DNA from: Streptomyces sp. BA2
Lineage (GTDB): Bacteria; Actinomycetota; Actinomycetes; Streptomycetales; Streptomycetaceae
DNA: 64,000 bases
Direction of reading: 5' to 3'
Assembly: GCF_009769735.1 (NCBI RefSeq)
Contig: NZ_WSRO01000002.1
Location: 4,848,001 to 4,912,000 of the forward strand
The notes under the pieces were generated by a model. The model saw only the letters and a list, made by a program, of their open reading frames with translations, was not told the origin of the DNA and did not search any database. Numbering within the stretch: position 1 is the stretch's first letter; each line of letters begins with the position of its first letter. Positions 1 to 64,000 of this stretch are shown piece after piece. Made by a program: the position numbers and the translations under genes.

Positions 1-2030
1 TGAACGGCCGGAGCCAGATCGACTCCGCCGCCAAGCGCACCGGCTACCAGCCGGGAGCCGACGGCACTGAGGTCGGCGGCAAGTACGTCAAGAAGTTCTC
101 CAAGCTCGCCCCCGGCGCCCGCCAGGACTTCAGCATCTCCGTCCCGGTCAAGGCCCTGGACCTCGGCGCCGACGGCGTCTACCAGCTCGGCGTCTCCCTC
201 ACGGGCCGGACCGCCGCCCAGCCGTGGTCCCAGGTGCTCGGCTTCGAGCGGACCTTCCTGCCCTGGCAGCCAAGCGCCGCCGGCACGAAGACCAAGACGA
301 CCTATCTGTGGCCGCTCATCTCCACCGCGCACCTCACGGCGGAGACCGGCTCGGACGAGCAGCAGACGCCCGTCTTCACGGACGACGACCTGGCCAAGGA
401 GCTCGCCCCGGGCGGCCGCCTGGAGCAGATGCTGTCCCTGGGCCGCCAGCTCGATGTCACCTGGGTCATCGATCCCGACCTGCTGGCCTCGGTCGACGCG
501 ATGACGCGGAACTACCGAGTACAGACCGCCGACGGGAAGAGCACCACGGCGGGCAAGAACCAGGCGGTCGCCAAGGAGTGGCTCAACAAGCTCGAGCAGA
601 CCGTGAAGGACAAGAAGGTCGTCGCGCTGCCCTTCGCCGACCCCGACCTGGCCTCGCTCGCCCACAACGGCAAGGCCGTCACCGGCTACCTGGGCCAGCT
701 CAAGGACGCCACCGATGTGGGTGCGGAGGCCGTGGAGGTCATCCTCCACGTCAAGCCGCAGTCGGACTTCGCGTGGCCCGTGGACGGCGCCCTCGATCCG
801 TCGATCGTCGATGTCTCCACCTCGGCGGGCGCCCACTCGGTGATCGCCCGTAGCGACAGCCTGCGTGAGGGCGACGCGCTGCCGTACACGCCCAACGCCG
901 CCCGGCCCATCGGCGGCGGCACGACGGCCGTGGTGGCCGACGCACGCCTCTCCACGGCCTTCCAGGGCGACATGACAGGGGCCGAGAGCTCCACGCTCGC
1001 CGTGCAGGAGTTCCTCGCCCAGAGCCTGATGGTCACGCTGCAGGACCCGGACAAGCAGCGCAGCATCGTCGTCGCCCCGCAGCGCATGCCGTCCGCCAGC
1101 CAGGCCCAGTCGATGGCGAAGGCGCTGACCGCCCTCTCCGACGAGCGCTGGTCGGAGCCGCAGGGCCTGTCGACGGCGGCGAAGGCGAAGCCGGACCCGT
1201 CGGCCACGACCCAGGTGCCGTCGGCCAAGTCCTATCCGGCATCGCTGCGCAAGCAGGAGCTGCCGCAGTCGGCCTTCAAGTCCATTCAGAACACCCAGAG
1301 CAAGCTCAACCGCTTCCAGACGATCCTCAGCGAGCCCGACCGCGTCATCACGCCCTTCGGGCGGGCCATAGACCGCGAGATGTCGACGTCCTGGCGGGGC
1401 AGGGCAGCCGAGGCGGCGACATTCCGCCAGGGCGTGGAGAACTACCTGACCACGCTCATCGAGCAAGTGGCGCTGATCAAGAAGTCCGACGCGAAGCTCT
1501 CGGGGCGCAGCGCGACGATCCCGGTGACGGTGCAGAACAACCTGGTCCAGGGCGTCGACCACATGGTTCTGCGCCTGACGTCGGAGAACCCCACACGCCT
1601 GAAGATCGGTGGCAAGGCCTACTCGGAACAGGCGGTCAAGGTCGCGGGCGGCCACGCCCAGTCGGTGAAGTTCACCACCACGGCCAACGCCAACGGCCCG
1701 GTCCCGGTCTACGCCCAGCTCTACACCGAGGACGGCCAGCCGTACGGCGAACGGGTCAAGTTCGACGTGAACGTCACCGAGATCACCCTCACGGTGATGC
1801 TGGTCATCGCGGGCGGCGTGCTGCTCCTCGTGCTCGCCGGGTTCCGCATGTACACGCAGCGCAAGCGGGCCGCCCGGCAGCAGGCCGAGGAGGGCCCGGA
1901 CGACGGACCCGACGGCGAGTCCGGCCCGGAGTCGGGGGAGGACGACCCCGAGCAGCCGAGTGACCCGACACCGGACACCGCTCCGGAAAGCACCGACCCG
2001 TCGGACACGGGTGAGAGAGTGGACCGTTGA
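1..2030 (+). CDS. DUF6049-type secreted/membrane protein, C-terminal 675 residues (start outside window)
   Basis: The reading frame is open from base 3, so the gene begins upstream of the window. The visible part is a large extracytoplasmic region with no enzyme motif that I recognise. Near the C-terminus (about bases 1785-1850) there is one hydrophobic membrane segment (LTVMLVIAGGVLLLVLAGF), then a basic stop-transfer run (QRKRAARQQ) and an acidic, proline-rich cytoplasmic tail. This predicts a protein mostly outside the cell, anchored at its C-terminus. Position directly before murJ, 47 bp upstream, matches the DUF6049 proteins found beside murJ in Streptomyces. The family name comes from that context and architecture. 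A role in envelope biogenesis is inference only. Confidence 0.75.
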   Translation, partial: NGRSQIDSAAKRTGYQPGADGTEVGGKYVKKFSKLAPGARQDFSISVPVKALDLGADGVYQLGVSLTGRTAAQPWSQVLGFERTFLPWQPSAAGTKTKTTYLWPLISTAHLTAETGSDEQQTPVFTDDDLAKELAPGGRLEQMLSLGRQLDVTWVIDPDLLASVDAMTRNYRVQTADGKSTTAGKNQAVAKEWLNKLEQTVKDKKVVALPFADPDLASLAHNGKAVTGYLGQLKDATDVGAEAVEVILHVKPQSDFAWPVDGALDPSIVDVSTSAGAHSVIARSDSLREGDALPYTPNAARPIGGGTTAVVADARLSTAFQGDMTGAESSTLAVQEFLAQSLMVTLQDPDKQRSIVVAPQRMPSASQAQSMAKALTALSDERWSEPQGLSTAAKAKPDPSATTQVPSAKSYPASLRKQELPQSAFKSIQNTQSKLNRFQTILSEPDRVITPFGRAIDREMSTSWRGRAAEAATFRQGVENYLTTLIEQVALIKKSDAKLSGRSATIPVTVQNNLVQGVDHMVLRLTSENPTRLKIGGKAYSEQAVKVAGGHAQSVKFTTTANANGPVPVYAQLYTEDGQPYGERVKFDVNVTEITLTVMLVIAGGVLLLVLAGFRMYTQRKRAARQQAEEGPDDGPDGESGPESGEDDPEQPSDPTPDTAPESTDPSDTGERVDR

Positions 2031-2077
2031 GCGATGTCGTGGCCGGTGGGCCCGGGGACGATGAGGTGGGGTAATCC

Positions 2078-4330
2078 ATGAACGCGCCGTACGACGGTGA
2101 CCGTGGCCAGGGCGCGGGCGGTTCCGGTCCCCCCGAGGACGGGCAGGTGCCACCCGAGCCTGCCCCGGATGTGTACCTCCAGGACGCCTACGACCAGGAC
2201 CCCTACCGCGCACAGGACCTCGCCGCCCAGGACCCGGTGACCGAGGCGCTCTACGACCGCGCCGCGCACCCCCCGCCGCCGCCCGGCTACTACCAGGACC
2301 CTCAGCCGCTCTACGCTCAGCCGCCCTCCCCCCAGCACGCCCCGGACCCCCGCGTGTGGGCGCAGACCCCGGCCCCCGAACCCGAAGGCCCGACCCGGCA
2401 CCTCCCGTACGGCGACGACGCCCGTACGACGCAGTTCGTGGGCGTCGACGACCTGGTCACGCATTCCGGCGAGGAGCGCCACGAGCCGGACGCCTTCGCT
2501 CACCTCTTCCGGGACCAGCAGCCGGGCGGCTACCGCGAGCAGCCCGGCGGCTACCAGCAGGACGGCTACCCCCAGAGCAACGGCTACCCCCAGGGCAACG
2601 GCTACCAGCAGCCAGGCGGCTACCAGCCCCCCGAGCCTCCGATGGTGCCTGCCCCGGCGGCTCCCCCGGCCCCCGCCCCGGCCCCGAAGTCGGGCGGCGG
2701 CGGACGCGCGGCGAGCCTGCTGAAGTCGAGCGCGGTGATGGCCGCGGGCACGATGGTCTCCCGGCTCACCGGCTTCGTACGCACCATGGTGATCACTGCG
2801 GCCCTCGGCGCCGCGACACTCGGTGACGCCTGGACCGTCGCGTACACGCTCCCGACGATGATCTACATTCTGACCGTCGGTGGTGGCCTCAACTCGGTCT
2901 TCGTGCCGCAGCTGGTGCGCGCCATGAAGGACGACAAGGACGGCGGCGAGGCCTACGCCAACCGCCTGCTGACCCTCGTCATGGTCGCGCTCGGCCTCAT
3001 CGTGGCCCTGGCCGTCTTCGCGGCGCCGCTGCTGGTCAAGCTGATGTCGACCCCCATCGCGAACAACCCGCCGGCCAACAACGTCGCGGTCACCTTCGCC
3101 CGCTACTGCCTGCCCACCATCTTCTTCATGGGCGTGCACGTGGTGATGGGCCAGATCCTCAACGCCCGCGGAAAGTTCGGCGCGATGATGTGGACCCCGG
3201 TCCTCAACAACATCGTCATGATCTTCACGTTCGGCCTGTTCATCTGGGTCTACGGAACGTCCGGTGACTCGGGCATGCGGGTCGAGAACATCCCGGCGGA
3301 CGGTGTCCGTCTCCTGGGCATCGGCACCCTGCTCGGTCTGATTGTCCAGGCCCTGGCGATGATCCCGTATCTGCGCGAGACGGGCTTCCGGTTCCGGCCC
3401 CGCTTCGACTGGAAGGGCCACGGCCTCGGCAAGGCGGTCAAGCTCGCCAAGTGGACGGTGCTCTTCGTCCTCGCCAACCAGGCCGGCGTGCTCGTCGTCA
3501 CCCAGCTGGCCACCGCCGCGGGCAAGGCCTCCGGCAAGGACGGCACGGGCATCATGGCCTACTCCAACGCCCAGCTGATCTGGGGCATGCCACAGGCCAT
3601 CATCACCGTCTCCGTCATGGCGGCCATGCTGCCCCGCATCTCGCGGGCGGCCCACGACAACGACCCCGGCGCGGTCCGCGACGACATCTCACAGGGCCTG
3701 CGCACCTCCGCGGTGGCGATCGTCCCGGTCGCCTTCGCGTTCGTCGCCCTCGGCGTCCCGATGTGCACCCTGCTGTTCGCCTCCAGCGGCAGCCAGGCCG
3801 CCCAGTCCATGGGCTTCGTCCTGATGGCGTTCGGCCTGGGGCTGATCCCGTACTCGGTGCAGTACGTCATCCTGCGCGGCTTCTACGCCTACGAGGACAC
3901 CCGGACGCCCTTCTACAACACGGTCATCGTGGCCGCCGTCAACGCGGCGGCGAGCGCCCTGGCCTACGTCCTCCTGCCCGCCCAGTGGGCTGTGGTCGGC
4001 ATGGCCGCCTCGTACGGCCTCGCCTACGCGGTCGGCGTCGGTGTCGCCTGGCGCAGGCTGCGCAACCGGCTCGGCGGCGATCTGGACGGCACCCACGTCC
4101 TGCGTACGTACGCCCGGCTCGCCATGGCGTGCATCCCGGCAGCGATCCTCGGCGGCGCCGTGGGCTACGGGATCCTCAAGGCTCTGGGCGACGGCGCCGG
4201 CGGTTCCCTGATCGCCTTGGTGGCCGGTGGAATCATTCTCGGCGGCGTCTTCTTCGTGGCCGCCCGAAAGATGCGGATTGCGGAGCTCAATTCCATGGTC
4301 GGGATGGTCCGCGGCCGTCTCGGACGGTGA
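2078..4330 (+). CDS. murJ: MurJ (MviN) lipid II flippase with long N-terminal cytoplasmic extension
   Basis: MurJ moves lipid II, the peptidoglycan precursor, across the cytoplasmic membrane. The 750-residue protein has about 200 disordered residues rich in Pro, Gln, Gly and Tyr, including repeats such as NGYPQGNGYQQPGGY. A MurJ core of many membrane helices follows, opening with LLKSSAVMAAGTMVSRLTGF and containing GGGLNSVFVPQLVRA. The ATG start has an upstream GAGGTGGGG ribosome site. E. coli MurJ lacks such an extension; in actinobacteria one is common. The next gene encodes a pseudokinase that in mycobacteria is fused to the MurJ C-terminus, so the two proteins probably act together. Product confidence is high; the role of the extension is unknown. 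Confidence 0.95.
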   Translation: MNAPYDGDRGQGAGGSGPPEDGQVPPEPAPDVYLQDAYDQDPYRAQDLAAQDPVTEALYDRAAHPPPPPGYYQDPQPLYAQPPSPQHAPDPRVWAQTPAPEPEGPTRHLPYGDDARTTQFVGVDDLVTHSGEERHEPDAFAHLFRDQQPGGYREQPGGYQQDGYPQSNGYPQGNGYQQPGGYQPPEPPMVPAPAAPPAPAPAPKSGGGGRAASLLKSSAVMAAGTMVSRLTGFVRTMVITAALGAATLGDAWTVAYTLPTMIYILTVGGGLNSVFVPQLVRAMKDDKDGGEAYANRLLTLVMVALGLIVALAVFAAPLLVKLMSTPIANNPPANNVAVTFARYCLPTIFFMGVHVVMGQILNARGKFGAMMWTPVLNNIVMIFTFGLFIWVYGTSGDSGMRVENIPADGVRLLGIGTLLGLIVQALAMIPYLRETGFRFRPRFDWKGHGLGKAVKLAKWTVLFVLANQAGVLVVTQLATAAGKASGKDGTGIMAYSNAQLIWGMPQAIITVSVMAAMLPRISRAAHDNDPGAVRDDISQGLRTSAVAIVPVAFAFVALGVPMCTLLFASSGSQAAQSMGFVLMAFGLGLIPYSVQYVILRGFYAYEDTRTPFYNTVIVAAVNAAASALAYVLLPAQWAVVGMAASYGLAYAVGVGVAWRRLRNRLGGDLDGTHVLRTYARLAMACIPAAILGGAVGYGILKALGDGAGGSLIALVAGGIILGGVFFVAARKMRIAELNSMVGMVRGRLGR

Positions 4331-4448
4331 GATACAGGGGTTCGCACAACCATCACCGGCCACCGCGTGTCGTGCATAGCGCCGGACTGTGGGCACAATT
4401 GGCTTTGGCGTCTGACGAAGCGCAACGGATGGGGAGGCAGGAACGACG

Positions 4449-6158
4449 GTGGCGGAACGGAGCACAGCTGCCGTCGACGTGGCAGACAACAGCGGCGATG
4501 AGCCGCTGACCGCGAAGGCGGACGAGGCCACGGCCGACGGGGTGGCCCAGACCCGGGAGCGGGAAACGGCAGAAGAAGGCACAGCGGAGACCGAGGAGCC
4601 CACAAGCCCGGGGGCGGCATCACCCCCCGAGCTGCACAGCGGTCACAAGCTCGCCAGACGCTATCGACTCGAAGAGTGCGTCACCCGTCTGGACGGTTTC
4701 AGCAGCTGGCGTGCGGTGGACGAGAAGCTCCGCCGGGCCGTCGGCGTGCATCTCCTGCCGGCCGACCATCCGCGGGCACGATCGGTTCTGGCCGCGGCCC
4801 GCTCGTCGGCACTGCTCGGCGACCCCCGCTTCGTCCACGTCCTGGACGCGGTCGAGGAGAACGACCTCGTCTACGTGGTGCACGAGTGGCTGCCCGACGC
4901 CACGGAACTGACCGCGCTGCTCGCCGCGGGCCCTCTCGAGGCGCACGACGCGTACCAGCTCGTCACCCAGGTCGCCCAGGCCATGGCGGCCGCCCACCGC
5001 GAGGGCCTCGCCCACCTGCGGCTGACCCCGAGCGCGGTGCTGCGGACGTCCTCCGGTCAGTACCGCATCCGCGGCCTCGCCGTGAACGCGGCGCTGCGCG
5101 GCATCAACTCCGACACCCCGCAGCGCACGGACACCGAAGCGGTCGGCGCGCTCCTGTACGCCTCGCTGACCCAGCGCTGGCCGTACGAGGACGACGCGTA
5201 CGGCCTCTCAGGGCTGCCCAAGGGCGTCGGCCTGATCGCCCCCGACCAGGTGCGCGCAGGCGTGCACAGGGGCCTCTCCGAGCTCGCCATGCGCGCGCTC
5301 GTGAACGAGGGTGCGACAGCCTCCCGCCAGGAGCCGCCGTGCACGACGCCGGAGGAGCTGGTCAAGGCGATCGGTGAGATGCCGCGCATCCGCCCGCCGG
5401 AGCCCGCGTTCACCGCACCGCCCGAGTACCAGCGCACGACCTATCAGCAGGGCACGTACGGCCGTACCGCGCCCCGTCCTGGCGTCACCCAGCCGGTTCC
5501 GACCCCGCCGCCCCCGCTGCAGAGCCGCACCGGCAAGGCCCTCAAGTGGGCCGTGTCCGCACTGCTCATCGCGGCCTTGGGGCTCGGCAGCTGGCAGCTC
5601 GCGGACGCGCTGATGGACCGGGGCAACTCCGACGACCCCGGCAACGCCGACACCTCCGACGAGGGCGACAAGAACAAGCCGAAGCCCACGCGTCCGATCA
5701 AGATCACGGACGGCGCGGAGTACGTCCTCAAGGGTGGCCCGCAGGATCTTCAGGGCGTCCCCAACACGTACGACGGCGACGACTCGACGTACTGGCGGTC
5801 CAAGAGCTTCATAGAGGGCCCCAAGCTGGCCCCGTACAAGCCCGGCGTCGGTATCGTCTACGACCTCGGCGAGGAGCAGGACGTGTCGACCGCGTCGCTC
5901 GGCCTCCGCTACGGCGGCGACCACACCACGGTCGAGCTGTACGCCGCGGACTCGATGTCCTCGTCGACGCCTCCGAGCGCGATGAAGAAGATCGGCACCG
6001 TCACGACCACGGGTCAGAGCGCGAAGATCAAGGCGAAGAAGCCCGTCTCGACGCGGTACGTACTGGTCTGGCTCACCGATGTACCGCAGTCACCGCGTGA
6101 TGAGTACAGCAGCGCCGGGTACAAGCAGGCCATCACGGATGTGAAGTTCACAGGCTGA
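4449..6158 (+). CDS. Transmembrane pseudokinase (detached MurJ partner domain) with C-terminal discoidin-like domain
   Basis: Residues about 60-300 have the layout of a Ser/Thr kinase (GHKLARRYRLEE at its start) but lack catalytic residues. The HRDLKPxN loop reads HLRLTPSAV, the DFG position reads RGL, and no VAxK lysine is visible. A Pro-rich linker, one membrane helix (about 365-385, WAVSALLIAALGLGSW) and an extracellular domain resembling F5/8 type C folds (about 420-569) follow. In Mycobacterium the equivalent pseudokinase is the C-terminal part of MviN and binds FhaA when phosphorylated; here it is a separate gene 118 bp after murJ. Start is GTG preceded by GGGGAGGCAGG. It is probably a phospho-regulated scaffold linking MurJ to PknB and FhaA signalling (inference). 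Confidence 0.85.
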   Translation: MAERSTAAVDVADNSGDEPLTAKADEATADGVAQTRERETAEEGTAETEEPTSPGAASPPELHSGHKLARRYRLEECVTRLDGFSSWRAVDEKLRRAVGVHLLPADHPRARSVLAAARSSALLGDPRFVHVLDAVEENDLVYVVHEWLPDATELTALLAAGPLEAHDAYQLVTQVAQAMAAAHREGLAHLRLTPSAVLRTSSGQYRIRGLAVNAALRGINSDTPQRTDTEAVGALLYASLTQRWPYEDDAYGLSGLPKGVGLIAPDQVRAGVHRGLSELAMRALVNEGATASRQEPPCTTPEELVKAIGEMPRIRPPEPAFTAPPEYQRTTYQQGTYGRTAPRPGVTQPVPTPPPPLQSRTGKALKWAVSALLIAALGLGSWQLADALMDRGNSDDPGNADTSDEGDKNKPKPTRPIKITDGAEYVLKGGPQDLQGVPNTYDGDDSTYWRSKSFIEGPKLAPYKPGVGIVYDLGEEQDVSTASLGLRYGGDHTTVELYAADSMSSSTPPSAMKKIGTVTTTGQSAKIKAKKPVSTRYVLVWLTDVPQSPRDEYSSAGYKQAITDVKFTG

Positions 6159-6191
6159 GGCCGAGGCTCACCGGGGGAGGGGGTTCGAACG

Positions 6192-6926
6192 GTGGACGAC
6201 ACCACGCACGGCGAGATGAGCGACCAGGACCTCCTGGCCCGCCACGTGGCTGGGGACAAGGACGCCTTCGGCGAGCTCGTCCGGCGCCATCGCGACCGCC
6301 TGTGGGCCGTGGCCCTGCGCACGCTGGGCGACCGCGAGGAAGCCGCTGACGCCGTCCAGGACGCTCTGGTCTCCGCCTACCGCGCCGCCCACACCTTCCG
6401 CGGACAGTCGGCCGTCACGACGTGGCTGCACCGGATCACCGTGAACGCCTGCCTCGACCGGGCACGCAAAGCGGCGTCCCGCAAGACCTCTCCCATCGAC
6501 GACACCGACCGGCTCGAGCAGCTCCTCGAACCGCACGAGTCGGCGGCGGCCCCCGTCGAGCGCGGTGATCTGCACCGCGAGCTCGTCGAGGCGCTCGGCA
6601 CCCTGCCGCACGACCAGCGCGCCGCCCTCGTCCTCGTGGACATGCAGGGCTATCCGGTGGCTGAGGCGGCCCGCGTGCTCGAGGTACCCACCGGCACCGT
6701 GAAGAGCCGCTGCGCACGCGGAAGAGCCAGACTGCTGCCGCTGCTCACCCACCTGCGTACGGAGCCCCGTAAGCAGCGCGGAGACAGCGGCGACGACGAC
6801 GAAGGCAAGAAGTCGGACCCGGAAAGGAACCGGACGCAGGGGACATCCGTCCCACCTGCAGCGGGACCACGGGATGCGGGACCAAGCGATTCAGCTGCTG
6901 TGAAGGGCGGAGGTGGGCGAGCGTGA
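6192..6926 (+). CDS. sigM: ECF RNA polymerase sigma factor SigM
   Basis: This 244-residue sigma factor has only regions 2 and 4. Region 2 (about residues 15-85) includes DAFGELVRRHRDRLW and TWLHRITVNACLDRARK; region 4 (about 135-185) includes LPHDQRAALVLVDMQGYPVA and GTVKSRCARGRARL. The C-terminal 45 residues are polar and probably disordered. The start is GTG, preceded by GGGGGAGGGGG. Its stop overlaps the start of the downstream gene as GTGA, giving translational coupling to the anti-sigma factor. The symbol comes from the conserved sigM, anti-sigma, trxB, trxA order in actinobacteria. The target promoters cannot be read from this window. Confidence 0.9.
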   Translation: MDDTTHGEMSDQDLLARHVAGDKDAFGELVRRHRDRLWAVALRTLGDREEAADAVQDALVSAYRAAHTFRGQSAVTTWLHRITVNACLDRARKAASRKTSPIDDTDRLEQLLEPHESAAAPVERGDLHRELVEALGTLPHDQRAALVLVDMQGYPVAEAARVLEVPTGTVKSRCARGRARLLPLLTHLRTEPRKQRGDSGDDDEGKKSDPERNRTQGTSVPPAAGPRDAGPSDSAAVKGGGGRA

Positions 6927-7924
6927 CAACCACGACCGACTCGGCCGGGCACCCAGAAGTCGCTGAGATCTCCGACCTCACGGAGGGGCTGCTCACTCCG
7001 TCCCGCACCGCCGATGTGCGGCGGCATCTTGATGACTGCACGCTCTGTGCCGATGTCTACGACTCCCTGGAGGAGATCCGCGGCATGCTCGGCACGCTGC
7101 CGGGACCGCCACGGATGCCGGCCGACGTCGCCGGGCGTATCGACGCGGCACTGGCGGCGGAAGCGCTGCTGGACTCCATCGCACCCGACTCCATCGCACC
7201 CGACTCCGTCGAGATCGTGCCCGGCTCCGTCGAGTCGATCGATCCGGATCCAGCGCCACAGCCGACGGCCGCCGCGCGTGTTTCACGTGAAACAACGTCC
7301 GTCGCCGTGGAACGCCCCGCCTCCGTGGAACGCACCGAGCCCGCTGACCGGCCCGCAGGACACCCCCGCGCCTCCACGGGGCCCGGACGCAGAAGCCGCT
7401 TCAGGGGCGGCCGTCGACGCAACGTAGTACTCGGCGCCGTCTTCACAGCGGCCGCCATCGGTCTCGGTTCCTTGTTGATACAGAACGTGGGCAGCGACTC
7501 GGGCGGTAGGGGCGACACGGCTTCGGGCCACACCGACTCCGCGCACGCCTTCTCCGAAGGCACGCTCAAGGGCAAGGTGACGGACCTGCTCGCCAAGGCA
7601 CCCACCAAGGGACCCGACTCCTCCGGCAGCGACGAGCCGTCCTTCGGCGTGCGGTCCAGCCCGGAGTCCCCGAAGGACCAGAAGCTGCGCGAGGCCACGG
7701 TCGCCGTCCCGAAGTGCGTCCAGCTCGGCATCGGCGACAGGACACCGCTCGCCGCCGAAGAGGGCACCTATCAGGGGAAGGACGCCTACCTCGTCGTGGC
7801 GTCCCACGACTCCGACGCCACGAAGGTCTCCGCCTACGTCATCGACGCGACGTGCGTGGACAAGGCGTCGTCGGCCACGGCCGCGGGCAAGGTACTGCTG
7901 ACCAACTCCTACGCGCGGCCCTGA
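6923..7924 (+). CDS. Membrane-anchored zinc anti-sigma factor (cognate of SigM)
   Basis: The 333-residue protein begins with a ZAS-type anti-sigma domain with the zinc motif H-x3-C-x2-C (H35, C39, C42 in HLDDCTLC). A disordered Pro-rich linker follows, then one membrane segment (about 166-190, VVLGAVFTAAAIGLGSLLI) and an extracytoplasmic domain of about 140 residues. It should bind and silence the upstream sigma factor, to which it is coupled by a 4-bp GTGA overlap. A perfect parS site lies inside the gene and is translated as VSRET in the linker, where it can be tolerated. The inducing signal is unknown. Confidence 0.88.
   Translation: MTTTTDSAGHPEVAEISDLTEGLLTPSRTADVRRHLDDCTLCADVYDSLEEIRGMLGTLPGPPRMPADVAGRIDAALAAEALLDSIAPDSIAPDSVEIVPGSVESIDPDPAPQPTAAARVSRETTSVAVERPASVERTEPADRPAGHPRASTGPGRRSRFRGGRRRNVVLGAVFTAAAIGLGSLLIQNVGSDSGGRGDTASGHTDSAHAFSEGTLKGKVTDLLAKAPTKGPDSSGSDEPSFGVRSSPESPKDQKLREATVAVPKCVQLGIGDRTPLAAEEGTYQGKDAYLVVASHDSDATKVSAYVIDATCVDKASSATAAGKVLLTNSYARP
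7280..7293. promoter_or_regulatory. parS: parS site (perfect), inside the anti-sigma gene
   Basis: Reads GTTTCACGTGAAAC, a perfect 14-bp palindrome and the known Streptomyces ParB binding sequence. It is in frame in the host gene and encodes VSRET in the linker between the zinc domain and the membrane helix. Confidence 0.95.
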
Positions 7925-8007
7925 CCCTCTCACCACTGCGGCGGGAGACCCGGCTCAGCGTGGCATCCTGGCGTCCCTGACATGCTTCCGTGCGCTCGGA
8001 CACGTCG

Positions 8008-8033
8008 GGAATGCATGCCCCGTAGGATCCGTT
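8008..8033 (+). promoter_or_regulatory. SigR-type (oxidative/thiol stress) promoter of trxBA
   Basis: GGAAT at 8008-8012 is followed by exactly 18 bp and then GTT at 8031-8033. This matches the SigR consensus GGAAT-N18/19-GTT, and the S. coelicolor trxBA operon is an established SigR target. The element lies about 75 bp upstream of the trxB start, so transcription would begin near 8040. Confidence 0.82.
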
Positions 8034-8106
8034 GGGTGGGGTGAGAGACCTGAGACAGGCACCCGCCAGCAGTACGCAGCAGTCTCCAGAGACGAGGAAT
8101 CAAGCC

Positions 8107-9066
8107 GTGACCGACGTCCGTAACGTGATCATCATCGGCTCCGGGCCCGCCGGCTACACGGCGGCGCTCTACACCGCGCGAGCGTCGCTGAAGCCCCTGG
8201 TGTTCGAGGGCGCCGTCACCGCGGGCGGTGCGCTGATGAACACCACCGAGGTGGAGAACTTCCCCGGCTTCCAGGACGGCGTCATGGGCCCCGAGCTCAT
8301 GGACAACATGCGGGCCCAGGCCGAGCGCTTCGGCGCCGAGCTGGTGCCGGACGATGTGATCGCCGTCGACCTCAGCGGCGAGATCAAGACCGTGACGGAC
8401 ACGGCGGGCACCGTGCACCGCGCGAAGACCGTCATCGTGACGACGGGCTCCCAGCACCGCAAGCTCGGTCTGCCGAACGAGGACGCGCTCTCCGGCCGCG
8501 GCGTTTCCTGGTGCGCGACCTGTGACGGCTTCTTCTTCAAGGACCAGGACATCGCCGTGATCGGCGGCGGCGACACCGCGATGGAGGAGGCCACCTTCCT
8601 CTCCCGCTTCGCCAAGTCCGTGACGATCGTGCACCGCCGCGACAGCCTGCGTGCCTCCAAGGCGATGCAGGAGCGCGCCTTCGCCGACCCGAAGATCAGC
8701 TTCGTCTGGGACAGCGAGGTCGCCGAGATCAAGGGCGAGCAGAAGCTCTCCGGCCTGACGCTGCGCAACCTGAAGACGGGCGAGACCTCCGAGCTGCCCG
8801 TGACCGGCCTGTTCATCGCCATCGGCCACGACCCGCGCACAGAGCTCTTCAAGGGCCAGCTCACGTTGGACGACGAGGGCTACCTGACGGTCGACGCGCC
8901 CTCGACCCGGACGAACGTGCCCGGCGTCTTCGCCGCCGGTGACGTCGTCGACCACACGTACCGCCAGGCGATCACTGCGGCCGGTACCGGCTGCTCCGCC
9001 GCCCTGGACTCCGAGCGGTTCCTCGCTGCCCTCGTGGACAGCGAGACGGCCGCAGCCACCGTCTGA
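8107..9066 (+). CDS. trxB: Thioredoxin-disulfide reductase
   Basis: This NADPH-dependent flavoenzyme reduces thioredoxin. The 319-residue protein has the FAD motif GSGPAG (residues 11-16), the redox-active CATC (C136, C139), the NADPH motif [10 protein letters not shown] and the C-terminal FAD contact GVFAAGDV. I chose the GTG at 8107 because [13 protein letters not shown] is the family N-terminus and GACGAGGAATC precedes it. A longer in-frame reading from 8032 would start inside the SigR-type promoter. trxA follows after 43 bp, so the pair forms one unit giving cytosolic disulfide control under SigR. Confidence 0.96.
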
Positions 9067-9109
9067 CATCCCATCCTCCCTACCGCACCACCGAGTTAAG
9101 GAGCCCGCC

Positions 9110-9442
9110 GTGGCCGGCACTCTGAAGAACGTGACCGACGCCTCCTTCGAGGAAGACGTCCTGAAGAACGACAAGCCCGTCCTGGTGGACTTCTGGGCCG
9201 CATGGTGCGGACCGTGCCGCCAGATCGCGCCCTCCCTCGAGGCGATCGCGGCCGAGTACGGCGACAAGATCGAGATCGTCAAGCTCAACATCGACGAGAA
9301 CCCGGGCACCGCGGCCAAGTACGGCGTCATGTCCATCCCGACCCTGAACGTGTACCAGGGCGGCGAGGTGGCCAAGACGATCGTCGGCGCCAAGCCGAAG
9401 GTCGCGCTGGAGCGCGACCTCGCGGACTTCATCGCCGAGTAA
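9110..9442 (+). CDS. trxA: Thioredoxin
   Basis: A 110-residue thioredoxin, the usual length, with the active site WCGPC (C33, C36) in FWAAWCGPCRQIAPS and the cis-proline region MSIPTLNVY. It is the small dithiol carrier reduced by TrxB. The GTG start has an AAGGAG ribosome site at the standard distance. A longer in-frame reading would extend back into trxB and lacks any thioredoxin features. It ends just before a parS site and a strong hairpin terminator and converges with the acetyltransferase gene. Confidence 0.97.
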   Translation: MAGTLKNVTDASFEEDVLKNDKPVLVDFWAAWCGPCRQIAPSLEAIAAEYGDKIEIVKLNIDENPGTAAKYGVMSIPTLNVYQGGEVAKTIVGAKPKVALERDLADFIAE

Positions 9443-9470
9443 CGAGCGGCGCCGCGACAAGCGACGCGTT

Positions 9471-9484
9471 GTTTCACGTGAAAC
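9471..9484. promoter_or_regulatory. parS: parS site (perfect), intergenic after trxA
   Basis: Reads GTTTCACGTGAAAC. It sits between the trxA stop and the trxA terminator, in the gap between convergent genes, and is the only perfect copy clearly outside coding sequence. Confidence 0.95.
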
Positions 9485-9486
9485 AC

Positions 9487-9518
9487 GAATGGGCCAGCCC
9501 TCCGGGGCTGGCCCATTC
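9487..9518 (+). terminator. Terminator after trxA, also facing the acetyltransferase gene
   Basis: Perfect 14-bp stem GAATGGGCCAGCCC / GGGCTGGCCCATTC with a TCCG tetraloop. It lies between convergent genes and can serve both strands. Confidence 0.85.
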
Positions 9519-9562
9519 GCATGACTGGGGTGAGGGTGAGGCAGTGCGCGGCCCGGGGTGAG

Positions 9563-10180
9563 TCAGAGCGGCCGAAGCACAGGTTCCTTCTGCACCGCCC
9601 CCAGCAGCCGGTCGAGCGCCAACTCGACGTCCTCCTTCCAGGAGAGCGTCGTACGCAGCTCGAGCCTCAGCCGTGGATACGAGGGGTGCGGACGGACCGT
9701 CTTGAAGCCCACCGCCAGCAGATGATCGGCGGGCAGCACACAGGCGGGCTTCTCCCATCGGGCATCCCCGAAGGCTTCGATCGCCTTGAACCCCCGGCGC
9801 AGCAGGTCCTTCGCGACTGTCTGGACGATGACCCGGCCGATCCCCTGGCCCTGATAGCCCGGCATGATCCAGGCGGTCATCAGCTGCACGGCATCGGGGG
9901 ACACAGGGCTCGTCGGGAAGGCGGTGGCCCGAGGCACGTACGCCGGCGGGGCGTACAGCACGAAGCCCACCGGAACATCATCGACGTAGACGACTCGACC
10001 GCAGGAGCCCCACTCCAGCAGGACGGCGGAGATCCACGCCTCCTTCTCGAGCTCCGGCGTACCGGCCTTTACCGCGGCCTGGCCGCTGACCGGGTCCAGC
10101 TCCCAGAAGACACACGTCCGGCAACGCTGGGGAAGGTCCGGAAGGTTGTCCAGCGTGAGCGGTACGAGCCGACGCCCCAT
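9563..10180 (-). CDS. GNAT family N-acetyltransferase
   Basis: The 205-residue protein has the GNAT acetyl-CoA loop in the strand-loop-helix AWIMPGYQGQGIGRVIVQTVAKDLL (Q/RxxGxG/A type) and a preceding strand VVYVDDVPVGFVLYAPP. The substrate is unknown; it could be a small molecule or a protein N-terminus. An early CxxC (RCRTCVFWELDP) is typical of the acetyltransferase found beside parB in Streptomyces. The ATG start sits in the gene block behind a strong palindrome at 10375-10402, which may be its operator. A possible small gene overlaps its 5' end. Confidence 0.85.
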   Translation of the reverse strand: MGRRLVPLTLDNLPDLPQRCRTCVFWELDPVSGQAAVKAGTPELEKEAWISAVLLEWGSCGRVVYVDDVPVGFVLYAPPAYVPRATAFPTSPVSPDAVQLMTAWIMPGYQGQGIGRVIVQTVAKDLLRRGFKAIEAFGDARWEKPACVLPADHLLAVGFKTVRPHPSYPRLRLELRTTLSWKEDVELALDRLLGAVQKEPVLRPL

Positions 10181-10326
10181 GAAGGCTGTTCCTCACTTCC
10201 TTCGCCCGCCGCATCACGGGCGGCAGTCAGAGCGCTCCGTTCCTTCAGCAGGCTGCCGACGAATCCGCCGACGGCTCCCAGCCCAAGGCCCGCAGTCATC
10301 AGTCCGGTGCGGCTCACCGATCGCAT
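10069..10326 (-). CDS. Possible small membrane protein overlapping the acetyltransferase gene
   Basis: An 85-codon frame starts at ATG 10326 with a strong purine ribosome site (GGGGAGGGGAGGGCCC). It begins MRSVSRTGLMTAGLGLGAVG, a glycine-rich hydrophobic segment that could be one membrane helix, then KERSALTAARDAAGEGSEEQ. The last 112 bp overlap the acetyltransferase start in another frame, and that part looks like shadow coding. The first 45 residues look real, perhaps as a coupled leader. I recognise no family. Low confidence. Confidence 0.35.
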   Translation of the reverse strand: MRSVSRTGLMTAGLGLGAVGGFVGSLLKERSALTAARDAAGEGSEEQPSWGVGSYRSRWTTFRTFPSVAGRVSSGSWTRSAARPR

Positions 10327-10374
10327 GGGCCCTCCCCTCCCCAATGAGGTGCCGTCAGCTGGATGTGCCATACC

Positions 10375-10402
10375 CAATCGCATCGTATCCACGATGCGAT
10401 TG
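10375..10402. promoter_or_regulatory. Perfect 12-bp inverted repeat, candidate operator
   Basis: Arms CAATCGCATCGT (10375-10386) and ACGATGCGATTG (10391-10402) are exact reverse complements around ATCC. It lies downstream of the parB terminator and about 50 bp upstream of the small frame at 10326, where a promoter for the acetyltransferase block would be. Its arms are only half GC and it has no T-run, so an operator is more likely than a terminator. Confidence 0.6.
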
Positions 10403-10425
10403 CACCGATACCGTAGGAAAGCAAA

Positions 10426-10467
10426 GAGCGGGCCGTGTTCCGGCACAGACCGGACACGGCCCGCTCT
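10426..10467 (-). terminator. Terminator of the parA-parB operon
   Basis: Hairpin with arms GAGCGGGCCGTGTTCCGG and CCGGACACGGCCCGCTC, close to perfect, 22 bp after the parB stop. Confidence 0.8.
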
Positions 10468-10488
10468 CGGCGGACTGATTGCTGAGGC

Positions 10489-11601
10489 TCAGGCCTCTTC
10501 GCCTTCGGACGTGTCGTCCTCGGCGGAGTCCTCGGCAAGCCCGTTCTTCAGGACCGGCCCTTCACCCGGGGCGAGCGTCGCGAGGATGCGCTCCAGGTCC
10601 TCCAGCGAGGCGAAGTCGACGACGATCTTGCCCTTCTTCTGCCCCAGGTCCACCCTCACCCGGGTTTCGAACCGGTCGGAGAGACGAGTGGCGAGGCTGG
10701 TCAGCGACGGCGACACCCGAGCACCCGCCCGCGGCCCCTTGGCCCGCGGAGTGCTCTGCGGCCGCGACCCCATGAGGGTCACGATCTCCTCGACGGCCCG
10801 CACCGAGAGCCCCTCGGCCACGATCCGATGCGCCAGACGGTCCTGCTCCTCCGAGTCCTCCACGGACAGCAGAGCACGGGCGTGGCCCGCGGAGAGCACC
10901 CCGGCAGCGACTCTGCGCTGAACCGCCGGCGACAGCTTCAGCAGCCGGAGCGTGTTCGAGACCTGCGGGCGGGAACGGCCGATCCGGTCCGCCAGCTGGT
11001 CGTGCGTGCAGTTGAAGTCCTTGAGCAGCTGGTCGTAGGCGGCAGCCTCTTCCAGCGGGTTCAGCTGCGCACGGTGCAGGTTCTCCAGGAGCGCGTCCAG
11101 GAGGAGCTTCTCGTCATCCGTCGCGCGGACGATCGACGGGATGCGCTCGAGTCCGGCCTCACGGCAAGCCCGCCAGCGCCGCTCGCCCATGATGAGCTCG
11201 TACCGCGAGGCTCCTACCTGCCGTACGACGACAGGCTGGAGAAGCCCGACCTCCTTGATGGAGGTCACCAGCTCGGCGAGAGCGTCCTCGTCGAAGACCT
11301 CACGGGGCTGCCTCGGGTTGGGCGTGATGAAGTCGAGAGGTAGCTCGGCGAAGTGCGCGCCGACCGGACTCTCCTCGGCCTCCACCGCTCCGTTCAGCGG
11401 CTGCTCCGTTTCATGTGAAACGGGGCTCTGCGGGAGCGCCGCCACCTTCGCGGCCGCCACTCCTCGCTCGGCTGTGAGTACCGGAACAGCGCTGGGCGAG
11501 GCCGAAGCTCCGCCCATGGCTTGGGCGGCCGACTTCTCCGTCGGGGCCGCAGGGATCAGGGCGCCGAGGCCACGACCCAGTCCTCTCCGTCGCTCGCTCA
11601 C
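10489..11601 (-). CDS. parB: ParB chromosome-partitioning protein
   Basis: ParB is a CTP-dependent clamp that loads at parS and spreads to organise the origin region. The 370-residue protein has the N-terminal basic box [13 protein letters not shown], which contacts ParA, then the CTPase/arginine patch [12 protein letters not shown], a helix-turn-helix region ([14 protein letters not shown] to [16 protein letters not shown]) and a C-terminal dimerisation part. The GTG start overlaps the parA stop as GTGA. The gene carries a one-mismatch parS copy translated as VSHET. Several parS sites close by agree with its role in sporulation septation and origin segregation. Confidence 0.97.
11408..11421. 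promoter_or_regulatory. parS: Variant parS (one mismatch) inside parB
   Basis: Reads GTTTCATGTGAAAC on the plus strand, 13 of 14 matches. The change hits the central CACGTG and converts VSRET to VSHET in ParB. ParB affinity is probably reduced. Confidence 0.7.
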
Positions 11602-12674
11602 TGCATCCCCTCCGTCATACTGTGCTGATCATTCTGAGCGCCCATCTGGGCGTGCTGTACGTCGTAGCGAATGCCGACGCCGCGGAGCGCGATCTCCCGT
11701 GCCGCCTCGAAGTACGAGAGGGCACCGCTCGATCCCGGATCGTAGGTCAGCACGGTCTGCCCGTAGCTCGGCGCCTCGGAGATACGGACGGAGCGGGGAA
11801 TGCTCGTCCGCAGGACCTCTTCGCCGAAGTGGGTGCGCACCTCGTCCGCCACCTGTGAGGCGAGCCGGGTCCGGCCGTCGTACATGGTGAGCAGGATCGT
11901 CGAGACGTGCAGATGAGGGTTGAGGTGCCCTCGCACCAGGTCGACATTGCGCAGGAGCTGACCGAGACCCTCCAGTGCGTAGTACTCGCACTGAATGGGG
12001 ATCAGAACCTCCGCGCCGGCAACCAGGGCGTTGACCGTAAGCAGCCCGAGTGACGGCGGGCAGTCGATGAGGATGTAGTCCAGCGGCTGCTCGTACGCCT
12101 GGATCGCCCGCTGCAGTCGGCTCTCCCGGGCCACCAGCGACACCAGCTCGATCTCCGCACCGGCGAGATCGATGGTGGCCGGGGCACAGAAGAGTCCTTC
12201 GACATCGGGGACCGGCTGCACGACTTCGGAGAGCGGCTTGCTGTCGATCAACACGTCGTAGATGGACGGCACTTCCGCGTGGTGGTCGATGCCCAGAGCC
12301 GTGGAGGCGTTGCCCTGCGGGTCGAGGTCGATGACCAGGACACGCGCGCCGTGCAGAGCGAGTGAAGCGGCGAGATTGACGGTTGTCGTCGTCTTGCCCA
12401 CTCCACCCTTCTGGTTGGCAACCACCATGATTCGGGTCTGCTCGGGTCGTGGCAGGCCCTCGCCTGCACGGCCCAGGGCTTCCACCGCCAGTTGGGCAGC
12501 ACGACCGATAGGGGTGTCGTCCATCGGGGGCGGTGTTTCACGTGAAACATCCTCCCCCGCCGACTCGGTACGGGGACCGGGGACCGGATCGGTCATCGGT
12601 CCCGCGATGTTGGCGTCGGACCGCAAGGATTCACTCTCCTCGACTTCAGGCTCGCAATGAACAGAGCCTCCCAT
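11598..12674 (-). CDS. parA: ParA chromosome-partitioning ATPase
   Basis: ParA is a Walker-type ATPase that works with ParB to position origins. With the ATG at 12674 the protein has 358 residues: a disordered acidic N-terminus, the deviant Walker A KGGVGKT (residues 89-95), the [10 protein letters not shown] switch region and the Walker B segment [12 protein letters not shown] chose this start because [15 protein letters not shown] fits the Streptomyces ParA N-terminus as I recall it, though its ribosome site is weak. The frame stays open to GTG 12845, a reading that would translate a parS site as FHVKR. A parS site also lies within the gene (VSRET, residues 43-47). Confidence 0.93.
12535..12548. 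promoter_or_regulatory. parS: parS site (perfect), inside parA
   Basis: Reads GTTTCACGTGAAAC and encodes VSRET in the disordered N-terminal part of ParA, ahead of the ATPase domain. Confidence 0.95.
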
Positions 12675-12710
12675 GCTTTGAGGGTCGTGAACCAGCGAGG
12701 CCCGGTCTTC

Positions 12711-12737
12711 TGTGGACGAATCCACCTCTGTGGACAA
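12711..12737 (-). promoter_or_regulatory. Pair of DnaA boxes upstream of parA
   Basis: TGTGGACGA at 12711-12719 (one mismatch to the reverse of TTGTCCACA) and TGTGGACAA at 12729-12737 (perfect) lie in the same orientation with starts 18 bp apart, 37-63 bp upstream of the chosen parA start. This placement would let DnaA affect parAB expression or occupancy. Function is inferred. Confidence 0.6.
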
Positions 12738-12829
12738 CTCCGTTCCCTTATCGAGGGAACCGAGTGGCCGACGCTCGCGAGGTTCCGCAGCGCGGCCGCG
12801 ACTGATGATGCCATGCAGCAGTGAGCGAC

Positions 12830-12843
12830 GTTTCACGTGAAAC
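12830..12843. promoter_or_regulatory. parS: parS site (perfect), upstream of parA
   Basis: Reads GTTTCACGTGAAAC, 156 bp upstream of the chosen parA start. If translation began at GTG 12845 the site would encode FHVKR. Confidence 0.95.
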
Positions 12844-12857
12844 ACGATGCACGGCAG

Positions 12858-12885
12858 CCGGGGTGCCGCTTGCGCGACACCCCGG
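12858..12885 (-). terminator. Probable terminator after rsmG
   Basis: Hairpin with perfect 8-bp arms CCGGGGTG and CACCCCGG around a 12-nt loop, between the rsmG end and the parA upstream region. Confidence 0.55.
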
Positions 12886-13003
12886 TATGCGTACGTTTGG
12901 CAGCTTTTGTGGAGTACGGCTCGTCGTCAGGACGGATCAACGACGAGGGTCGAGGCCGCTCACCAACGAGGGCTGAAACCGCTCACCGAAGAGGGCGGGT
13001 CGC

Positions 13004-13720
13004 TCAGCGGCGACGCCGCGTCCGCCCCGTACGGGCAGCCTTCGCGCGCTTGGCCGCGAAGCGCACACCGCCGGGGCTCTCCCCGACCTCGACCCGCACG
13101 ACCGTGGACAGCGGATCCACCACGCCCTCACCGACATGCAGCACCGAGGTGTTCACCGCACCGAGCTTGCTCAGCGCTGCCCCCGCGGCCTTGACCTCTT
13201 CCTCGGCCGTGTCGCCCTTGAGCAACAGCATCTCCCCGTAGGGACGCAGGAGCGGCACGCCCCAGGCCGCGAGCCGGTCCAGTGGCGCCACGGCCCGCGC
13301 GGTCACCACATGGACGGGAGGCAGCTTGCCAAGGACCTCCTCGGCCCGCCCCCGCACGACGGTCACGTGGTCGAGTCCGAGCAGCTCGACCACTTCGGTG
13401 AGGAACGTGGTTCGCCGCAGCAGCGGTTCAAGCAGCGTGATCTTCAGGTCCGGCCGGACGAGAGCCAGCGGAATGCCCGGCAGCCCCGCCCCCGAGCCGA
13501 CATCGCACACCACCACGTTCTCGGGCACGACCTCGGAGAGGACCGCGCAGTTCAGCAGATGCCGCTCCCACAGCCGAGGCACTTCGCGAGGGCCGATCAG
13601 GCCGCGCTGCACTCCCGCGTCGGCCAGCAACTCCGCGTACCGGACCGCGTCCGAGAAGCGCTCACCGAATACCGCCCGGGCCTCCTCGGGCGCCGAGGGG
13701 AGCTCCGCTGCCTCCGTCAC
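13004..13720 (-). CDS. rsmG: 16S rRNA (guanine-N7) methyltransferase RsmG (GidB)
   Basis: RsmG methylates a guanine in the 530 loop of 16S rRNA; in Streptomyces its loss gives low-level streptomycin resistance. The 238-residue protein has the SAM-binding motif VCDVGSGAGLPGIPLAL and the conserved RVHVVTARAVAPL-type motif (PPVHVVTARAVAPL). The basic tail AKAARTGRTRRRR is usual in Streptomyces. I chose GTG 13720, preceded by GGAAGGACGG, over ATG 13744, which has no ribosome site. It lies between hairpins at 13775-13804 and 12858-12885, so it may be expressed as a single gene. Confidence 0.94.
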   Translation of the reverse strand: MTEAAELPSAPEEARAVFGERFSDAVRYAELLADAGVQRGLIGPREVPRLWERHLLNCAVLSEVVPENVVVCDVGSGAGLPGIPLALVRPDLKITLLEPLLRRTTFLTEVVELLGLDHVTVVRGRAEEVLGKLPPVHVVTARAVAPLDRLAAWGVPLLRPYGEMLLLKGDTAEEEVKAAGAALSKLGAVNTSVLHVGEGVVDPLSTVVRVEVGESPGGVRFAAKRAKAARTGRTRRRR

Positions 13721-13774
13721 GGGGACCGTCCTTCCGTACCGCACTGGGGTGGCTGACTATCAGGCTGACAAAGA

Positions 13775-13804
13775 CCGGCCCCGCCTGCGAACAGACGGGG
13801 CCGG
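13775..13804 (-). terminator. Terminator after jag
   Basis: Perfect 9-bp GC stem CCGGCCCCG / CGGGGCCGG with a 12-nt loop, directly after the jag stop. It separates the yidC-jag operon from rsmG. Confidence 0.75.
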
Positions 13805-13819
13805 GGAAACGGCGTGCGA

Positions 13820-14347
13820 TCAGGCGGGAAGCACGACGACGAAGCGCTGCGGCTCCTCGCCCTCGGACTCGCTGCGCAGACCGGCGGCCTTGACCGCATC
13901 ATGCACGACCTTGCGCTCGAAGGGCGTCATCGGCTTGAGGTTGACCGGCTCACCGGAGCTCTTCACCTCGGCCGCAGCCTTGGCTCCCAGCTCGGAGAGC
14001 TCCTCGCGCTTCTTGGCGCGGTAGCCCGCGATGTCCAGCATGAGGCGGCTGCGGTCACCGGTCTCGCGGTGCACCGCGAGACGCGTCAGCTCCTGGAGCG
14101 CCTCCAGGACCTCACCGTCACGGCCGACGAGCTTCTGCAGATCGCGGCTGTTCGAGTCACTGATGATCGAGACAGCGGCGCGGTCAGCCTCGACGTCCAT
14201 GTCGATGTCGCCGTCGAGATCGGCGATGTCCAGCAGACCCTCGAGGTAGTCCGCCGCGATCTCACCCTCCTGCTCAAGACGGGTGAGAGTGTCGCCGGCC
14301 TCGACCTCGACCTCGACCTCGGCGGGGGCGGTGGTGCCTTCCGTCAC
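13820..14347 (-). CDS. jag: Jag/KhpB-type KH and R3H RNA-binding protein
   Basis: The 175-residue protein has an acidic N-terminal stretch, then a KH domain (about 55-110, with LQKLVGRDGEVLEALQELTRL) and an R3H domain whose core is MTPFERKVVHDAV with the RFVVVLP end. It binds RNA; in firmicutes KhpB pairs with KhpA and influences cell elongation. The long N-terminal Jag_N domain of Bacillus is missing, as usual in actinobacteria. It starts 14 bp after yidC, with AAGGAG before the GTG, so it is co-transcribed with the membrane insertase. Confidence 0.93.
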   Translation of the reverse strand: MTEGTTAPAEVEVEVEAGDTLTRLEQEGEIAADYLEGLLDIADLDGDIDMDVEADRAAVSIISDSNSRDLQKLVGRDGEVLEALQELTRLAVHRETGDRSRLMLDIAGYRAKKREELSELGAKAAAEVKSSGEPVNLKPMTPFERKVVHDAVKAAGLRSESEGEEPQRFVVVLPA

Positions 14348-14361
14348 GGGATGGACTCCTT

Positions 14362-15657
14362 CTACTTCTTGGACGGGTGCTTGGGCCGCTGCTGGCCCTT
14401 GCGCTGCCCCGACTTGGCTTGGCGTGCGTTACCTGACCCGGACTTGCCACCCGCGGCCTTGCCCTTGGGAGCGGCGTCCTCAGGCTCGTCCTGAGTCTTC
14501 TCCAGTGACGTCTTCGCATCCGAAGCCGTCTCCGAGTCGCTCTCCGCCTTGCTGTGTGCGGCGGCGGACTGGCGCTGCGACTTGCTCTGGCGCTTGGGCT
14601 GCTGCCGCTTCGGGGCACCGCCGCCGGCGGCGGTGGCGCCGTCCTCGGTCTCCGTGGCGACAGTGGAGTCGCTCTGCGCGACGGAGCCGTCGGCCTGGGC
14701 CACCAGGCCCGCCTTGCTCAGACCGTTGATGAACTTGCGCTCGAACTCGTTGCGGTCACGGCCCTTGGCGACGATCGCCTTGATGACGTTCGTGTTGCCA
14801 CGACCCCGCACCTTCTTGGAGTGCGTGAGCTGCTTCTGCAGGCGCTCCAGGAACGCGGCCTGGGCCTTGGAGCCCGGAGTCGGGTTCCGGCGGATCACGA
14901 ACATCTGCTGACCCATGGTCCACACGTTGGTGGTCAGCCAGTAGACGAGGACACCGACGGGGAAGTTGATGCCGAACACGGCGAACATGACCGGGAAGAC
15001 GTACATCAGCATCTTCTGCTGCTGCATGAACGGCGTCTTGACCGTCGTGTCCACGTTCTTCGTCATCAGCTGGCGCTGCGTGTAGAACTGCGAGAACGAC
15101 ATCAGGACGATCATGATCGCGGTCACGACGCGGACGTCGGTCAGCGAGGCGTGCAGCGCCGCGACCTTTTCCTCGCTGTCCATGAACTTCGCGGCCAGCG
15201 GGGCGCCGAAGATGTGCGCCTTCTGCGCGCTCTCGAGCAGCGGCTTGTCGATGACGCCGACGGTGTCGTTCGACGCGATGCCGGAGAGCACGTGGTACAG
15301 GGCGAAGAAGAACGGCGACTGCGCCAGGATGGGAAGGCACGAGGAGAGCGGGTTCGTGCCCGACTCCTTGTACAGCTTCATCATCTCTTCGGACTGACGC
15401 TGCTTGTCGCTCTTGTAGCGCTCCTGGATCTTCTTCATCTCGGGCTGCAGCGTCTGCATCGCCCGGGTCGCCTTGATCTGCTTCACGAAGAGCGGGATCA
15501 GGCAGATACGGATCAGGATCACCAGGGACACGATGGACAAGCCCCAGGCCCAGCCCGTGTCAGGACCGAAAATGGCCCCGTACAGCGAGTGGAACTGGAC
15601 GATGACCCAGGAAACGGGTGTCGTGATGAAGCTGAACAGACTGGCAATCGTGTCCAC
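14362..15657 (-). CDS. yidC: YidC/Oxa1 membrane protein insertase
   Basis: The 431-residue protein inserts membrane proteins alone or with Sec. It starts [20 protein letters not shown] and has the YidC core from [20 protein letters not shown] through [24 protein letters not shown] to [20 protein letters not shown], the conserved loop and groove segments (positively charged R in IRICLIPLF). The C-terminal third is a long basic, Ala/Lys/Gln-rich tail ending QRPKHPSKK, typical of Gram-positive YidC and probably ribosome-contacting. It follows yidD within 3 bp, in the rpmH-rnpA-yidD-yidC-jag operon. Confidence 0.97.
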
Positions 15658-15660
15658 TAA

Positions 15661-16020
15661 TCAGGCTCCTTGAGCATGGGACGGGGTCTCGGCGGCCGGG
15701 CTCGGGGTATCCGGGGAGACCTCCCCGGTGGGCACGCCAGCGGCGGAGGGCCCGCCCTTGCGCTCGCGCCACATGGCGCGCAGCATCTCGTGCCACCGCG
15801 GACGCTTGCGCGGCGGGACATGGTCGACACCACCGAGCGACCACGGATTGCACCGCAGGATGCGCCAGGCAGTGAGCGCCGTTCCCTTGATCGCACCGTG
15901 CCGGTCGATGGCCAGGTAGCCGTAGCGGGAGCACGACGGGTAGTACTTGCACACCGGTCCAAGCAACGGACTGATCGTCCACTGATACAGCTTGATCAGA
16001 GCCAGCAGTGGGTACTTCAT
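15661..16020 (-). CDS. yidD: YidD membrane protein insertion efficiency factor
   Basis: The 119-residue protein contains the family core [23 protein letters not shown] and [22 protein letters not shown], with its conserved cysteines (CKYYPSC, RC). YidD is a small membrane-associated protein that assists YidC. Its ATG overlaps the rnpA stop as ATGA, so translation is coupled. The last 40 residues are Pro/Ala-rich and not conserved. Confidence 0.95.
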
Positions 16021-16388
16021 CGAGCGCCCCCTCCCAGCAGCCGCTGAAGGGCGGCATCCAGGTCTTGGGCCAGCTGTGCATGGGCGGCGTCGCCCGATCC
16101 GGGCAACGCTCGTACGACTACCAGGCTACCGGGGGGCAGCTGGCCCACCCGGTCGCGCATCAGATGGCGAAGCCTGCGCTTCACCGTGTTGCGTACGACG
16201 GCTCCGCCAACGGCCTTGCTCACGACGAAACCCGCACGCGTCGGGGGAACGCTCTCCCCAGGCACGTGCGGGTCCGTTGCACCGCTACGAAGATGGACGA
16301 CGAGAAGCGGGCGTCCGGCCCGTCGTCCTCGGCGTACCGCGGTCGCGAAGTCTTCGCGCCGCCTCAGCCGATGCTCGGTAGGCAGCAC
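16017..16388 (-). CDS. rnpA: Ribonuclease P protein component
   Basis: RnpA is the protein subunit of RNase P, which trims tRNA 5' leaders. The 123-residue protein starts with [20 protein letters not shown] and contains the RNR motif region [14 protein letters not shown]. The GTG at 16388 gives the family-standard N-terminus; an open extension to 16598 runs through rpmH and is not coding. The gene follows rpmH by 20 bp and overlaps yidD by 4 bp. Confidence 0.96.
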
Positions 16389-16408
16389 GACGTCATGACC
16401 TGATGCGA

Positions 16409-16546
16409 TTAGGCGGAAAGGCTGGCGCGACCCTTGCCACGACGGTTCGCGAGAATCGCGCGGCCGGCACGGGTGCGCATCCGCAGGCGGAAGCCGTGGG
16501 TCTTGGCGCGACGGCGGTTGTTCGGCTGGAAGGTGCGCTTGCTCAC
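16409..16546 (-). CDS. rpmH: 50S ribosomal protein L34
   Basis: A 45-codon gene encoding [20 protein letters not shown] and ending GKGRASLSA, the complete L34 sequence. The GTG start is at 16544-16546 and the TAA stop at 16409-16411. It is first in the operon with rnpA and is transcribed away from dnaA, the classic origin arrangement. Confidence 0.97.
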
Positions 16547-16914
16547 TCGGGGGCTCCAGAAATGATTGTGTGGTGGCGGGACATCGCCTGGCTGTCACCG
16601 TGCGCCCACGAGAAGCTCGCGAATACGCACCGAGTGCACCGCTTCACAATCACAGATCGTGATCTTTGCCCATCGGAGGCAGGCGGCAGCAGCCATCGAC
16701 AACTCGACCTGGTCACGGTACGCGGGGCTACGCCATCCGGTCAAACCGATCGTCAGGGAGAGACACTGTGCACAGCCTGTGGACAACAACTTGAACCGCA
16801 GCCGTTGGCCTGACTACCGTGGGCAAACTCCGATTCATTCCCTTCTCCCTGCCCATCCCGATTTCCCGTCCCAAGAACCACACCTTCGTGGGACCCCGTG
16901 AGAGAGCGTGCCTT
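16547..16914. promoter_or_regulatory. Divergent rpmH/dnaA promoter region with DnaA boxes
   Basis: A 368-bp non-coding stretch between the divergent rpmH and dnaA genes. It contains a perfect DnaA box TGTGGACAA at 16778-16786 and a one-mismatch box CTGTGCACA at 16766-16774, 12 bp apart, about 130 bp before the dnaA start. This fits DnaA autoregulation, known in Streptomyces. AT-richer sequence at 16620-16680 may hold promoter elements. I could not assign exact -10 and -35 hexamers. Confidence 0.75.
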
Positions 16915-18831
16915 GTGGCTGACGTACCTGCCGATCTTGCCGCAGTGTGGCCACGAGTTCTGGAGCAGCTGCTGGGTGAGGGGCGGGGGCACGGTGTAGA
17001 CGCGAAGGACGAGCGCTGGATCAAACGCTGCCAGCCGCTGGCACTGGTCGCCGATACCGCTCTGCTGGCCGTACCGAACGAGTTCGCCAAGGGCGTGCTC
17101 GAGGGGCGCCTGGCCCCCATCGTCAGCGAGTCGCTGAGCCGCGAGTGCGGCCGCCCGATCCGTATCGCCATCACGGTGGACGACTCGGTCGGCGACCCCA
17201 TGGACCGGCCCACCCCGCCGGCGCCGCCGCTCCAGCAGCAGCCCGGCCAACAGCAGCAGCAGCGCTATGAGGAGCCCGAGCAGCACCCCGGCCCCGGTCA
17301 GGGCCATGATTCGTACGACAGTTACGGCCGCCGCGCCCCGGATGAGCACTCCCCGGGCCGCGGCTCCGATCAGCTGCCGACCGCCCGCCCCGCGTACCCC
17401 GACTACCAGCGCCCCGCGCCCGGCGCCTGGCCGCAGCAGCAGCCCCAGCAGCAGGACGACTACGGCTGGCAGCAGCCGCGGCTGGGCTTCCCCGAGCGGG
17501 ACCCGTACGCGAGCCCCCAGCAGCCCCAGCACGACTACCGGTCGCAGCCTCCGCAGGGGCACTCCCCGTACGACCAGCACCGCCAGGACCGGCAGGAGCG
17601 CCAGGACCGGCAGGACCAGCAGGACCGCCACGACAGACATGACAGACACGACCGGCGCGAGCGTCACGAGCAGTCCCCGGGCTCCGGAGGCCACGACCCC
17701 AGGGGCGGCGGCCACGGCAACGGCCACGGCGTCCACGGCAGCGGCGCACCCGGCCCCCTGGCAGCTCAGCCCGCCCCCGCGTCGGCCCCGGGCGAGCCCA
17801 CCGCGCGCCTCAACCCGAAGTACCTCTTCGACACCTTCGTGATCGGTGCCTCGAACCGTTTCGCGCACGCGGCAGCCGTCGCCGTGGCCGAGGCGCCCGC
17901 CAAGGCGTACAACCCCCTCTTCATCTACGGAGAGTCGGGGCTTGGCAAAACGCATCTTCTGCACGCGATCGGGCACTACGCCCGCAGCCTCTACCCCGGC
18001 ACGCGCGTGCGCTACGTGAGCTCGGAGGAGTTCACGAACGAGTTCATCAACTCCATCCGCGACGGCAAGGGCGACACCTTCCGCAAGCGGTACCGCGAAA
18101 TGGACATCCTGCTCGTCGACGACATCCAGTTCCTCGCGAGCAAGGAGTCGACGCAGGAGGAGTTCTTCCACACCTTCAATACGCTCCACAACGCGAACAA
18201 GCAGATCGTGCTCTCCAGCGACCGGCCGCCCAAGCAGCTGGTGACCCTGGAGGACCGGCTGCGCAACCGCTTCGAGTGGGGACTTATCACCGACGTCCAG
18301 CCGCCGGAGCTGGAGACGCGTATCGCCATCCTTCGTAAGAAGGCGGTGCAGGAGCAGCTCAACGCCCCGCCGGAGGTCCTGGAGTTCATCGCGTCCCGCA
18401 TCTCACGCAACATCCGTGAGCTGGAGGGCGCGCTGATCCGGGTCACTGCCTTCGCCTCGCTCAATCGGCAGCCGGTGGACCTGGGGCTGACGGAGATCGT
18501 TCTGAAGGACCTGATCCCGGGGGGCGAGGACGCGGCTCCGGAGATCACGGCGACGGCCATCATGGCCGCGACCGCGGACTACTTCGGCCTCACGGTGGAC
18601 GACCTCTGCGGATCCTCGCGCAGCCGCGTACTGGTGACGGCCCGCCAGATCGCGATGTACCTCTGCCGCGAGCTGACGGACCTCTCCCTGCCCAAGATCG
18701 GCGCACAGTTCGGCGGCCGCGACCACACGACGGTCATGCACGCAGACCGCAAGATCCGCGCGCTGATGGCCGAGCGGCGCTCGATCTACAACCAGGTCAC
18801 CGAGCTCACCAACCGCATCAAGAACGGCTGA
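16915..18831 (+). CDS. dnaA: DnaA chromosomal replication initiator
   Basis: DnaA binds oriC boxes and opens the duplex. The 638-residue protein begins [20 protein letters not shown] (domain I). Domain II, about residues 100-295, is very long and disordered, rich in Gln, Pro, Asp, Arg and His with a repetitive [18 protein letters not shown] stretch. Domain III is an AAA+ ATPase with Walker [10 protein letters not shown] (about 340) and Walker [11 protein letters not shown]. Domain IV ends with the DNA-binding signature [16 protein letters not shown] chose GTG 16915, preceded by GAGAGAG, because it gives the genus N-terminus; an extension to 16819 adds unrelated residues. Confidence 0.97.
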
Positions 18832-19647
18832 CAGACGCCGAGAAACACCTCTGAAGGGCGCCCCGGAGCAACTTCCGGGGCGCCCTTTGCCGTTGTGCAC
18901 GCGCGCGTGGAGGCCGTCCGCCCCTCTCCGCTGTTCGATTTCCCCAGCTGAGAGGGGTGTTCTCCACAGATGTGCGTCCTTTTTTCCTTCCACACCCTGG
19001 GGACCCGGAAGTTGTCCAGATGATGTCCACAGGGGACCCTGCTGAAGGATCATCAAGCCAGGTCAGGTGGTTGTGGATTGGTGGACGAAGGCCCTCCACA
19101 GGCTGTGGAGGAAAATCTCGTCCACAGGGTGTGCATGAACTTGTCCACCGGCAACCCACAGGCTCGGGCCGGTTGTCCCCAGCTTTCCCCAGCTTCTCCA
19201 CACGGCTGTCCACTGTTCGGCAACGCAACGCGCCCCGTCACCGTGCCGAGTGAAAGGCGTCACACCAAGGTGGTCGGTTGGCCTGTGGGGAAGGTGGGTA
19301 AAACTGGGGACGGCGCTGGGGAGAAGTGCCCCCTGCCTGTGCATCGGGTGTGCAGAACTTTCGCCCGTCCACAGAAACCACCGGTTGTCCACCGCCTCCG
19401 CCCACAGGCGCAGTGGATAAAAAACCGGCACTGACCTGCGCATACGCGGTTATCCACGGTTTCCACAGGCCCTACTACTACTGCCCCCTAGAGTCACCGG
19501 GGAATTGGCTTCGAAGAGGGGCCTGTGCACAACTCGCGCTCCGGACCTCCGACGCCGCTCGTCACGACTTGACCCCGACGGGCACCCACTGTCAGTGCGG
19601 TGCGTCAGACTGGTCCCCAGTGCCAGCAACAGCAGGAGGGCGGCTAA
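18832..19647. other. oriC: oriC, chromosomal replication origin
   Basis: An 816-bp non-coding region between dnaA and dnaN, full of DnaA-box-like 9-mers in both orientations. One-mismatch matches to TTGTCCACA are at 18960 (TTCTCCACA), 19012 (TTGTCCAGA), 19023 (ATGTCCACA), 19118 (TCGTCCACA), 19141 (TTGTCCACC), 19173 (TTGTCCCCA), 19194 (TTCTCCACA), 19385 (TTGTCCACC) and, reversed, 19524 (TGTGCACAA). Weaker ones include 19206, 19365, 19412 and 19450 (TTATCCACG). No copy is perfect. A-rich stretches are short (GGATAAAAAACC near 19415; a T-run near 18980). Gene context and box density make the call secure; the unwinding site is not evident. Confidence 0.96.
18854..18887 (+). terminator. Terminator of dnaA
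   Basis: Perfect 14-bp stem AAGGGCGCCCCGGA / TCCGGGGCGCCCTT with a 6-nt loop, 22 bp after the dnaA stop, at the dnaA side of oriC. Confidence 0.9.
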
Positions 19648-20778
19648 GTGAAGATCCGGGTGGAACGCGACGTACTCGCGGAGGCAGTGGCGTGGGCGGC
19701 GCGCAGCCTCCCGGCCCGGCCACCGGCACCTGTCCTCGCGGGCCTGCTGCTGAAGGCCGAGGAAGGCGCACTGAGCCTTTCCAGCTTTGACTACGAGGTC
19801 TCGGCGCGTGTCTCCGTAGACGCCGAGATCGACGACGAGGGCACGGTCCTCGTCTCCGGCCGGCTGCTCGCCGACATCTGCCGCGCCCTTCCCAACCGTC
19901 CGGTGGAGATCTCCACAGACGGTGTGCGGGCCACGGTGGTCTGCGGCTCGTCGCGATTCACACTCCACACACTTCCTGTGGAGGAGTACCCCGCGCTGCC
20001 GCAGATGCCCACCGCGACCGGCACGGTCCCCGGTGAGGTCTTCGCCTCCGCCGCCGCCCAGGTGGCCATCGCCGCGGGCCGCGACGACACGCTGCCCGTC
20101 CTGACCGGCGTACGCATCGAGATCGAGGGCGACACCGTCACCCTGGCCTCCACCGACCGCTACCGCTTCGCGGTCCGCGAGTTCCTGTGGAAGCCGGAGA
20201 ACCCCGAGGCGTCCGCGGTCGCCCTGGTGCCCGCCAAGACGCTCCTGGACACCGCGAAGGCGCTCACGAGCGGCGACACGGTCACCCTGGCGCTGTCCGG
20301 CTCCGGTGCCGGTGAGGGTCTGATCGGTTTCGAGGGCGCCGGGCGGCGTACGACCACGCGTCTCCTCGAGGGCGACCTGCCGAAGTACAAGACGCTCTTC
20401 CCCACGGAGTTCAACTCGATCGCGGTCATCGAGACCGCCCCGTTCGTCGAGGCCGTGAAGCGCGTGGCCCTGGTGGCCGAGCGGAACACTCCGGTGCGGC
20501 TCAGCTTCGAGCAGGGCGTGCTGATCCTGGAGGCCGGTTCCAGCGATGACGCACAGGCTGTGGAAAGGGTCGACGCCCAGCTCGATGGCGACGACGTCTC
20601 GATCGCCTTCAACCCGACGTTCCTGCTCGACGGCCTGAGCGCGATCGACTCCCCGGTCGCCCAGCTGTCGTTCACGACGTCGACGAAGCCCGCGCTCCTG
20701 AGCGGCAGGCCGGCCGTGGACGCGGAGGCCGACGAGGCCTACAAGTACCTGATCATGCCTGTACGTCTGAGCGGCTGA
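19648..20778 (+). CDS. dnaN: DNA polymerase III beta sliding clamp
   Basis: The 376-residue protein starts MKIRVERDVLAEAVAWAARS and has three clamp repeats, with family segments GRLLADICRALP, YRFAVREFLW and the C-terminal KYLIMPVRLSG. Dimers form a ring that tethers polymerase to DNA. The GTG start has CAGGAGGG before it and lies at the downstream edge of oriC. The length is standard. Confidence 0.97.
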   Translation: MKIRVERDVLAEAVAWAARSLPARPPAPVLAGLLLKAEEGALSLSSFDYEVSARVSVDAEIDDEGTVLVSGRLLADICRALPNRPVEISTDGVRATVVCGSSRFTLHTLPVEEYPALPQMPTATGTVPGEVFASAAAQVAIAAGRDDTLPVLTGVRIEIEGDTVTLASTDRYRFAVREFLWKPENPEASAVALVPAKTLLDTAKALTSGDTVTLALSGSGAGEGLIGFEGAGRRTTTRLLEGDLPKYKTLFPTEFNSIAVIETAPFVEAVKRVALVAERNTPVRLSFEQGVLILEAGSSDDAQAVERVDAQLDGDDVSIAFNPTFLLDGLSAIDSPVAQLSFTTSTKPALLSGRPAVDAEADEAYKYLIMPVRLSG

Positions 20779-20867
20779 GCCCACAGGTGTGAGCGTGCGT
20801 CCGGGCGTAGGCTCGGACGCGGGTACGAAGGTGCCTCCACGCCACATCGCTACTTAAGGAACCACTG

Positions 20868-21752
20868 ATGGAGCTCGGTCTCGTCGGCCTCGGCAAGATG
20901 GGCGGCAACATGCGCGAGCGCATCCGCCGCGCAGGCCACACCGTCATCGGATACGACCGCAACCAGGACGTCGCGGATGTCCACAGCCTCGAAGAGCTTG
21001 TGGGCAAGCTCAAGGGTCCGCGTGTCGTATGGGTGATGGTTCCGGCCGGAGCCGCGACCCAGTCCACCGTCGACGAGCTCGCCGAGCTGCTCCAGCCCGG
21101 CGACGTCGTCGTGGACGGCGGCAACTCCCGCTGGACGGACGACGAGAAGCACGCCGAGGAGCTCGCCGCCAAGGGCATCGGGTTCGTCGACTGCGGCGTC
21201 TCCGGCGGCGTCTGGGGCCTGAAGAACGGGTACGCGCTGATGTACGGCGGCGACGCCGAGGACATCGCGAAGGTCCAGCCGATCTTCGACGCCCTCAAGC
21301 CCGAGGGTGACTTCGGCTCCGTGCACGCCGGCAAGGTCGGCGCGGGCCACTTCTCGAAGATGGTTCACAACGGCATCGAGTACGCCATGATGCAGGCCTA
21401 CGCCGAGGGCTGGGAGCTCCTGGAGAAGGTCGACTCCGTCACGGACGTGCGCGAGGTCTTCCGCTCCTGGCAGGAGGGCACGGTCATCCGTTCCTGGCTG
21501 CTCGACCTCGCGGTCAACGCCCTGGACGACGACGAGCACCTGGCGAAGCTGCGCGGCTTCGCGCAGGACTCCGGCGAGGGCCGGTGGACGGTGGAAGCCG
21601 CCATCGACAACGCCGTGCCGCTGCCCGCGATCACGGCCTCGCTCTTCGCCCGGTTCGCCTCGCGGCAGGACGACTCCCCGCAGATGAAGATGATCGCGGC
21701 GCTGCGCAACCAGTTCGGTGGCCACGCCGTCGAGTCCAAGAGCGAGCACTGA
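20868..21752 (+). CDS. gnd: 6-phosphogluconate dehydrogenase, decarboxylating (short form)
   Basis: The enzyme oxidises 6-phosphogluconate to ribulose 5-phosphate and CO2. The 294-residue protein is the short type (the long form has about 470 residues). It has the nucleotide motif GLVGLGKMGGNM at the N-terminus, the signature DCGVSGGVWGLKNGYALM and the catalytic helix AGKVGAGHFSKMVHNGIEYAMM. The position between dnaN and recF is conserved in Streptomyces. An AAGGAA ribosome site precedes the ATG. Confidence 0.94.
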   Translation: MELGLVGLGKMGGNMRERIRRAGHTVIGYDRNQDVADVHSLEELVGKLKGPRVVWVMVPAGAATQSTVDELAELLQPGDVVVDGGNSRWTDDEKHAEELAAKGIGFVDCGVSGGVWGLKNGYALMYGGDAEDIAKVQPIFDALKPEGDFGSVHAGKVGAGHFSKMVHNGIEYAMMQAYAEGWELLEKVDSVTDVREVFRSWQEGTVIRSWLLDLAVNALDDDEHLAKLRGFAQDSGEGRWTVEAAIDNAVPLPAITASLFARFASRQDDSPQMKMIAALRNQFGGHAVESKSEH

Positions 21753-21760
21753 TCCACAGC

Positions 21761-21789
21761 CTGTGGGGAACACCAGCTGTTTCCCACAG
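21761..21789 (+). terminator. Inverted repeat between gnd and recF, possible weak terminator or DnaA-box-like site
   Basis: Arms CTGTGGGGAACA and TGTTTCCCACAG match at 11 of 12 positions around a 5-nt loop. The arms also resemble degenerate DnaA boxes, so the role is uncertain. Confidence 0.4.
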
Positions 21790-21834
21790 GCCTCTCAGCA
21801 AGTGAAGTAAGGCCGGGGGAGGTCGGCGCACACC

Positions 21835-22956
21835 ATGCACGTCACGCATCTGTCGCTGGCCGACTTCCGCTCGTACGCCCGGGTCGAGGTCCCTCTCGAT
21901 CCGGGCGTCACCGCGTTCGTGGGCCCGAACGGCCAGGGCAAGACGAACCTCGTGGAGGCCATCGGCTATCTCGCCACGCTCGGCAGCCACCGGGTCTCCT
22001 CGGACGCCCCGCTGGTGCGCATGGGCGCCGAGCGTGCCGTCGTCCGGGCGGCGGTCCAGCAGGGCGAGCGCCAGCAGCTGGTCGAGCTCGAACTCAATCC
22101 GGGCAAGGCCAATCGCGCCCGCATCAACAGGTCCTCGCAGGTCAGGCCCCGTGATGTGCTCGGGATCGTGCGCACGGTGCTGTTCGCTCCCGAGGATCTG
22201 GCGCTGATCAAGGGCGACCCGGGTGAGCGCCGGCGCTTCCTCGACGAGCTGATCACTGCGCGTTCCCCGCGCATGGCGGGCGTGCGGTCCGACTACGACC
22301 GCGTGCTGAAGCAGCGCAACACCCTCCTGAAGTCGGCGGCCCTTGCGCGGCGGCACGGCGGACGCTCCATGGACCTGTCCACACTCGACGTCTGGGACCA
22401 GCATCTCGCGCGCGTGGGCGCCGAACTGCTCGCGCAGCGGCTCGACCTGATCGCCGCGCTGCAGCCGCTCGCCGACAAGGCGTACGAGCAGCTGGCACCC
22501 GGCGGCGGGCCCGTCACCCTGGACTACAAGCCGTCGGCGCCGGGCGAGGGCCACACGCGTGAGGTCCTGTTCGAGCAGCTGATCGCCGCTCTCGAAGAGG
22601 CACGCAAGCAGGAGATCGAGCGGGGCGTGACGCTGGTCGGCCCGCACCGCGACGACCTGCTCCTGAAGCTCGGCCAGCTCCCCGCGAAGGGGTACGCGAG
22701 CCATGGCGAGTCCTGGTCGTACGCCCTGGCGCTGCGCCTCGCCTCGTACGACCTCCTGCGTGCCGAGGGGAACGAACCCGTGCTCGTCCTGGACGATGTG
22801 TTCGCGGAGCTCGACACGCGCCGCAGGGAGCGGCTCGCGGAGCTGGTGGCGCCGGGCGAGCAGGTCCTGGTCACCGCAGCGGTGGACGACGACGTGCCGG
22901 GCGTGCTCGCCGGAGCGCGGTTCGCGGTGGCGGACGGCGCGGTGGAGCGCGTATGA
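21835..22956 (+). CDS. recF: RecF recombination and replication-repair protein
   Basis: RecF is an SMC-like ATPase that helps load RecA at gaps. The 373-residue protein begins [19 protein letters not shown], with Walker [10 protein letters not shown] (about 30-38), the signature region [17 protein letters not shown] and Walker [21 protein letters not shown] precedes the ATG. It ends 22 bp before the DUF721 start. Confidence 0.96.
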
Positions 22957-22978
22957 CACGCCTGAGCCGGGAGTGCGT

Positions 22979-23542
22979 ATGAGCGCCGAAGAGCCCGCCA
23001 AGGACACGCCTCAGGACGCCCCCAAGGAGATGCCGAAGACGCCCGAGCCCTCCGGCGTCGACCTCGCCCGTGTCGCCCTCCGTGCCGCCAAAGAGCAAGC
23101 ACGCGCGCGTGGCGACGCCGCGCAGCAGAAGAAGCAGGCCCGCAGGGGCGGCCTTCGCTCCGGCGCGCGCGCCGACGGGCGTGACCCGCAGCCGCTCGGC
23201 TCCGCCATCAACCGCTTGATCACCGAGCGCGGCTGGGAGACGCCTGCCGCGGTCGGCGGGGTGATGGGCCGCTGGCCGCAGATCGTCGGCGAAGACCTGG
23301 CCAACCACTGTGTCCCGCAGCGGTACGACGAGAACGAGCGCGTCCTGACCGTCCAGTGCGACTCCACGGCCTGGGCGACGAACCTGCGTCTCCTGGCGCC
23401 CCAGCTGGTGGCGCGCCTCAACGAGGACCTCGGCCACGGCACCGTGCGCCTCATCAAAGTCCTCGGTCCCGGCGGCCCCCCGCGCCGCTTCGGACCCCTG
23501 CGCGCACCGGGCAGCACGGGCCCCGGCGACACCTACGGCTGA
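22979..23542 (+). CDS. DUF721 (DciA-like) family protein
   Basis: The 187-residue protein has a disordered charged N-terminus and a DUF721 domain at about 75-165, with INRLITERGWETPAAVGGVM, WPQIVGEDLANHCVP and VQCDSTAWATNLRLLAPQLV. DUF721 proteins of the DciA type load the replicative helicase in bacteria lacking DnaC, so a role in initiation beside recF and gyrB is likely but inferred. I chose ATG 22979, preceded by GGGAG; an open extension upstream lies within recF. Confidence 0.85.
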   Translation: MSAEEPAKDTPQDAPKEMPKTPEPSGVDLARVALRAAKEQARARGDAAQQKKQARRGGLRSGARADGRDPQPLGSAINRLITERGWETPAAVGGVMGRWPQIVGEDLANHCVPQRYDENERVLTVQCDSTAWATNLRLLAPQLVARLNEDLGHGTVRLIKVLGPGGPPRRFGPLRAPGSTGPGDTYG

Positions 23543-23767
23543 GGCCGTACCGGGTGGTAGCTCAAGGTTGACACCCCGAAGCGCTGAGTGCCGCTGTGAG
23601 CCTCCTAGGGCCCCGCTCCGTATATGGGGAGTCGGAGGACGCCGCTTCAGGACGGCACATGCGGACTCAGGTACCGGCAAACCCCCATCACTGTCGGCGC
23701 TACCGGTAGACTGGAAGCTAATCCCGCCCCACTCGTGGGGCGCATAGAAAAAGCTGACTATCGCTGA

Positions 23768-25876
<2,109 letters not shown>

Positions 25877-25918
25877 GTCGGCCGCACAAGCCGCACCTCG
25901 AAAGGACTTTGACCAGCA

Positions 25919-28519
<2,601 letters not shown>

Positions 28520-28537
28520 CGCGAGGAGAGAGTCATC

Positions 28538-29281
28538 GTGAGTGGAGCCACGGGCGCCGGAGCGAGTGGAACCGGCCCAGCCGGTACAGACGGTGTCCGT
28601 GGCTCCGCCACTGATTCTCCCGACTCGCATGAGTCTCGTGGATCCCAGGGGGGAACCGTGACCGACACCCGAGGGCCGCAGCCGGCTCAGTCAGCGCAGT
28701 ACGCAGGCGGGGCGCAGGGGACCCAAGGGACGCAGGGGACCCAAGGGGGACAGGGAGCCCAGGGAGCTCCGAGCGCCACCGGAGCTCTGCCCGGTGAGCG
28801 CCAGCCCCAGCAGCAGGCGTCCCAGCCGTACCACCCGCCGCAGGCCTACCAGCAGGGCTCCCAGACGGGCTCCGTGCGCAGGCCGCGGACGGGGGCGCGC
28901 ACGACGCCTCGTACGCGCAAGGCGCGACTGCGGGTGGCCAAGGCCGATCCGTGGTCGGTGATGAAGGTCAGCTTCCTGCTCTCCATCGCGCTCGGCATCT
29001 GCACGATCGTCGCGGCCGCCGTGCTGTGGATGGTCATGGATGCCATGGGCGTCTTCTCCACGGTGGGCGGCACGATCTCGGAGGCGACGGGCTCGAACGA
29101 GTCCAACGGCTTCGACCTGCAGTCCTTCCTGTCGCTGCCCCGCGTCCTGATGTTCACGACGATCATCGCGGTCATCGACGTGGTCCTCGCCACGGCACTG
29201 GCGACGCTCGGCGCCTTCATCTACAACCTCTCCGCGGGCTTCGTGGGCGGCGTCGAGCTGACGCTGGCCGAGGACGAGTAG
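28538..29281 (+). CDS. DUF3566 membrane protein
   Basis: The 247-residue protein has a disordered N-terminal half with a collagen-like G-x-Q run (GTQGTQGTQGGQGAQG), a basic segment, then a DUF3566 domain with two membrane helices (FLLSIALGICTIVAAAVLWM and VVLATALATLGAFIYNL). It starts 19 bp after gyrA with GAGGAGAG upstream. Mycobacteria keep a homologue (Rv0007) in the same position after gyrA. Function is unknown. Confidence 0.88.
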   Translation: MSGATGAGASGTGPAGTDGVRGSATDSPDSHESRGSQGGTVTDTRGPQPAQSAQYAGGAQGTQGTQGTQGGQGAQGAPSATGALPGERQPQQQASQPYHPPQAYQQGSQTGSVRRPRTGARTTPRTRKARLRVAKADPWSVMKVSFLLSIALGICTIVAAAVLWMVMDAMGVFSTVGGTISEATGSNESNGFDLQSFLSLPRVLMFTTIIAVIDVVLATALATLGAFIYNLSAGFVGGVELTLAEDE

Positions 29282-29385
29282 CGAGTCGTTCTTCGCCCCC
29301 TGTAGTTCTTCCCCTCCCGTAGTTCTTTCTTCCGCGCTCCACCACCCCTCCGGCGTTCCGCGTCGGGGGGGGGGTCTCGCGGCCG

Positions 29386-29412
29386 GGGCCCCGCCCACTC
29401 AGGGCGGGGCCC
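29386..29412 (+). terminator. Terminator of the gyrBA-DUF3566 operon
   Basis: Perfect 11-bp stem GGGCCCCGCCC / GGGCGGGGCCC with a 5-nt loop. A run of ten G lies just before it (29365-29374). Confidence 0.8.
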
Positions 29413-29541
29413 TGTTGCGCGTCACGGCCTGGCGCGGCCTGTCGCGGCCTGTCCGGTGCCCGCGGAGGTATCGATTTTGGGACTGGCCCGCACGTGCGCT
29501 AATCTTCAGAGGTCAGCGCGCGGGACATACCGCAGCGCGGC

Positions 29542-29615
29542 GGGGCTATAGCTCAGTTGGTTAGAGCGCATCCCTGATAAGGATGAGGCCACAGGTTCAA
29601 ATCCTGTTAGCCCCA
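29542..29615 (+). tRNA. tRNA-Ile (GAT)
   Basis: A 74-nt cloverleaf. The acceptor arm GGGGCTA pairs with TAGCCCC, the D arm has AGCTCAGTTGGTTAGAGC, and the T arm is CAGGTTCAAATCCTG. The anticodon loop CTGATAA has GAT at 29576-29578. The CCA end is not encoded. A very long hairpin begins at its last base. Confidence 0.97.
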
Positions 29616-29670
29616 CAGACACGAAGAAGACCCCCGGCCCGTATCGGCTGGGGGTCTTCTTCGTGTCTGT
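29615..29670 (+). terminator. Long-stem terminator of tRNA-Ile
   Basis: A 25-bp stem with a single G-T pair and a 6-nt loop (29615-29639 with 29646-29670). It starts at the discriminator base of the tRNA, so the 3' trailer is almost entirely hairpin. Confidence 0.85.
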
Positions 29671-29733
29671 GCTGTCTGCCTGTGCTGTCCGTAGGCCCCT
29701 GGGGGGCCGGTGGCCGAGGCGGCCGGGGCGTGA

Positions 29734-30063
29734 CTACGGTTCCGCGGCGAGCCTGCCTGGATGGGCCTCGGCCTCAATGGCCGTCTCCGTGTCGTCCGTG
29801 GGGAGGTGCCGGCAGCTGGGGGACGATCCGTGGGCCTCGGCGCGGATGCGTTGCTTCATCGTGGGCGGCAAGGACCGTTCGTACGCTGCTGCCCAGTAGG
29901 CCGCGAGTGGGGCCGTCATGCTCGGCGTGCTCTTGCACGTTTCCGTGGCCTGCTGTACCGGCGTGGCCGCCGTTGCCGTCGTGGTGAATCCCAGCGTGGC
30001 GAAGAGTGCGAGGAAGGCGGTGATGAGCGTGGTCCACAGCTTCATGGCCTTGGCGCCGGTCAT
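29734..30063 (-). CDS. Small exported protein, DUF6344-like
   Basis: The 109-residue protein has a signal peptide (MKLWTTLITAFLALFATLG, cleavage probably after TATA-A around residue 33) and a short mature part with RSLPPTMKQRIRAEAHGSSP and CRHLPTDD. This RSLPP..KQRIRAEAHG segment is typical of the DUF6344 proteins of Streptomyces, as I recall them. The start is ATG 30063 with GTGAGAAG upstream, or the ATG at 30045. Function is unknown; one mature Cys lies near each end. Confidence 0.7.
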   Translation of the reverse strand: MTGAKAMKLWTTLITAFLALFATLGFTTTATAATPVQQATETCKSTPSMTAPLAAYWAAAYERSLPPTMKQRIRAEAHGSSPSCRHLPTDDTETAIEAEAHPGRLAAEP

Positions 30064-30399
30064 GGCTTCTCACTTTCGGGTTGGGCGATTTGCGTACTTT
30101 CCTCATGATGTGTATGTGGGGCCGAGAGTGGGGGACCGACGCTCGTGGCGCGTCGATGTTCAGATGAACACCACCCGAATGGCCGTAAACGGGCCCTGGA
30201 GGCCCTGGGAGAGGGCCGGGTGAGGTCAAGAACGGTGGATGTCGCAGCGGGCCGTGAGGCGCCGGAGAGCGGCGACGGCCGATTCGACTGCTGTGTTCAG
30301 GGCGGGAGTTGGCGCGGATCCAGGTCACCGATCGGTATCGGTCGGTGTGTATAGTCGGGCGCCAGAGGTCCCTTACGTCAAGAAAGACGAGGTCGCGCG
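30064..30399. other. Intergenic region between divergent small genes
   Basis: A 336-bp gap. It should carry the promoter of the minus-strand exported protein near 30064-30110, where the sequence is AT-richer, and that of the plus-strand DLW-39 gene. TATAGT at 30350-30355, about 45 bp before the DLW-39 start, is a likely -10 element. I see no gene here. Confidence 0.5.
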
Positions 30400-30528
30400 G
30401 TGAAGAAGCTTCTCCTGGTCGCACTGGCCGCCATCGGCGGGCTCCTCGTGTACCGCCAGATCCAGGCGGATCGCGCCGAGCAGGATCTGTGGACGGAGGC
30501 GACTGACTCCGTGCCCACGGGTTCGTGA
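30400..30528 (+). CDS. DLW-39 family small membrane protein
   Basis: A 42-residue protein starting MKKLLLVALAAIGGLLVYRQ and continuing QADRAEQDLWTEATDSVPTGS. This matches the small actinobacterial DLW-39 family, named for its conserved Asp-Leu-Trp. It has one N-terminal membrane helix and a short acidic tail. The GTG start is preceded by GACGAGG. Function is unknown. Confidence 0.9.
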   Translation: MKKLLLVALAAIGGLLVYRQIQADRAEQDLWTEATDSVPTGS

Positions 30529-30549
30529 GTACCGACAACAGTCTCTTCA

Positions 30550-30583
30550 CAGGGCCCCGGCCGCTTCTGCGGCCGGGGCCCTG
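30550..30583 (+). terminator. Terminator after the DLW-39 gene
   Basis: Perfect 15-bp stem CAGGGCCCCGGCCGC / GCGGCCGGGGCCCTG with a TTCT loop, 21 bp after the stop. Confidence 0.9.
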
Positions 30584-30620
30584 TGCTGTCCGGATCTCTT
30601 CGCTCCTCCGGCCCCTCGGG

Positions 30621-30655
30621 TTTGCTCACGCAAGCCCTCGCCTTGCGTGAGCAAA
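30621..30655. repeat. Second perfect inverted repeat, possible back-up terminator
   Basis: Arms TTTGCTCACGCAAG and CTTGCGTGAGCAAA are exact reverse complements (14 bp) around a 7-nt loop. It follows the DLW-39 terminator and lies 65 bp before the next gene, so it may end leftover transcription or act as an operator. Confidence 0.6.
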
Positions 30656-30719
30656 GATTGTCGCGCCTCCGCGCGGGCATAGTGGGCGGGACGACTGGGG
30701 CTCAGGGGAGGGGTGGCAC

Positions 30720-32084
30720 GTGATGGGGCGGCTGCGCGGAGGCCGGGCGATGTCTGCTGTGGGAGCGGCGCTGTGCGCGGTGATGGCGTTCCCGGGACCG
30801 GCCGCGGCGGAGGTCACAGCTGGCCCGACCGCGGCCCCGGCCCCGACCGCGAGCCCGAGCCCGTACGCCTTCGCCGAACAGGCCGTGCCGGTCGACGGCG
30901 CGCAGAACAGCATGGACAGCGTGAGGCTCACGCCCGGGTCGACGTACAAGAGTTCCCTCGCGCGCGGGGGCAAGCTCTACTACCAGCTTCAACTCGACGC
31001 CCGGGAGACCGTGTACGTCTCCGCCACCGCCGTTCCCGGGCTTGACGCCAAGGTCGCCTATGGGGACGGCGTAGAGGTGTCCTTACAGGACACGAACGGC
31101 AACAACTGCAACTCAGGAAACGCGCGATTCGGTACGTCGCAGAGCCCGCGCCCCATCTCCGCCTGGGCGGTACGGGCGGTCGGCCCCGCCGAGAACCGGT
31201 GCAAAGTGGCCGGCACGTACTACGTAGTGGTCGAGCGGAACAGCGATCCCGGCTCCAGTGCGGAGACGTGGGACACGGAGCTTCGCGTCGTCTCGGAGCC
31301 TGGAGTGGCCAAGAGCGCCTCCACGACGCCGCCCGAGGCGTGGAACTCCGCTTCGCCCACGCCTCCCGGCGGTGCGCGCGAGGAACGCAGGGGCGGCACG
31401 GGCTTCAACGACGCCCGTGCGTTGAGGGCAGGCGTCTGGGGCGACCGGATCAAGCCCGGCCAGACCCTCTTCTACCGCGTGCCGGTCGACTGGGGGCAGC
31501 AGATCTCCGCCAGTGCCGAGCTGGGCAGTGCGCGCGGGGGCAGGGGCGAATACGTCACGTCGGCGCTCGTGATGTCACTGGCCAATCCGGTACGCGCACG
31601 CATCGACGACGCCGACACGGCATACGACGGCCAGCAGAAGACGGCCTCGCTGCGACCACTGGCCCCCGTCGCGTACGAGAACCGCTACTCCCCGGTCGAC
31701 GGCGTGGCCGGAACGCGGTTCGCCGGGTGGTACTACCTCTCGGTCCATCTCAATCCGCAGGTCGCCCGGCAGTTCGGCAAGACTCCGCTGGATCTGCTGC
31801 TGCGGGTGAACGTCGACGGCGCGGCGAAGGAGGGGCCCGCGTACGTGGGGACGGCACGGCCGGCCGATGAGTTCAGCGTCACCGGTGAGGACGAGGACGC
31901 AGCGGTGCGGGGTGATACGGATGCCGCCGCCGGGAGCGGGGATGGGAGCGGGGGCGGGAACAGCGGCGGAGACGGCATGAAGGTGGTTGCCGCCGGTGGG
32001 TTCGGTGCTGGGGCCGTGCTGCTGACGGTCCTTGGGGTGTGGACGCTGATCGGGCGGAGGAGGGCGGCGGGCCGGGCCCGCTGA
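30720..32084 (+). CDS. Unrecognised exported, C-terminally anchored protein
   Basis: The 454-residue protein has a signal peptide (SAVGAALCAVMAFPGPAAA), an Ala/Pro linker and about 370 extracytoplasmic residues. An acidic Gly/Ser spacer (SGDGSGGGNSGGDG), one membrane helix (VVAAGGFGAGAVLLTVLGVW) and the basic end GRRRAAGRAR follow. Two similar beta-type modules seem present, around LTPGSTYKSSLARGGKLYYQ and IKPGQTLFYRVPVDWGQQIS. I do not recognise the family. The start is GTG 30720 or ATG 30723, with GGGGAGGGG upstream. A 35-bp tandem duplication at its end supplies the stop codon. Confidence 0.8.
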   Translation: MMGRLRGGRAMSAVGAALCAVMAFPGPAAAEVTAGPTAAPAPTASPSPYAFAEQAVPVDGAQNSMDSVRLTPGSTYKSSLARGGKLYYQLQLDARETVYVSATAVPGLDAKVAYGDGVEVSLQDTNGNNCNSGNARFGTSQSPRPISAWAVRAVGPAENRCKVAGTYYVVVERNSDPGSSAETWDTELRVVSEPGVAKSASTTPPEAWNSASPTPPGGAREERRGGTGFNDARALRAGVWGDRIKPGQTLFYRVPVDWGQQISASAELGSARGGRGEYVTSALVMSLANPVRARIDDADTAYDGQQKTASLRPLAPVAYENRYSPVDGVAGTRFAGWYYLSVHLNPQVARQFGKTPLDLLLRVNVDGAAKEGPAYVGTARPADEFSVTGEDEDAAVRGDTDAAAGSGDGSGGGNSGGDGMKVVAAGGFGAGAVLLTVLGVWTLIGRRRAAGRAR

Positions 32085-32115
32085 TCGGGCGGAGGAAGGC
32101 AACGGGCCGGACCGG
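32046..32115 (+). repeat. 35-bp tandem duplication spanning a stop codon
   Basis: 32046-32080 and 32081-32115 are about 86% identical, both starting CTGATCGGGCGGAGGA; a third partial copy (CTGAT) follows. Because 35 is not a multiple of 3, the second copy is shifted and its CTGAT gives the TGA stop of the gene above. Confidence 0.85.
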
Positions 32116-32168
32116 CTGATTCAGGGCTGGAGCAGGGGCATAGCTGAATCCGATTCGATCCGATCCGA

Positions 32169-33554
32169 TCAGATCTGGGTCAGGGCCCAGACGCCCACCG
32201 CGAAGCACGCCAGAGCGGCGAGCAGCATCGGGATCGCCACCTTCGGGGGCGGTCCCGGTCGTTTCTGCCGGTGCGGAACTGGTCGGTGCTGGAGCGGAAC
32301 CTGCGGGGCGTGAGCGGTGTATGGATAAGTAGGGGCGGATACGCGATGCGCCGTCGCCATTACAGAGTGTGACGGTTCGTGAACTGGGTGAGGGGAGGGG
32401 ACATGGGCATGTGGGGCCTGAGCAGGCGGAGATGGGGGAGGCGGTGGTGTGGCCGGTTGCTGCCTTGGCTGGGCCTGTGGCTGTCGCATCTGCTGGGCCT
32501 GCGGCTGCTGTGCCTGCTGTGCCTGCCGCGCCTGCTGTACGGGGTGAACCTGCTGGCCCGACGGCGGTGTGCCCTGCGGTGGCGGAGGAGCCAGCGGGAA
32601 GCTGCCGGTCTGGGGCGCGGAGAGGGGCGGGGGCGGTACGGAAGGAGGAGCGAAGCCCGGCGGGGGCGGCGCCGTGAGAGGGCCGTCGGGGCCGAACCCC
32701 TGGGGAAGCGGGCCCAGTTGGTCGAAGATCTCGACGATCTCGTCGTCGGGCCCCGGCTCGGGCAGCAGCTCGGCGGCCGAGCTCAACGCCTTGCGCGCAC
32801 CCGTCGCGGTGCGGAACCGCGCTTGCGGATCCGGCTGGAGAAGCGTGGCGATGACCTGCCACAGCGGTTCCGGCATGCCCTGCGGCGCCCCAGGTGTGCC
32901 GTGCGCGGCGAAGTGCTCGATCAAGGCCTTGGCGTCCGGCTTGGCGCCCTGCAGCAGATAGAGGGCCACCAGGCCGACGGCGAACAGATCGGCGGTGAAG
33001 TCCGGCTCCGCGCCCATCATTTGCTCGGGCGCGAAGTAACCGGGTGTCCCCACGACATAGTTGGTCTCGGTCAGCCGCGGCTCGCCCATCCGCATCGAGA
33101 TGCCGAAGTCGGAGAGACGCAGATGCGGACGCGCGATGCCGGTGGCCTCGAGCAGGATGTTGGCGGGCTTGATGTCACGATGCACGACCCCCTCGGCGTG
33201 CACCGCCGCGAGCCCGGAGAGCAGCTGGTCCAGGAGCGTGCAGACCAGTCGGGGCGGCAGCGGACCGTAGTCCCCGATCACATGGGCCAGCGAACCGCCG
33301 GCGACCAAGGCCATGGTGAACAGGACCTTGTCGTCGTCGGCGGCCCAGCTGGCGGGCGCGAGCACATGAGGGTGGTCGATCCGCAGCGCCTGCTCCCGCA
33401 CGAAGCGCAGCAGCGCGTGCGCGTCGCTCTGTTGCAGGACCTTGGCCGCCACATACCGGCGCCGCCGGTGGTCCCACGCGCGCCAGACCGCTCCGACTCC
33501 CCCGCGGCCGACCGGGTCGACCAGTTCGTAGCGGCCGGCGAAGACCTCACCCAT
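32169..33554 (-). CDS. Membrane-anchored Ser/Thr protein kinase
   Basis: The 461-residue protein has an N-terminal kinase domain (about 1-260) starting MGEVFAGRYELVDPVGRGGV, with the glycine loop, catalytic lysine (YVAAKVL), HRDIKPANIL loop, SDFG motif and GTPGYFAPEQ activation segment, so it should be active. A Pro/Gln-rich linker of about 170 residues and one C-terminal membrane helix (VAIPMLLAALACFAVGVWAL) follow, with almost no external domain. It therefore probably senses through partners. I chose ATG 33554 from the kinase N-terminus; a longer frame lacks kinase features. The HTH gene lies 49 bp upstream on the same strand. Confidence 0.92.
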   Translation of the reverse strand: MGEVFAGRYELVDPVGRGGVGAVWRAWDHRRRRYVAAKVLQQSDAHALLRFVREQALRIDHPHVLAPASWAADDDKVLFTMALVAGGSLAHVIGDYGPLPPRLVCTLLDQLLSGLAAVHAEGVVHRDIKPANILLEATGIARPHLRLSDFGISMRMGEPRLTETNYVVGTPGYFAPEQMMGAEPDFTADLFAVGLVALYLLQGAKPDAKALIEHFAAHGTPGAPQGMPEPLWQVIATLLQPDPQARFRTATGARKALSSAAELLPEPGPDDEIVEIFDQLGPLPQGFGPDGPLTAPPPPGFAPPSVPPPPLSAPQTGSFPLAPPPPQGTPPSGQQVHPVQQARQAQQAQQPQAQQMRQPQAQPRQQPATPPPPPSPPAQAPHAHVPSPHPVHEPSHSVMATAHRVSAPTYPYTAHAPQVPLQHRPVPHRQKRPGPPPKVAIPMLLAALACFAVGVWALTQI

Positions 33555-33603
33555 GGTCGCGCATCGCTCCCCCTCCGGGCCGCCCGGTGGCCCGGCCGAC
33601 GGC

Positions 33604-34152
33604 TCAGTTCTGGTGCGCCTCGTAGTGGGCGACCGCGTCCGCGGTGCGTCCGGCGCCGTATACCCGGAGGAACTCTGCCAGTTCCGGGTGCGTCGGGGCG
33701 AGGGAGTCCGCGGCATCGATGATGTCGCCGGCCGCCGCGACCGAGCGCAACAGCGACTGGATCTCACGCACCACACGCTTCACCGTGGGCGCGCCCGAAC
33801 TCGTCGTCGACTGCGAGGTGTTGGTCAGGACGGAGCCGCCCTGGGACTTCTTGATCTCGTCCATGCGGTCGGTGGCCTCGGCGGCGCTCACACTGCCGTC
33901 GGCGACCTGGCCCGCCAGCTCCTGGAGGAGCTGGACGCGCTGGACGACCGCGGGGTTGCCGATCTTGGCGCGCTGTCCGCTCATCAGCTGGGACAGCATG
34001 GGCGCGGACAGACCGAGGACGCCGGCGAGGCGTGCCTGGTTGAGGCCCAGATCATCGATGAGACGACGGAAGAGCGCCCCCAGCGGCTCCCCGTACCAGT
34101 TCCGCTGGAGCTCTCGTGCTCTCGCGGTCGTCTCTTGCTGTGCGGCGTCCAT
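33604..34152 (-). CDS. XRE-type helix-turn-helix DNA-binding protein
   Basis: The 182-residue protein has an HTH at about 25-75 (LGLNQARLAGVLGLSAPMLSQLM), then an alpha-helical region predicted to oligomerise and a C-terminal helical segment (HPELAEFLRVYGAGRTADAV). The ATG at 34152 has GGGGAGA before it. It probably shares transcription with the kinase gene downstream, which could phosphorylate it (inference). Targets are unknown. Confidence 0.85.
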   Translation of the reverse strand: MDAAQQETTARARELQRNWYGEPLGALFRRLIDDLGLNQARLAGVLGLSAPMLSQLMSGQRAKIGNPAVVQRVQLLQELAGQVADGSVSAAEATDRMDEIKKSQGGSVLTNTSQSTTSSGAPTVKRVVREIQSLLRSVAAAGDIIDAADSLAPTHPELAEFLRVYGAGRTADAVAHYEAHQN

Positions 34153-34334
34153 TGCGTCTCCCCATCGCTTCCCCAAAAACCGCGGTTCGCTGCCGCGAAC
34201 CACGCCGAGCATCTTACGGAGCGTGGTCGTTCACCGGGACCCCCAATCCTTTTGCGAGATCCGGGGGGTGACCCGGTACTCTGGTCTGCGTTGCCCACCG
34301 GAGCGGGATTCTTCCGGCTGGGTGCACCGTTTTC

Positions 34335-34407
34335 GGGGCCTTAGCTCAGTTGGTAGAGCGCTGCCTTTGCAAGGCAGATGTCAGGAGTTCGAATCTCCTA
34401 GGCTCCA
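34335..34407 (+). tRNA. tRNA-Ala (TGC)
   Basis: A 73-nt cloverleaf. Acceptor GGGGCCT pairs with AGGCTCC, the D arm has AGCTCAGTTGGTAGAGC, and the T arm is AGGAGTTCGAATCTCCT. The anticodon loop TTTGCAA has TGC at 34368-34370. CCA is not encoded. Confidence 0.97.
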
Positions 34408-34412
34408 CACAG

Positions 34413-34464
34413 AACGCCGTAGGGCGGGATCCCCTCAGCTGAGGGGATCCCGCCCTACGGCGTT
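34413..34464. terminator. Perfect 52-bp palindromic bidirectional terminator
   Basis: Two exact 26-bp arms with no spacer, centred between 34438 and 34439 and running from AACGCCGTAGGG to CCCTACGGCGTT. It lies between tRNA-Ala and the convergent DUF5324 gene and can end transcription from both. Confidence 0.9.
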
Positions 34465-34493
34465 CATCAGTGGGTCAGTGGGTCAGCGGCAGA

Positions 34494-35216
34494 TCAGCGC
34501 AGGTCGTCGCGGTCCGCGGCCTCGGACTCGGCCTGCTTGGCCTGGACCTCGGGGTCGAGGGACGCCTGACCGCTGCCGTCGACCGAGGTCAGCGGCGTGC
34601 TGTCGGGGACCTCCGTGGCGGCCGGCGGCTCGACGAGCCAGTCCGGGTTGGCCTGCTTGTCCCACCACTTCCAGGCGGCGACCGCACCACCCGCCAGGAC
34701 GCCCAGGACGACGAGGCCCTTGGCGAGGCGCCCGGCGCGGGCCCGGCGGTTGTGCTTGCGGGCCAGCCGCTGGATCTCCTTGGGAGAGACCTCACCGCGC
34801 AGTGCGGCGAGCGCCGCGGCCCCGCGGGACGCCGCCTCGTCGCGGACGGGCTGAGCCACGGCCACGGCGTGCTCGATCCGCGGCTTCGAGTAGTCGGCGG
34901 CCTGCCGGGCTGCCTTGCGGGTCTGCTTGGCGGCCTTGCGGGTGCGGACAGCGGCTTCGTGCGCGGCGTGATCGACCTTCGGCGGCACATGCGTACGGGC
35001 CTGCTCGATGCGTGGGCCGACGTGAGCGCCGTACTGGACACGGGCTTGCTCGGCGGCCTGCGACACCTTGGGTGCGAGGCGTGCGCGGCTTTCGTGCGCG
35101 TAGTGGACGGCCTGCTCCTTGGCCGTCCCGGCGTAGGGGGCCACCGCCTCCGCGGCATGCCGCACGCTGTCCCTCGCCGAACCGGTCGCGGCGCGCACGC
35201 TGTCGATGCGGGTCAC
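34494..35216 (-). CDS. DUF5324 family protein
   Basis: The 240-residue protein starts MTRIDSVRAATGSARDSVRH, a DUF5324 N-terminus. Residues 15-150 form a long Ala/Arg/Lys/His-rich amphipathic helix with repeats (VRTRKAAKQTRKAARQAADY), followed by one membrane helix (GLVVLGVLAGGAVAAWKWW) and an acidic external tail. This suggests a membrane-bound helical protein that may touch DNA or lipids with its basic face (inference). The GTG start has GAGGAGGA before it. Confidence 0.85.
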   Translation of the reverse strand: MTRIDSVRAATGSARDSVRHAAEAVAPYAGTAKEQAVHYAHESRARLAPKVSQAAEQARVQYGAHVGPRIEQARTHVPPKVDHAAHEAAVRTRKAAKQTRKAARQAADYSKPRIEHAVAVAQPVRDEAASRGAAALAALRGEVSPKEIQRLARKHNRRARAGRLAKGLVVLGVLAGGAVAAWKWWDKQANPDWLVEPPAATEVPDSTPLTSVDGSGQASLDPEVQAKQAESEAADRDDLR

Positions 35217-35467
35217 GGGATCCTCCTCCTCGGTGGCTTATAGGTATGTCACCTTTCCACCCTTTCAAGGATCATGCCTTCCGGATGGCTCCGAGGCATG
35301 ACGCAGCCGGGCATCCGGGTGCGATCATTCTGATCAAATCGGTACAAGGAGAGTGCTTTGCTGACAATGCCACGGATCCTCGTGGCGCGCGCCCACTCGG
35401 TGACTACTCGTCGCAATCCGGTCCATGGGAGGATCGGGACGTCACAGAAGACAACGGAAGGCAGACC

Positions 35468-36001
35468 GTGGCCGAGCAGCTCTACGCCACCCTGAAGACC
35501 AACCGAGGCGACATCGAGGTGCTGCTGCACCCCAACCACACGCCGAAGACGGTCAAGAACTTTGTCGAGCTCGCCCAGGGCGAGCGCGAGTGGGTCCACC
35601 CGGAGACCGGCAAGAAGACCACGGACCGGCTCTACGACGGCACGGTCTTCCACCGCGTCATCAGCGGCTTCATGATCCAGGGCGGCGACCCGCTGGGCAA
35701 CGGCACGGGCGGCCCCGGCTACGAGTTCGAGGACGAGTTCCACCCCGACCTCGCCTTCGACAAGCCCTACCTGCTCGCCATGGCCAACGCAGGGCCGGGC
35801 ACCAACGGCTCCCAGTTCTTCGTGACGGTCTCCCCGACCGCCTGGCTCACCCGCAAGCACACCATCTTCGGCGAGGTCACGGACCCGGCGAGCCAGAAGG
35901 TCGTCGACGAGATCGCGGCCACGCAGACCAACCCGCGCACCGACCGCCCGGTGAACGACGTGGTCATCGAGTCCGTCGTCATCGAGACCCGCACCGCCTG
36001 A
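35468..36001 (+). CDS. Peptidylprolyl isomerase, cyclophilin type
   Basis: A 177-residue cytosolic cyclophilin that speeds proline isomerisation in protein folding. Family motifs are FHRVISGFMIQGGDPLGNGTG, LLAMANAGPGTNGSQFFVT and WLTRKHTIFGEV; the catalytic Arg in FHRV is present and no signal peptide is seen. I chose GTG 35468 with GGAAGG upstream; the long open frame before it is not coding. A 251-bp gap (35217-35467) precedes it and should hold divergent promoters. Confidence 0.95.
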   Translation: MAEQLYATLKTNRGDIEVLLHPNHTPKTVKNFVELAQGEREWVHPETGKKTTDRLYDGTVFHRVISGFMIQGGDPLGNGTGGPGYEFEDEFHPDLAFDKPYLLAMANAGPGTNGSQFFVTVSPTAWLTRKHTIFGEVTDPASQKVVDEIAATQTNPRTDRPVNDVVIESVVIETRTA

Positions 36002-36028
36002 CACCGGCGCATCCCGCGAGGGAACCAA

Positions 36029-36064
36029 ACCGCCCCGCCCATCCGTAAGGAAGGGCGGGGCGGT
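36029..36064 (+). terminator. Terminator of the cyclophilin gene
   Basis: Perfect 12-bp stem ACCGCCCCGCCC / GGGCGGGGCGGT with a 12-nt loop, 27 bp after the stop. Confidence 0.8.
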
Positions 36065-36118
36065 GCGTTCGCACGCGTGGGCGTAGCTGTGCCTTCGTAC
36101 GGACATTGAGGGGACCCC

Positions 36119-37012
36119 ATGGACCAGGCACCAGGAAGCCCGCAGGGGCCACAGGACGCATCGAACCTGCCCGGCTGCTATCGGCATCCGGACCGCGAGA
36201 CCGGCGTCAGCTGCGCCCGCTGCGAGCGTCCGATCTGCCCGGAGTGCATGATCAGCGCCTCGGTCGGCTTCCAGTGCCCCGAATGCGTGCGCGAGGGCTC
36301 GGGCACCGGGCACGCGCCCACGGCGAACCAGCCGCGCACCATCGCGGGCGGCTCGATCGCCGCCGACCCGCGTCTGATCACCAAGATCCTGCTCGCGATC
36401 AACGTTCTCGTGTTCATCGCGATCAGCGTGAACCAGGAGGTCGTCGGCGATCTCTTCCTGATCGGCGAATGGCCGCCCTACCCGTACGTGCCGACCGAAG
36501 GCGTCGCTGAGGGCCAGTGGTATCGCCTGGTCACAGCCATGTTCGCGCACCAGGAGATCTGGCACATCGCGTTCAACATGCTGGGTCTGTGGTGGCTCGG
36601 CGGCCCCCTGGAAGCCGCGCTCGGCCGCTCCCGCTACCTCGCGCTCTACCTGCTCTCCGGCCTGGCCGGCAGCGCGCTCACCTACGTCCTCGTCGACGCG
36701 AGCGACGCCTCGCTCGGGGCATCCGGAGCGATCTTCGGCCTGCTCGGCGCGACCGCGGTCCTGATGCGGCGCCTGAACTACGACATGCGCCCCGTCATCG
36801 CGCTGCTCGCCCTGAACCTGCTCTTCACCTTCACCTGGACCGGCATCGCCTGGCAGGCGCACGTCGGCGGTCTGGTCGCCGGTGTAGCGATCGCGTACGG
36901 GATGGTGCACGCGCCCCGCGAGCGGCGGACGCTCGTGCAGTGGGGGACCTGTGCCGTGGTGCTGATCGTGGTCCTGGCGGCTGTGGTCATCAGGACCGCG
37001 CAGCTCGTCTGA
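36119..37012 (+). CDS. Rhomboid intramembrane serine protease with zinc-binding N-terminus
   Basis: The 297-residue protein has an N-terminal B-box-like zinc module (residues about 18-60, CYRHPDRETGVSCARCERPI with CPECM and CPEC). Six or seven membrane helices follow. The rhomboid motifs are present: the HIAFNMLGLWWLGG segment, the catalytic Ser in LGASGAIFGLLGA and the catalytic His in AWQAHVGGLVAG. Substrates are unknown. A GAGGGGACC ribosome site precedes the ATG. The gene ends at a cluster of DnaA boxes. Confidence 0.93.
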   Translation: MDQAPGSPQGPQDASNLPGCYRHPDRETGVSCARCERPICPECMISASVGFQCPECVREGSGTGHAPTANQPRTIAGGSIAADPRLITKILLAINVLVFIAISVNQEVVGDLFLIGEWPPYPYVPTEGVAEGQWYRLVTAMFAHQEIWHIAFNMLGLWWLGGPLEAALGRSRYLALYLLSGLAGSALTYVLVDASDASLGASGAIFGLLGATAVLMRRLNYDMRPVIALLALNLLFTFTWTGIAWQAHVGGLVAGVAIAYGMVHAPRERRTLVQWGTCAVVLIVVLAAVVIRTAQLV

Positions 37013-37302
37013 AGCTTCGTCTGAAGCTCACCGTTGTCGTCCGATGGCCAGGTTGTCCACAGCGTGTGGCCACGCTTGTGCATTCTGTGGGGAACAACAG
37101 TGCCCCTTGTCGCTGACCTGGGTTTCCCCAGGAAGGACAAGGGGCCTGTGAGGGCTTGCATGGCGATCAGCCAGTCATACCGGCGTCAACGCCCAGTGGG
37201 TTATCCACAGATCGTCTTTCTTTTCCCCAGTCGAGGCCGGGATGTGGATAGCGCTGTGGATAACTCAGGGCAAGGCTTGCGCACAGCCCTGTGGGAGTCC
37301 CG
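37013..37302. promoter_or_regulatory. DnaA-box cluster between the rhomboid and crgA genes
   Basis: A 290-bp non-coding gap between convergent genes with four clear DnaA-type boxes: TTGTCCACA at 37053-37061 (perfect), TTATCCACA at 37201-37209, TGTGGATAG at 37243-37251 and TGTGGATAA at 37255-37263. Weaker TGTGGGGAA and TTCCCCA-type matches lie between. The last two start 12 bp apart. It is about 18 kb from oriC. DnaA-box clusters away from oriC that limit initiation are known in S. coelicolor; identity with one of those is unchecked. Confidence 0.75.
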
Positions 37303-37557
37303 CTACTTCCACTGCGTGGAGACGCCGAACCCCGCGGCGATGAAGCCGAAGCCGACCACGATGTTCCAGTTGCCCAGCGGGTCGATCGGCAGCTTGCCGT
37401 CGGTGACGTAGAAGACGACGATCCAGGCGAGTCCGATGAGGAACATCGCGAGCATCACCGGAGCCACCCAGCTGCGGCTGGTCAGCTTGATGTTCGTCGC
37501 CTTCTTCGCGGGCGGCGTGTAATCGTCGGCCTTCTTGCGGATCCGTGACTTCGGCAC
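37303..37557 (-). CDS. crgA: CrgA cell-division inhibitor/regulator
   Basis: The 84-residue protein has the CrgA layout: a basic N-terminus ([15 protein letters not shown]), two membrane helices ([22 protein letters not shown] and [16 protein letters not shown]) and the family end STQWK. CrgA acts on FtsZ-ring assembly in Streptomyces aerial hyphae. GTG 37557 with AGGAGAGA upstream gives the standard length; the longer open frame does not fit. The 92-bp gap to the divergent DUF881 gene should contain both promoters. Confidence 0.95.
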
Positions 37558-37649
37558 GAGGGTCTCTCCTGTCGATACGGGGAGCTGAGCCCTCCCCCGG
37601 GCGTCCGTTAGCGTAGTGCTTCCGCGGCGCTGAAGGAGATAAGGGTACG

Positions 37650-38420
37650 TTGAGCAATTCTGCCGACTCCCCCACAGGTCCGGGCCGTCGCCCTCGTTGG
37701 CGCCCGGTCCGGCTGCTGACGGCCGCCGTTTTCGCACTCGCGGGCCTCATCTTCTTCACCAGCTTCAACACGGCCAAGGGCACGAACATCCGCACCGACG
37801 CCTCTCTCCTGAAGCTCTCCGACCTGATCGAGGAGCGCAGCCACAAGAACGGCAAGCTGGACGAGTCCAACGGCTCACTGCGCGACGACGTCGAGTCCCT
37901 GGCCGAGCGCGACAACGGCGGTACGAAGGCCGACGACGCCCGGCTCAAGGCCCTGGAGAAGAACGCGGGCACCAAGAAACTCAACGGCGAGGCGATCTCC
38001 GTCACCCTCGCCGACGCCCCGCCGAATGCCACCGCCAAGCTCCCCGGCTACCCCGAGCCCCAGCCCAACGACCTGGTCATCCACCAGCAGGACCTCCAGG
38101 CCGTGGTCAACGCGCTCTGGCAGGGCGGCGCCGAGGGCATCAAGGTCATGGACCAGCGGCTCATCTCCACCAGCGCCGTCCGCTGCGTGGGAAACACCCT
38201 GATCCTCCAGGGCCGCGTCTACTCGCCTCCGTACAAGGTGACCGCGGTCGGTGACCCGGAGAAGCTCAAGACGGCGCTCGCCGCGTCCCCGGAGATCCAG
38301 AACTACATGCTGTACGTCAACGCCTACGGCCTCGGCTGGAAAGTCGACGACGACGGGGCGGTGACTCTTCCCGGCTACTCGGGCACAGTGGATCTCCATT
38401 ACGCGAAGCCCGTGGAGTAA
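37650..38420 (+). CDS. DUF881 family membrane-anchored protein
   Basis: The 256-residue protein starts with a rare TTG (37650), with AAGGAG upstream. It has an N-terminal membrane helix ([18 protein letters not shown]), a coiled coil (about 45-95) and a DUF881 domain with [31 protein letters not shown] and [21 protein letters not shown]. It lies outside the membrane. Family members are widespread in Gram-positives near division genes; function is unproven. It heads the run of sortase genes, 25 bp before the first. Confidence 0.9.
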
Positions 38421-38445
38421 GCGGAGTAAGCCGCTGGGGGAGCCT

Positions 38446-39144
38446 GTGCCGGTGCGAGTGCTCGTCAGGACGTTCAGCGAACTGTGCATCACCGCCGGCA
38501 CGTTGATCGTGCTCTTCGTGGTGTACGTCCTGTTCTGGACCGGCGTGAAGGCCGACAACGCCATGGACAGCCAGATCGACACGCTGCAGGACCGGTGGGC
38601 GCAGGGTTCGGTGCCCGCGAACACGGACGACGCGCCTTCGGAGACCTCGTCCCCGAAGAAGCCCGCTCCCTATGAGGACGGCAAGCCCTTCGCCGTCATG
38701 TACATCCCGCGGCTTGGTTTCACGTGGAACAAGCCCGTGCTCCAGGGCACCGGGACCGACGTACTCAAGAAGGGCCTCGGCCACTACGGGGACACCGCGC
38801 AGCTCGGCCAGAAGGGCAACTTCTCCGTGGCGGGCCACCGCCGCACCTACGGAGACCCGTTCAAGGACTTCCCGAAGCTGCGGCCGAACGACGCCGTGGT
38901 CCTGACCGACGGCACCACGTGGTTCACGTACCGCATCGACAACAAGCCCTACAAGACGCTGCCCGGCGACATAGGGGTCATCGATCCGGTTCCGCGCAAG
39001 TCCGGATACGAGGGGCCAGGCCGTTACCTCACGCTTACGACCTGTGAGCCAGAGTGGGGACACAGCCACCGGTTGATCGTCTGGGCGCACCTCGATGCCA
39101 CCCAGCCCGTCGAGGCCGGGAAACCGGACGCACTGCGCCGTTAG
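38446..39144 (+). CDS. Class E sortase (first of three)
   Basis: The 232-residue protein has an N-terminal membrane helix (ELCITAGTLIVLFVVYVLFW) and an external sortase fold. Catalytic residues are His in SVAGHRRTYGDPF, Cys in LTLTTCEPEW and Arg in HRLIVWAHL. Class E sortases join proteins with LAxTG-type signals to peptidoglycan; in S. coelicolor SrtE enzymes anchor chaplins. This copy is shorter and more diverged than the other two. A one-mismatch parS-like 14-mer lies at 38717. Confidence 0.88.
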   Translation: MPVRVLVRTFSELCITAGTLIVLFVVYVLFWTGVKADNAMDSQIDTLQDRWAQGSVPANTDDAPSETSSPKKPAPYEDGKPFAVMYIPRLGFTWNKPVLQGTGTDVLKKGLGHYGDTAQLGQKGNFSVAGHRRTYGDPFKDFPKLRPNDAVVLTDGTTWFTYRIDNKPYKTLPGDIGVIDPVPRKSGYEGPGRYLTLTTCEPEWGHSHRLIVWAHLDATQPVEAGKPDALRR

Positions 39145-39175
39145 TCTGGTGCCGTACGGCTACGGAAGGGACGGC

Positions 39176-39337
39176 ATGTACGGCTGGATCTGGCGGCATC
39201 TGCCGGGAAACGCATGGGTAAGGGCGCTGCTTTCGCTGGTGCTCGTCTTCGCTGTGGTCTACGTACTCTTCCAGTACGTCTTTCCCTGGGCCGAGCCGCT
39301 GCTCCCCTTCAACGATGTGACGGTGGACGGCCAGTGA
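39176..39337 (+). CDS. Small single-pass membrane protein before pabA
   Basis: A 53-residue protein, MYGWIWRHLPGNAWVRALLS then LVLVFAVVYVLFQYVFPWAE, with one membrane helix and a short acidic C-terminus (NDVTVDGQ). The ATG at 39176 has GGAAGGG upstream. Its stop overlaps the pabA start as GTGA, supporting translation. A gene of this size in this place recurs in Streptomyces. Function is unknown. Confidence 0.85.
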   Translation: MYGWIWRHLPGNAWVRALLSLVLVFAVVYVLFQYVFPWAEPLLPFNDVTVDGQ

Positions 39338-39987
39338 GTATCGAAGGGCGTCCCAGCCGCATCCTCGTCGTCGACAACTACGACAGCTTCGTCTTCAACC
39401 TCGTCCAGTACCTCTACCAGCTCGGCGCCGAGTGCGAGGTCCTGCGCAACGACGAGGTCGAGCTGCGCCACGCGCAGGACGGCTTCGACGGCGTCCTGCT
39501 GTCGCCGGGACCTGGCACGCCCGAGCAGGCGGGGGTCTGCGTCGACATGGTGCGGCACTGCGCCGGCACCGGTGTGCCCGTGTTCGGCGTCTGCCTCGGC
39601 ATGCAGTCGATGGCGGTGGCGTACGGCGGAGTGGTGGACCGTGCGCCGGAGTTGCTGCACGGCAAGACGTCCCCGGTGGTCCACGAGGGCAAGGGCGTCT
39701 TCGCCGGTCTTCCGTCGCCGTTCACCGCGACGCGCTATCACTCGCTCGCCGCCGAGCCGGCCACGGTTCCGGCCGAGCTGGAGGTGACCGCGCGTACGGC
39801 GGACGGCACCATCATGGGCCTGCGCCACCGTGAACTGCCGGTCGAGGGCGTGCAGTTCCACCCCGAGTCCGTGCTCACCGAGCACGGCCACCGCATGCTC
39901 GCCAACTGGCTGGTGGAGTGCGGGGACACGGGAGCCATTGGTCGATCGAGTGGTCTTGCCCCGGTGGTGGGCAGGGCCACGGCGTGA
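39334..39987 (+). CDS. pabA: Aminodeoxychorismate/anthranilate synthase glutaminase component
   Basis: A class I glutamine amidotransferase of 217 residues that frees ammonia from glutamine for p-aminobenzoate (folate) or anthranilate synthesis. It starts MSIEGRPSRILVVDNYDSFV. The triad is Cys in VFGVCLGMQSM and His-x-Glu in VQFHPESVL. The GTG start overlaps the small gene before it, and the stop overlaps the next sortase gene as GTGA. It therefore sits inside the sortase operon. The large subunit is not in the window. The true partner, and thus PabA or TrpG role, is inferred. Confidence 0.9.
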   Translation: MSIEGRPSRILVVDNYDSFVFNLVQYLYQLGAECEVLRNDEVELRHAQDGFDGVLLSPGPGTPEQAGVCVDMVRHCAGTGVPVFGVCLGMQSMAVAYGGVVDRAPELLHGKTSPVVHEGKGVFAGLPSPFTATRYHSLAAEPATVPAELEVTARTADGTIMGLRHRELPVEGVQFHPESVLTEHGHRMLANWLVECGDTGAIGRSSGLAPVVGRATA

Positions 39988-41273
39988 CCGCGTTGCGCCC
40001 CGAGCGCGATTCCTCCGGAGTTCCGTACGACGAGCAGTACGCGTCGTACGGGGAGCCTGGGGCGTTTGAGGAGCCCGGGGCGTTCGAGGCGGCTGTCGAT
40101 CACCTTGCTGATCCGCTGACCGATCCGCTGACCGATCCGCTGACCGATCCGCTGCCGGGCCAGCGGGGTCAGCATCCTTCGCCGTGGTTCCGCAGCGGGC
40201 CCGCCGAGCCGGAGCCGCAGCCCGCGCCTCCGCCTCTTCCGGAGCCTGAGCAGCCCCAGGAGCAGGAGTGGTACGACCCCGAGGGGTACGCCCGCGACTG
40301 GTACGGGGAGCAGCAGCCGCAGGAACCCACGTACGAGCAGCTGTACGGCGCGTACGCCCCTCAGCGGCAGCCACAACCGCAGCCTCCAGTCGACGACGAG
40401 ACCGTGGGCCTGCGGACCGCGGACACCCGCCGAATAGCCGAGCCAGAGCCCGAGCCCCAGCCCGAGCCCGAGCGCCCCACGGGGGGCCGGGCCGCCCGCC
40501 GCAAGGCCGCCAAGAAGGGCGCCCCTCAGCAGCCCTCCACGGCAGCGTCCGCCGCCCCCCTCTCCCGCGTGGAGGCCCGTCGCGCCGAGCGTGCGCGCAA
40601 GCCCTCCGCGGGCGCCGTGGCGAGCCGGGGGATCGGCGAATTGTTCATCACGGTCGGCGTGCTGATGCTTCTCTTCGTCACCTACCAGCTGTGGTGGACG
40701 AACATCCGCGCCCACCAGCAGGCCAACGGCGCCGCCAGCGACCTCCAGGAGAAGTGGGCGAAGGGCAAGGGCAAGCCGGGCGCCTTCGAGCCAGGACAGG
40801 GCTTCGCGCTCCTGCACATCCCTCGCCTCGACGTGGTCGTGCCGATCGCCGAAGGCATCGACAAGTCGGGGGTCCTGGACCGCGGCATGGTCGGGCACTA
40901 CAACGAGGGCGGCACCAAGACGCCCATGCCGGACGCCAAGAAGGGCAACTTCGCGGTCGCCGGGCATCGCAACACCCATGGTGAGCCGTTCCGTTACATC
41001 AATCAGCTCGAACCGGGCGACCCCATCATCGTCGAGACGCAGGACAAGTACTTCGTCTACAAGATGGCGAGCATCCTGCCGCAGACCCAGCCCAACAACA
41101 TCTCCGTGATCGGGCCCGTCCCGCCGGGGTCGGGCTTCACCAAACCGGGCCGGTACATCACACTGACCACCTGCACCCCGGAATTCACGAGTAAGTATCG
41201 AATGATCGTCTGGGGCAAGATGGTCGAGGAACGACCGCGCAGCAAGGGCAAACCGAGCGCGCTCGTCAACTAG
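39984..41273 (+). CDS. Class E sortase with long cytoplasmic N-terminus (second)
   Basis: The 429-residue protein has about 210 cytoplasmic residues rich in Pro, Glu and Gln, then a basic patch, one membrane helix (ELFITVGVLMLLFVTYQLWW) and the sortase domain. Catalytic residues are His in AVAGHRNTHGEPF, Cys in ITLTTCTPEF and Arg in KYRMIVWG. The GTG start overlaps pabA (GTGA). A 12-bp DNA repeat encodes DPLT three times (40110-40157). It corresponds by order to SrtE1/SrtE2-type enzymes of S. coelicolor. Confidence 0.93.
   Translation: MTALRPERDSSGVPYDEQYASYGEPGAFEEPGAFEAAVDHLADPLTDPLTDPLTDPLPGQRGQHPSPWFRSGPAEPEPQPAPPPLPEPEQPQEQEWYDPEGYARDWYGEQQPQEPTYEQLYGAYAPQRQPQPQPPVDDETVGLRTADTRRIAEPEPEPQPEPERPTGGRAARRKAAKKGAPQQPSTAASAAPLSRVEARRAERARKPSAGAVASRGIGELFITVGVLMLLFVTYQLWWTNIRAHQQANGAASDLQEKWAKGKGKPGAFEPGQGFALLHIPRLDVVVPIAEGIDKSGVLDRGMVGHYNEGGTKTPMPDAKKGNFAVAGHRNTHGEPFRYINQLEPGDPIIVETQDKYFVYKMASILPQTQPNNISVIGPVPPGSGFTKPGRYITLTTCTPEFTSKYRMIVWGKMVEERPRSKGKPSALVN
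40110..40157 (+). repeat. 12-bp tandem repeat in the second sortase gene
   Basis: GATCCGCTGACC occurs three times and then once with one end changed, coding DPLTDPLTDPLTDPLP in frame. It lies in the disordered N-terminus, so copy number can vary without breaking the enzyme. Confidence 0.9.
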
Positions 41274-41297
41274 AACGGTGAGAACGGGGCAGATCCA

Positions 41298-42044
41298 GTG
41301 GCAGCGACGACCGACCACGCCGACCACGACGAGGAGCGGGCCGAGGCGCCCGCACCCGTGCGCGCACCGCGGCCGCGGGGACGCGGACCCATCGCCACGG
41401 CGGTCAGCGTCTTCGGCGAACTCCTCATCACCGCGGGCCTGGTGCTCGGACTCTTCGTCGTCTACTCCCTGTGGTGGACCAACGTCGTCGCGGACCGCGA
41501 GGCGCACAAGCAGGGCGACCGGGTGCGCGACCGCTGGGCGGGCGGCCCGGGGAACCTGAACACCAAGGACGGCATCGGCTTCCTGCACGTGCCCGCGATG
41601 GGCAACGGCGACATCCTGGTCAAGAAGGGCACGGGCAGCAAGGAGCTCAACAACGGCGTCGCGGGCTACTACGAGGACCCGATCAAGTCGGCCCTTCCCC
41701 AGGACAAGGAAGGCAACTTCACGCTGGCCGCGCACCGCGACGGCCACGGCGCGAAGTTCCACAAGATCGACAAGATCAAGAAGGGCGACGCGATCGTCTT
41801 CGAGTCCCGGGACAAGTGGTACGTGTACAAGGTGTACTCGACGCTGCCCGAGACCTCGAAGTACAACGTGAACGTCCTGAACCCGGTCCCGAAGGAATCA
41901 GGCGCCAAGAAGCCCGGCCGCTACATCACCCTGACGACGTGCACGCCGGTCTACACGTCCAACTACCGCTACGTGGTGTGGGGCGAGCTGGAGCGCATCG
42001 AGAAGGTCGACAACAAGCGGACGCCGCCGGCGGAGCTGGACTGA
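41298..42044 (+). CDS. Class E sortase (third)
   Basis: The 248-residue protein has a short charged N-terminus, one membrane helix (ELLITAGLVLGLFVVYSLWW) and a sortase domain with catalytic His in TLAAHRDGHGAKF, Cys in ITLTTCTPVY and Arg in NYRYVVWGEL. It starts 24 bp after the second sortase gene, in the same operon. Its sortase core resembles the second copy more than the first, suggesting local duplication. Confidence 0.93.
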   Translation: MAATTDHADHDEERAEAPAPVRAPRPRGRGPIATAVSVFGELLITAGLVLGLFVVYSLWWTNVVADREAHKQGDRVRDRWAGGPGNLNTKDGIGFLHVPAMGNGDILVKKGTGSKELNNGVAGYYEDPIKSALPQDKEGNFTLAAHRDGHGAKFHKIDKIKKGDAIVFESRDKWYVYKVYSTLPETSKYNVNVLNPVPKESGAKKPGRYITLTTCTPVYTSNYRYVVWGELERIEKVDNKRTPPAELD

Positions 42045-42071
42045 CTCCGGCACCGCACACAGAACGCATGA

Positions 42072-42116
42072 AAGGGGCCCCGGACGCCGCCTAGCAGGCG
42101 GCGTCCGGGGCCCCTT
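42072..42116. terminator. Strong bidirectional terminator between sortase and pknB genes
   Basis: A perfect 21-bp stem with a 3-nt loop (42072-42092 with 42096-42116), starting AAGGGGCCCCGG. It lies between two convergent operons and can end both. Confidence 0.92.
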
Positions 42117-42153
42117 CCGTGTACTACGTGTACTCCGTGTACTGAGGCGCGAA

Positions 42154-44160
<2,007 letters not shown>

Positions 44161-44328
44161 AGCTAATCCAGCCCTCTCCGTCAGTCCCGACCGCACCCTT
44201 GTGTGGTCCGGCGGTGTGCTGTCCGGGCATACCGTACCCGGCTCGCCTTACGTGACCCGGCCACGACCGTCACCCGATACAGGACCGGTATCGCAACGTG
44301 CACTGATGTGAAGAGGCCGTGACGGGGG

Positions 44329-45792
44329 TCACTTCTTGCTGTCGAGAACCGCCTTCATCACGTCCCTGGCGATCGGGGCGGCCAGACCGCCACCGGAGAT
44401 GTCGTCGCGGCTGGCCTTGCTGTCCTCGACGACCACGGCGACGGCCACCGGCGAACCGGAGTCGGTCTTGGCGTAGCTGATGAACCAGGCGTAGGGATTT
44501 TCGCTGTTGTCGACGCCGTGCTGGGCCGTACCGGTCTTGCCGCCGACCGTGACGCCGGGGATCTTGGCGTTCGTGCCGGTGCCGTCGTTGATCACCGTCT
44601 GCATCATGTCCTGCAGCTTCTGGGCGTTCTCCTCGGAGAGCGGCCGGCTCATCTCCTTGGGCGCGTGCTTCTCGATCACGTCCAGGTTCGGGGCCTGCAG
44701 CTCGCTCACCATGTACGGCTCCATCAGCTTGCCGTCATTGGCGATGGCCGAAGCGACCATCGCCATCTGCAGCGGCGTCGCGGCCGTCTCGAACTGGCCG
44801 ATGGAGGAGAGCGCGGTCTGCGGCCTGTCCATCTTCTCGGGGAAGACGGAGGCGTTCGAACGGACCGGCACGAACTGCTCTTCGTTGAAGCCGAACTTCT
44901 CGGCCGTCTCGAGCATCTTGTCCTTGCCGAGGTCCGAGCCGATCTTGCCGAAGACGGTGTTGCAGGACACCCGCAGCGCCTCACGCAGCGAGGCGTTCTT
45001 GCAGGGGATGTTGCCCTCGTTCGGCAGCGGGGTCTGAGTGTCGGGCATCGTCCAGGGCAGCGGCGACTTGGTCGGCGCGTCGATGTCCTTGTAGAGGTCG
45101 TGCTCCAGGGCCGCCGCCGCGGTCACCGCCTTGAAGGTGGAGCCCGGCGGGTACGTCTCGCGCAGGGCGCGGTTGAGCATCGGCTGGTCTTTGTCCTTGT
45201 CCAGCTTCCCGAACTGCTCGGCTTCCTCGTTCGTGTTGCCCGCGAAGGTCGAGGGGTCGTACGAAGGAGCGGAAGCCAGGGCCAGGATCGCGCCGGTCGA
45301 CGGGTCGATCGCGGCGACGGCGCCCTTGCCGCGGCCCTTCAGACCGTCGTACGCGGCCTTCTGCGCGGCCGCGTTGAGCGTCGTGACGGCGTTGCCGCCC
45401 TCCTTCTTCTTGCCCGTGATCATGTCCAGGCTGCGGGTGAAGAAAAGGCGGTCGTCGTTGCCGGTGAGGATGCCGTCCTCGATGGACTCGATCTGCGTGG
45501 CGCCGATGCGCTGCGAGGCGAAGCCGGTGACGGGGGACCACATGGGCCCGTTCTTGTACGTCCTCTTGTACTTGTAGTCACCGCTGCCGGCCTCTTTGGA
45601 CCCGGTGATCGCCTTGCCGTCGACGATGATGTCGCCGCGCGGCTGGGCGTACCGCTCGATGGAGACGCGGCGGTTCTTGTCATGCTCGGCCAGGGTGTCG
45701 GCCTGTACGTACTGAAGCCAGTTGTCCCTGGCGAGCAGGGCGAGGACGAGCAGCCCGCAGAAGATCGCGATCCGGCGCAGGGGCTTGTTCAC
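44329..45792 (-). CDS. pbpA: Penicillin-binding protein A (class B transpeptidase)
   Basis: The 487-residue enzyme cross-links peptidoglycan. It has an N-terminal membrane anchor (IAIFCGLLVLALLARDNWLQ), a dimerisation region and the transpeptidase domain with the nucleophile motif STFK, SCN and KTGT. The GTG start overlaps the rodA stop as GTGA, so it is made with its SEDS partner. Length and order match PbpA of other actinobacteria, a target of PknB signalling. Confidence 0.95.
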   Translation of the reverse strand: MNKPLRRIAIFCGLLVLALLARDNWLQYVQADTLAEHDKNRRVSIERYAQPRGDIIVDGKAITGSKEAGSGDYKYKRTYKNGPMWSPVTGFASQRIGATQIESIEDGILTGNDDRLFFTRSLDMITGKKKEGGNAVTTLNAAAQKAAYDGLKGRGKGAVAAIDPSTGAILALASAPSYDPSTFAGNTNEEAEQFGKLDKDKDQPMLNRALRETYPPGSTFKAVTAAAALEHDLYKDIDAPTKSPLPWTMPDTQTPLPNEGNIPCKNASLREALRVSCNTVFGKIGSDLGKDKMLETAEKFGFNEEQFVPVRSNASVFPEKMDRPQTALSSIGQFETAATPLQMAMVASAIANDGKLMEPYMVSELQAPNLDVIEKHAPKEMSRPLSEENAQKLQDMMQTVINDGTGTNAKIPGVTVGGKTGTAQHGVDNSENPYAWFISYAKTDSGSPVAVAVVVEDSKASRDDISGGGLAAPIARDVMKAVLDSKK

Positions 45793-47216
45793 GGTCGGAC
45801 CACCTGGGTCATCTCGGCGTCGGGGTTGGGGGCGGGGGCCGGCGCGGGGCGTCGTGCGGTGTCACTGATACGGATGAGGATGCCGATGAGGGCCCAGTTG
45901 GCGATCACGGAGGAACCGCCGTTCGCGAGGAACGGCATGGTCATACCGGTCAGCGGGATCAGACCCATGACGCCGCCGGAGACCACGAACACCTGGATGG
46001 CGAAGGCCCCGGACAGACCGATCGCCAGAAGCTTGCCGAACGGGTCGCGGGCGGCGAGCGCGGTGCGCACACCGCGCTCCACGATCAGCCCGTAGATCAG
46101 CAGGATCGCCATGACACCGGCCAGACCCAGCTCCTCGCCGAAGGTGGCGAGGATGAAGTCGGAGTTGGCGGCGAAGCCGATCAGGTCCGAGTGGCCCTGA
46201 CCGAGGCCGGTGCCGAGCACGCCGCCCGAGCCGAACGCCATCAGGGACTGGGCGATCTGGTCACTGCCCGTGGAGGCGATGACAGCGTCCGAGAACGGGT
46301 TCAGCCAGGCGTCCACACGCTCCTGCACGTGCGGCTCGAACGTGGCCACACCCACGGCGCCGACGGAGGACATCACCAGACCGAACACGATCCAGCTGGT
46401 GCGCTCCGTGGCGACGTACAGCATCACGACGAACATGCCGAAGAACAGCAGCGACGTACCGAGGTCCGTCTCGAAGACCAGGATCAGGATGGACATCGCC
46501 CAGACGACGATGATCGGGCCGAGGTCACGGCCACGCGGCAGGTACATGCCCATGAAACGGCGGCTCGCCAGGGCGAGCGCGTCGCGTTTCACCATGAGAT
46601 AGCCCGCGAAGAAGATCGCGATGACGATCTTCGCGAACTCACCTGGCTGGATGGAGAAACCGGCGACGCTGATCCAGATCCTGGCGCCGAAGATGTTCAT
46701 GCCGAGCCCCGGCACGAGCGGCAGCAGCAGCAGAACGAGGGCCGCGACCATCGAGATGTACGTGTAGCGCTGCAGGACGCGGTGGTCCTTGAGCAGCAGC
46801 AGCACGGCTACGAAGAGCGCGATGCCGATGGCCGAGAACATCAGCTGCTTCGGCGCCGAAGGGCTGAAGGATCCGGTCGCCGCCTTGGCGAGGTTCTGCA
46901 GCTTCTCCGACTGGTCGAGGCGCCAGATGACCACCAGACCGAGGCCGTTGAGCAGCGTCGCGAGCGGCAGCAGCAGCGGGTCCGCGTAGGGCGCGAACCT
47001 GCGCACCACGATGTGGCCGACGGCAGCGAGCAGTCCGAGCCCGCAGCCGTAGCCGAGCATGCCGGACGGCAGCTCGCCGTCGATCGCGAGGCCTACGTTG
47101 ATGTAGGCGAACAGCGGGATGACGACGGCGAACGCGAGGAGCGCGAGCTCGGTGTTGCGCCTGCTCGGCGCCCCGATCGCGCCGATGGTCGACGTGTGTG
47201 TAGTGCTACTGCTCAT
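45789..47216 (-). CDS. rodA: SEDS family peptidoglycan glycosyltransferase RodA/FtsW
   Basis: The 475-residue protein has ten or more membrane helices and the SEDS signatures GARIWISVAGFSIQPGEFAK and GLIPLTGMTMPFLANGGSS. SEDS proteins polymerise lipid II with a class B PBP, here pbpA, overlapping by 4 bp. ATG 47216 is chosen; a TTG three codons upstream is also possible and has a nearer G-rich stretch. Local elongation or spore-wall role is inferred. Confidence 0.94.
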   Translation of the reverse strand: MSSSTTHTSTIGAIGAPSRRNTELALLAFAVVIPLFAYINVGLAIDGELPSGMLGYGCGLGLLAAVGHIVVRRFAPYADPLLLPLATLLNGLGLVVIWRLDQSEKLQNLAKAATGSFSPSAPKQLMFSAIGIALFVAVLLLLKDHRVLQRYTYISMVAALVLLLLPLVPGLGMNIFGARIWISVAGFSIQPGEFAKIVIAIFFAGYLMVKRDALALASRRFMGMYLPRGRDLGPIIVVWAMSILILVFETDLGTSLLFFGMFVVMLYVATERTSWIVFGLVMSSVGAVGVATFEPHVQERVDAWLNPFSDAVIASTGSDQIAQSLMAFGSGGVLGTGLGQGHSDLIGFAANSDFILATFGEELGLAGVMAILLIYGLIVERGVRTALAARDPFGKLLAIGLSGAFAIQVFVVSGGVMGLIPLTGMTMPFLANGGSSVIANWALIGILIRISDTARRPAPAPAPNPDAEMTQVVRP

Positions 47217-47242
47217 GGCGTGCAAAGGCCCCCAACGGCTGC

Positions 47243-48799
47243 TTACTGCTTACCGCACAGTGGGACCAGCTTCTCCTCGTCCTCGGAGAGGCTGGGGCCG
47301 GGTGTGGGAGTCGGTGCGGTCTTGGACTTGTTCTTGTCGGTCGAGCTGTTCTTGTCGTTTGTGCCGTTCGTGCCGTTCTTGTCCGCCGGATCGGTCGGAT
47401 CGTCGGTGGGCGCCTTGGCCGACAGGCCGGTCGTGCCGCCCGCCTCGCCCTCACCGGGCTTGGCGTTCTCGCGCTCGGCCTCGCGGCGCTTGGCGTCCTT
47501 CTCACAGGCCGATGCCTGCAGGCCGAGCTCCTCGATCTTGCTCTTGGCGTCGTCGAGATTGCCCTCGGGGATGGTCCCCTCGACCTGCTTGCGCTGGTAC
47601 GGCGGCAGGTACTTGAGTTCGATCTTGGGGTAGTTCTCCTCGACCTTCGACAGGCTGACCCACGCCAGATCCTGGTCGATGCCGCGGTACAGGGCGACGT
47701 TCTCGTCGTTCGTGCCTACGTAGTACTGGGTCTGGGTCCAGCGGTAGCCGCCATACAGGCCGCCGCCGATGACCGCCAGGGCGAGCACGGTGTAGAGCGA
47801 TCTCTTGAGCCACTTGCGGCCGCCGCCGGGCTTCACGAAGTCCTCGTCGCTGTACGCGCCGAAGCTCCCCTCGGGAGCGTAACTCGCCGTGTCGCCGCTT
47901 CCGGGCGGCCCGAAGCCGCCTCCGGAGGGCTGCGGCGGCACGGGGCGGCCCAGGCCGGACGCGCGGCCCGCGGGCGTCTGCATGGCGCCGTCATCCTGCG
48001 CCTGGAGCTGGTTCTCGGCGACAGCGCCGACGACCACGGGGGTGTCGGAGAGCTGTCCCGCGAGGGTGTCGCCGCTGTCGATGTCCAGGACGTCGGCGAC
48101 GATCACCGTGATGTTGTCGGGGCCGCCGCCGCGCAGCGCGAGCTGGATGAGCTCCTGCACGGTCTCCTGGGGGCCCTGGTAGCTCGCGAGGGTGTCTTCC
48201 ATCGTCTGGTGCGACACGACGCCGGAGAGACCGTCCGAGCAGATCAAGTAGCGGTCGCCGGCACGGACTTCACGGATGGAGAGGTCCGGCTCGACGTGCT
48301 CACCACTGCCCAGCGCGCGCATCAGCAAGGAGCGCTGCGGGTGGGTGGTGGCCTCCTCCTCGGTGATCCGGCCCTCGTCCACCAGACGCTGCACCCAGGT
48401 GTGGTCCTGGGTGATCTGCGTGAGAACGCCGTCCCGAAGGAGGTAGGCGCGTGAATCACCGACGTGTACGAGGCCCAGGCGCTGCCCCGTCCACAGCAAC
48501 GCGGTCAGGGTCGTCCCCATGCCCTCGAGCTGGGGGTCCTCCTCGACCATCAGACGCAGCTGGTCGTTGGCGCGCTGCACGGCGGTGCCGAGCGACGTGA
48601 GGATGTCCGATCCCGGCACGTCGTCGTCGAGGGTGACGAGCGTCGAGATCACCTCGGAGCTCGCCACCTCACCCGCGGCCTGGCCCCCCATGCCGTCGGC
48701 GATCGCGAGGAGACGCGGACCGGCGTAACCGGAGTCCTCGTTCCCCTCCCGGATCATGCCTTTGTGCGATCCGGCGGCGAAGCGCAAAGACAGACTCAT
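47243..48799 (-). CDS. pstP: PP2C-type Ser/Thr protein phosphatase PstP
   Basis: PstP removes phosphates placed by PknB-type kinases. The 518-residue protein has a PP2C domain (1-235) with metal-binding motifs REGNEDSGY, IADGMGG, HVGDSRAYLL, CSDGLSGVV and GGPDNITVIV. A linker and one membrane helix (YTVLALAVIGGGLYGGYRW) lead to an external domain with a charged, Thr/Lys-rich tail. ATG 48799 with GAGG just upstream gives the family start MSLSLRFAAGSHKGM. It completes the kinase/phosphatase pair in this operon. Confidence 0.95.
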   Translation of the reverse strand: MSLSLRFAAGSHKGMIREGNEDSGYAGPRLLAIADGMGGQAAGEVASSEVISTLVTLDDDVPGSDILTSLGTAVQRANDQLRLMVEEDPQLEGMGTTLTALLWTGQRLGLVHVGDSRAYLLRDGVLTQITQDHTWVQRLVDEGRITEEEATTHPQRSLLMRALGSGEHVEPDLSIREVRAGDRYLICSDGLSGVVSHQTMEDTLASYQGPQETVQELIQLALRGGGPDNITVIVADVLDIDSGDTLAGQLSDTPVVVGAVAENQLQAQDDGAMQTPAGRASGLGRPVPPQPSGGGFGPPGSGDTASYAPEGSFGAYSDEDFVKPGGGRKWLKRSLYTVLALAVIGGGLYGGYRWTQTQYYVGTNDENVALYRGIDQDLAWVSLSKVEENYPKIELKYLPPYQRKQVEGTIPEGNLDDAKSKIEELGLQASACEKDAKRREAERENAKPGEGEAGGTTGLSAKAPTDDPTDPADKNGTNGTNDKNSSTDKNKSKTAPTPTPGPSLSEDEEKLVPLCGKQ

Positions 48800-48919
48800 G
48801 CGCACCTCGCCCGTCGGCTCCGGGTACATCCGCACGGTGCCCACCCTCCGGTCGGGAGCGCGCTGGCGTCCAGTGTGTGGACCGCGTCGGCTCGCTCGCT
48901 CCGCTCGCTCATTGTCGTA

Positions 48920-49444
48920 CTACTTCCGCAGCTCGATGACGGTCTTGCCGATGCGGATCGGCGCGCCCAGCGGAACGGGCGTCGGGGTGGTGAGTCGGGT
49001 CCGGTCGAGATACGTGCCGTTGGTGGACCCGAGATCCTCGACGATCCACTGGCCGTCACGGTCCGGGTAGATCCTGGCATGCCTGCTGGACGCGTAGTCG
49101 TCGTCAAGGACGATCGTCGAATCGTGCGCTCGGCCCAGCGAGATCGTCTGACCCTGCAGGGCGACCGTCGTGCCCGCGAGGATCCCTTCGGATACGACCA
49201 GCTTGCTGGGGGCGCCACGGCGCTGCCGCCCGCCGCCCTGCTGCTGGCGCTGGGGAGGTGGTGTGGCCGCCGGCTGTTGCTGGCGGGCGGCCTGCTGCGG
49301 ACGCGCGTTCTCACGGCGCGAACCGCGCTGTGTGACGCGCGTACCGAACAGGTCGCTACGGATGACCTGGACGGCCACGATCACGAACAGCCACAGAACG
49401 GCTAGGAAACCCAACCGCATGACCGTCAGGGTCAGCTCTGACAT
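48920..49444 (-). CDS. fhaB: FhaB (FipA-type) membrane FHA-domain protein
   Basis: The 174-residue protein has an N-terminal membrane helix (LGFLAVLWLFVIVAVQVI), a Gln/Pro-rich linker and a C-terminal FHA domain with the phosphothreonine-binding residues of GRAHDSTIVLDDDYASSRHA and LGSTNGTYLD. It should read PknB-made phosphothreonines. It sits 10 bp after fhaA and 120 bp before pstP. Confidence 0.94.
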   Translation of the reverse strand: MSELTLTVMRLGFLAVLWLFVIVAVQVIRSDLFGTRVTQRGSRRENARPQQAARQQQPAATPPPQRQQQGGGRQRRGAPSKLVVSEGILAGTTVALQGQTISLGRAHDSTIVLDDDYASSRHARIYPDRDGQWIVEDLGSTNGTYLDRTRLTTPTPVPLGAPIRIGKTVIELRK

Positions 49445-49454
49445 TGCCCCCGCT

Positions 49455-50348
49455 TCACCCTTCGGCTTGCCGGTAAACGATGGTGGTTTGGCCCACGACG
49501 ATCCGCGAGCCGTCGCGGAGCGTAGCGCGGGTGGTGTGCTGCCCGTCTACCACGATGCCGTTGGTAGACCCGAGATCCTGGATCGTCGAGGGCGTTCCGG
49601 TCCGGATCTCACAGTGCCGGCGCGATACGCCGGGGTCGTCGATCCGCACATCGGCGTCGGTGCTGCGACCCAGCACCAGCGTCGGGCGGGAGATCTGATG
49701 GCGATTGCCGTTGATCTCGATCCAGCGCCGCACCTGCGCACCCGGAAGAGGTCCGGCGCCGGGCCCCTGAGGGCGGTTCGGTGCCGGTGCGGGCCCGCCC
49801 GCACGGCCACCCGGGGGCGGCGCGGCGGGCATGGGGGGAGCACCGGCGGGCTGAGCGGGCTGTGGGTAGCCGTAGCCACCGCCGGCGCCGCCCGCAGGGG
49901 GTCTGGCGGGGCTGTGGCCCGCGCCCGTGGGGCCCGAAGGGCCGGCCGGGGCGCGCTCGGGGCTCTGCGAGGTGCTGGACGCGAGCGTGCGGCTGCGCAC
50001 CCGGTACAGACCCGTGTCGAGATCCTCGGCCTTCTCCAGATGGACCTTGATGGGGCCCATGAAGCTGTACCGCTGCTGCTTGGCGTACTCGCGCACCATC
50101 CCGGAGAGCTCGTCGCCGAGCTGCCCCGAGTAGGGGCTCAGGCGCTCGAAGTCGGGCGCGCTGAGCTCCACGATGAAGTCATTGGGGACGACCGTCCGCT
50201 CGCGGTTCCAGATCGTCGCGTTGTTGTCGCACTCGCGCTGGAGGGCGCCGGCGATCTCGACGGGCTGAACCTCGGACTTGAACACCTTGGCGAAGGTGCC
50301 GTTGACGAGACCTTCGAGTCGCTGCTCGAACTTCTTCATGACTCCCAT
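49455..50348 (-). CDS. fhaA: FhaA, DUF3662 and FHA-domain protein
   Basis: The 297-residue protein has an N-terminal DUF3662 domain (MKKFEQRLEGLVNGTFAKVF, residues 1-125), a Pro/Gly-rich linker and a C-terminal FHA domain (GRSTDADVRIDDPGVSRRHC, LGSTNGIVVDG). In mycobacteria FhaA binds the phosphorylated pseudokinase domain of MviN; the matching pseudokinase is at 4449-6158 here. GGAGGAGG before ATG 50348 supports that start over the ATG at 50339. It is first in the operon. Confidence 0.94.
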   Translation of the reverse strand: MGVMKKFEQRLEGLVNGTFAKVFKSEVQPVEIAGALQRECDNNATIWNRERTVVPNDFIVELSAPDFERLSPYSGQLGDELSGMVREYAKQQRYSFMGPIKVHLEKAEDLDTGLYRVRSRTLASSTSQSPERAPAGPSGPTGAGHSPARPPAGGAGGGYGYPQPAQPAGAPPMPAAPPPGGRAGGPAPAPNRPQGPGAGPLPGAQVRRWIEINGNRHQISRPTLVLGRSTDADVRIDDPGVSRRHCEIRTGTPSTIQDLGSTNGIVVDGQHTTRATLRDGSRIVVGQTTIVYRQAEG

Positions 50349-50750
50349 GGGGCACCTCCTCCGTCGTAGTCATCCTGGTACTGCTTACTGATCGTATCCA
50401 CGCGCCGGGAAATCGGCTGGTTCCCCCTGTCCGCCCAGTCGATGAGTGTCGCCTCTCACAAGACATGCCCGCACCAGGGTTCCGGGATCCTTCCGGGCTC
50501 CTCTCAGGCTCCTCTACCAGGGATCGTAGAGGGGGCCTCAAACCAGTGTCGCGCACCCGACTGCGGACCTTCGCCGGGTACGGCGCAAGTCGGTCGGTCG
50601 GCCCCGGATCTCTCCGGATCACCTGGGCAGGTGCCCCCGAATACGGATGTGAATCCACCCTCGGCAGCGTGCTAATCTTCTGGATGTCGGCAGGCGCTCG
50701 CACCACACAGTGTTCGCACCAAGCGGTGAGAGACCCAAGACAACACCCAT
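50349..50750. other. Intergenic region with divergent promoters of the fhaA operon and tRNA-Leu
   Basis: A 402-bp gap with no convincing gene. The fhaA operon promoter should lie at about 50360-50420 (minus strand), where AT-rich words such as GATCGTATCC occur. The tRNA-Leu promoter should lie near 50650-50700; GTGCTAATCT at 50669-50678 resembles a -10 region. No repeat or operator stands out. Confidence 0.5.
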
Positions 50751-50837
50751 GCGCGGGTGGCGGAATAGGCAGACGCGCTGGATTCAGGTTCCAGTGCCCG
50801 AAAGGGCGTGGGGGTTCAACTCCCCCCTCGCGCACCA
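50751..50837 (+). tRNA. tRNA-Leu (CAG)
   Basis: An 87-nt class II tRNA with a long variable arm (GTGCCCGAAAGGGCGT). Acceptor GCGCGGG pairs with CTCGCGC with one G-T. The anticodon loop TTCAGGT has CAG at 50785-50787 and the T arm is GGGGGTTCAACTCCCCC. Unlike the other two tRNAs here, CCA is encoded (50835-50837). Confidence 0.96.
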
Positions 50838-50841
50838 TGTG

Positions 50842-50885
50842 GAGCGGGTCTCCATCAGGATGAAAGTCCTGGTGGGGGCCCGCTT
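50842..50885 (+). terminator. Terminator of tRNA-Leu
   Basis: A 19-bp stem with several G-T pairs (50842-50860 with 50867-50885) and a 6-nt loop, then TTTTC. It begins 5 bp after the tRNA. Confidence 0.75.
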
Positions 50886-50977
50886 TTCGTTGGCTTCACG
50901 CTGTCTTCTCGCTGTGCTGCTGGTGCTCTGCGGCCGCACGGTGATGTATGTCACCGGCAACCGGTTGGTGCGCCGAG

Positions 50978-51004
50978 TTGTCCACAGGCCGCGGGTTGTC
51001 CACA
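50978..51004 (+). promoter_or_regulatory. Pair of perfect DnaA boxes
   Basis: TTGTCCACA occurs at 50978-50986 and at 50996-51004, same strand, starts 18 bp apart, 83 bp before the DUF2252 gene. They share the flank AGGC. About 31 kb from oriC. Confidence 0.7.
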
Positions 51005-51086
51005 GGCTCTGACGCTGCTCGGCGCCCGGCGCTACCTTCAATGCCAGGTCAGGTCCACGGGGGCCACTGGATGGTGGGGGGTTGTC

Positions 51087-52580
51087 ATGGCGGAGTTCAA
51101 CGGTGCGCGGCTGCCGTACGTGAAGGGGTTCGCGCAGTGGCCGTCGCGGGGCGAGGCGGGCCCGGCGGCTGCCGCTTCGGCGGATTCGCCGAAGCTGGAG
51201 GGCAAGGCGCTGCGGGCGCGCGTCAGCCGTGCCTCGCACGAGTGGTTCGTCGAGGACGACGGCCGCCCCGATCCGGTCGATGCCGTGGAGGAGTCCAACC
51301 GCAGCAGGCTCCCCGAGCTCACGCCGATCCGGATGGGCAGGATGGCCGCGTCGCCCTTCGCCTTCCTGCGCGGGGCCGCCGGTCTGATGGCGTACGACCT
51401 CGCGCGGACCCCAGTGACGGGGATCGGCGCCCAGATATGCGGTGACGCCCACGCCGCGAATTTCGGTCTGTACGCGGACGCGCGAGGCGGCCTCGTCATG
51501 GACCTGAACGACTTCGACGAGACGGTGCACGGGCCCTGGGAATGGGACGTGAAGCGCCTAGCGGCCTCCCTCGTGCTCGCGGGGCGCGAGGCCGGGGCGG
51601 GCGAGGACGTCTGCAGGGAAGCGGCGTTCGACGCGGTGGGAGCCTATCGGCGCACGATGCGGCTGCTCGCGAAGCTCCCCGCGCTCGACGCGTGGAACGC
51701 CATCGCGGACGAGGAGTTGGTCTCCCACACGGACGCAAGAGATCTGCTCGGCACCCTGGAGAGCGTCTCCGAGAAGGCACGGCAGAACACGAGCGCCCGG
51801 TTCGCCGCCAAGTCGACCGAGCGCGTCGAGGGCGAGGGTGGGCTCGCGGGGCGCCGCTTCGTCGACGCCCCGCCGGTCCTTCGGCGAATACCGGACGCGG
51901 AGGCGGCCGAGGTCGCCTCCGCGCTCGCGGAGTACGTGGGCACGCTGTCCGAGGACCGGCTGCCGCTCCTCGCGCGGTACGCGGTCCAGGACGTGGCCTT
52001 CCGCGTCGTGGGCACGGGCAGCGTCGGCCTTCGGTCGTACGTGGTGCTGCTGCTCGACCACCGGGGCGAGCCGCTGGTGCTCCAGGTCAAGGAGGCACGG
52101 CCCTCCGCGCTGCTTCCGCATCTGCCCACGGCGGGCTTCACGGTGCCTGCGTCCGTCGACGAAGGGCACCGGCACGACGAAGGGCATCGGCACGAAGGCC
52201 ACCGGCACGAAGGGCACCGGGTGGTGCTCGGGCAGAAGCGGATGCAGGTGGTCAGCGACTTCCTGCTGGGGTGGACGACGGTGGCAGGGCGGGCCTTCCA
52301 GGTACGGCAGTTCAGGAACCGAAAGGGCAGCGTGGACCCGGCGGCGCTGGCCGCCGACCAGATCGACGACTACGGCCGGATGACCGGAGCCCTGCTGGCC
52401 CGCGCGCACGCGCACAGCGCCGACCCGCGGCTCATCGCGGGATACGTCGGCAAGAACGACGAGCTGGACACGGCCGTGGCGGCTTTCGCGGTGGCGTACG
52501 CGAACCGGACGGAGGCGGACCACGCGGAGCTGGTGCGCGCGGTCAAGGAGGGGCGGGTGGTGGCGGAGGCGGGGGTGTGA
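51087..52580 (+). CDS. DUF2252 family protein with histidine-rich insertion
   Basis: The 497-residue protein has the DUF2252 hallmarks PFAFLRGAAGLMAYDLA, ICGDAHAANFGLYADARG and VMDLNDFDETVHGPWEWDVKRL. The GDAHxxNFG and DFDE motifs look like the catalytic loop and metal motif of kinase-like phosphotransferases, but no substrate is known. A repeat (EGHRHDEGHRHEGHRH) interrupts it near residue 360. I chose ATG 51087, with a G-rich ribosome site; the frame is open further upstream across the tRNA, which is not coding. Confidence 0.88.
   Translation: MAEFNGARLPYVKGFAQWPSRGEAGPAAAASADSPKLEGKALRARVSRASHEWFVEDDGRPDPVDAVEESNRSRLPELTPIRMGRMAASPFAFLRGAAGLMAYDLARTPVTGIGAQICGDAHAANFGLYADARGGLVMDLNDFDETVHGPWEWDVKRLAASLVLAGREAGAGEDVCREAAFDAVGAYRRTMRLLAKLPALDAWNAIADEELVSHTDARDLLGTLESVSEKARQNTSARFAAKSTERVEGEGGLAGRRFVDAPPVLRRIPDAEAAEVASALAEYVGTLSEDRLPLLARYAVQDVAFRVVGTGSVGLRSYVVLLLDHRGEPLVLQVKEARPSALLPHLPTAGFTVPASVDEGHRHDEGHRHEGHRHEGHRVVLGQKRMQVVSDFLLGWTTVAGRAFQVRQFRNRKGSVDPAALAADQIDDYGRMTGALLARAHAHSADPRLIAGYVGKNDELDTAVAAFAVAYANRTEADHAELVRAVKEGRVVAEAGV
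52158..52223 (+). repeat. Histidine-rich 15/18-bp tandem repeat in the DUF2252 gene
   Basis: Four copies of GAAGGGCACCGGCAC-like units (two carrying an extra GAC) encode (D)EGHRH repeats in frame. The resulting His-rich loop could bind metal. Confidence 0.9.
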
Positions 52581-52615
52581 GGGGGGAGGGGCTGGGGGAG
52601 GGAGGGAGGGAGGGG
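52581..52615 (+). repeat. G-tract cluster, G-quadruplex candidate
   Basis: Seven runs of three to six G, separated by one or two bases, start right after the DUF2252 stop. The plus strand and the 3' end of the mRNA could fold as a G-quadruplex. A GGGGCCCCC hairpin-like piece follows. Confidence 0.7.
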
Positions 52616-52713
52616 CCCCCACCCAGGGTGTGTGGGCGAGGGGCCGCCGGGGGCTTGGGCGGGGCGGGCTGCCGCTCGGGCGGGGCGGTGTCGCGGTGGC
52701 CTAGGCTGGACGG

Positions 52714-53592
52714 GTGACGACCCCGGAAGCCGAGCCCACGCAGCCCCAGACGCCCGACCCTGGGCCCGCGACCGCGGGCCGCGAGGCTCCTGACGGGGCG
52801 GCGGGGCAGGGCGGCGCCGCGCGGCCGGAGGACCGGCTTGAGAAGGCGGTCCGGGCGGCGGAGCAGGCGCTGATCGAGTACGAGATCGCCGTCGAGACCT
52901 TCCGGGTCGAGGTGGAGAACTTCTCCCGGCTCCACCACCAGAAGCTCGGCCCGATGTATGCGCGCCTGGACGAGCTGGACGCCGAGATCGCCGAGGCCCG
53001 GGCCGCCCGCAGTGGTGACCCCGAGGACCGGCGCAAGGCGGACGAGGCGAGGGCGCGGGTCATGCCGATGCCGGGGGTCGAGGAGCTGTTCCACGGCTGG
53101 ATGGACGGCGACGGCCTCTATCCGGAGGCAGCCGCGATGCTGACCGATCAGTCGGTGCGGCCGCCGCAGCGGGTGCGGCCGAGCGACGAGGCCCGCAAGC
53201 TCTACCGCGAGCTCGTCCGCAAGTCCCACCCCGACCTGGCCCAGGACGACCAGGAGCGTGGCCGCCGCGAGGAGTTCATCACGCGGGTGAACGCCGCGTA
53301 CGCGCGTGGCGACGAGCCCCTGCTGCGGGAGCTGTCCGAGGAGTGGGCCGCCGGTCCAGTGGCCGAGCAGCGGTGGCCGAGCAAGAGCGAGGAGCTGTAC
53401 GCCCGCCTTGAGTGGCTCTCCCAGCGCAAGGAGCTGCTCGCCGTGGTCGCCCGGGAGCTGGAGGAGGGTGCGATCGGCGCGATGCTGCGGATGGCGCCGG
53501 ACGATCCGGACCAGCTCCTCGACGAGATCGCCGAGCAGTTGCTCGCGCAGGTCACCGAGCGCGAGGCGGAGCTTGCGCGGCTGACCGCCTAG
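52714..53592 (+). CDS. J-domain-containing protein
   Basis: The 292-residue protein has an acidic Pro-rich N-terminus, a coiled coil (about 50-115) and a DnaJ-like segment near 165-215, ARKLYRELVRKSHPDLAQDD, with the HPD motif that stimulates Hsp70 ATPase. The C-terminus is helical (ELYARLEWLSQRKELLAVVA). It lacks the Gly/Phe and zinc regions of true DnaJ, so it is a specialised co-chaperone or a decoy. The GTG start lies downstream of the G-rich tract. Confidence 0.8.
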   Translation: MTTPEAEPTQPQTPDPGPATAGREAPDGAAGQGGAARPEDRLEKAVRAAEQALIEYEIAVETFRVEVENFSRLHHQKLGPMYARLDELDAEIAEARAARSGDPEDRRKADEARARVMPMPGVEELFHGWMDGDGLYPEAAAMLTDQSVRPPQRVRPSDEARKLYRELVRKSHPDLAQDDQERGRREEFITRVNAAYARGDEPLLRELSEEWAAGPVAEQRWPSKSEELYARLEWLSQRKELLAVVARELEEGAIGAMLRMAPDDPDQLLDEIAEQLLAQVTEREAELARLTA

Positions 53593-53614
53593 CCCGTCGG
53601 GTAGCGTCGGAGGC

Positions 53615-53962
53615 ATGGCTTTCGGATCTCACGTGCCCACGGTCGGTGTCGACGACCTCGCAAGCGGCGACTTTCTCCTTGATGTCCGTGAGGACGAGGA
53701 ATGGCAGGCGGGTCACGCCGCGGGTGCGCTGCACATCCCGATGAGCGAGTTCGTCTCCCGCTACGGCGAGTTGACCGAGGCCGCGCCGCAGGACGGCAAG
53801 GTCAATGTCATCTGCCGGGTCGGCGGACGTTCGGCGCAGGTCGCCATGTATCTCGTCCAGCAGGGCATCGACGCGGTGAACGTCGACGGAGGCATGCAGA
53901 GCTGGGAGGCCGCGGGCCGGCCCGTCGTCGACGCCAAGGGCCAGCCGGGCGTCGTGATCTAG
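53615..53962 (+). CDS. Rhodanese-like sulfurtransferase
   Basis: A single-domain rhodanese of 115 residues with DVREDEEWQAGHAAGALHIP and the active loop ICRVGGRSAQVA with catalytic Cys, closing with the NVDGGMQSWEAAGRPV motif. It should transfer sulfane sulfur; the partner is unknown. It starts 23 bp after the J-domain gene and is probably co-transcribed. Confidence 0.93.
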   Translation: MAFGSHVPTVGVDDLASGDFLLDVREDEEWQAGHAAGALHIPMSEFVSRYGELTEAAPQDGKVNVICRVGGRSAQVAMYLVQQGIDAVNVDGGMQSWEAAGRPVVDAKGQPGVVI

Positions 53963-54012
53963 GTCGTCGGCTGCGGCTGCGGCCGTGGCTTCTGGGGTTG
54001 AATTCGTCGTTT

Positions 54013-55146
54013 TCAGCCGAGTGGGTGCGCGGCCAGCAGGTCGCCCAGTGCTTCCTCGTGTGCTGCTGCGGGGCCGAGGGACAGCTCCAGCTGCTTGGCC
54101 CACGCGTGGTAGCGGTGCAGGGGGTAGTCGGTGTCGGATCCGAAGCCGCCGTGCAGATGCTGGGCCGTCTGCACGACCCTGCGTACGCCGTCCGACGCCC
54201 AGATCTTGGCGACGGCCACGTCTCCGGTGGCGGGCAGGGCGCCGCTCGCGCCGGTGCTGATGCGCCAGGCGGCCTGCCAGAGGGTGACCTCCATCGCGCG
54301 CAGGTCGATGTAACGGTCGGCCGCCTGCACCGCCACGGCCTGGAAGGTGGCGACGGGGAAGCCGAATTGTTCGCGCTTGCTGGTGTATTCGCTGGTCATG
54401 CTCAGTACGCCCTCGCCGAGGCCGAGCGCGAGGGCGCAGGTCCCGGTGGCGAGCAGATCGCGCAGCCAGTCCCAGGCCCCGTCGGCCTCGATGACGTCGG
54501 TGCCGCTGATCCGTACGGATTCCAGGCCGAGCTCGCCGAGGCGTTCGCCGCTCGTGGACACCTGCTCGGCGAGGGTGAGGCCCTCGTGCGCGCGGGGTAT
54601 CAGGGCGAGGACGGCCCGGCCGGCCGATGTGTGGGCGGGCACCACGATGAGGTCGGCGTTCTGTGCCCAGGGCACTGCTGTCTGTGTGCCGTCGAGCAGC
54701 CAGTCGTCGCCGTCCTGCCGTGCGGTGACGGCGAGTTCGGCGGGGTCGTGTCCGCTGCGGCCGTTCGCCGCGACGGTCAGGACGAGCTCACCGCGGCCGG
54801 CCCGCGGCAGGATTCGCCGCTTCAACTCCCCGCTGCCGTAGGTCTGTACGGCATACGCGGCGGCGCTGCTCTCCAGGAGCGGTACCCGGGCGAGTTTCTT
54901 CGCCGACTCGCGCAGGACCAGGCAGAGGGCGATGGCGTCCAGGCCCGCGCCGCCGTGCTCGGGGTCGAGGAGCAGGCTCAGCAGATCGGCTCCGGCGAGT
55001 TTGGCCCACAGGGCGCGGTCGAAGTCCTCGGCGACGGCGCCCGGTACGAGGGCGGGGCTCGGTACGCCGTCGGGCGCGACGGAGGCGAAGAGTGCCTTCG
55101 CCGCCTCGACGGCCGCCTGCTGTTCCTCGGTGAAGGTGAAGTCCAC
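54013..55146 (-). CDS. Acyl-CoA dehydrogenase (FadE-like)
   Basis: The 377-residue flavoenzyme begins MDFTFTEEQQAAVEAAKALF. It has the family segments DPEHGGAGLDAIALCLVL, the FAD-contact YTSKREQFGFPVATFQAVAV and the C-terminal TAQHLHGGFGSDTDYPLHRY. It oxidises acyl-CoA, substrate unknown. It resembles the shorter FadE-type subunits of steroid catabolism, which work as heterotetramers. GTG 55146 with GGGAGGA upstream is the start. A KstR-type operator precedes it, supporting a sterol-related role (inference). Confidence 0.88.
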   Translation of the reverse strand: MDFTFTEEQQAAVEAAKALFASVAPDGVPSPALVPGAVAEDFDRALWAKLAGADLLSLLLDPEHGGAGLDAIALCLVLRESAKKLARVPLLESSAAAYAVQTYGSGELKRRILPRAGRGELVLTVAANGRSGHDPAELAVTARQDGDDWLLDGTQTAVPWAQNADLIVVPAHTSAGRAVLALIPRAHEGLTLAEQVSTSGERLGELGLESVRISGTDVIEADGAWDWLRDLLATGTCALALGLGEGVLSMTSEYTSKREQFGFPVATFQAVAVQAADRYIDLRAMEVTLWQAAWRISTGASGALPATGDVAVAKIWASDGVRRVVQTAQHLHGGFGSDTDYPLHRYHAWAKQLELSLGPAAAHEEALGDLLAAHPLG

Positions 55147-55203
55147 TGCTTGTCCTCCCGCGCACCGGCCCGATGATTCTGTCTCTGCTACACCCACTGT
55201 TTC

Positions 55204-55216
55204 TGACGGGTCGTCA
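55204..55216. promoter_or_regulatory. Second inverted repeat in the acyl-CoA dehydrogenase promoter
   Basis: TGACG-GGT-CGTCA, 5-bp arms, 3 bp from the KstR-type site. It resembles a TetR-family operator; the regulator is unknown. Confidence 0.4.
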
Positions 55217-55219
55217 AGA

Positions 55220-55233
55220 TAGAACAGGTTCTA
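55220..55233. promoter_or_regulatory. KstR-type operator
   Basis: TAGAACAGGTTCTA matches the KstR consensus TNNAACNNGTTNNA exactly and is a perfect 6-bp inverted repeat. It lies 73 bp upstream of the acyl-CoA dehydrogenase start. Confidence 0.75.
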
Positions 55234-55275
55234 CGGGAAGGGAACAGCGGGGGCCCTTCGGCCACTTGGGAGCCC

Positions 55276-56352
55276 TCAGCGGTCGAAGTCCAACTCCACC
55301 GTGTCCGTCGCCGGATGGGACTGGCACGCGAGCACGTACCCCGCCTCGGTCTCCTCCGGCTCCAGCGCGAAGTTGCGGTCCATCCGCACCTCGCCCGAGA
55401 CCCGGAAGGCCCGGCAGGTCCCGCACACCCCGCCCTTGCAGGCGTACGGCGCGTCCGCGCGGTTGCGCAGCACGGTGTCGAGGAGGGATTCCCCGTCCTG
55501 GACCGGCCATGTGCCGGAGCGCCCGTCGAGGGTCACCGTCACGGTGCTGTGCGCGGGGGCGGCCGTCGCGGCGGCGGGCGCCGGGGAGGCGAGGCCGTCG
55601 TCCACGTGGAATATCTCCTCGTGGATGCGCTGACGCGTCACGCCCAGGCCGCGCAGTGTCTTCTCCGCGCCCTGCACCAGACCGAACGGACCGCACAGGA
55701 ACCAGCCCGCGACCTCTTCGACGGGCAACAGCGCCGGAAGCAGTCTGCCCAGCCGCTCCTCGTCGAGCCGTCCGGAGTCGAGCCCCGACTGCTGCTCCTC
55801 CCGGGAGAGCACTGTGACCAGCTGGAACCGGTCCGGCCAGCGATCCTTGAGGTCGGCGACCTCCTCCAGGAACATCGTCGACGCGGCGGTGCGGTCGCTC
55901 CGGATGAGACAGAACGTGGCCCGCGGTTCGCGATCGAGGAGCGTCGTGACGATGGAGAGCACCGGCGTGATCCCGCTGCCGCCGACCACTGCCGCATAGC
56001 GTCCGGGTGCCGGTTCCAGCGTGAAGCGTCCGGCCGGGGTCATCACGTCGAGATCGTCGCCGACGGCGACTTCCTTCAGGGCGTACGTCGAGAAGGCGCC
56101 GCCTTCGACGAAGCGCACCCCGACCTGCAGGGTCCGCGGCTCGGAGGGGCTTTCGGGGCGGGGCGCGGGTGCGCAGATCGAGTACGTACGCCGGATCTCC
56201 GTGCCGTCGACGAAGCGGCGGACGGCGAGATGCTGGCCGGGGGCGAAGCGGTACTCCTCGCGCAGGGCGGGGGGCACTTCGAAGGTCAGCGTCACGGAGT
56301 CGTCGGTGAGCTGCTCGACCGCCGCTACCCGGAGCTGGTGAAAGCGTGCCAT
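55276..56352 (-). CDS. paaE: Phenylacetyl-CoA epoxidase reductase subunit PaaE
   Basis: PaaE passes electrons from NADPH through FAD and an iron-sulfur cluster to the PaaA diiron centre. The 358-residue protein has an FAD domain (RTYSICAP), an NAD(P) domain (GSGITPVLSIV) and a C-terminal plant-type ferredoxin domain with cluster cysteines in YACKGGVCGTCRAF and VLACQSHP. ATG 56352 overlaps the paaD stop (TGATG) and sits 5 bp from AAGGAG, so I preferred it to GTG 56355. Confidence 0.95.
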   Translation of the reverse strand: MARFHQLRVAAVEQLTDDSVTLTFEVPPALREEYRFAPGQHLAVRRFVDGTEIRRTYSICAPAPRPESPSEPRTLQVGVRFVEGGAFSTYALKEVAVGDDLDVMTPAGRFTLEPAPGRYAAVVGGSGITPVLSIVTTLLDREPRATFCLIRSDRTAASTMFLEEVADLKDRWPDRFQLVTVLSREEQQSGLDSGRLDEERLGRLLPALLPVEEVAGWFLCGPFGLVQGAEKTLRGLGVTRQRIHEEIFHVDDGLASPAPAAATAAPAHSTVTVTLDGRSGTWPVQDGESLLDTVLRNRADAPYACKGGVCGTCRAFRVSGEVRMDRNFALEPEETEAGYVLACQSHPATDTVELDFDR

Positions 56353-56843
56353 CACAACTCCTTGAAGTGGTCGAACGGTTCACGGCAGGCGACGCACCGG
56401 CGCAGGGCCTTGCAGGCCGTCGACGAGAAACGGCTGAGCAGTTCGGTGTCGGTCGAGCCGCAGTGCGGGCAGCGGACCGAGAGGGTGAGCGGTATCGGCC
56501 CGCCGGTGCTGTGCGGGCGCGGGGGCGCGATGCCGAACTCCGCCAGTTTGCGGCGGCCCTCGGCGCTGATGTCGTCGGTCGACCAGGCGGGGGAGAGCAC
56601 GGTGCGCACGGAGATCTCCGCCATGCCGCGTTCACGCAGGACCTGCTCGATGTCGGCGACCATGGTCTCTATGGCCGGACAGCCGGTGTACGTGGGGGTC
56701 AGCTCGACGTCGACCTTGCCGATGCCGCGGACGTGCACGCCGCGCAGGACGCCGAGCTCGGCCAGCGTGATGACCGGCAGCTCCGGGTCGGGCACGGAGC
56801 CCGCGAGGGCCAGGAGCTCTTCCTCGAGGGCGGTGGTCACCAT
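56352..56843 (-). CDS. paaD: PaaD, phenylacetyl-CoA epoxidase maturation protein
   Basis: The 163-residue protein has a DUF59/MIP18-like domain (SVPDPELPVITLAELGVLRG, LTPTYTGCPAIETM) and a C-terminal zinc or iron motif of paired cysteines (CPHCGST, CVACREPF). It is thought to assemble the metal centre of the epoxidase. The ATG lies inside the paaC 3' end (7-bp overlap). The long open frame upstream belongs to paaC shadow coding. Confidence 0.94.
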   Translation of the reverse strand: MVTTALEEELLALAGSVPDPELPVITLAELGVLRGVHVRGIGKVDVELTPTYTGCPAIETMVADIEQVLRERGMAEISVRTVLSPAWSTDDISAEGRRKLAEFGIAPPRPHSTGGPIPLTLSVRCPHCGSTDTELLSRFSSTACKALRRCVACREPFDHFKEL

Positions 56844-57586
56844 GACGCCCCCGGGTGGCTGCGGTGCAGGTGCTGCATCTCGGCGAGCATCCGCCCGAAG
56901 GGTTCGGTGTGCAGACCCTGGCGGCCCGCACCTGCTGCCCAGGCCCCTTCCTGTGGGCCGGTGGGCACGGTCAGGGTGGCCTTCTCGATGATGGCGGTCA
57001 CCGAGGCCGTCCAACTCGCTTGCAACGCCGGCCAGTCGACGCCTGCGGAGCCGTCCGCGCCGTCGAGGCCTTCCACCGGCTGGAACATCTCGCCGGTGAA
57101 TCGCCAGAGCGTGTCGAGCCCGCGCCGCATCCGCTCATGGCTCTCCGCCGTTCCGTCGCCGAGCCGCAGCGTCCACTGCTCCGCGTGGTCCTGGTGGTAG
57201 GCGACTTCCTTGACCGCCTTCGCCGCGAGCGGGGCGAATGTGCTGTCTCCGCTCGCCAGCTGGCCGTACAACAGCGTTTGGTACGTGGAGAAGTAGAGCT
57301 GGCGGGCGATGGTGTGGGCGAAGTCGCCGTTCGGCTGCTCGACCAGTTGGAGGTTGCGGAAGGCTCGCTCCTCGCGCAGGTAGGCCAGTTCGTCCTCGTC
57401 CCCGGCCAGGGAGAGCAGGACGCGTGCCTGGCCGAGCAGGTCAAGGGCGATGTTCGCCAGGGCGACCTCTTCCTCGAGGACGGGTGCGTGGCCCGCCCAC
57501 TCCCCCAGCCGGTGGGAGAGCACCAGCGCGTCATCGCCCAGGGCGAGGGCGGCGGCGGTGGCCGTCGGGGCCAGTGGCGCGGTCAC
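56837..57586 (-). CDS. paaC: Phenylacetyl-CoA epoxidase subunit PaaC
   Basis: A 249-residue ferritin-like structural subunit pairing with PaaA, containing LALGDDALVLSHRLGEWAGH, ANIALDLLGQARVLLSLAG and AYHQDHAEQWTLRLGDG. It helps bind PaaA but its own diiron site is incomplete in the family. GTG 57586 overlaps the paaB stop as GTGA; the longer open frame is not coding. Confidence 0.94.
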   Translation of the reverse strand: MTAPLAPTATAAALALGDDALVLSHRLGEWAGHAPVLEEEVALANIALDLLGQARVLLSLAGDEDELAYLREERAFRNLQLVEQPNGDFAHTIARQLYFSTYQTLLYGQLASGDSTFAPLAAKAVKEVAYHQDHAEQWTLRLGDGTAESHERMRRGLDTLWRFTGEMFQPVEGLDGADGSAGVDWPALQASWTASVTAIIEKATLTVPTGPQEGAWAAGAGRQGLHTEPFGRMLAEMQHLHRSHPGASW

Positions 57587-57869
57587 AGGTGCTTCACTCC
57601 GTCCGGGATGTCGTAGAAGGTCGGGTGGCGGTAGGGCTTGTCGCCCGCCGGCTCGAAGAAGGAGTCCTTCTCGTCCGGCGAGGAGGCGGTGATCTGTGTG
57701 GACGGCACGACCCAGATCGAGACGCCTTCGCTTCTGCGGGTGTAGAGATCGCGGGCGTTGCGCAGGGCCATTTCCGCGTCCGGTGCGTGCAGGCTGCCCG
57801 CGTGGGTGTGGGAGAGCCCGCGGCGGGAGCGCACGAACACCTCCCACAGCGGCCAGTCGGTCGAGCTGC

Positions 57870-57873
<4 letters not shown>
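57583..57873 (-). CDS. paaB: Phenylacetyl-CoA epoxidase subunit PaaB
   Basis: A 96-residue small subunit with the family segments [32 protein letters not shown] and the end [10 protein letters not shown]. It bridges PaaAC heterodimers. ATG overlap with the paaA stop and GTGA overlap with paaC show tight coupling. Confidence 0.96.
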
Positions 57874-58868
<995 letters not shown>

Positions 58869-58900
58869 CGCGGTCCCCCTCGACCTTTAGCTAGCTACCG

Positions 58901-58914
58901 ACCGATCGTTCGGT
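58901..58914. promoter_or_regulatory. PaaR-type operator upstream of paaA
   Basis: ACCGATCGTTCGGT matches the actinobacterial PaaR core ACCGNNCGNNCGGT. The 17-bp word CGACCGATCGTTCGGTT, slightly larger than this core, recurs on the opposite strand upstream of paaN. Confidence 0.8.
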
Positions 58915-58959
58915 TCGTGGAATTCAATGGTGCGGCTCAGCGCCATAAGGTGTCAACCC

Positions 58960-58968
58960 TGTGGATAA
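58960..58968 (-). promoter_or_regulatory. Single DnaA-type box
   Basis: TGTGGATAA, the reverse of TTATCCACA, in the 223-bp gap between divergent paaA and DUF5819 genes. Confidence 0.4.
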
Positions 58969-59091
58969 CTTCACGGACGCTGTGCCTGGCGCGCAGGCAT
59001 GAGTACCGTTCCGCTGCGACGGGCGGTAGAGAGCCGTGTGACGGGCGGGCCGACGGGCGCACCACCGTGCGGGATCGGGAATCGGGGCGGA

Positions 59092-59880
59092 ATGGACGCG
59101 AACGACAACAACGCGAACGAGCCGCCGTCCCCATCCGCTGAGCCCTTGACGGCCGCATCCCCGCCCCGCACGGGCATCGCCGCACTCTCCCCGCGCTACC
59201 AGGTGGCGGCCGCGCTCGCGCTCGCGCTCATCGCCGTCACGGCCTGCGTCCACGTAGGGATGCTCTTCCTCCACGTCGCCCCCGCGAACACCATGACCAA
59301 GCAGCACGGGCAGGCAGTCGACGACTGGATCTACCCCGAGTTCGAGCAGAACTGGAAGCTCTTCGCGCCCAACCCGATGCAGCAGAACATCGCCGTGCAG
59401 GCCCGCGCCCAGATGCGCACGGACAGCGGAACGACCCGGACCACCGGCTGGTACGACCTCTCCGCGCGCGACGGCGCCGCGATCGACGGAAATCTGCTGC
59501 CCAGCCACACGCAGCAGAACGAACTGCGCAGGGCCTGGGACTTCTACGTCGGCGCGCACGACGCGCAGAATCGTCCCCGCGGCCTGCGCGGGGAGCTCTC
59601 GGAGCGCTACATCCGCCGCATCGTGATGATGCGCGTCGAGCGCGAGGAGCCCCTCGGTAAGGGCGCCACGATCGAGCGCGTCCAGGTCCGCTCCCGGACC
59701 ACGAACGTGCCGGCCCCCGAGTGGAGCGATGAGAAGGTCACGACGAAACCGGCGCTGCGCCAGCTGCCGTGGTGGTCCGTGGAGCCCGACGACATGCCTC
59801 TGGGTAAGGCTCAGGGGTCTTCCGACAAGGCTCAGGGTTCCTCGCACAAGGCTCAGGGATCTGAGGGGGACACCCGATGA
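59092..59880 (+). CDS. DUF5819 family membrane protein
   Basis: The 262-residue protein has one membrane helix (YQVAAALALALIAVTACVHV) and an external domain with the family segment YPEFEQNWKLFAPNPMQQNI, plus QQNELRRAWDFY and LRGELSERYIRRIVMMRVE. A 21-bp repeat codes KAQGSSD/KAQGSSH near the C-terminus. I chose ATG 59092. The stop overlaps the HTTM gene (ATGA), and DUF5819 and HTTM genes are usually adjacent in Streptomyces. Function unknown. Confidence 0.85.
   Translation: MDANDNNANEPPSPSAEPLTAASPPRTGIAALSPRYQVAAALALALIAVTACVHVGMLFLHVAPANTMTKQHGQAVDDWIYPEFEQNWKLFAPNPMQQNIAVQARAQMRTDSGTTRTTGWYDLSARDGAAIDGNLLPSHTQQNELRRAWDFYVGAHDAQNRPRGLRGELSERYIRRIVMMRVEREEPLGKGATIERVQVRSRTTNVPAPEWSDEKVTTKPALRQLPWWSVEPDDMPLGKAQGSSDKAQGSSHKAQGSEGDTR
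59806..59865 (+). repeat. 21-bp tandem repeat at the DUF5819 C-terminus
   Basis: AAGGCTCAGGG-type units of 21 bp occur almost three times and code KAQGSS(D/H) in frame, in the last 25 codons. Confidence 0.9.
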
Positions 59881-61133
59881 ACCGCTTCGGCTCCCTCCTC
59901 GGGCGCGGCATCGAACGGGTCACCGCATCCGCTCTCGGTCCCTATCAGACCGCCGTGATCCGCATCGGATTCGCCGCCACCTGGCTGCTCTTCCTGCTGC
60001 GCGAACTCCCCCACCGCCTTGAGCTGTACGGCCCCGACAGCCCGTGGAGCTGGGACATGGCCCAGCAGCTCATCGCGGAGAACGACGCCTTCACGGCCCT
60101 GATGTGGTCCGACGGACGCATCTGGTTCGAGGTCGTCTACGCGCTCGCCGTCCTGAGCAGCGCCCTGCTGATGCTCGGCTGGCGTACGCGCACGATGTCC
60201 GTGCTCTTCATGATCGGCGTGCTCTCGCTGCAGAACCGCTCCATCTTCATGGGCGACGGCGGCGACAACGTCATCCACCTCATGGCCACCTACCTGGTGT
60301 TCACGCGCTGCGGCCAGGTCTGGTCGCTCGACGCCCGCCGAGCGGCACGCGCGCGTGCCGCGTCCGTCGAGCAGGGGAAGACGCCGGTCGGCCCGGCCAA
60401 GACGGCACAGCCCGTCGACAAGGCCGGGCCCGTGCTGTGGTGGGTCCTTGGGCTCGGTCTCTGCGTGGTGACGTTCATGGGGGAGCTCAGCGGGGGCTGG
60501 CTGCTGGTCTTCTGGGGGCTGTGGCTCGCGCACGGCCTGTGGTGGGCCGTCGGGCGGCGCGCGCCCGACGGTGAGGCGCGCAAGCTGCTCGACGTCATCG
60601 TCAAGATCGCGCACAACGCCGCACTGCTGGTGATCATGGTCGAGGCGTGTCTGATCTACGCGACGGCCGGCTGGTACAAGATCCAGGGCAGCCGCTGGCA
60701 GGACGGCACGGCCATCTACTTCCCGCTGCGTCTCGACTACTTCTCCCCCTGGCCCGCGCTCTCCGACCTGCTCGCCTCGCACGGCCTCATGGTCATGCTG
60801 GTGACGTACGGGACGGTCGCCGTGCAGGTCGCCTTCCCCTTCACCCTCTTCAACAGGCGGGTCAAGAACGTCCTCCTGGCCGCCATGATCTTCGAGCACG
60901 CGGTCATCGCGGTCGTCCTCGGACTGCCGTTCTTCTCGCTCGCGATGATCGCGGCCGACGCGGTGTTCCTGCCGACGTCGTTCCTGCGCCGCGTCGGCGG
61001 ATGGGTGGCACGCGCGCGTGGAGCGCTGTTCTCGCGGTTCTCACGCGGCGATACGGTGCCGGGACAGCGTGGGGCGGACGAGGAACCGGCCAGGGAATCC
61101 ACCGAGCACGCGCGCGTAGGCTTCCCTTCATGA
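59877..61133 (+). CDS. HTTM domain membrane protein (vitamin K carboxylase-like)
   Basis: The 418-residue protein has eight or so membrane helices and the HTTM signatures IRIGFAATWLLFLLREL, GDGGDNVIHLMATYLVFTRC and YATAGWYKIQGSRWQDGTAI. HTTM is the membrane domain of vitamin K-dependent gamma-carboxylase; bacterial members have no known reaction. It is coupled to DUF5819 by ATGA and to the next gene through two tiny frames. Confidence 0.88.
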   Translation: MNRFGSLLGRGIERVTASALGPYQTAVIRIGFAATWLLFLLRELPHRLELYGPDSPWSWDMAQQLIAENDAFTALMWSDGRIWFEVVYALAVLSSALLMLGWRTRTMSVLFMIGVLSLQNRSIFMGDGGDNVIHLMATYLVFTRCGQVWSLDARRAARARAASVEQGKTPVGPAKTAQPVDKAGPVLWWVLGLGLCVVTFMGELSGGWLLVFWGLWLAHGLWWAVGRRAPDGEARKLLDVIVKIAHNAALLVIMVEACLIYATAGWYKIQGSRWQDGTAIYFPLRLDYFSPWPALSDLLASHGLMVMLVTYGTVAVQVAFPFTLFNRRVKNVLLAAMIFEHAVIAVVLGLPFFSLAMIAADAVFLPTSFLRRVGGWVARARGALFSRFSRGDTVPGQRGADEEPARESTEHARVGFPS

Positions 61134-61189
61134 ACGGGACGTACAAGGGATGAGCGGGACGTACGCCGGATGAACGGGAAGCACCAGCG
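61130..61189 (+). repeat. 20-bp tandem triplication carrying two coupled 7-codon frames
   Basis: ATGAACGGGACGTACAAGGG, ATGAGCGGGACGTACGCCGG and ATGAACGGGAAGCACCAGCG follow each other with a 20-bp period. The first two encode MNGTYKG and MSGTYAG, each ending in an ATGA that starts the next frame; the third ATG begins the methyltransferase. Confidence 0.85.
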
Positions 61190-61949
61190 TGATCCGGACG
61201 GTGCCGTGCGTGACTGGCGAGAGGTCGCCGACACCTCCGTGCTGCTCGACGGCTTCCACGCCATCAAGCACGCGCTGCGCTTCGGGGCACTGATCCCCTC
61301 GGCGCTGACCAGCGACAGGGCCGCTGTGCTCGCCCTCGCCGACGAGCTCGCGCCGGACGTGAAGGATGCCCTCGACGCGCTCGTCGTGCAGGTCCCGGAC
61401 AGCGCCCTGCGTGCCCTTGTGCCGCGTCTGCATCCCACGGGGGTGGCCGCTCTCGCGGTACGCCCTTCCCGCACGGCCAACCTCGACGCGCTGGGCCGCA
61501 TGCCGAGGACCGCACCCGTCGTCGTCCTCGACGATCCCCGCAATCTGGGCAACGCCGGGGCCGTGATCCGGCTGGCCGCGGGGTTCGGGGCGACGGGAGT
61601 CGTCACGACCGGCACGCTCGATCCTTGGCATCCCACGGTCGTACGAGGTGGCGCCGGCCTGCATTTCGCCACGGCCGTCGAGCGGATGGACGTCCGCGAA
61701 CTGCCGCCGGGGCCGGTGTTCGCGCTCGACGCGGAGGGCGAGGACATCCGCGCCCTCAAGCTGCCGGACGACGCCGTGCTGGCCTTCGGGTCCGAGCGCA
61801 GTGGCCTGTCCACGCAACTGCGGGAGCGCGCCGATCACTTGGTGTCCCTGCCGATGCGGCCCCAGGTCTCCAGCTACAACCTGGCCACCAGCGTCGGTAT
61901 GACGCTCTTCCACTGGTCGGCGGGCAGGCCTCCGGGCGCGGAGGCCTGA
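61170..61949 (+). CDS. TrmH/SpoU family RNA 2'-O-methyltransferase
   Basis: The 259-residue protein has an N-terminal substrate-binding part and a SPOUT domain with motifs NLGNAGAVIRLAAGFGATGV, LAFGSERSGLS and MRPQVSSYNLATSVGMTLFH, which form the SAM knot. It should methylate a ribose in rRNA or tRNA; the site cannot be predicted. Its ATG is the third of a tandem series (61130, 61150, 61170), and its translation is probably coupled to the HTTM gene. Confidence 0.9.
   Translation: MNGKHQRDPDGAVRDWREVADTSVLLDGFHAIKHALRFGALIPSALTSDRAAVLALADELAPDVKDALDALVVQVPDSALRALVPRLHPTGVAALAVRPSRTANLDALGRMPRTAPVVVLDDPRNLGNAGAVIRLAAGFGATGVVTTGTLDPWHPTVVRGGAGLHFATAVERMDVRELPPGPVFALDAEGEDIRALKLPDDAVLAFGSERSGLSTQLRERADHLVSLPMRPQVSSYNLATSVGMTLFHWSAGRPPGAEA
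61925..61948. terminator. Bidirectional hairpin at the methyltransferase end
   Basis: Perfect 9-bp stem CAGGCCTCC / GGAGGCCTG with a 6-nt loop, overlapping the stop codon and lying 16 bp from the convergent paaN end. Confidence 0.65.
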
Positions 61950-61964
61950 ACCCGCCGCCGGACG

Positions 61965-63656
61965 TCAGGCGTCCCTGCGCACCTCCACCACACGGAAGCG
62001 GTTGGCCACGAAGGCGCCGTCGCACAGGGCGGCGTTCGCGGCAGGGTTGCCGCCCGAGCCGTGGAAGTCCGAGAAAGCCGCCGTCTGGTTCACATAGACG
62101 CCGCCCGTGAGGTTCAAGGAGAGCTGGGCGCACTCCTCCAGGCAGGTCTCCTCCACGGCGCCGGACACCTCGTCCGACGTCGTGTACGCGCCGACCGTCA
62201 TCGCGCCCTTGTCGCGCACCGTGCGGCGCAGCAACTCCACGGCGTCCGACGCCGAGTCGACCGCGACGGCGAAGGAGACGGGGCCGAAACACTCGTCCAG
62301 ATAGACCGCCTCGGCGTCCGGCTTCGCGCCGTCCAGCTTGACGATGACCGGGGTGCGGACCACGGCGTCCGGGAACTCCGGGTTACTGATCTCCCGTGAG
62401 GGGAGTGCCACTTCGCCGAGTCCGGCCGCCGCCTCCAGGCGGGCCTTCACGCCAGGGTTGACCAGGGCGCCGAGGATGCCGTTCGCGCGGGCGTCGTCGC
62501 CGAGCAGGCCGTTCACCGACGCGGCGAGGTCGGACACCACGTCGTCGTACGACTTCGCTCCGGCGTCCGTCGCGATGCCGTCACGGGGGATCAGGAGGTT
62601 CTGCGGGGTCGTGCACATCTGGCCGCTGTAGAGCGACAGGGAGAAGGCCAGGTTGGCCAGCATCCCCTTGTAGTTGTCCGTCGAGTCGACGACGACCGTG
62701 TTCACGCCGGCCTTCTCCGTGTAGACCTGCGCCTGGCGGGCGTTGGCCTCCAGCCAGTCGCCGAAGGCGGTCGATCCGGTGTAGTCGATGATCTTGATCT
62801 CGGGGCGGACGGCGAGAGTCTTGGCGATGCCTTCGTCCGGTCGCTCGGCGGCCAGGCACACCAGGTTCGGGTCGAAGCCCGCGTCGGTGAGGGCCTCGCG
62901 CGCGATGCGCACGGTCAGCGCGAGCGGGAGCACCGCGCGCGGGTGGGGCTTGACCAGGACGGGGTTGCCGGTGGCCAGGGAGGCGAACAGTCCCGGGTAG
63001 CCGTTCCACGTCGGGAAGGTGTTGCAGCCGATCAGGAGCGAGATGCCGCGCGCCACAGGCGTGAAACGCTTGTTCAGGCCGATCGGGTCGCGCTTGCCCT
63101 GGGGCTTGGACCACTCCGCGTTGTCAGGGGTGCGGGCCTGCTCGACGTACGCATACGCCACCGCTTCGAGGCCGCGGTCCTGGGCGTGCGGTCCGCCCGC
63201 CTGGAAGGCCATCATGAAGGCCTGGCCGCTGGTGTGCATGACGGCGTGCGCCATCTCGTGCGTGCGCGCGCTGATGCGCGACAGGATCTCCAGACAGACC
63301 ATCGCGCGCACTTCCGCGCCCGCGTCGCGCCAGGCGCGCATCCCGGCGCGCATCGCCGGCAGCAGCGTGTCGATGTCCGGGTGGGGGTACGTGATGCCCA
63401 ACTCAGGCCCGTACGGAGAGACTTCCGCGCCTGTCCAGTCGTCCGTGCCCGGCTGGTCGAGGGCGAAGCGACTGCCCAGGAGGGCGTCGAAGGCGGCTTT
63501 GCCGTCGGACAGGCTCAGGCTGCCGTTCTCTCCATAGGCCTTGGGGTGCTCGGGGTGCGGCGACCAGTACGCGCGCGTGCGGATCGTCTCCAGCGCCTGG
63601 TCGAGTGTGGGCCGGTGCGTGGCGATCAGCTGGTGCGCGGTGAGTTCGGCGGCCAT
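61965..63656 (-). CDS. paaN: PaaN, phenylacetic acid pathway aldehyde dehydrogenase
   Basis: The 563-residue aldehyde dehydrogenase has the family segments GISLLIGCNTFPTWNGYPGL, VLVKPHPRAVLPLAL, DYTGSTAFGDWLEANA and the catalytic Cys in YSGQMCTTPQNLLIP. PaaN is thought to oxidise the open-chain aldehyde of the pathway. In E. coli, PaaZ also has a hydratase domain, which is absent here. I chose ATG 63656 for the family start. A PaaR-type operator 91 bp upstream ties it to paaABCDE. Confidence 0.93.
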   Translation of the reverse strand: MAAELTAHQLIATHRPTLDQALETIRTRAYWSPHPEHPKAYGENGSLSLSDGKAAFDALLGSRFALDQPGTDDWTGAEVSPYGPELGITYPHPDIDTLLPAMRAGMRAWRDAGAEVRAMVCLEILSRISARTHEMAHAVMHTSGQAFMMAFQAGGPHAQDRGLEAVAYAYVEQARTPDNAEWSKPQGKRDPIGLNKRFTPVARGISLLIGCNTFPTWNGYPGLFASLATGNPVLVKPHPRAVLPLALTVRIAREALTDAGFDPNLVCLAAERPDEGIAKTLAVRPEIKIIDYTGSTAFGDWLEANARQAQVYTEKAGVNTVVVDSTDNYKGMLANLAFSLSLYSGQMCTTPQNLLIPRDGIATDAGAKSYDDVVSDLAASVNGLLGDDARANGILGALVNPGVKARLEAAAGLGEVALPSREISNPEFPDAVVRTPVIVKLDGAKPDAEAVYLDECFGPVSFAVAVDSASDAVELLRRTVRDKGAMTVGAYTTSDEVSGAVEETCLEECAQLSLNLTGGVYVNQTAAFSDFHGSGGNPAANAALCDGAFVANRFRVVEVRRDA

Positions 63657-63746
63657 ATCGGACCAACTCCTCGTCAAGCCGGCTCTTCGTCGAGCCGGCG
63701 AGCTGGGCAGGGCAGTGGGCAGGAACGGACGGACAGAGCTAGAGTA

Positions 63747-63760
63747 ACCGAACGATCGGT
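63747..63760. promoter_or_regulatory. PaaR-type operator upstream of paaN
   Basis: ACCGAACGATCGGT, the exact reverse complement of the site before paaA, in the gap between divergent paaN and the dehydrogenase gene, so it may control both. Confidence 0.8.
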
Positions 63761-63784
63761 CGGGACAAGGGGGTCCGCCGAACC

Positions 63785-63793
63785 TGTGGACAA
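63785..63793 (-). promoter_or_regulatory. Perfect DnaA box in the paaN/dehydrogenase gap
   Basis: TGTGGACAA, the exact reverse of TTGTCCACA, about 60 bp before the dehydrogenase start. Confidence 0.5.
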
Positions 63794-63852
63794 CTTCTCG
63801 CCAGGCACCCCCGCACCCTCCGGCGGACACCTCGTGCGGGAGGATCGCGAGC

Positions 63853-64000
63853 ATGACAGCACTCGAGCTCAGCAGCCCCGTTGCCGTGGTCGGCACCGGC
63901 ACCATGGGGCAGGGCATCGCCCAGGTCGCCCTGCTGGCGGGCCACCCCGTGCGGCTGTATGACGCCGTGGAGGGGCAGGCGAAGACCGCGGCCGCCGCGA
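63853..64000 (+). CDS. 3-hydroxyacyl-CoA dehydrogenase, N-terminal part (runs off window)
   Basis: The first 49 residues, MTALELSSPVAVVGTGTMGQ and onwards, contain the NAD-binding Rossmann motif GTGTMGQG and AQVALLAGHPVRLYD, as in PaaH/FadB-type dehydrogenases. Next to paaN it probably oxidises a 3-hydroxyacyl-CoA of the phenylacetate pathway. The gene continues beyond the window, so length and catalytic residues are unseen. Confidence 0.8.
   Translation, partial: MTALELSSPVAVVGTGTMGQGIAQVALLAGHPVRLYDAVEGQAKTAAAA

Follow-up and report, generated by a model that had tools for sequence, protein, structure and literature searches.

The window, by which we mean the whole 64,000-nucleotide stretch of Streptomyces sp. 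BA2 DNA that was analysed, contains a run of three genes on the forward strand that ends with a TrmH/SpoU-family RNA 2'-O-methyltransferase (Table 1). The DUF5819 gene and the HTTM-domain gene share an ATGA overlap, so that the whole three-gene array is joined by 4-nt overlaps. An earlier note on this DNA had reported that the HTTM stop overlaps an ATG and that two seven-codon frames then lead, through three ATGA junctions, into the methyltransferase gene; its coordinates and frames proved exact, and direct reading confirmed both frames and all three junctions. The methyltransferase start that it had proposed also stood. The next in-frame candidate, GTG 61206, would leave only 13 codons before conserved residue 26, too short an N-terminus compared with relatives, and 275 of 276 loci in which TrmH is opened directly from the upstream start described below are longer than this.

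Table 1. Genes, predicted signals and small reading frames at the HTTM-TrmH junction of the window.
Feature	Position	Strand	Basis or remark
DUF5819 gene	58999..59880	+	PF19136; its TGA overlaps the HTTM ATG (ATGA 59877-59880)
HTTM-domain gene	59877..61133	+	PF05090; SdpB-like, below the NCBIfam cut-off; TGA 61131-61133 lies within ATGA 61130-61133
TAGGCT, predicted leaderless -10 box (TANNNT)	61117..61122	+	within the HTTM 3' end; ATG 61130 is seven nt on
Predicted transcription start, the A of the first AUG	61130	+	predicted from spacing compared with reported S. lividans data (PMC8079986)
20-bp tandem repeat, 2.5 copies, each opened by ATGA	61130..61179	+	TRF
Mini-ORF 1, MNGTYKG and stop	61130..61153	+	reading frame
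Mini-ORF 2, MSGTYAG and stop	61150..61173	+	start overlaps the mini-ORF 1 stop (ATGA)
TrmH/SpoU-family RNA 2'-O-methyltransferase, 259 aa	61170..61949	+	PF00588; start overlaps the mini-ORF 2 stop (ATGA)

The earlier note had further held that the three start regions are 20-bp tandem repeats and that the chain arose by duplication, and both claims were borne out. TRF returned a repeat with a period of 20, 2.5 copies, 83% matches and a score of 72, and pairwise identity was 16/20 between copies 1 and 2, 13/20 between copies 2 and 3, and 16/20 between copies 1 and 3. The relay frames exist because 20 is 2 mod 3, so that the frame of each copy ends on the TGA of the next; by the same arithmetic, any ATGA-bearing unit of 2 mod 3 length that lacks an internal in-frame stop yields a relay. 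The sister locus in S. longisporoflavus (L001), whose TrmH is 91% identical, carries one unit where the window carries two and keeps the coupling, and the next relatives (L004 and L087) open TrmH directly. The simplest history would be a 20-bp duplication in the common ancestor, followed either by a second one in the lineage of the window or by loss of a unit in S. longisporoflavus.

The arrangement is rare in its surroundings. Scanning the window for ATGA-only chains of at least two mini-ORFs (each of at most 30 codons) that lead into a long ORF of at least 100 codons recovered one on the forward strand and none on the reverse strand, and the same scan of both strands of 20 Markov-resampled windows gave one in total. 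This repeat is also the only tandem 20-mer with at least 16/20 identity in the window, and each of five resampled windows contained none. The 151-bp junction matches its own genome once, with no second copy. We considered and rejected a conserved function for the mini-ORF peptides, whose sequences and lengths vary between clades, as well as a readthrough fusion of HTTM and TrmH; these two genes are in the same frame in the window, but from locus to locus TrmH does not keep one frame with respect to the leaderless start.

Alignment of relatives brought out a feature that the earlier note had missed: what they conserve at this junction is a DNA motif around TAGGCT, followed seven bases later by an ATG. 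We assembled 362 loci and removed 6 without an orthologue, 5 with too short an upstream region and 55 duplicates, leaving 296 unique Streptomycetaceae TrmH loci; these are the closest relatives per search, among the matches listed, and not a random draw. A TANNNT box lies 6-8 nt before an ATG or GTG in 288 of the 296, while eight lack a box by the criterion used (L021, L054, L079, L141, L162, L215, L251 and L357). The box reads TAGGCT in 244 of the 288, TAGGGT in 42, and TAGGTT and TAGTGT in one each, the commonest combinations being TAGGCT seven nt before ATG (227 loci) and TAGGGT seven nt before ATG (41 loci). Promoters mapped in S. lividans reportedly carry a TAnnnT -10 box 4-9 nt before the start site (PMC8079986), and the TAGGCT of the window, seven nt before ATG 61130, falls within the 4-9 nt before the start codon that defines a leaderless TANNNT signature in Streptomyces. 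Leaderless transcripts are common in the genus, with reported shares of 17% in S. lividans (PMC8079986) and about 21% in S. coelicolor (PMC4895711). No TTGAC-like -35 consensus was visible in the upstream profile of 276 loci with 7-nt spacing, a profile in which the box positions are conserved partly by construction, the box having been used to pick the start; the -35 element of S. lividans has itself been published as weakly conserved (PMC8079986).

The same motif also stands before ORFs elsewhere in the BA2 genome. TAGGCT-N7-ATGA occurs at 12 sites in 10 Mb, compared with one for the reversed-pattern control; one of the 12 is the relay site, and each of the other 11 directly starts an ORF of 130 codons or more. 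TAGGGT-N7-ATG occurs at 23 sites (reversed control, 8): 18 directly start an ORF of 60 codons or more, two are relay-like and three are short without an overlap. Given these site counts and the conserved box, we take ATG 61130 as very probably a leaderless start, and probably the 5' end of the TrmH mRNA. Several other sites surfaced in these scans. Within the window, TAGGNT-N7-RTG yields two sites, too few for a statistic; the only one outside the junction, at 8036, opens a 2-codon GTG-GGG-TGA frame whose GTGA opens a 341-codon ORF, and may be chance. Two TAGGGT-N7-ATG sites in the BA2 genome (L385 and L397) open 26- and 27-codon ORFs with GTGA overlaps to ORFs of 420 and 111 codons, respectively, and are either candidate coupled leaderless small ORFs or chance. 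At another (L381, C2:2853268-2853283), TAGGGT-N7-ATG opens MHAQTIRNWWWPAHPAAH followed by a stop, a peptide close to the leaderless TrpL1 attenuator peptide reported from S. lividans (PMC8079986).

We then related the start after the box to the TrmH frame across these loci. This start opens TrmH directly and in frame in 276 of 288 loci, with 7 to 103 codons between it and conserved residue 26. In the remaining 12 it is out of frame, and in all 12 an unbroken chain of stop/start overlaps leads from it to the TrmH start. The comparison of this junction among relatives that the earlier note had called for, made here across the Streptomycetaceae, thus places a relay in 12 of 288 box-bearing loci, with one, two or four steps: nine loci have one mini-ORF (L001, L005, L008, L014, L023, L062, L088, L121 and L261), two have two (the window, L081, and L009), and one has four (L096). 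The final junction is ATGA in every case, and the 17 relay junctions altogether comprise 15 ATGA, one GTGA and one TAGTG; the TrmH start of these loci lies 21-143 nt from the predicted mRNA 5' end. A smaller set of 203 unique loci gave a like picture, with 197 carrying the box, 186 direct and 11 out of frame. When the 288 loci were placed on a midpoint-rooted codon tree, parsimony gave five origins of the relay, in five clades (supports 0.985-1.0) nested among direct loci.

Our best reading, which we consider probable from the sequence, is a leaderless start at 61130 followed by two termination-restart steps to TrmH. TAGGCT would direct transcription from A61130, and a ribosome would start on the terminal AUG there, which one or two 20-bp tandem duplications downstream of the promoter may have moved out of the TrmH frame. 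This ribosome would translate seven codons, stop at UGA and restart on the overlapping AUG, repeat this once, and then translate TrmH. The first ATGA could also serve as the entry point for ribosomes that have completed HTTM on a longer operon transcript. We infer the start site, the translation of the mini-ORFs and the re-initiation in this scheme from the sequence. In published tests of six gene pairs from E. coli and Haloferax, re-initiation was reported to be strongly dependent on the distance being short, and an upstream ORF of 15 nt was reported to be enough in two E. coli pairs (PMC10666635).

If each unit hands the ribosome on in this way, RTGA-bearing duplications would be tolerated for that reason at the 5' ends of leaderless genes. 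We entertain tentatively a wider form of this idea, in which such duplications buffer the frame, steps are free to grow or shrink, and each step multiplies output by the efficiency of re-initiation, which would make the relay an evolvable dial. Step number does differ between close relatives: it is two in the window and one in L001, four in L096 and one in L014 and L062, and two in L009 and one in L008. These differences would also fit an addition to the leaderless relay reading, that step numbers of 0, 1, 2 and 4 have been selected to set TrmH output, which we regard as unlikely. Relays are rare (12 of 288 loci) and have different peptides, unit lengths and origins; neutral drift in which the frame must be kept would yield the same pattern. 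The relay is most likely a duplication scar that preserves expression, and a neutral scar is at least as likely as the tuning of methyltransferase output that the earlier note had put forward.

An alternative dispenses with the relay altogether, with 30S subunits starting TrmH directly at 61170 and the mini-ORFs being untranslated debris. Repeats produce such chains by arithmetic, and Saito and colleagues, who argue that re-initiation is not the main mechanism in E. coli, favour de novo initiation there in the work cited (2020, PMC7538156). The retention of the leaderless-start frame in 276 of 288 loci, with all 12 exceptions chained, argues against this. Under random indels, random tandem duplications and duplications carrying the start codon, the chance of a chained outcome is 0.05, 0.22 and 0.50, giving p values of 4e-7, 5e-4 and 0.03 for five origins; restricting the internal start to ATG changes these chances to 0.01, 0.41 and 0.50 and the p values to 4e-10, 0.01 and 0.03. 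Because a duplication that copies the start chains an out-of-frame result about half the time, five origins give only p ~0.03, and the most generous chance model is rejected only modestly. Stops that overlap an ATG or GTG are frequent anyway in this GC-rich DNA, which counts against the leaderless relay reading: when direct loci are read in their other frames, the first stop before the core is of this kind in 106 of 156 cases (95 GTGA, 11 ATGA), and in 109 of 176 over a slightly longer stretch. ATGA itself shows a sharper contrast, being the final relay junction in 12 of 12 loci compared with 11 of those 156 first stops. At one S. hygroscopicus locus (L033, 2803-2953), a 14-bp tandem repeat of 10.8 copies in the HTTM 3' end creates nine successive GTGA-linked 5-codon mini-ORFs. 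This chain leads nowhere: the promoter beyond it is intact, and TrmH is opened directly. Such chains therefore come about passively as well, and finding one does not prove that it is used.

Predicted RNA features were weighed on the same question. Pairing with the anti-Shine-Dalgarno sequence upstream of the two internal starts is predicted at -6.3 and -5.9 kcal/mol, the latter in front of 61170, where it would favour direct entry. The predicted fold of the first 130 nt in the window points the other way, leaving the six 5' bases open, with an unpaired value of 0.81, against 0.35 in the mostly paired TrmH start region. We gave these fold values little weight since they shift with length (the first 6 nt of L005 score 0.45 at 110 nt and 0.98 at 130 nt), and a 130-nt fold gives no valid start-region value for L009, whose TrmH start lies at nt 143. 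Neither the predicted fold nor the moderate predicted pairing decides between the modes of entry. We judge direct initiation at 61170 improbable.

Operon coupling only, a further account that we hold improbable, has the relay supplied by ribosomes that finish HTTM and restart at ATG 61130, with TAGGCT as mere coding sequence. In its favour, an ATGA likewise joins DUF5819 to HTTM, and HTTM stops on the TGA of the first RTGA in 210 loci out of the 281 where HTTM was matched (seven of the 288 box-bearing loci lack a match). It fits poorly with the other 71, where HTTM ends elsewhere, box and start are still present, and 70 open TrmH directly; in 34 of these 71, HTTM ends on the TAG within the box. 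One of the relay loci, L088, has its relay despite an HTTM stop of this kind, at -13. Among the 210 loci whose HTTM stops on the RTGA, the HTTM codon within the box is GTA in 209 and ATA in one; by comparison, GTA makes up 35 of 2,887 valine codons over the rest of the final 480 nt of HTTM. The conserved -10 box suggests that the relay would have a transcript of its own to feed it, rather than depending on HTTM ribosomes alone, as the leaderless relay reading proposes.

The relay resembles several known arrangements. RTGA-coupled leaderless small ORFs have been described in mycobacteria, where they are over-represented (Shell et al. 2015, PMC4633059): a short ORF begins at a leaderless RTG, and its TGA shares bases with the RTG that starts the following gene. 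In one example there, the linkage is conserved and the peptide is not. The junction in the window has the same form, with 5-50 codons and a TGA overlapping the downstream RTG as the defining features and 7 + 7 codons and ATGA twice as the finding. The cases in that report have one short ORF per gene and come with transcription start sites and ribosome profiling, whereas the Streptomyces relays form chains of one, two or four and are known from sequence alone. Unlike the mycobacterial case, they also precede a gene whose own start, in most of the relatives examined, bears the leaderless signature. MIRU elements of mycobacteria likewise place a small-ORF repeat at a start codon and keep the -4 nt coupling (PMC12548453), and the 4-nt overlap between repeat ORF and gene is present here. 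MIRUs are described as repeatedly found and apparently mobile (PMC12548453), whereas the present junction is single-copy and looks like a local tandem duplication; we rejected membership on this ground, the 151-bp junction having one match in the genome where a MIRU would have many.

The 4-nt overlap as a coupling device is shared with the ATGA termination-reinitiation pairs of Huber et al. (2019, PMC6728339; 2023, PMC10666635); the pairs described there consist of full genes, whereas here the upstream partners have seven codons and lie where the mRNA 5' end is predicted. The leaderless attenuator leader peptides reported from S. lividans (PMC8079986) are also short ORFs read from the mRNA 5' end. 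Unlike those, MNGTYKG and MSGTYAG contain no run of one regulatory amino acid and show no such enrichment. Because each mini-ORF stop overlaps the start that follows, an attenuator or terminator hairpin would have no space between peptide and gene.

RTGA-coupled leaderless small ORFs and MIRUs of mycobacteria are the precedents for this arrangement. Among the matches listed from the open-licence literature, judged by title and the opening of the abstract, none was recognisable as a Streptomyces chain of several tandem relay steps that begins at a leaderless start and differs in length between relatives. The mechanism of bacterial re-initiation is disputed between Huber and co-workers and Saito and co-workers, and multi-step relays make sharply different predictions for re-initiation and for direct 30S entry. 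The relays further suggest that ordinary gene calling would miss 5' mini-ORFs of this sort. In the Streptomycetaceae, the natural series of 0, 1, 2 and 4 steps before one orthologous gene offers a probe of repeated re-initiation after a leaderless AUG.
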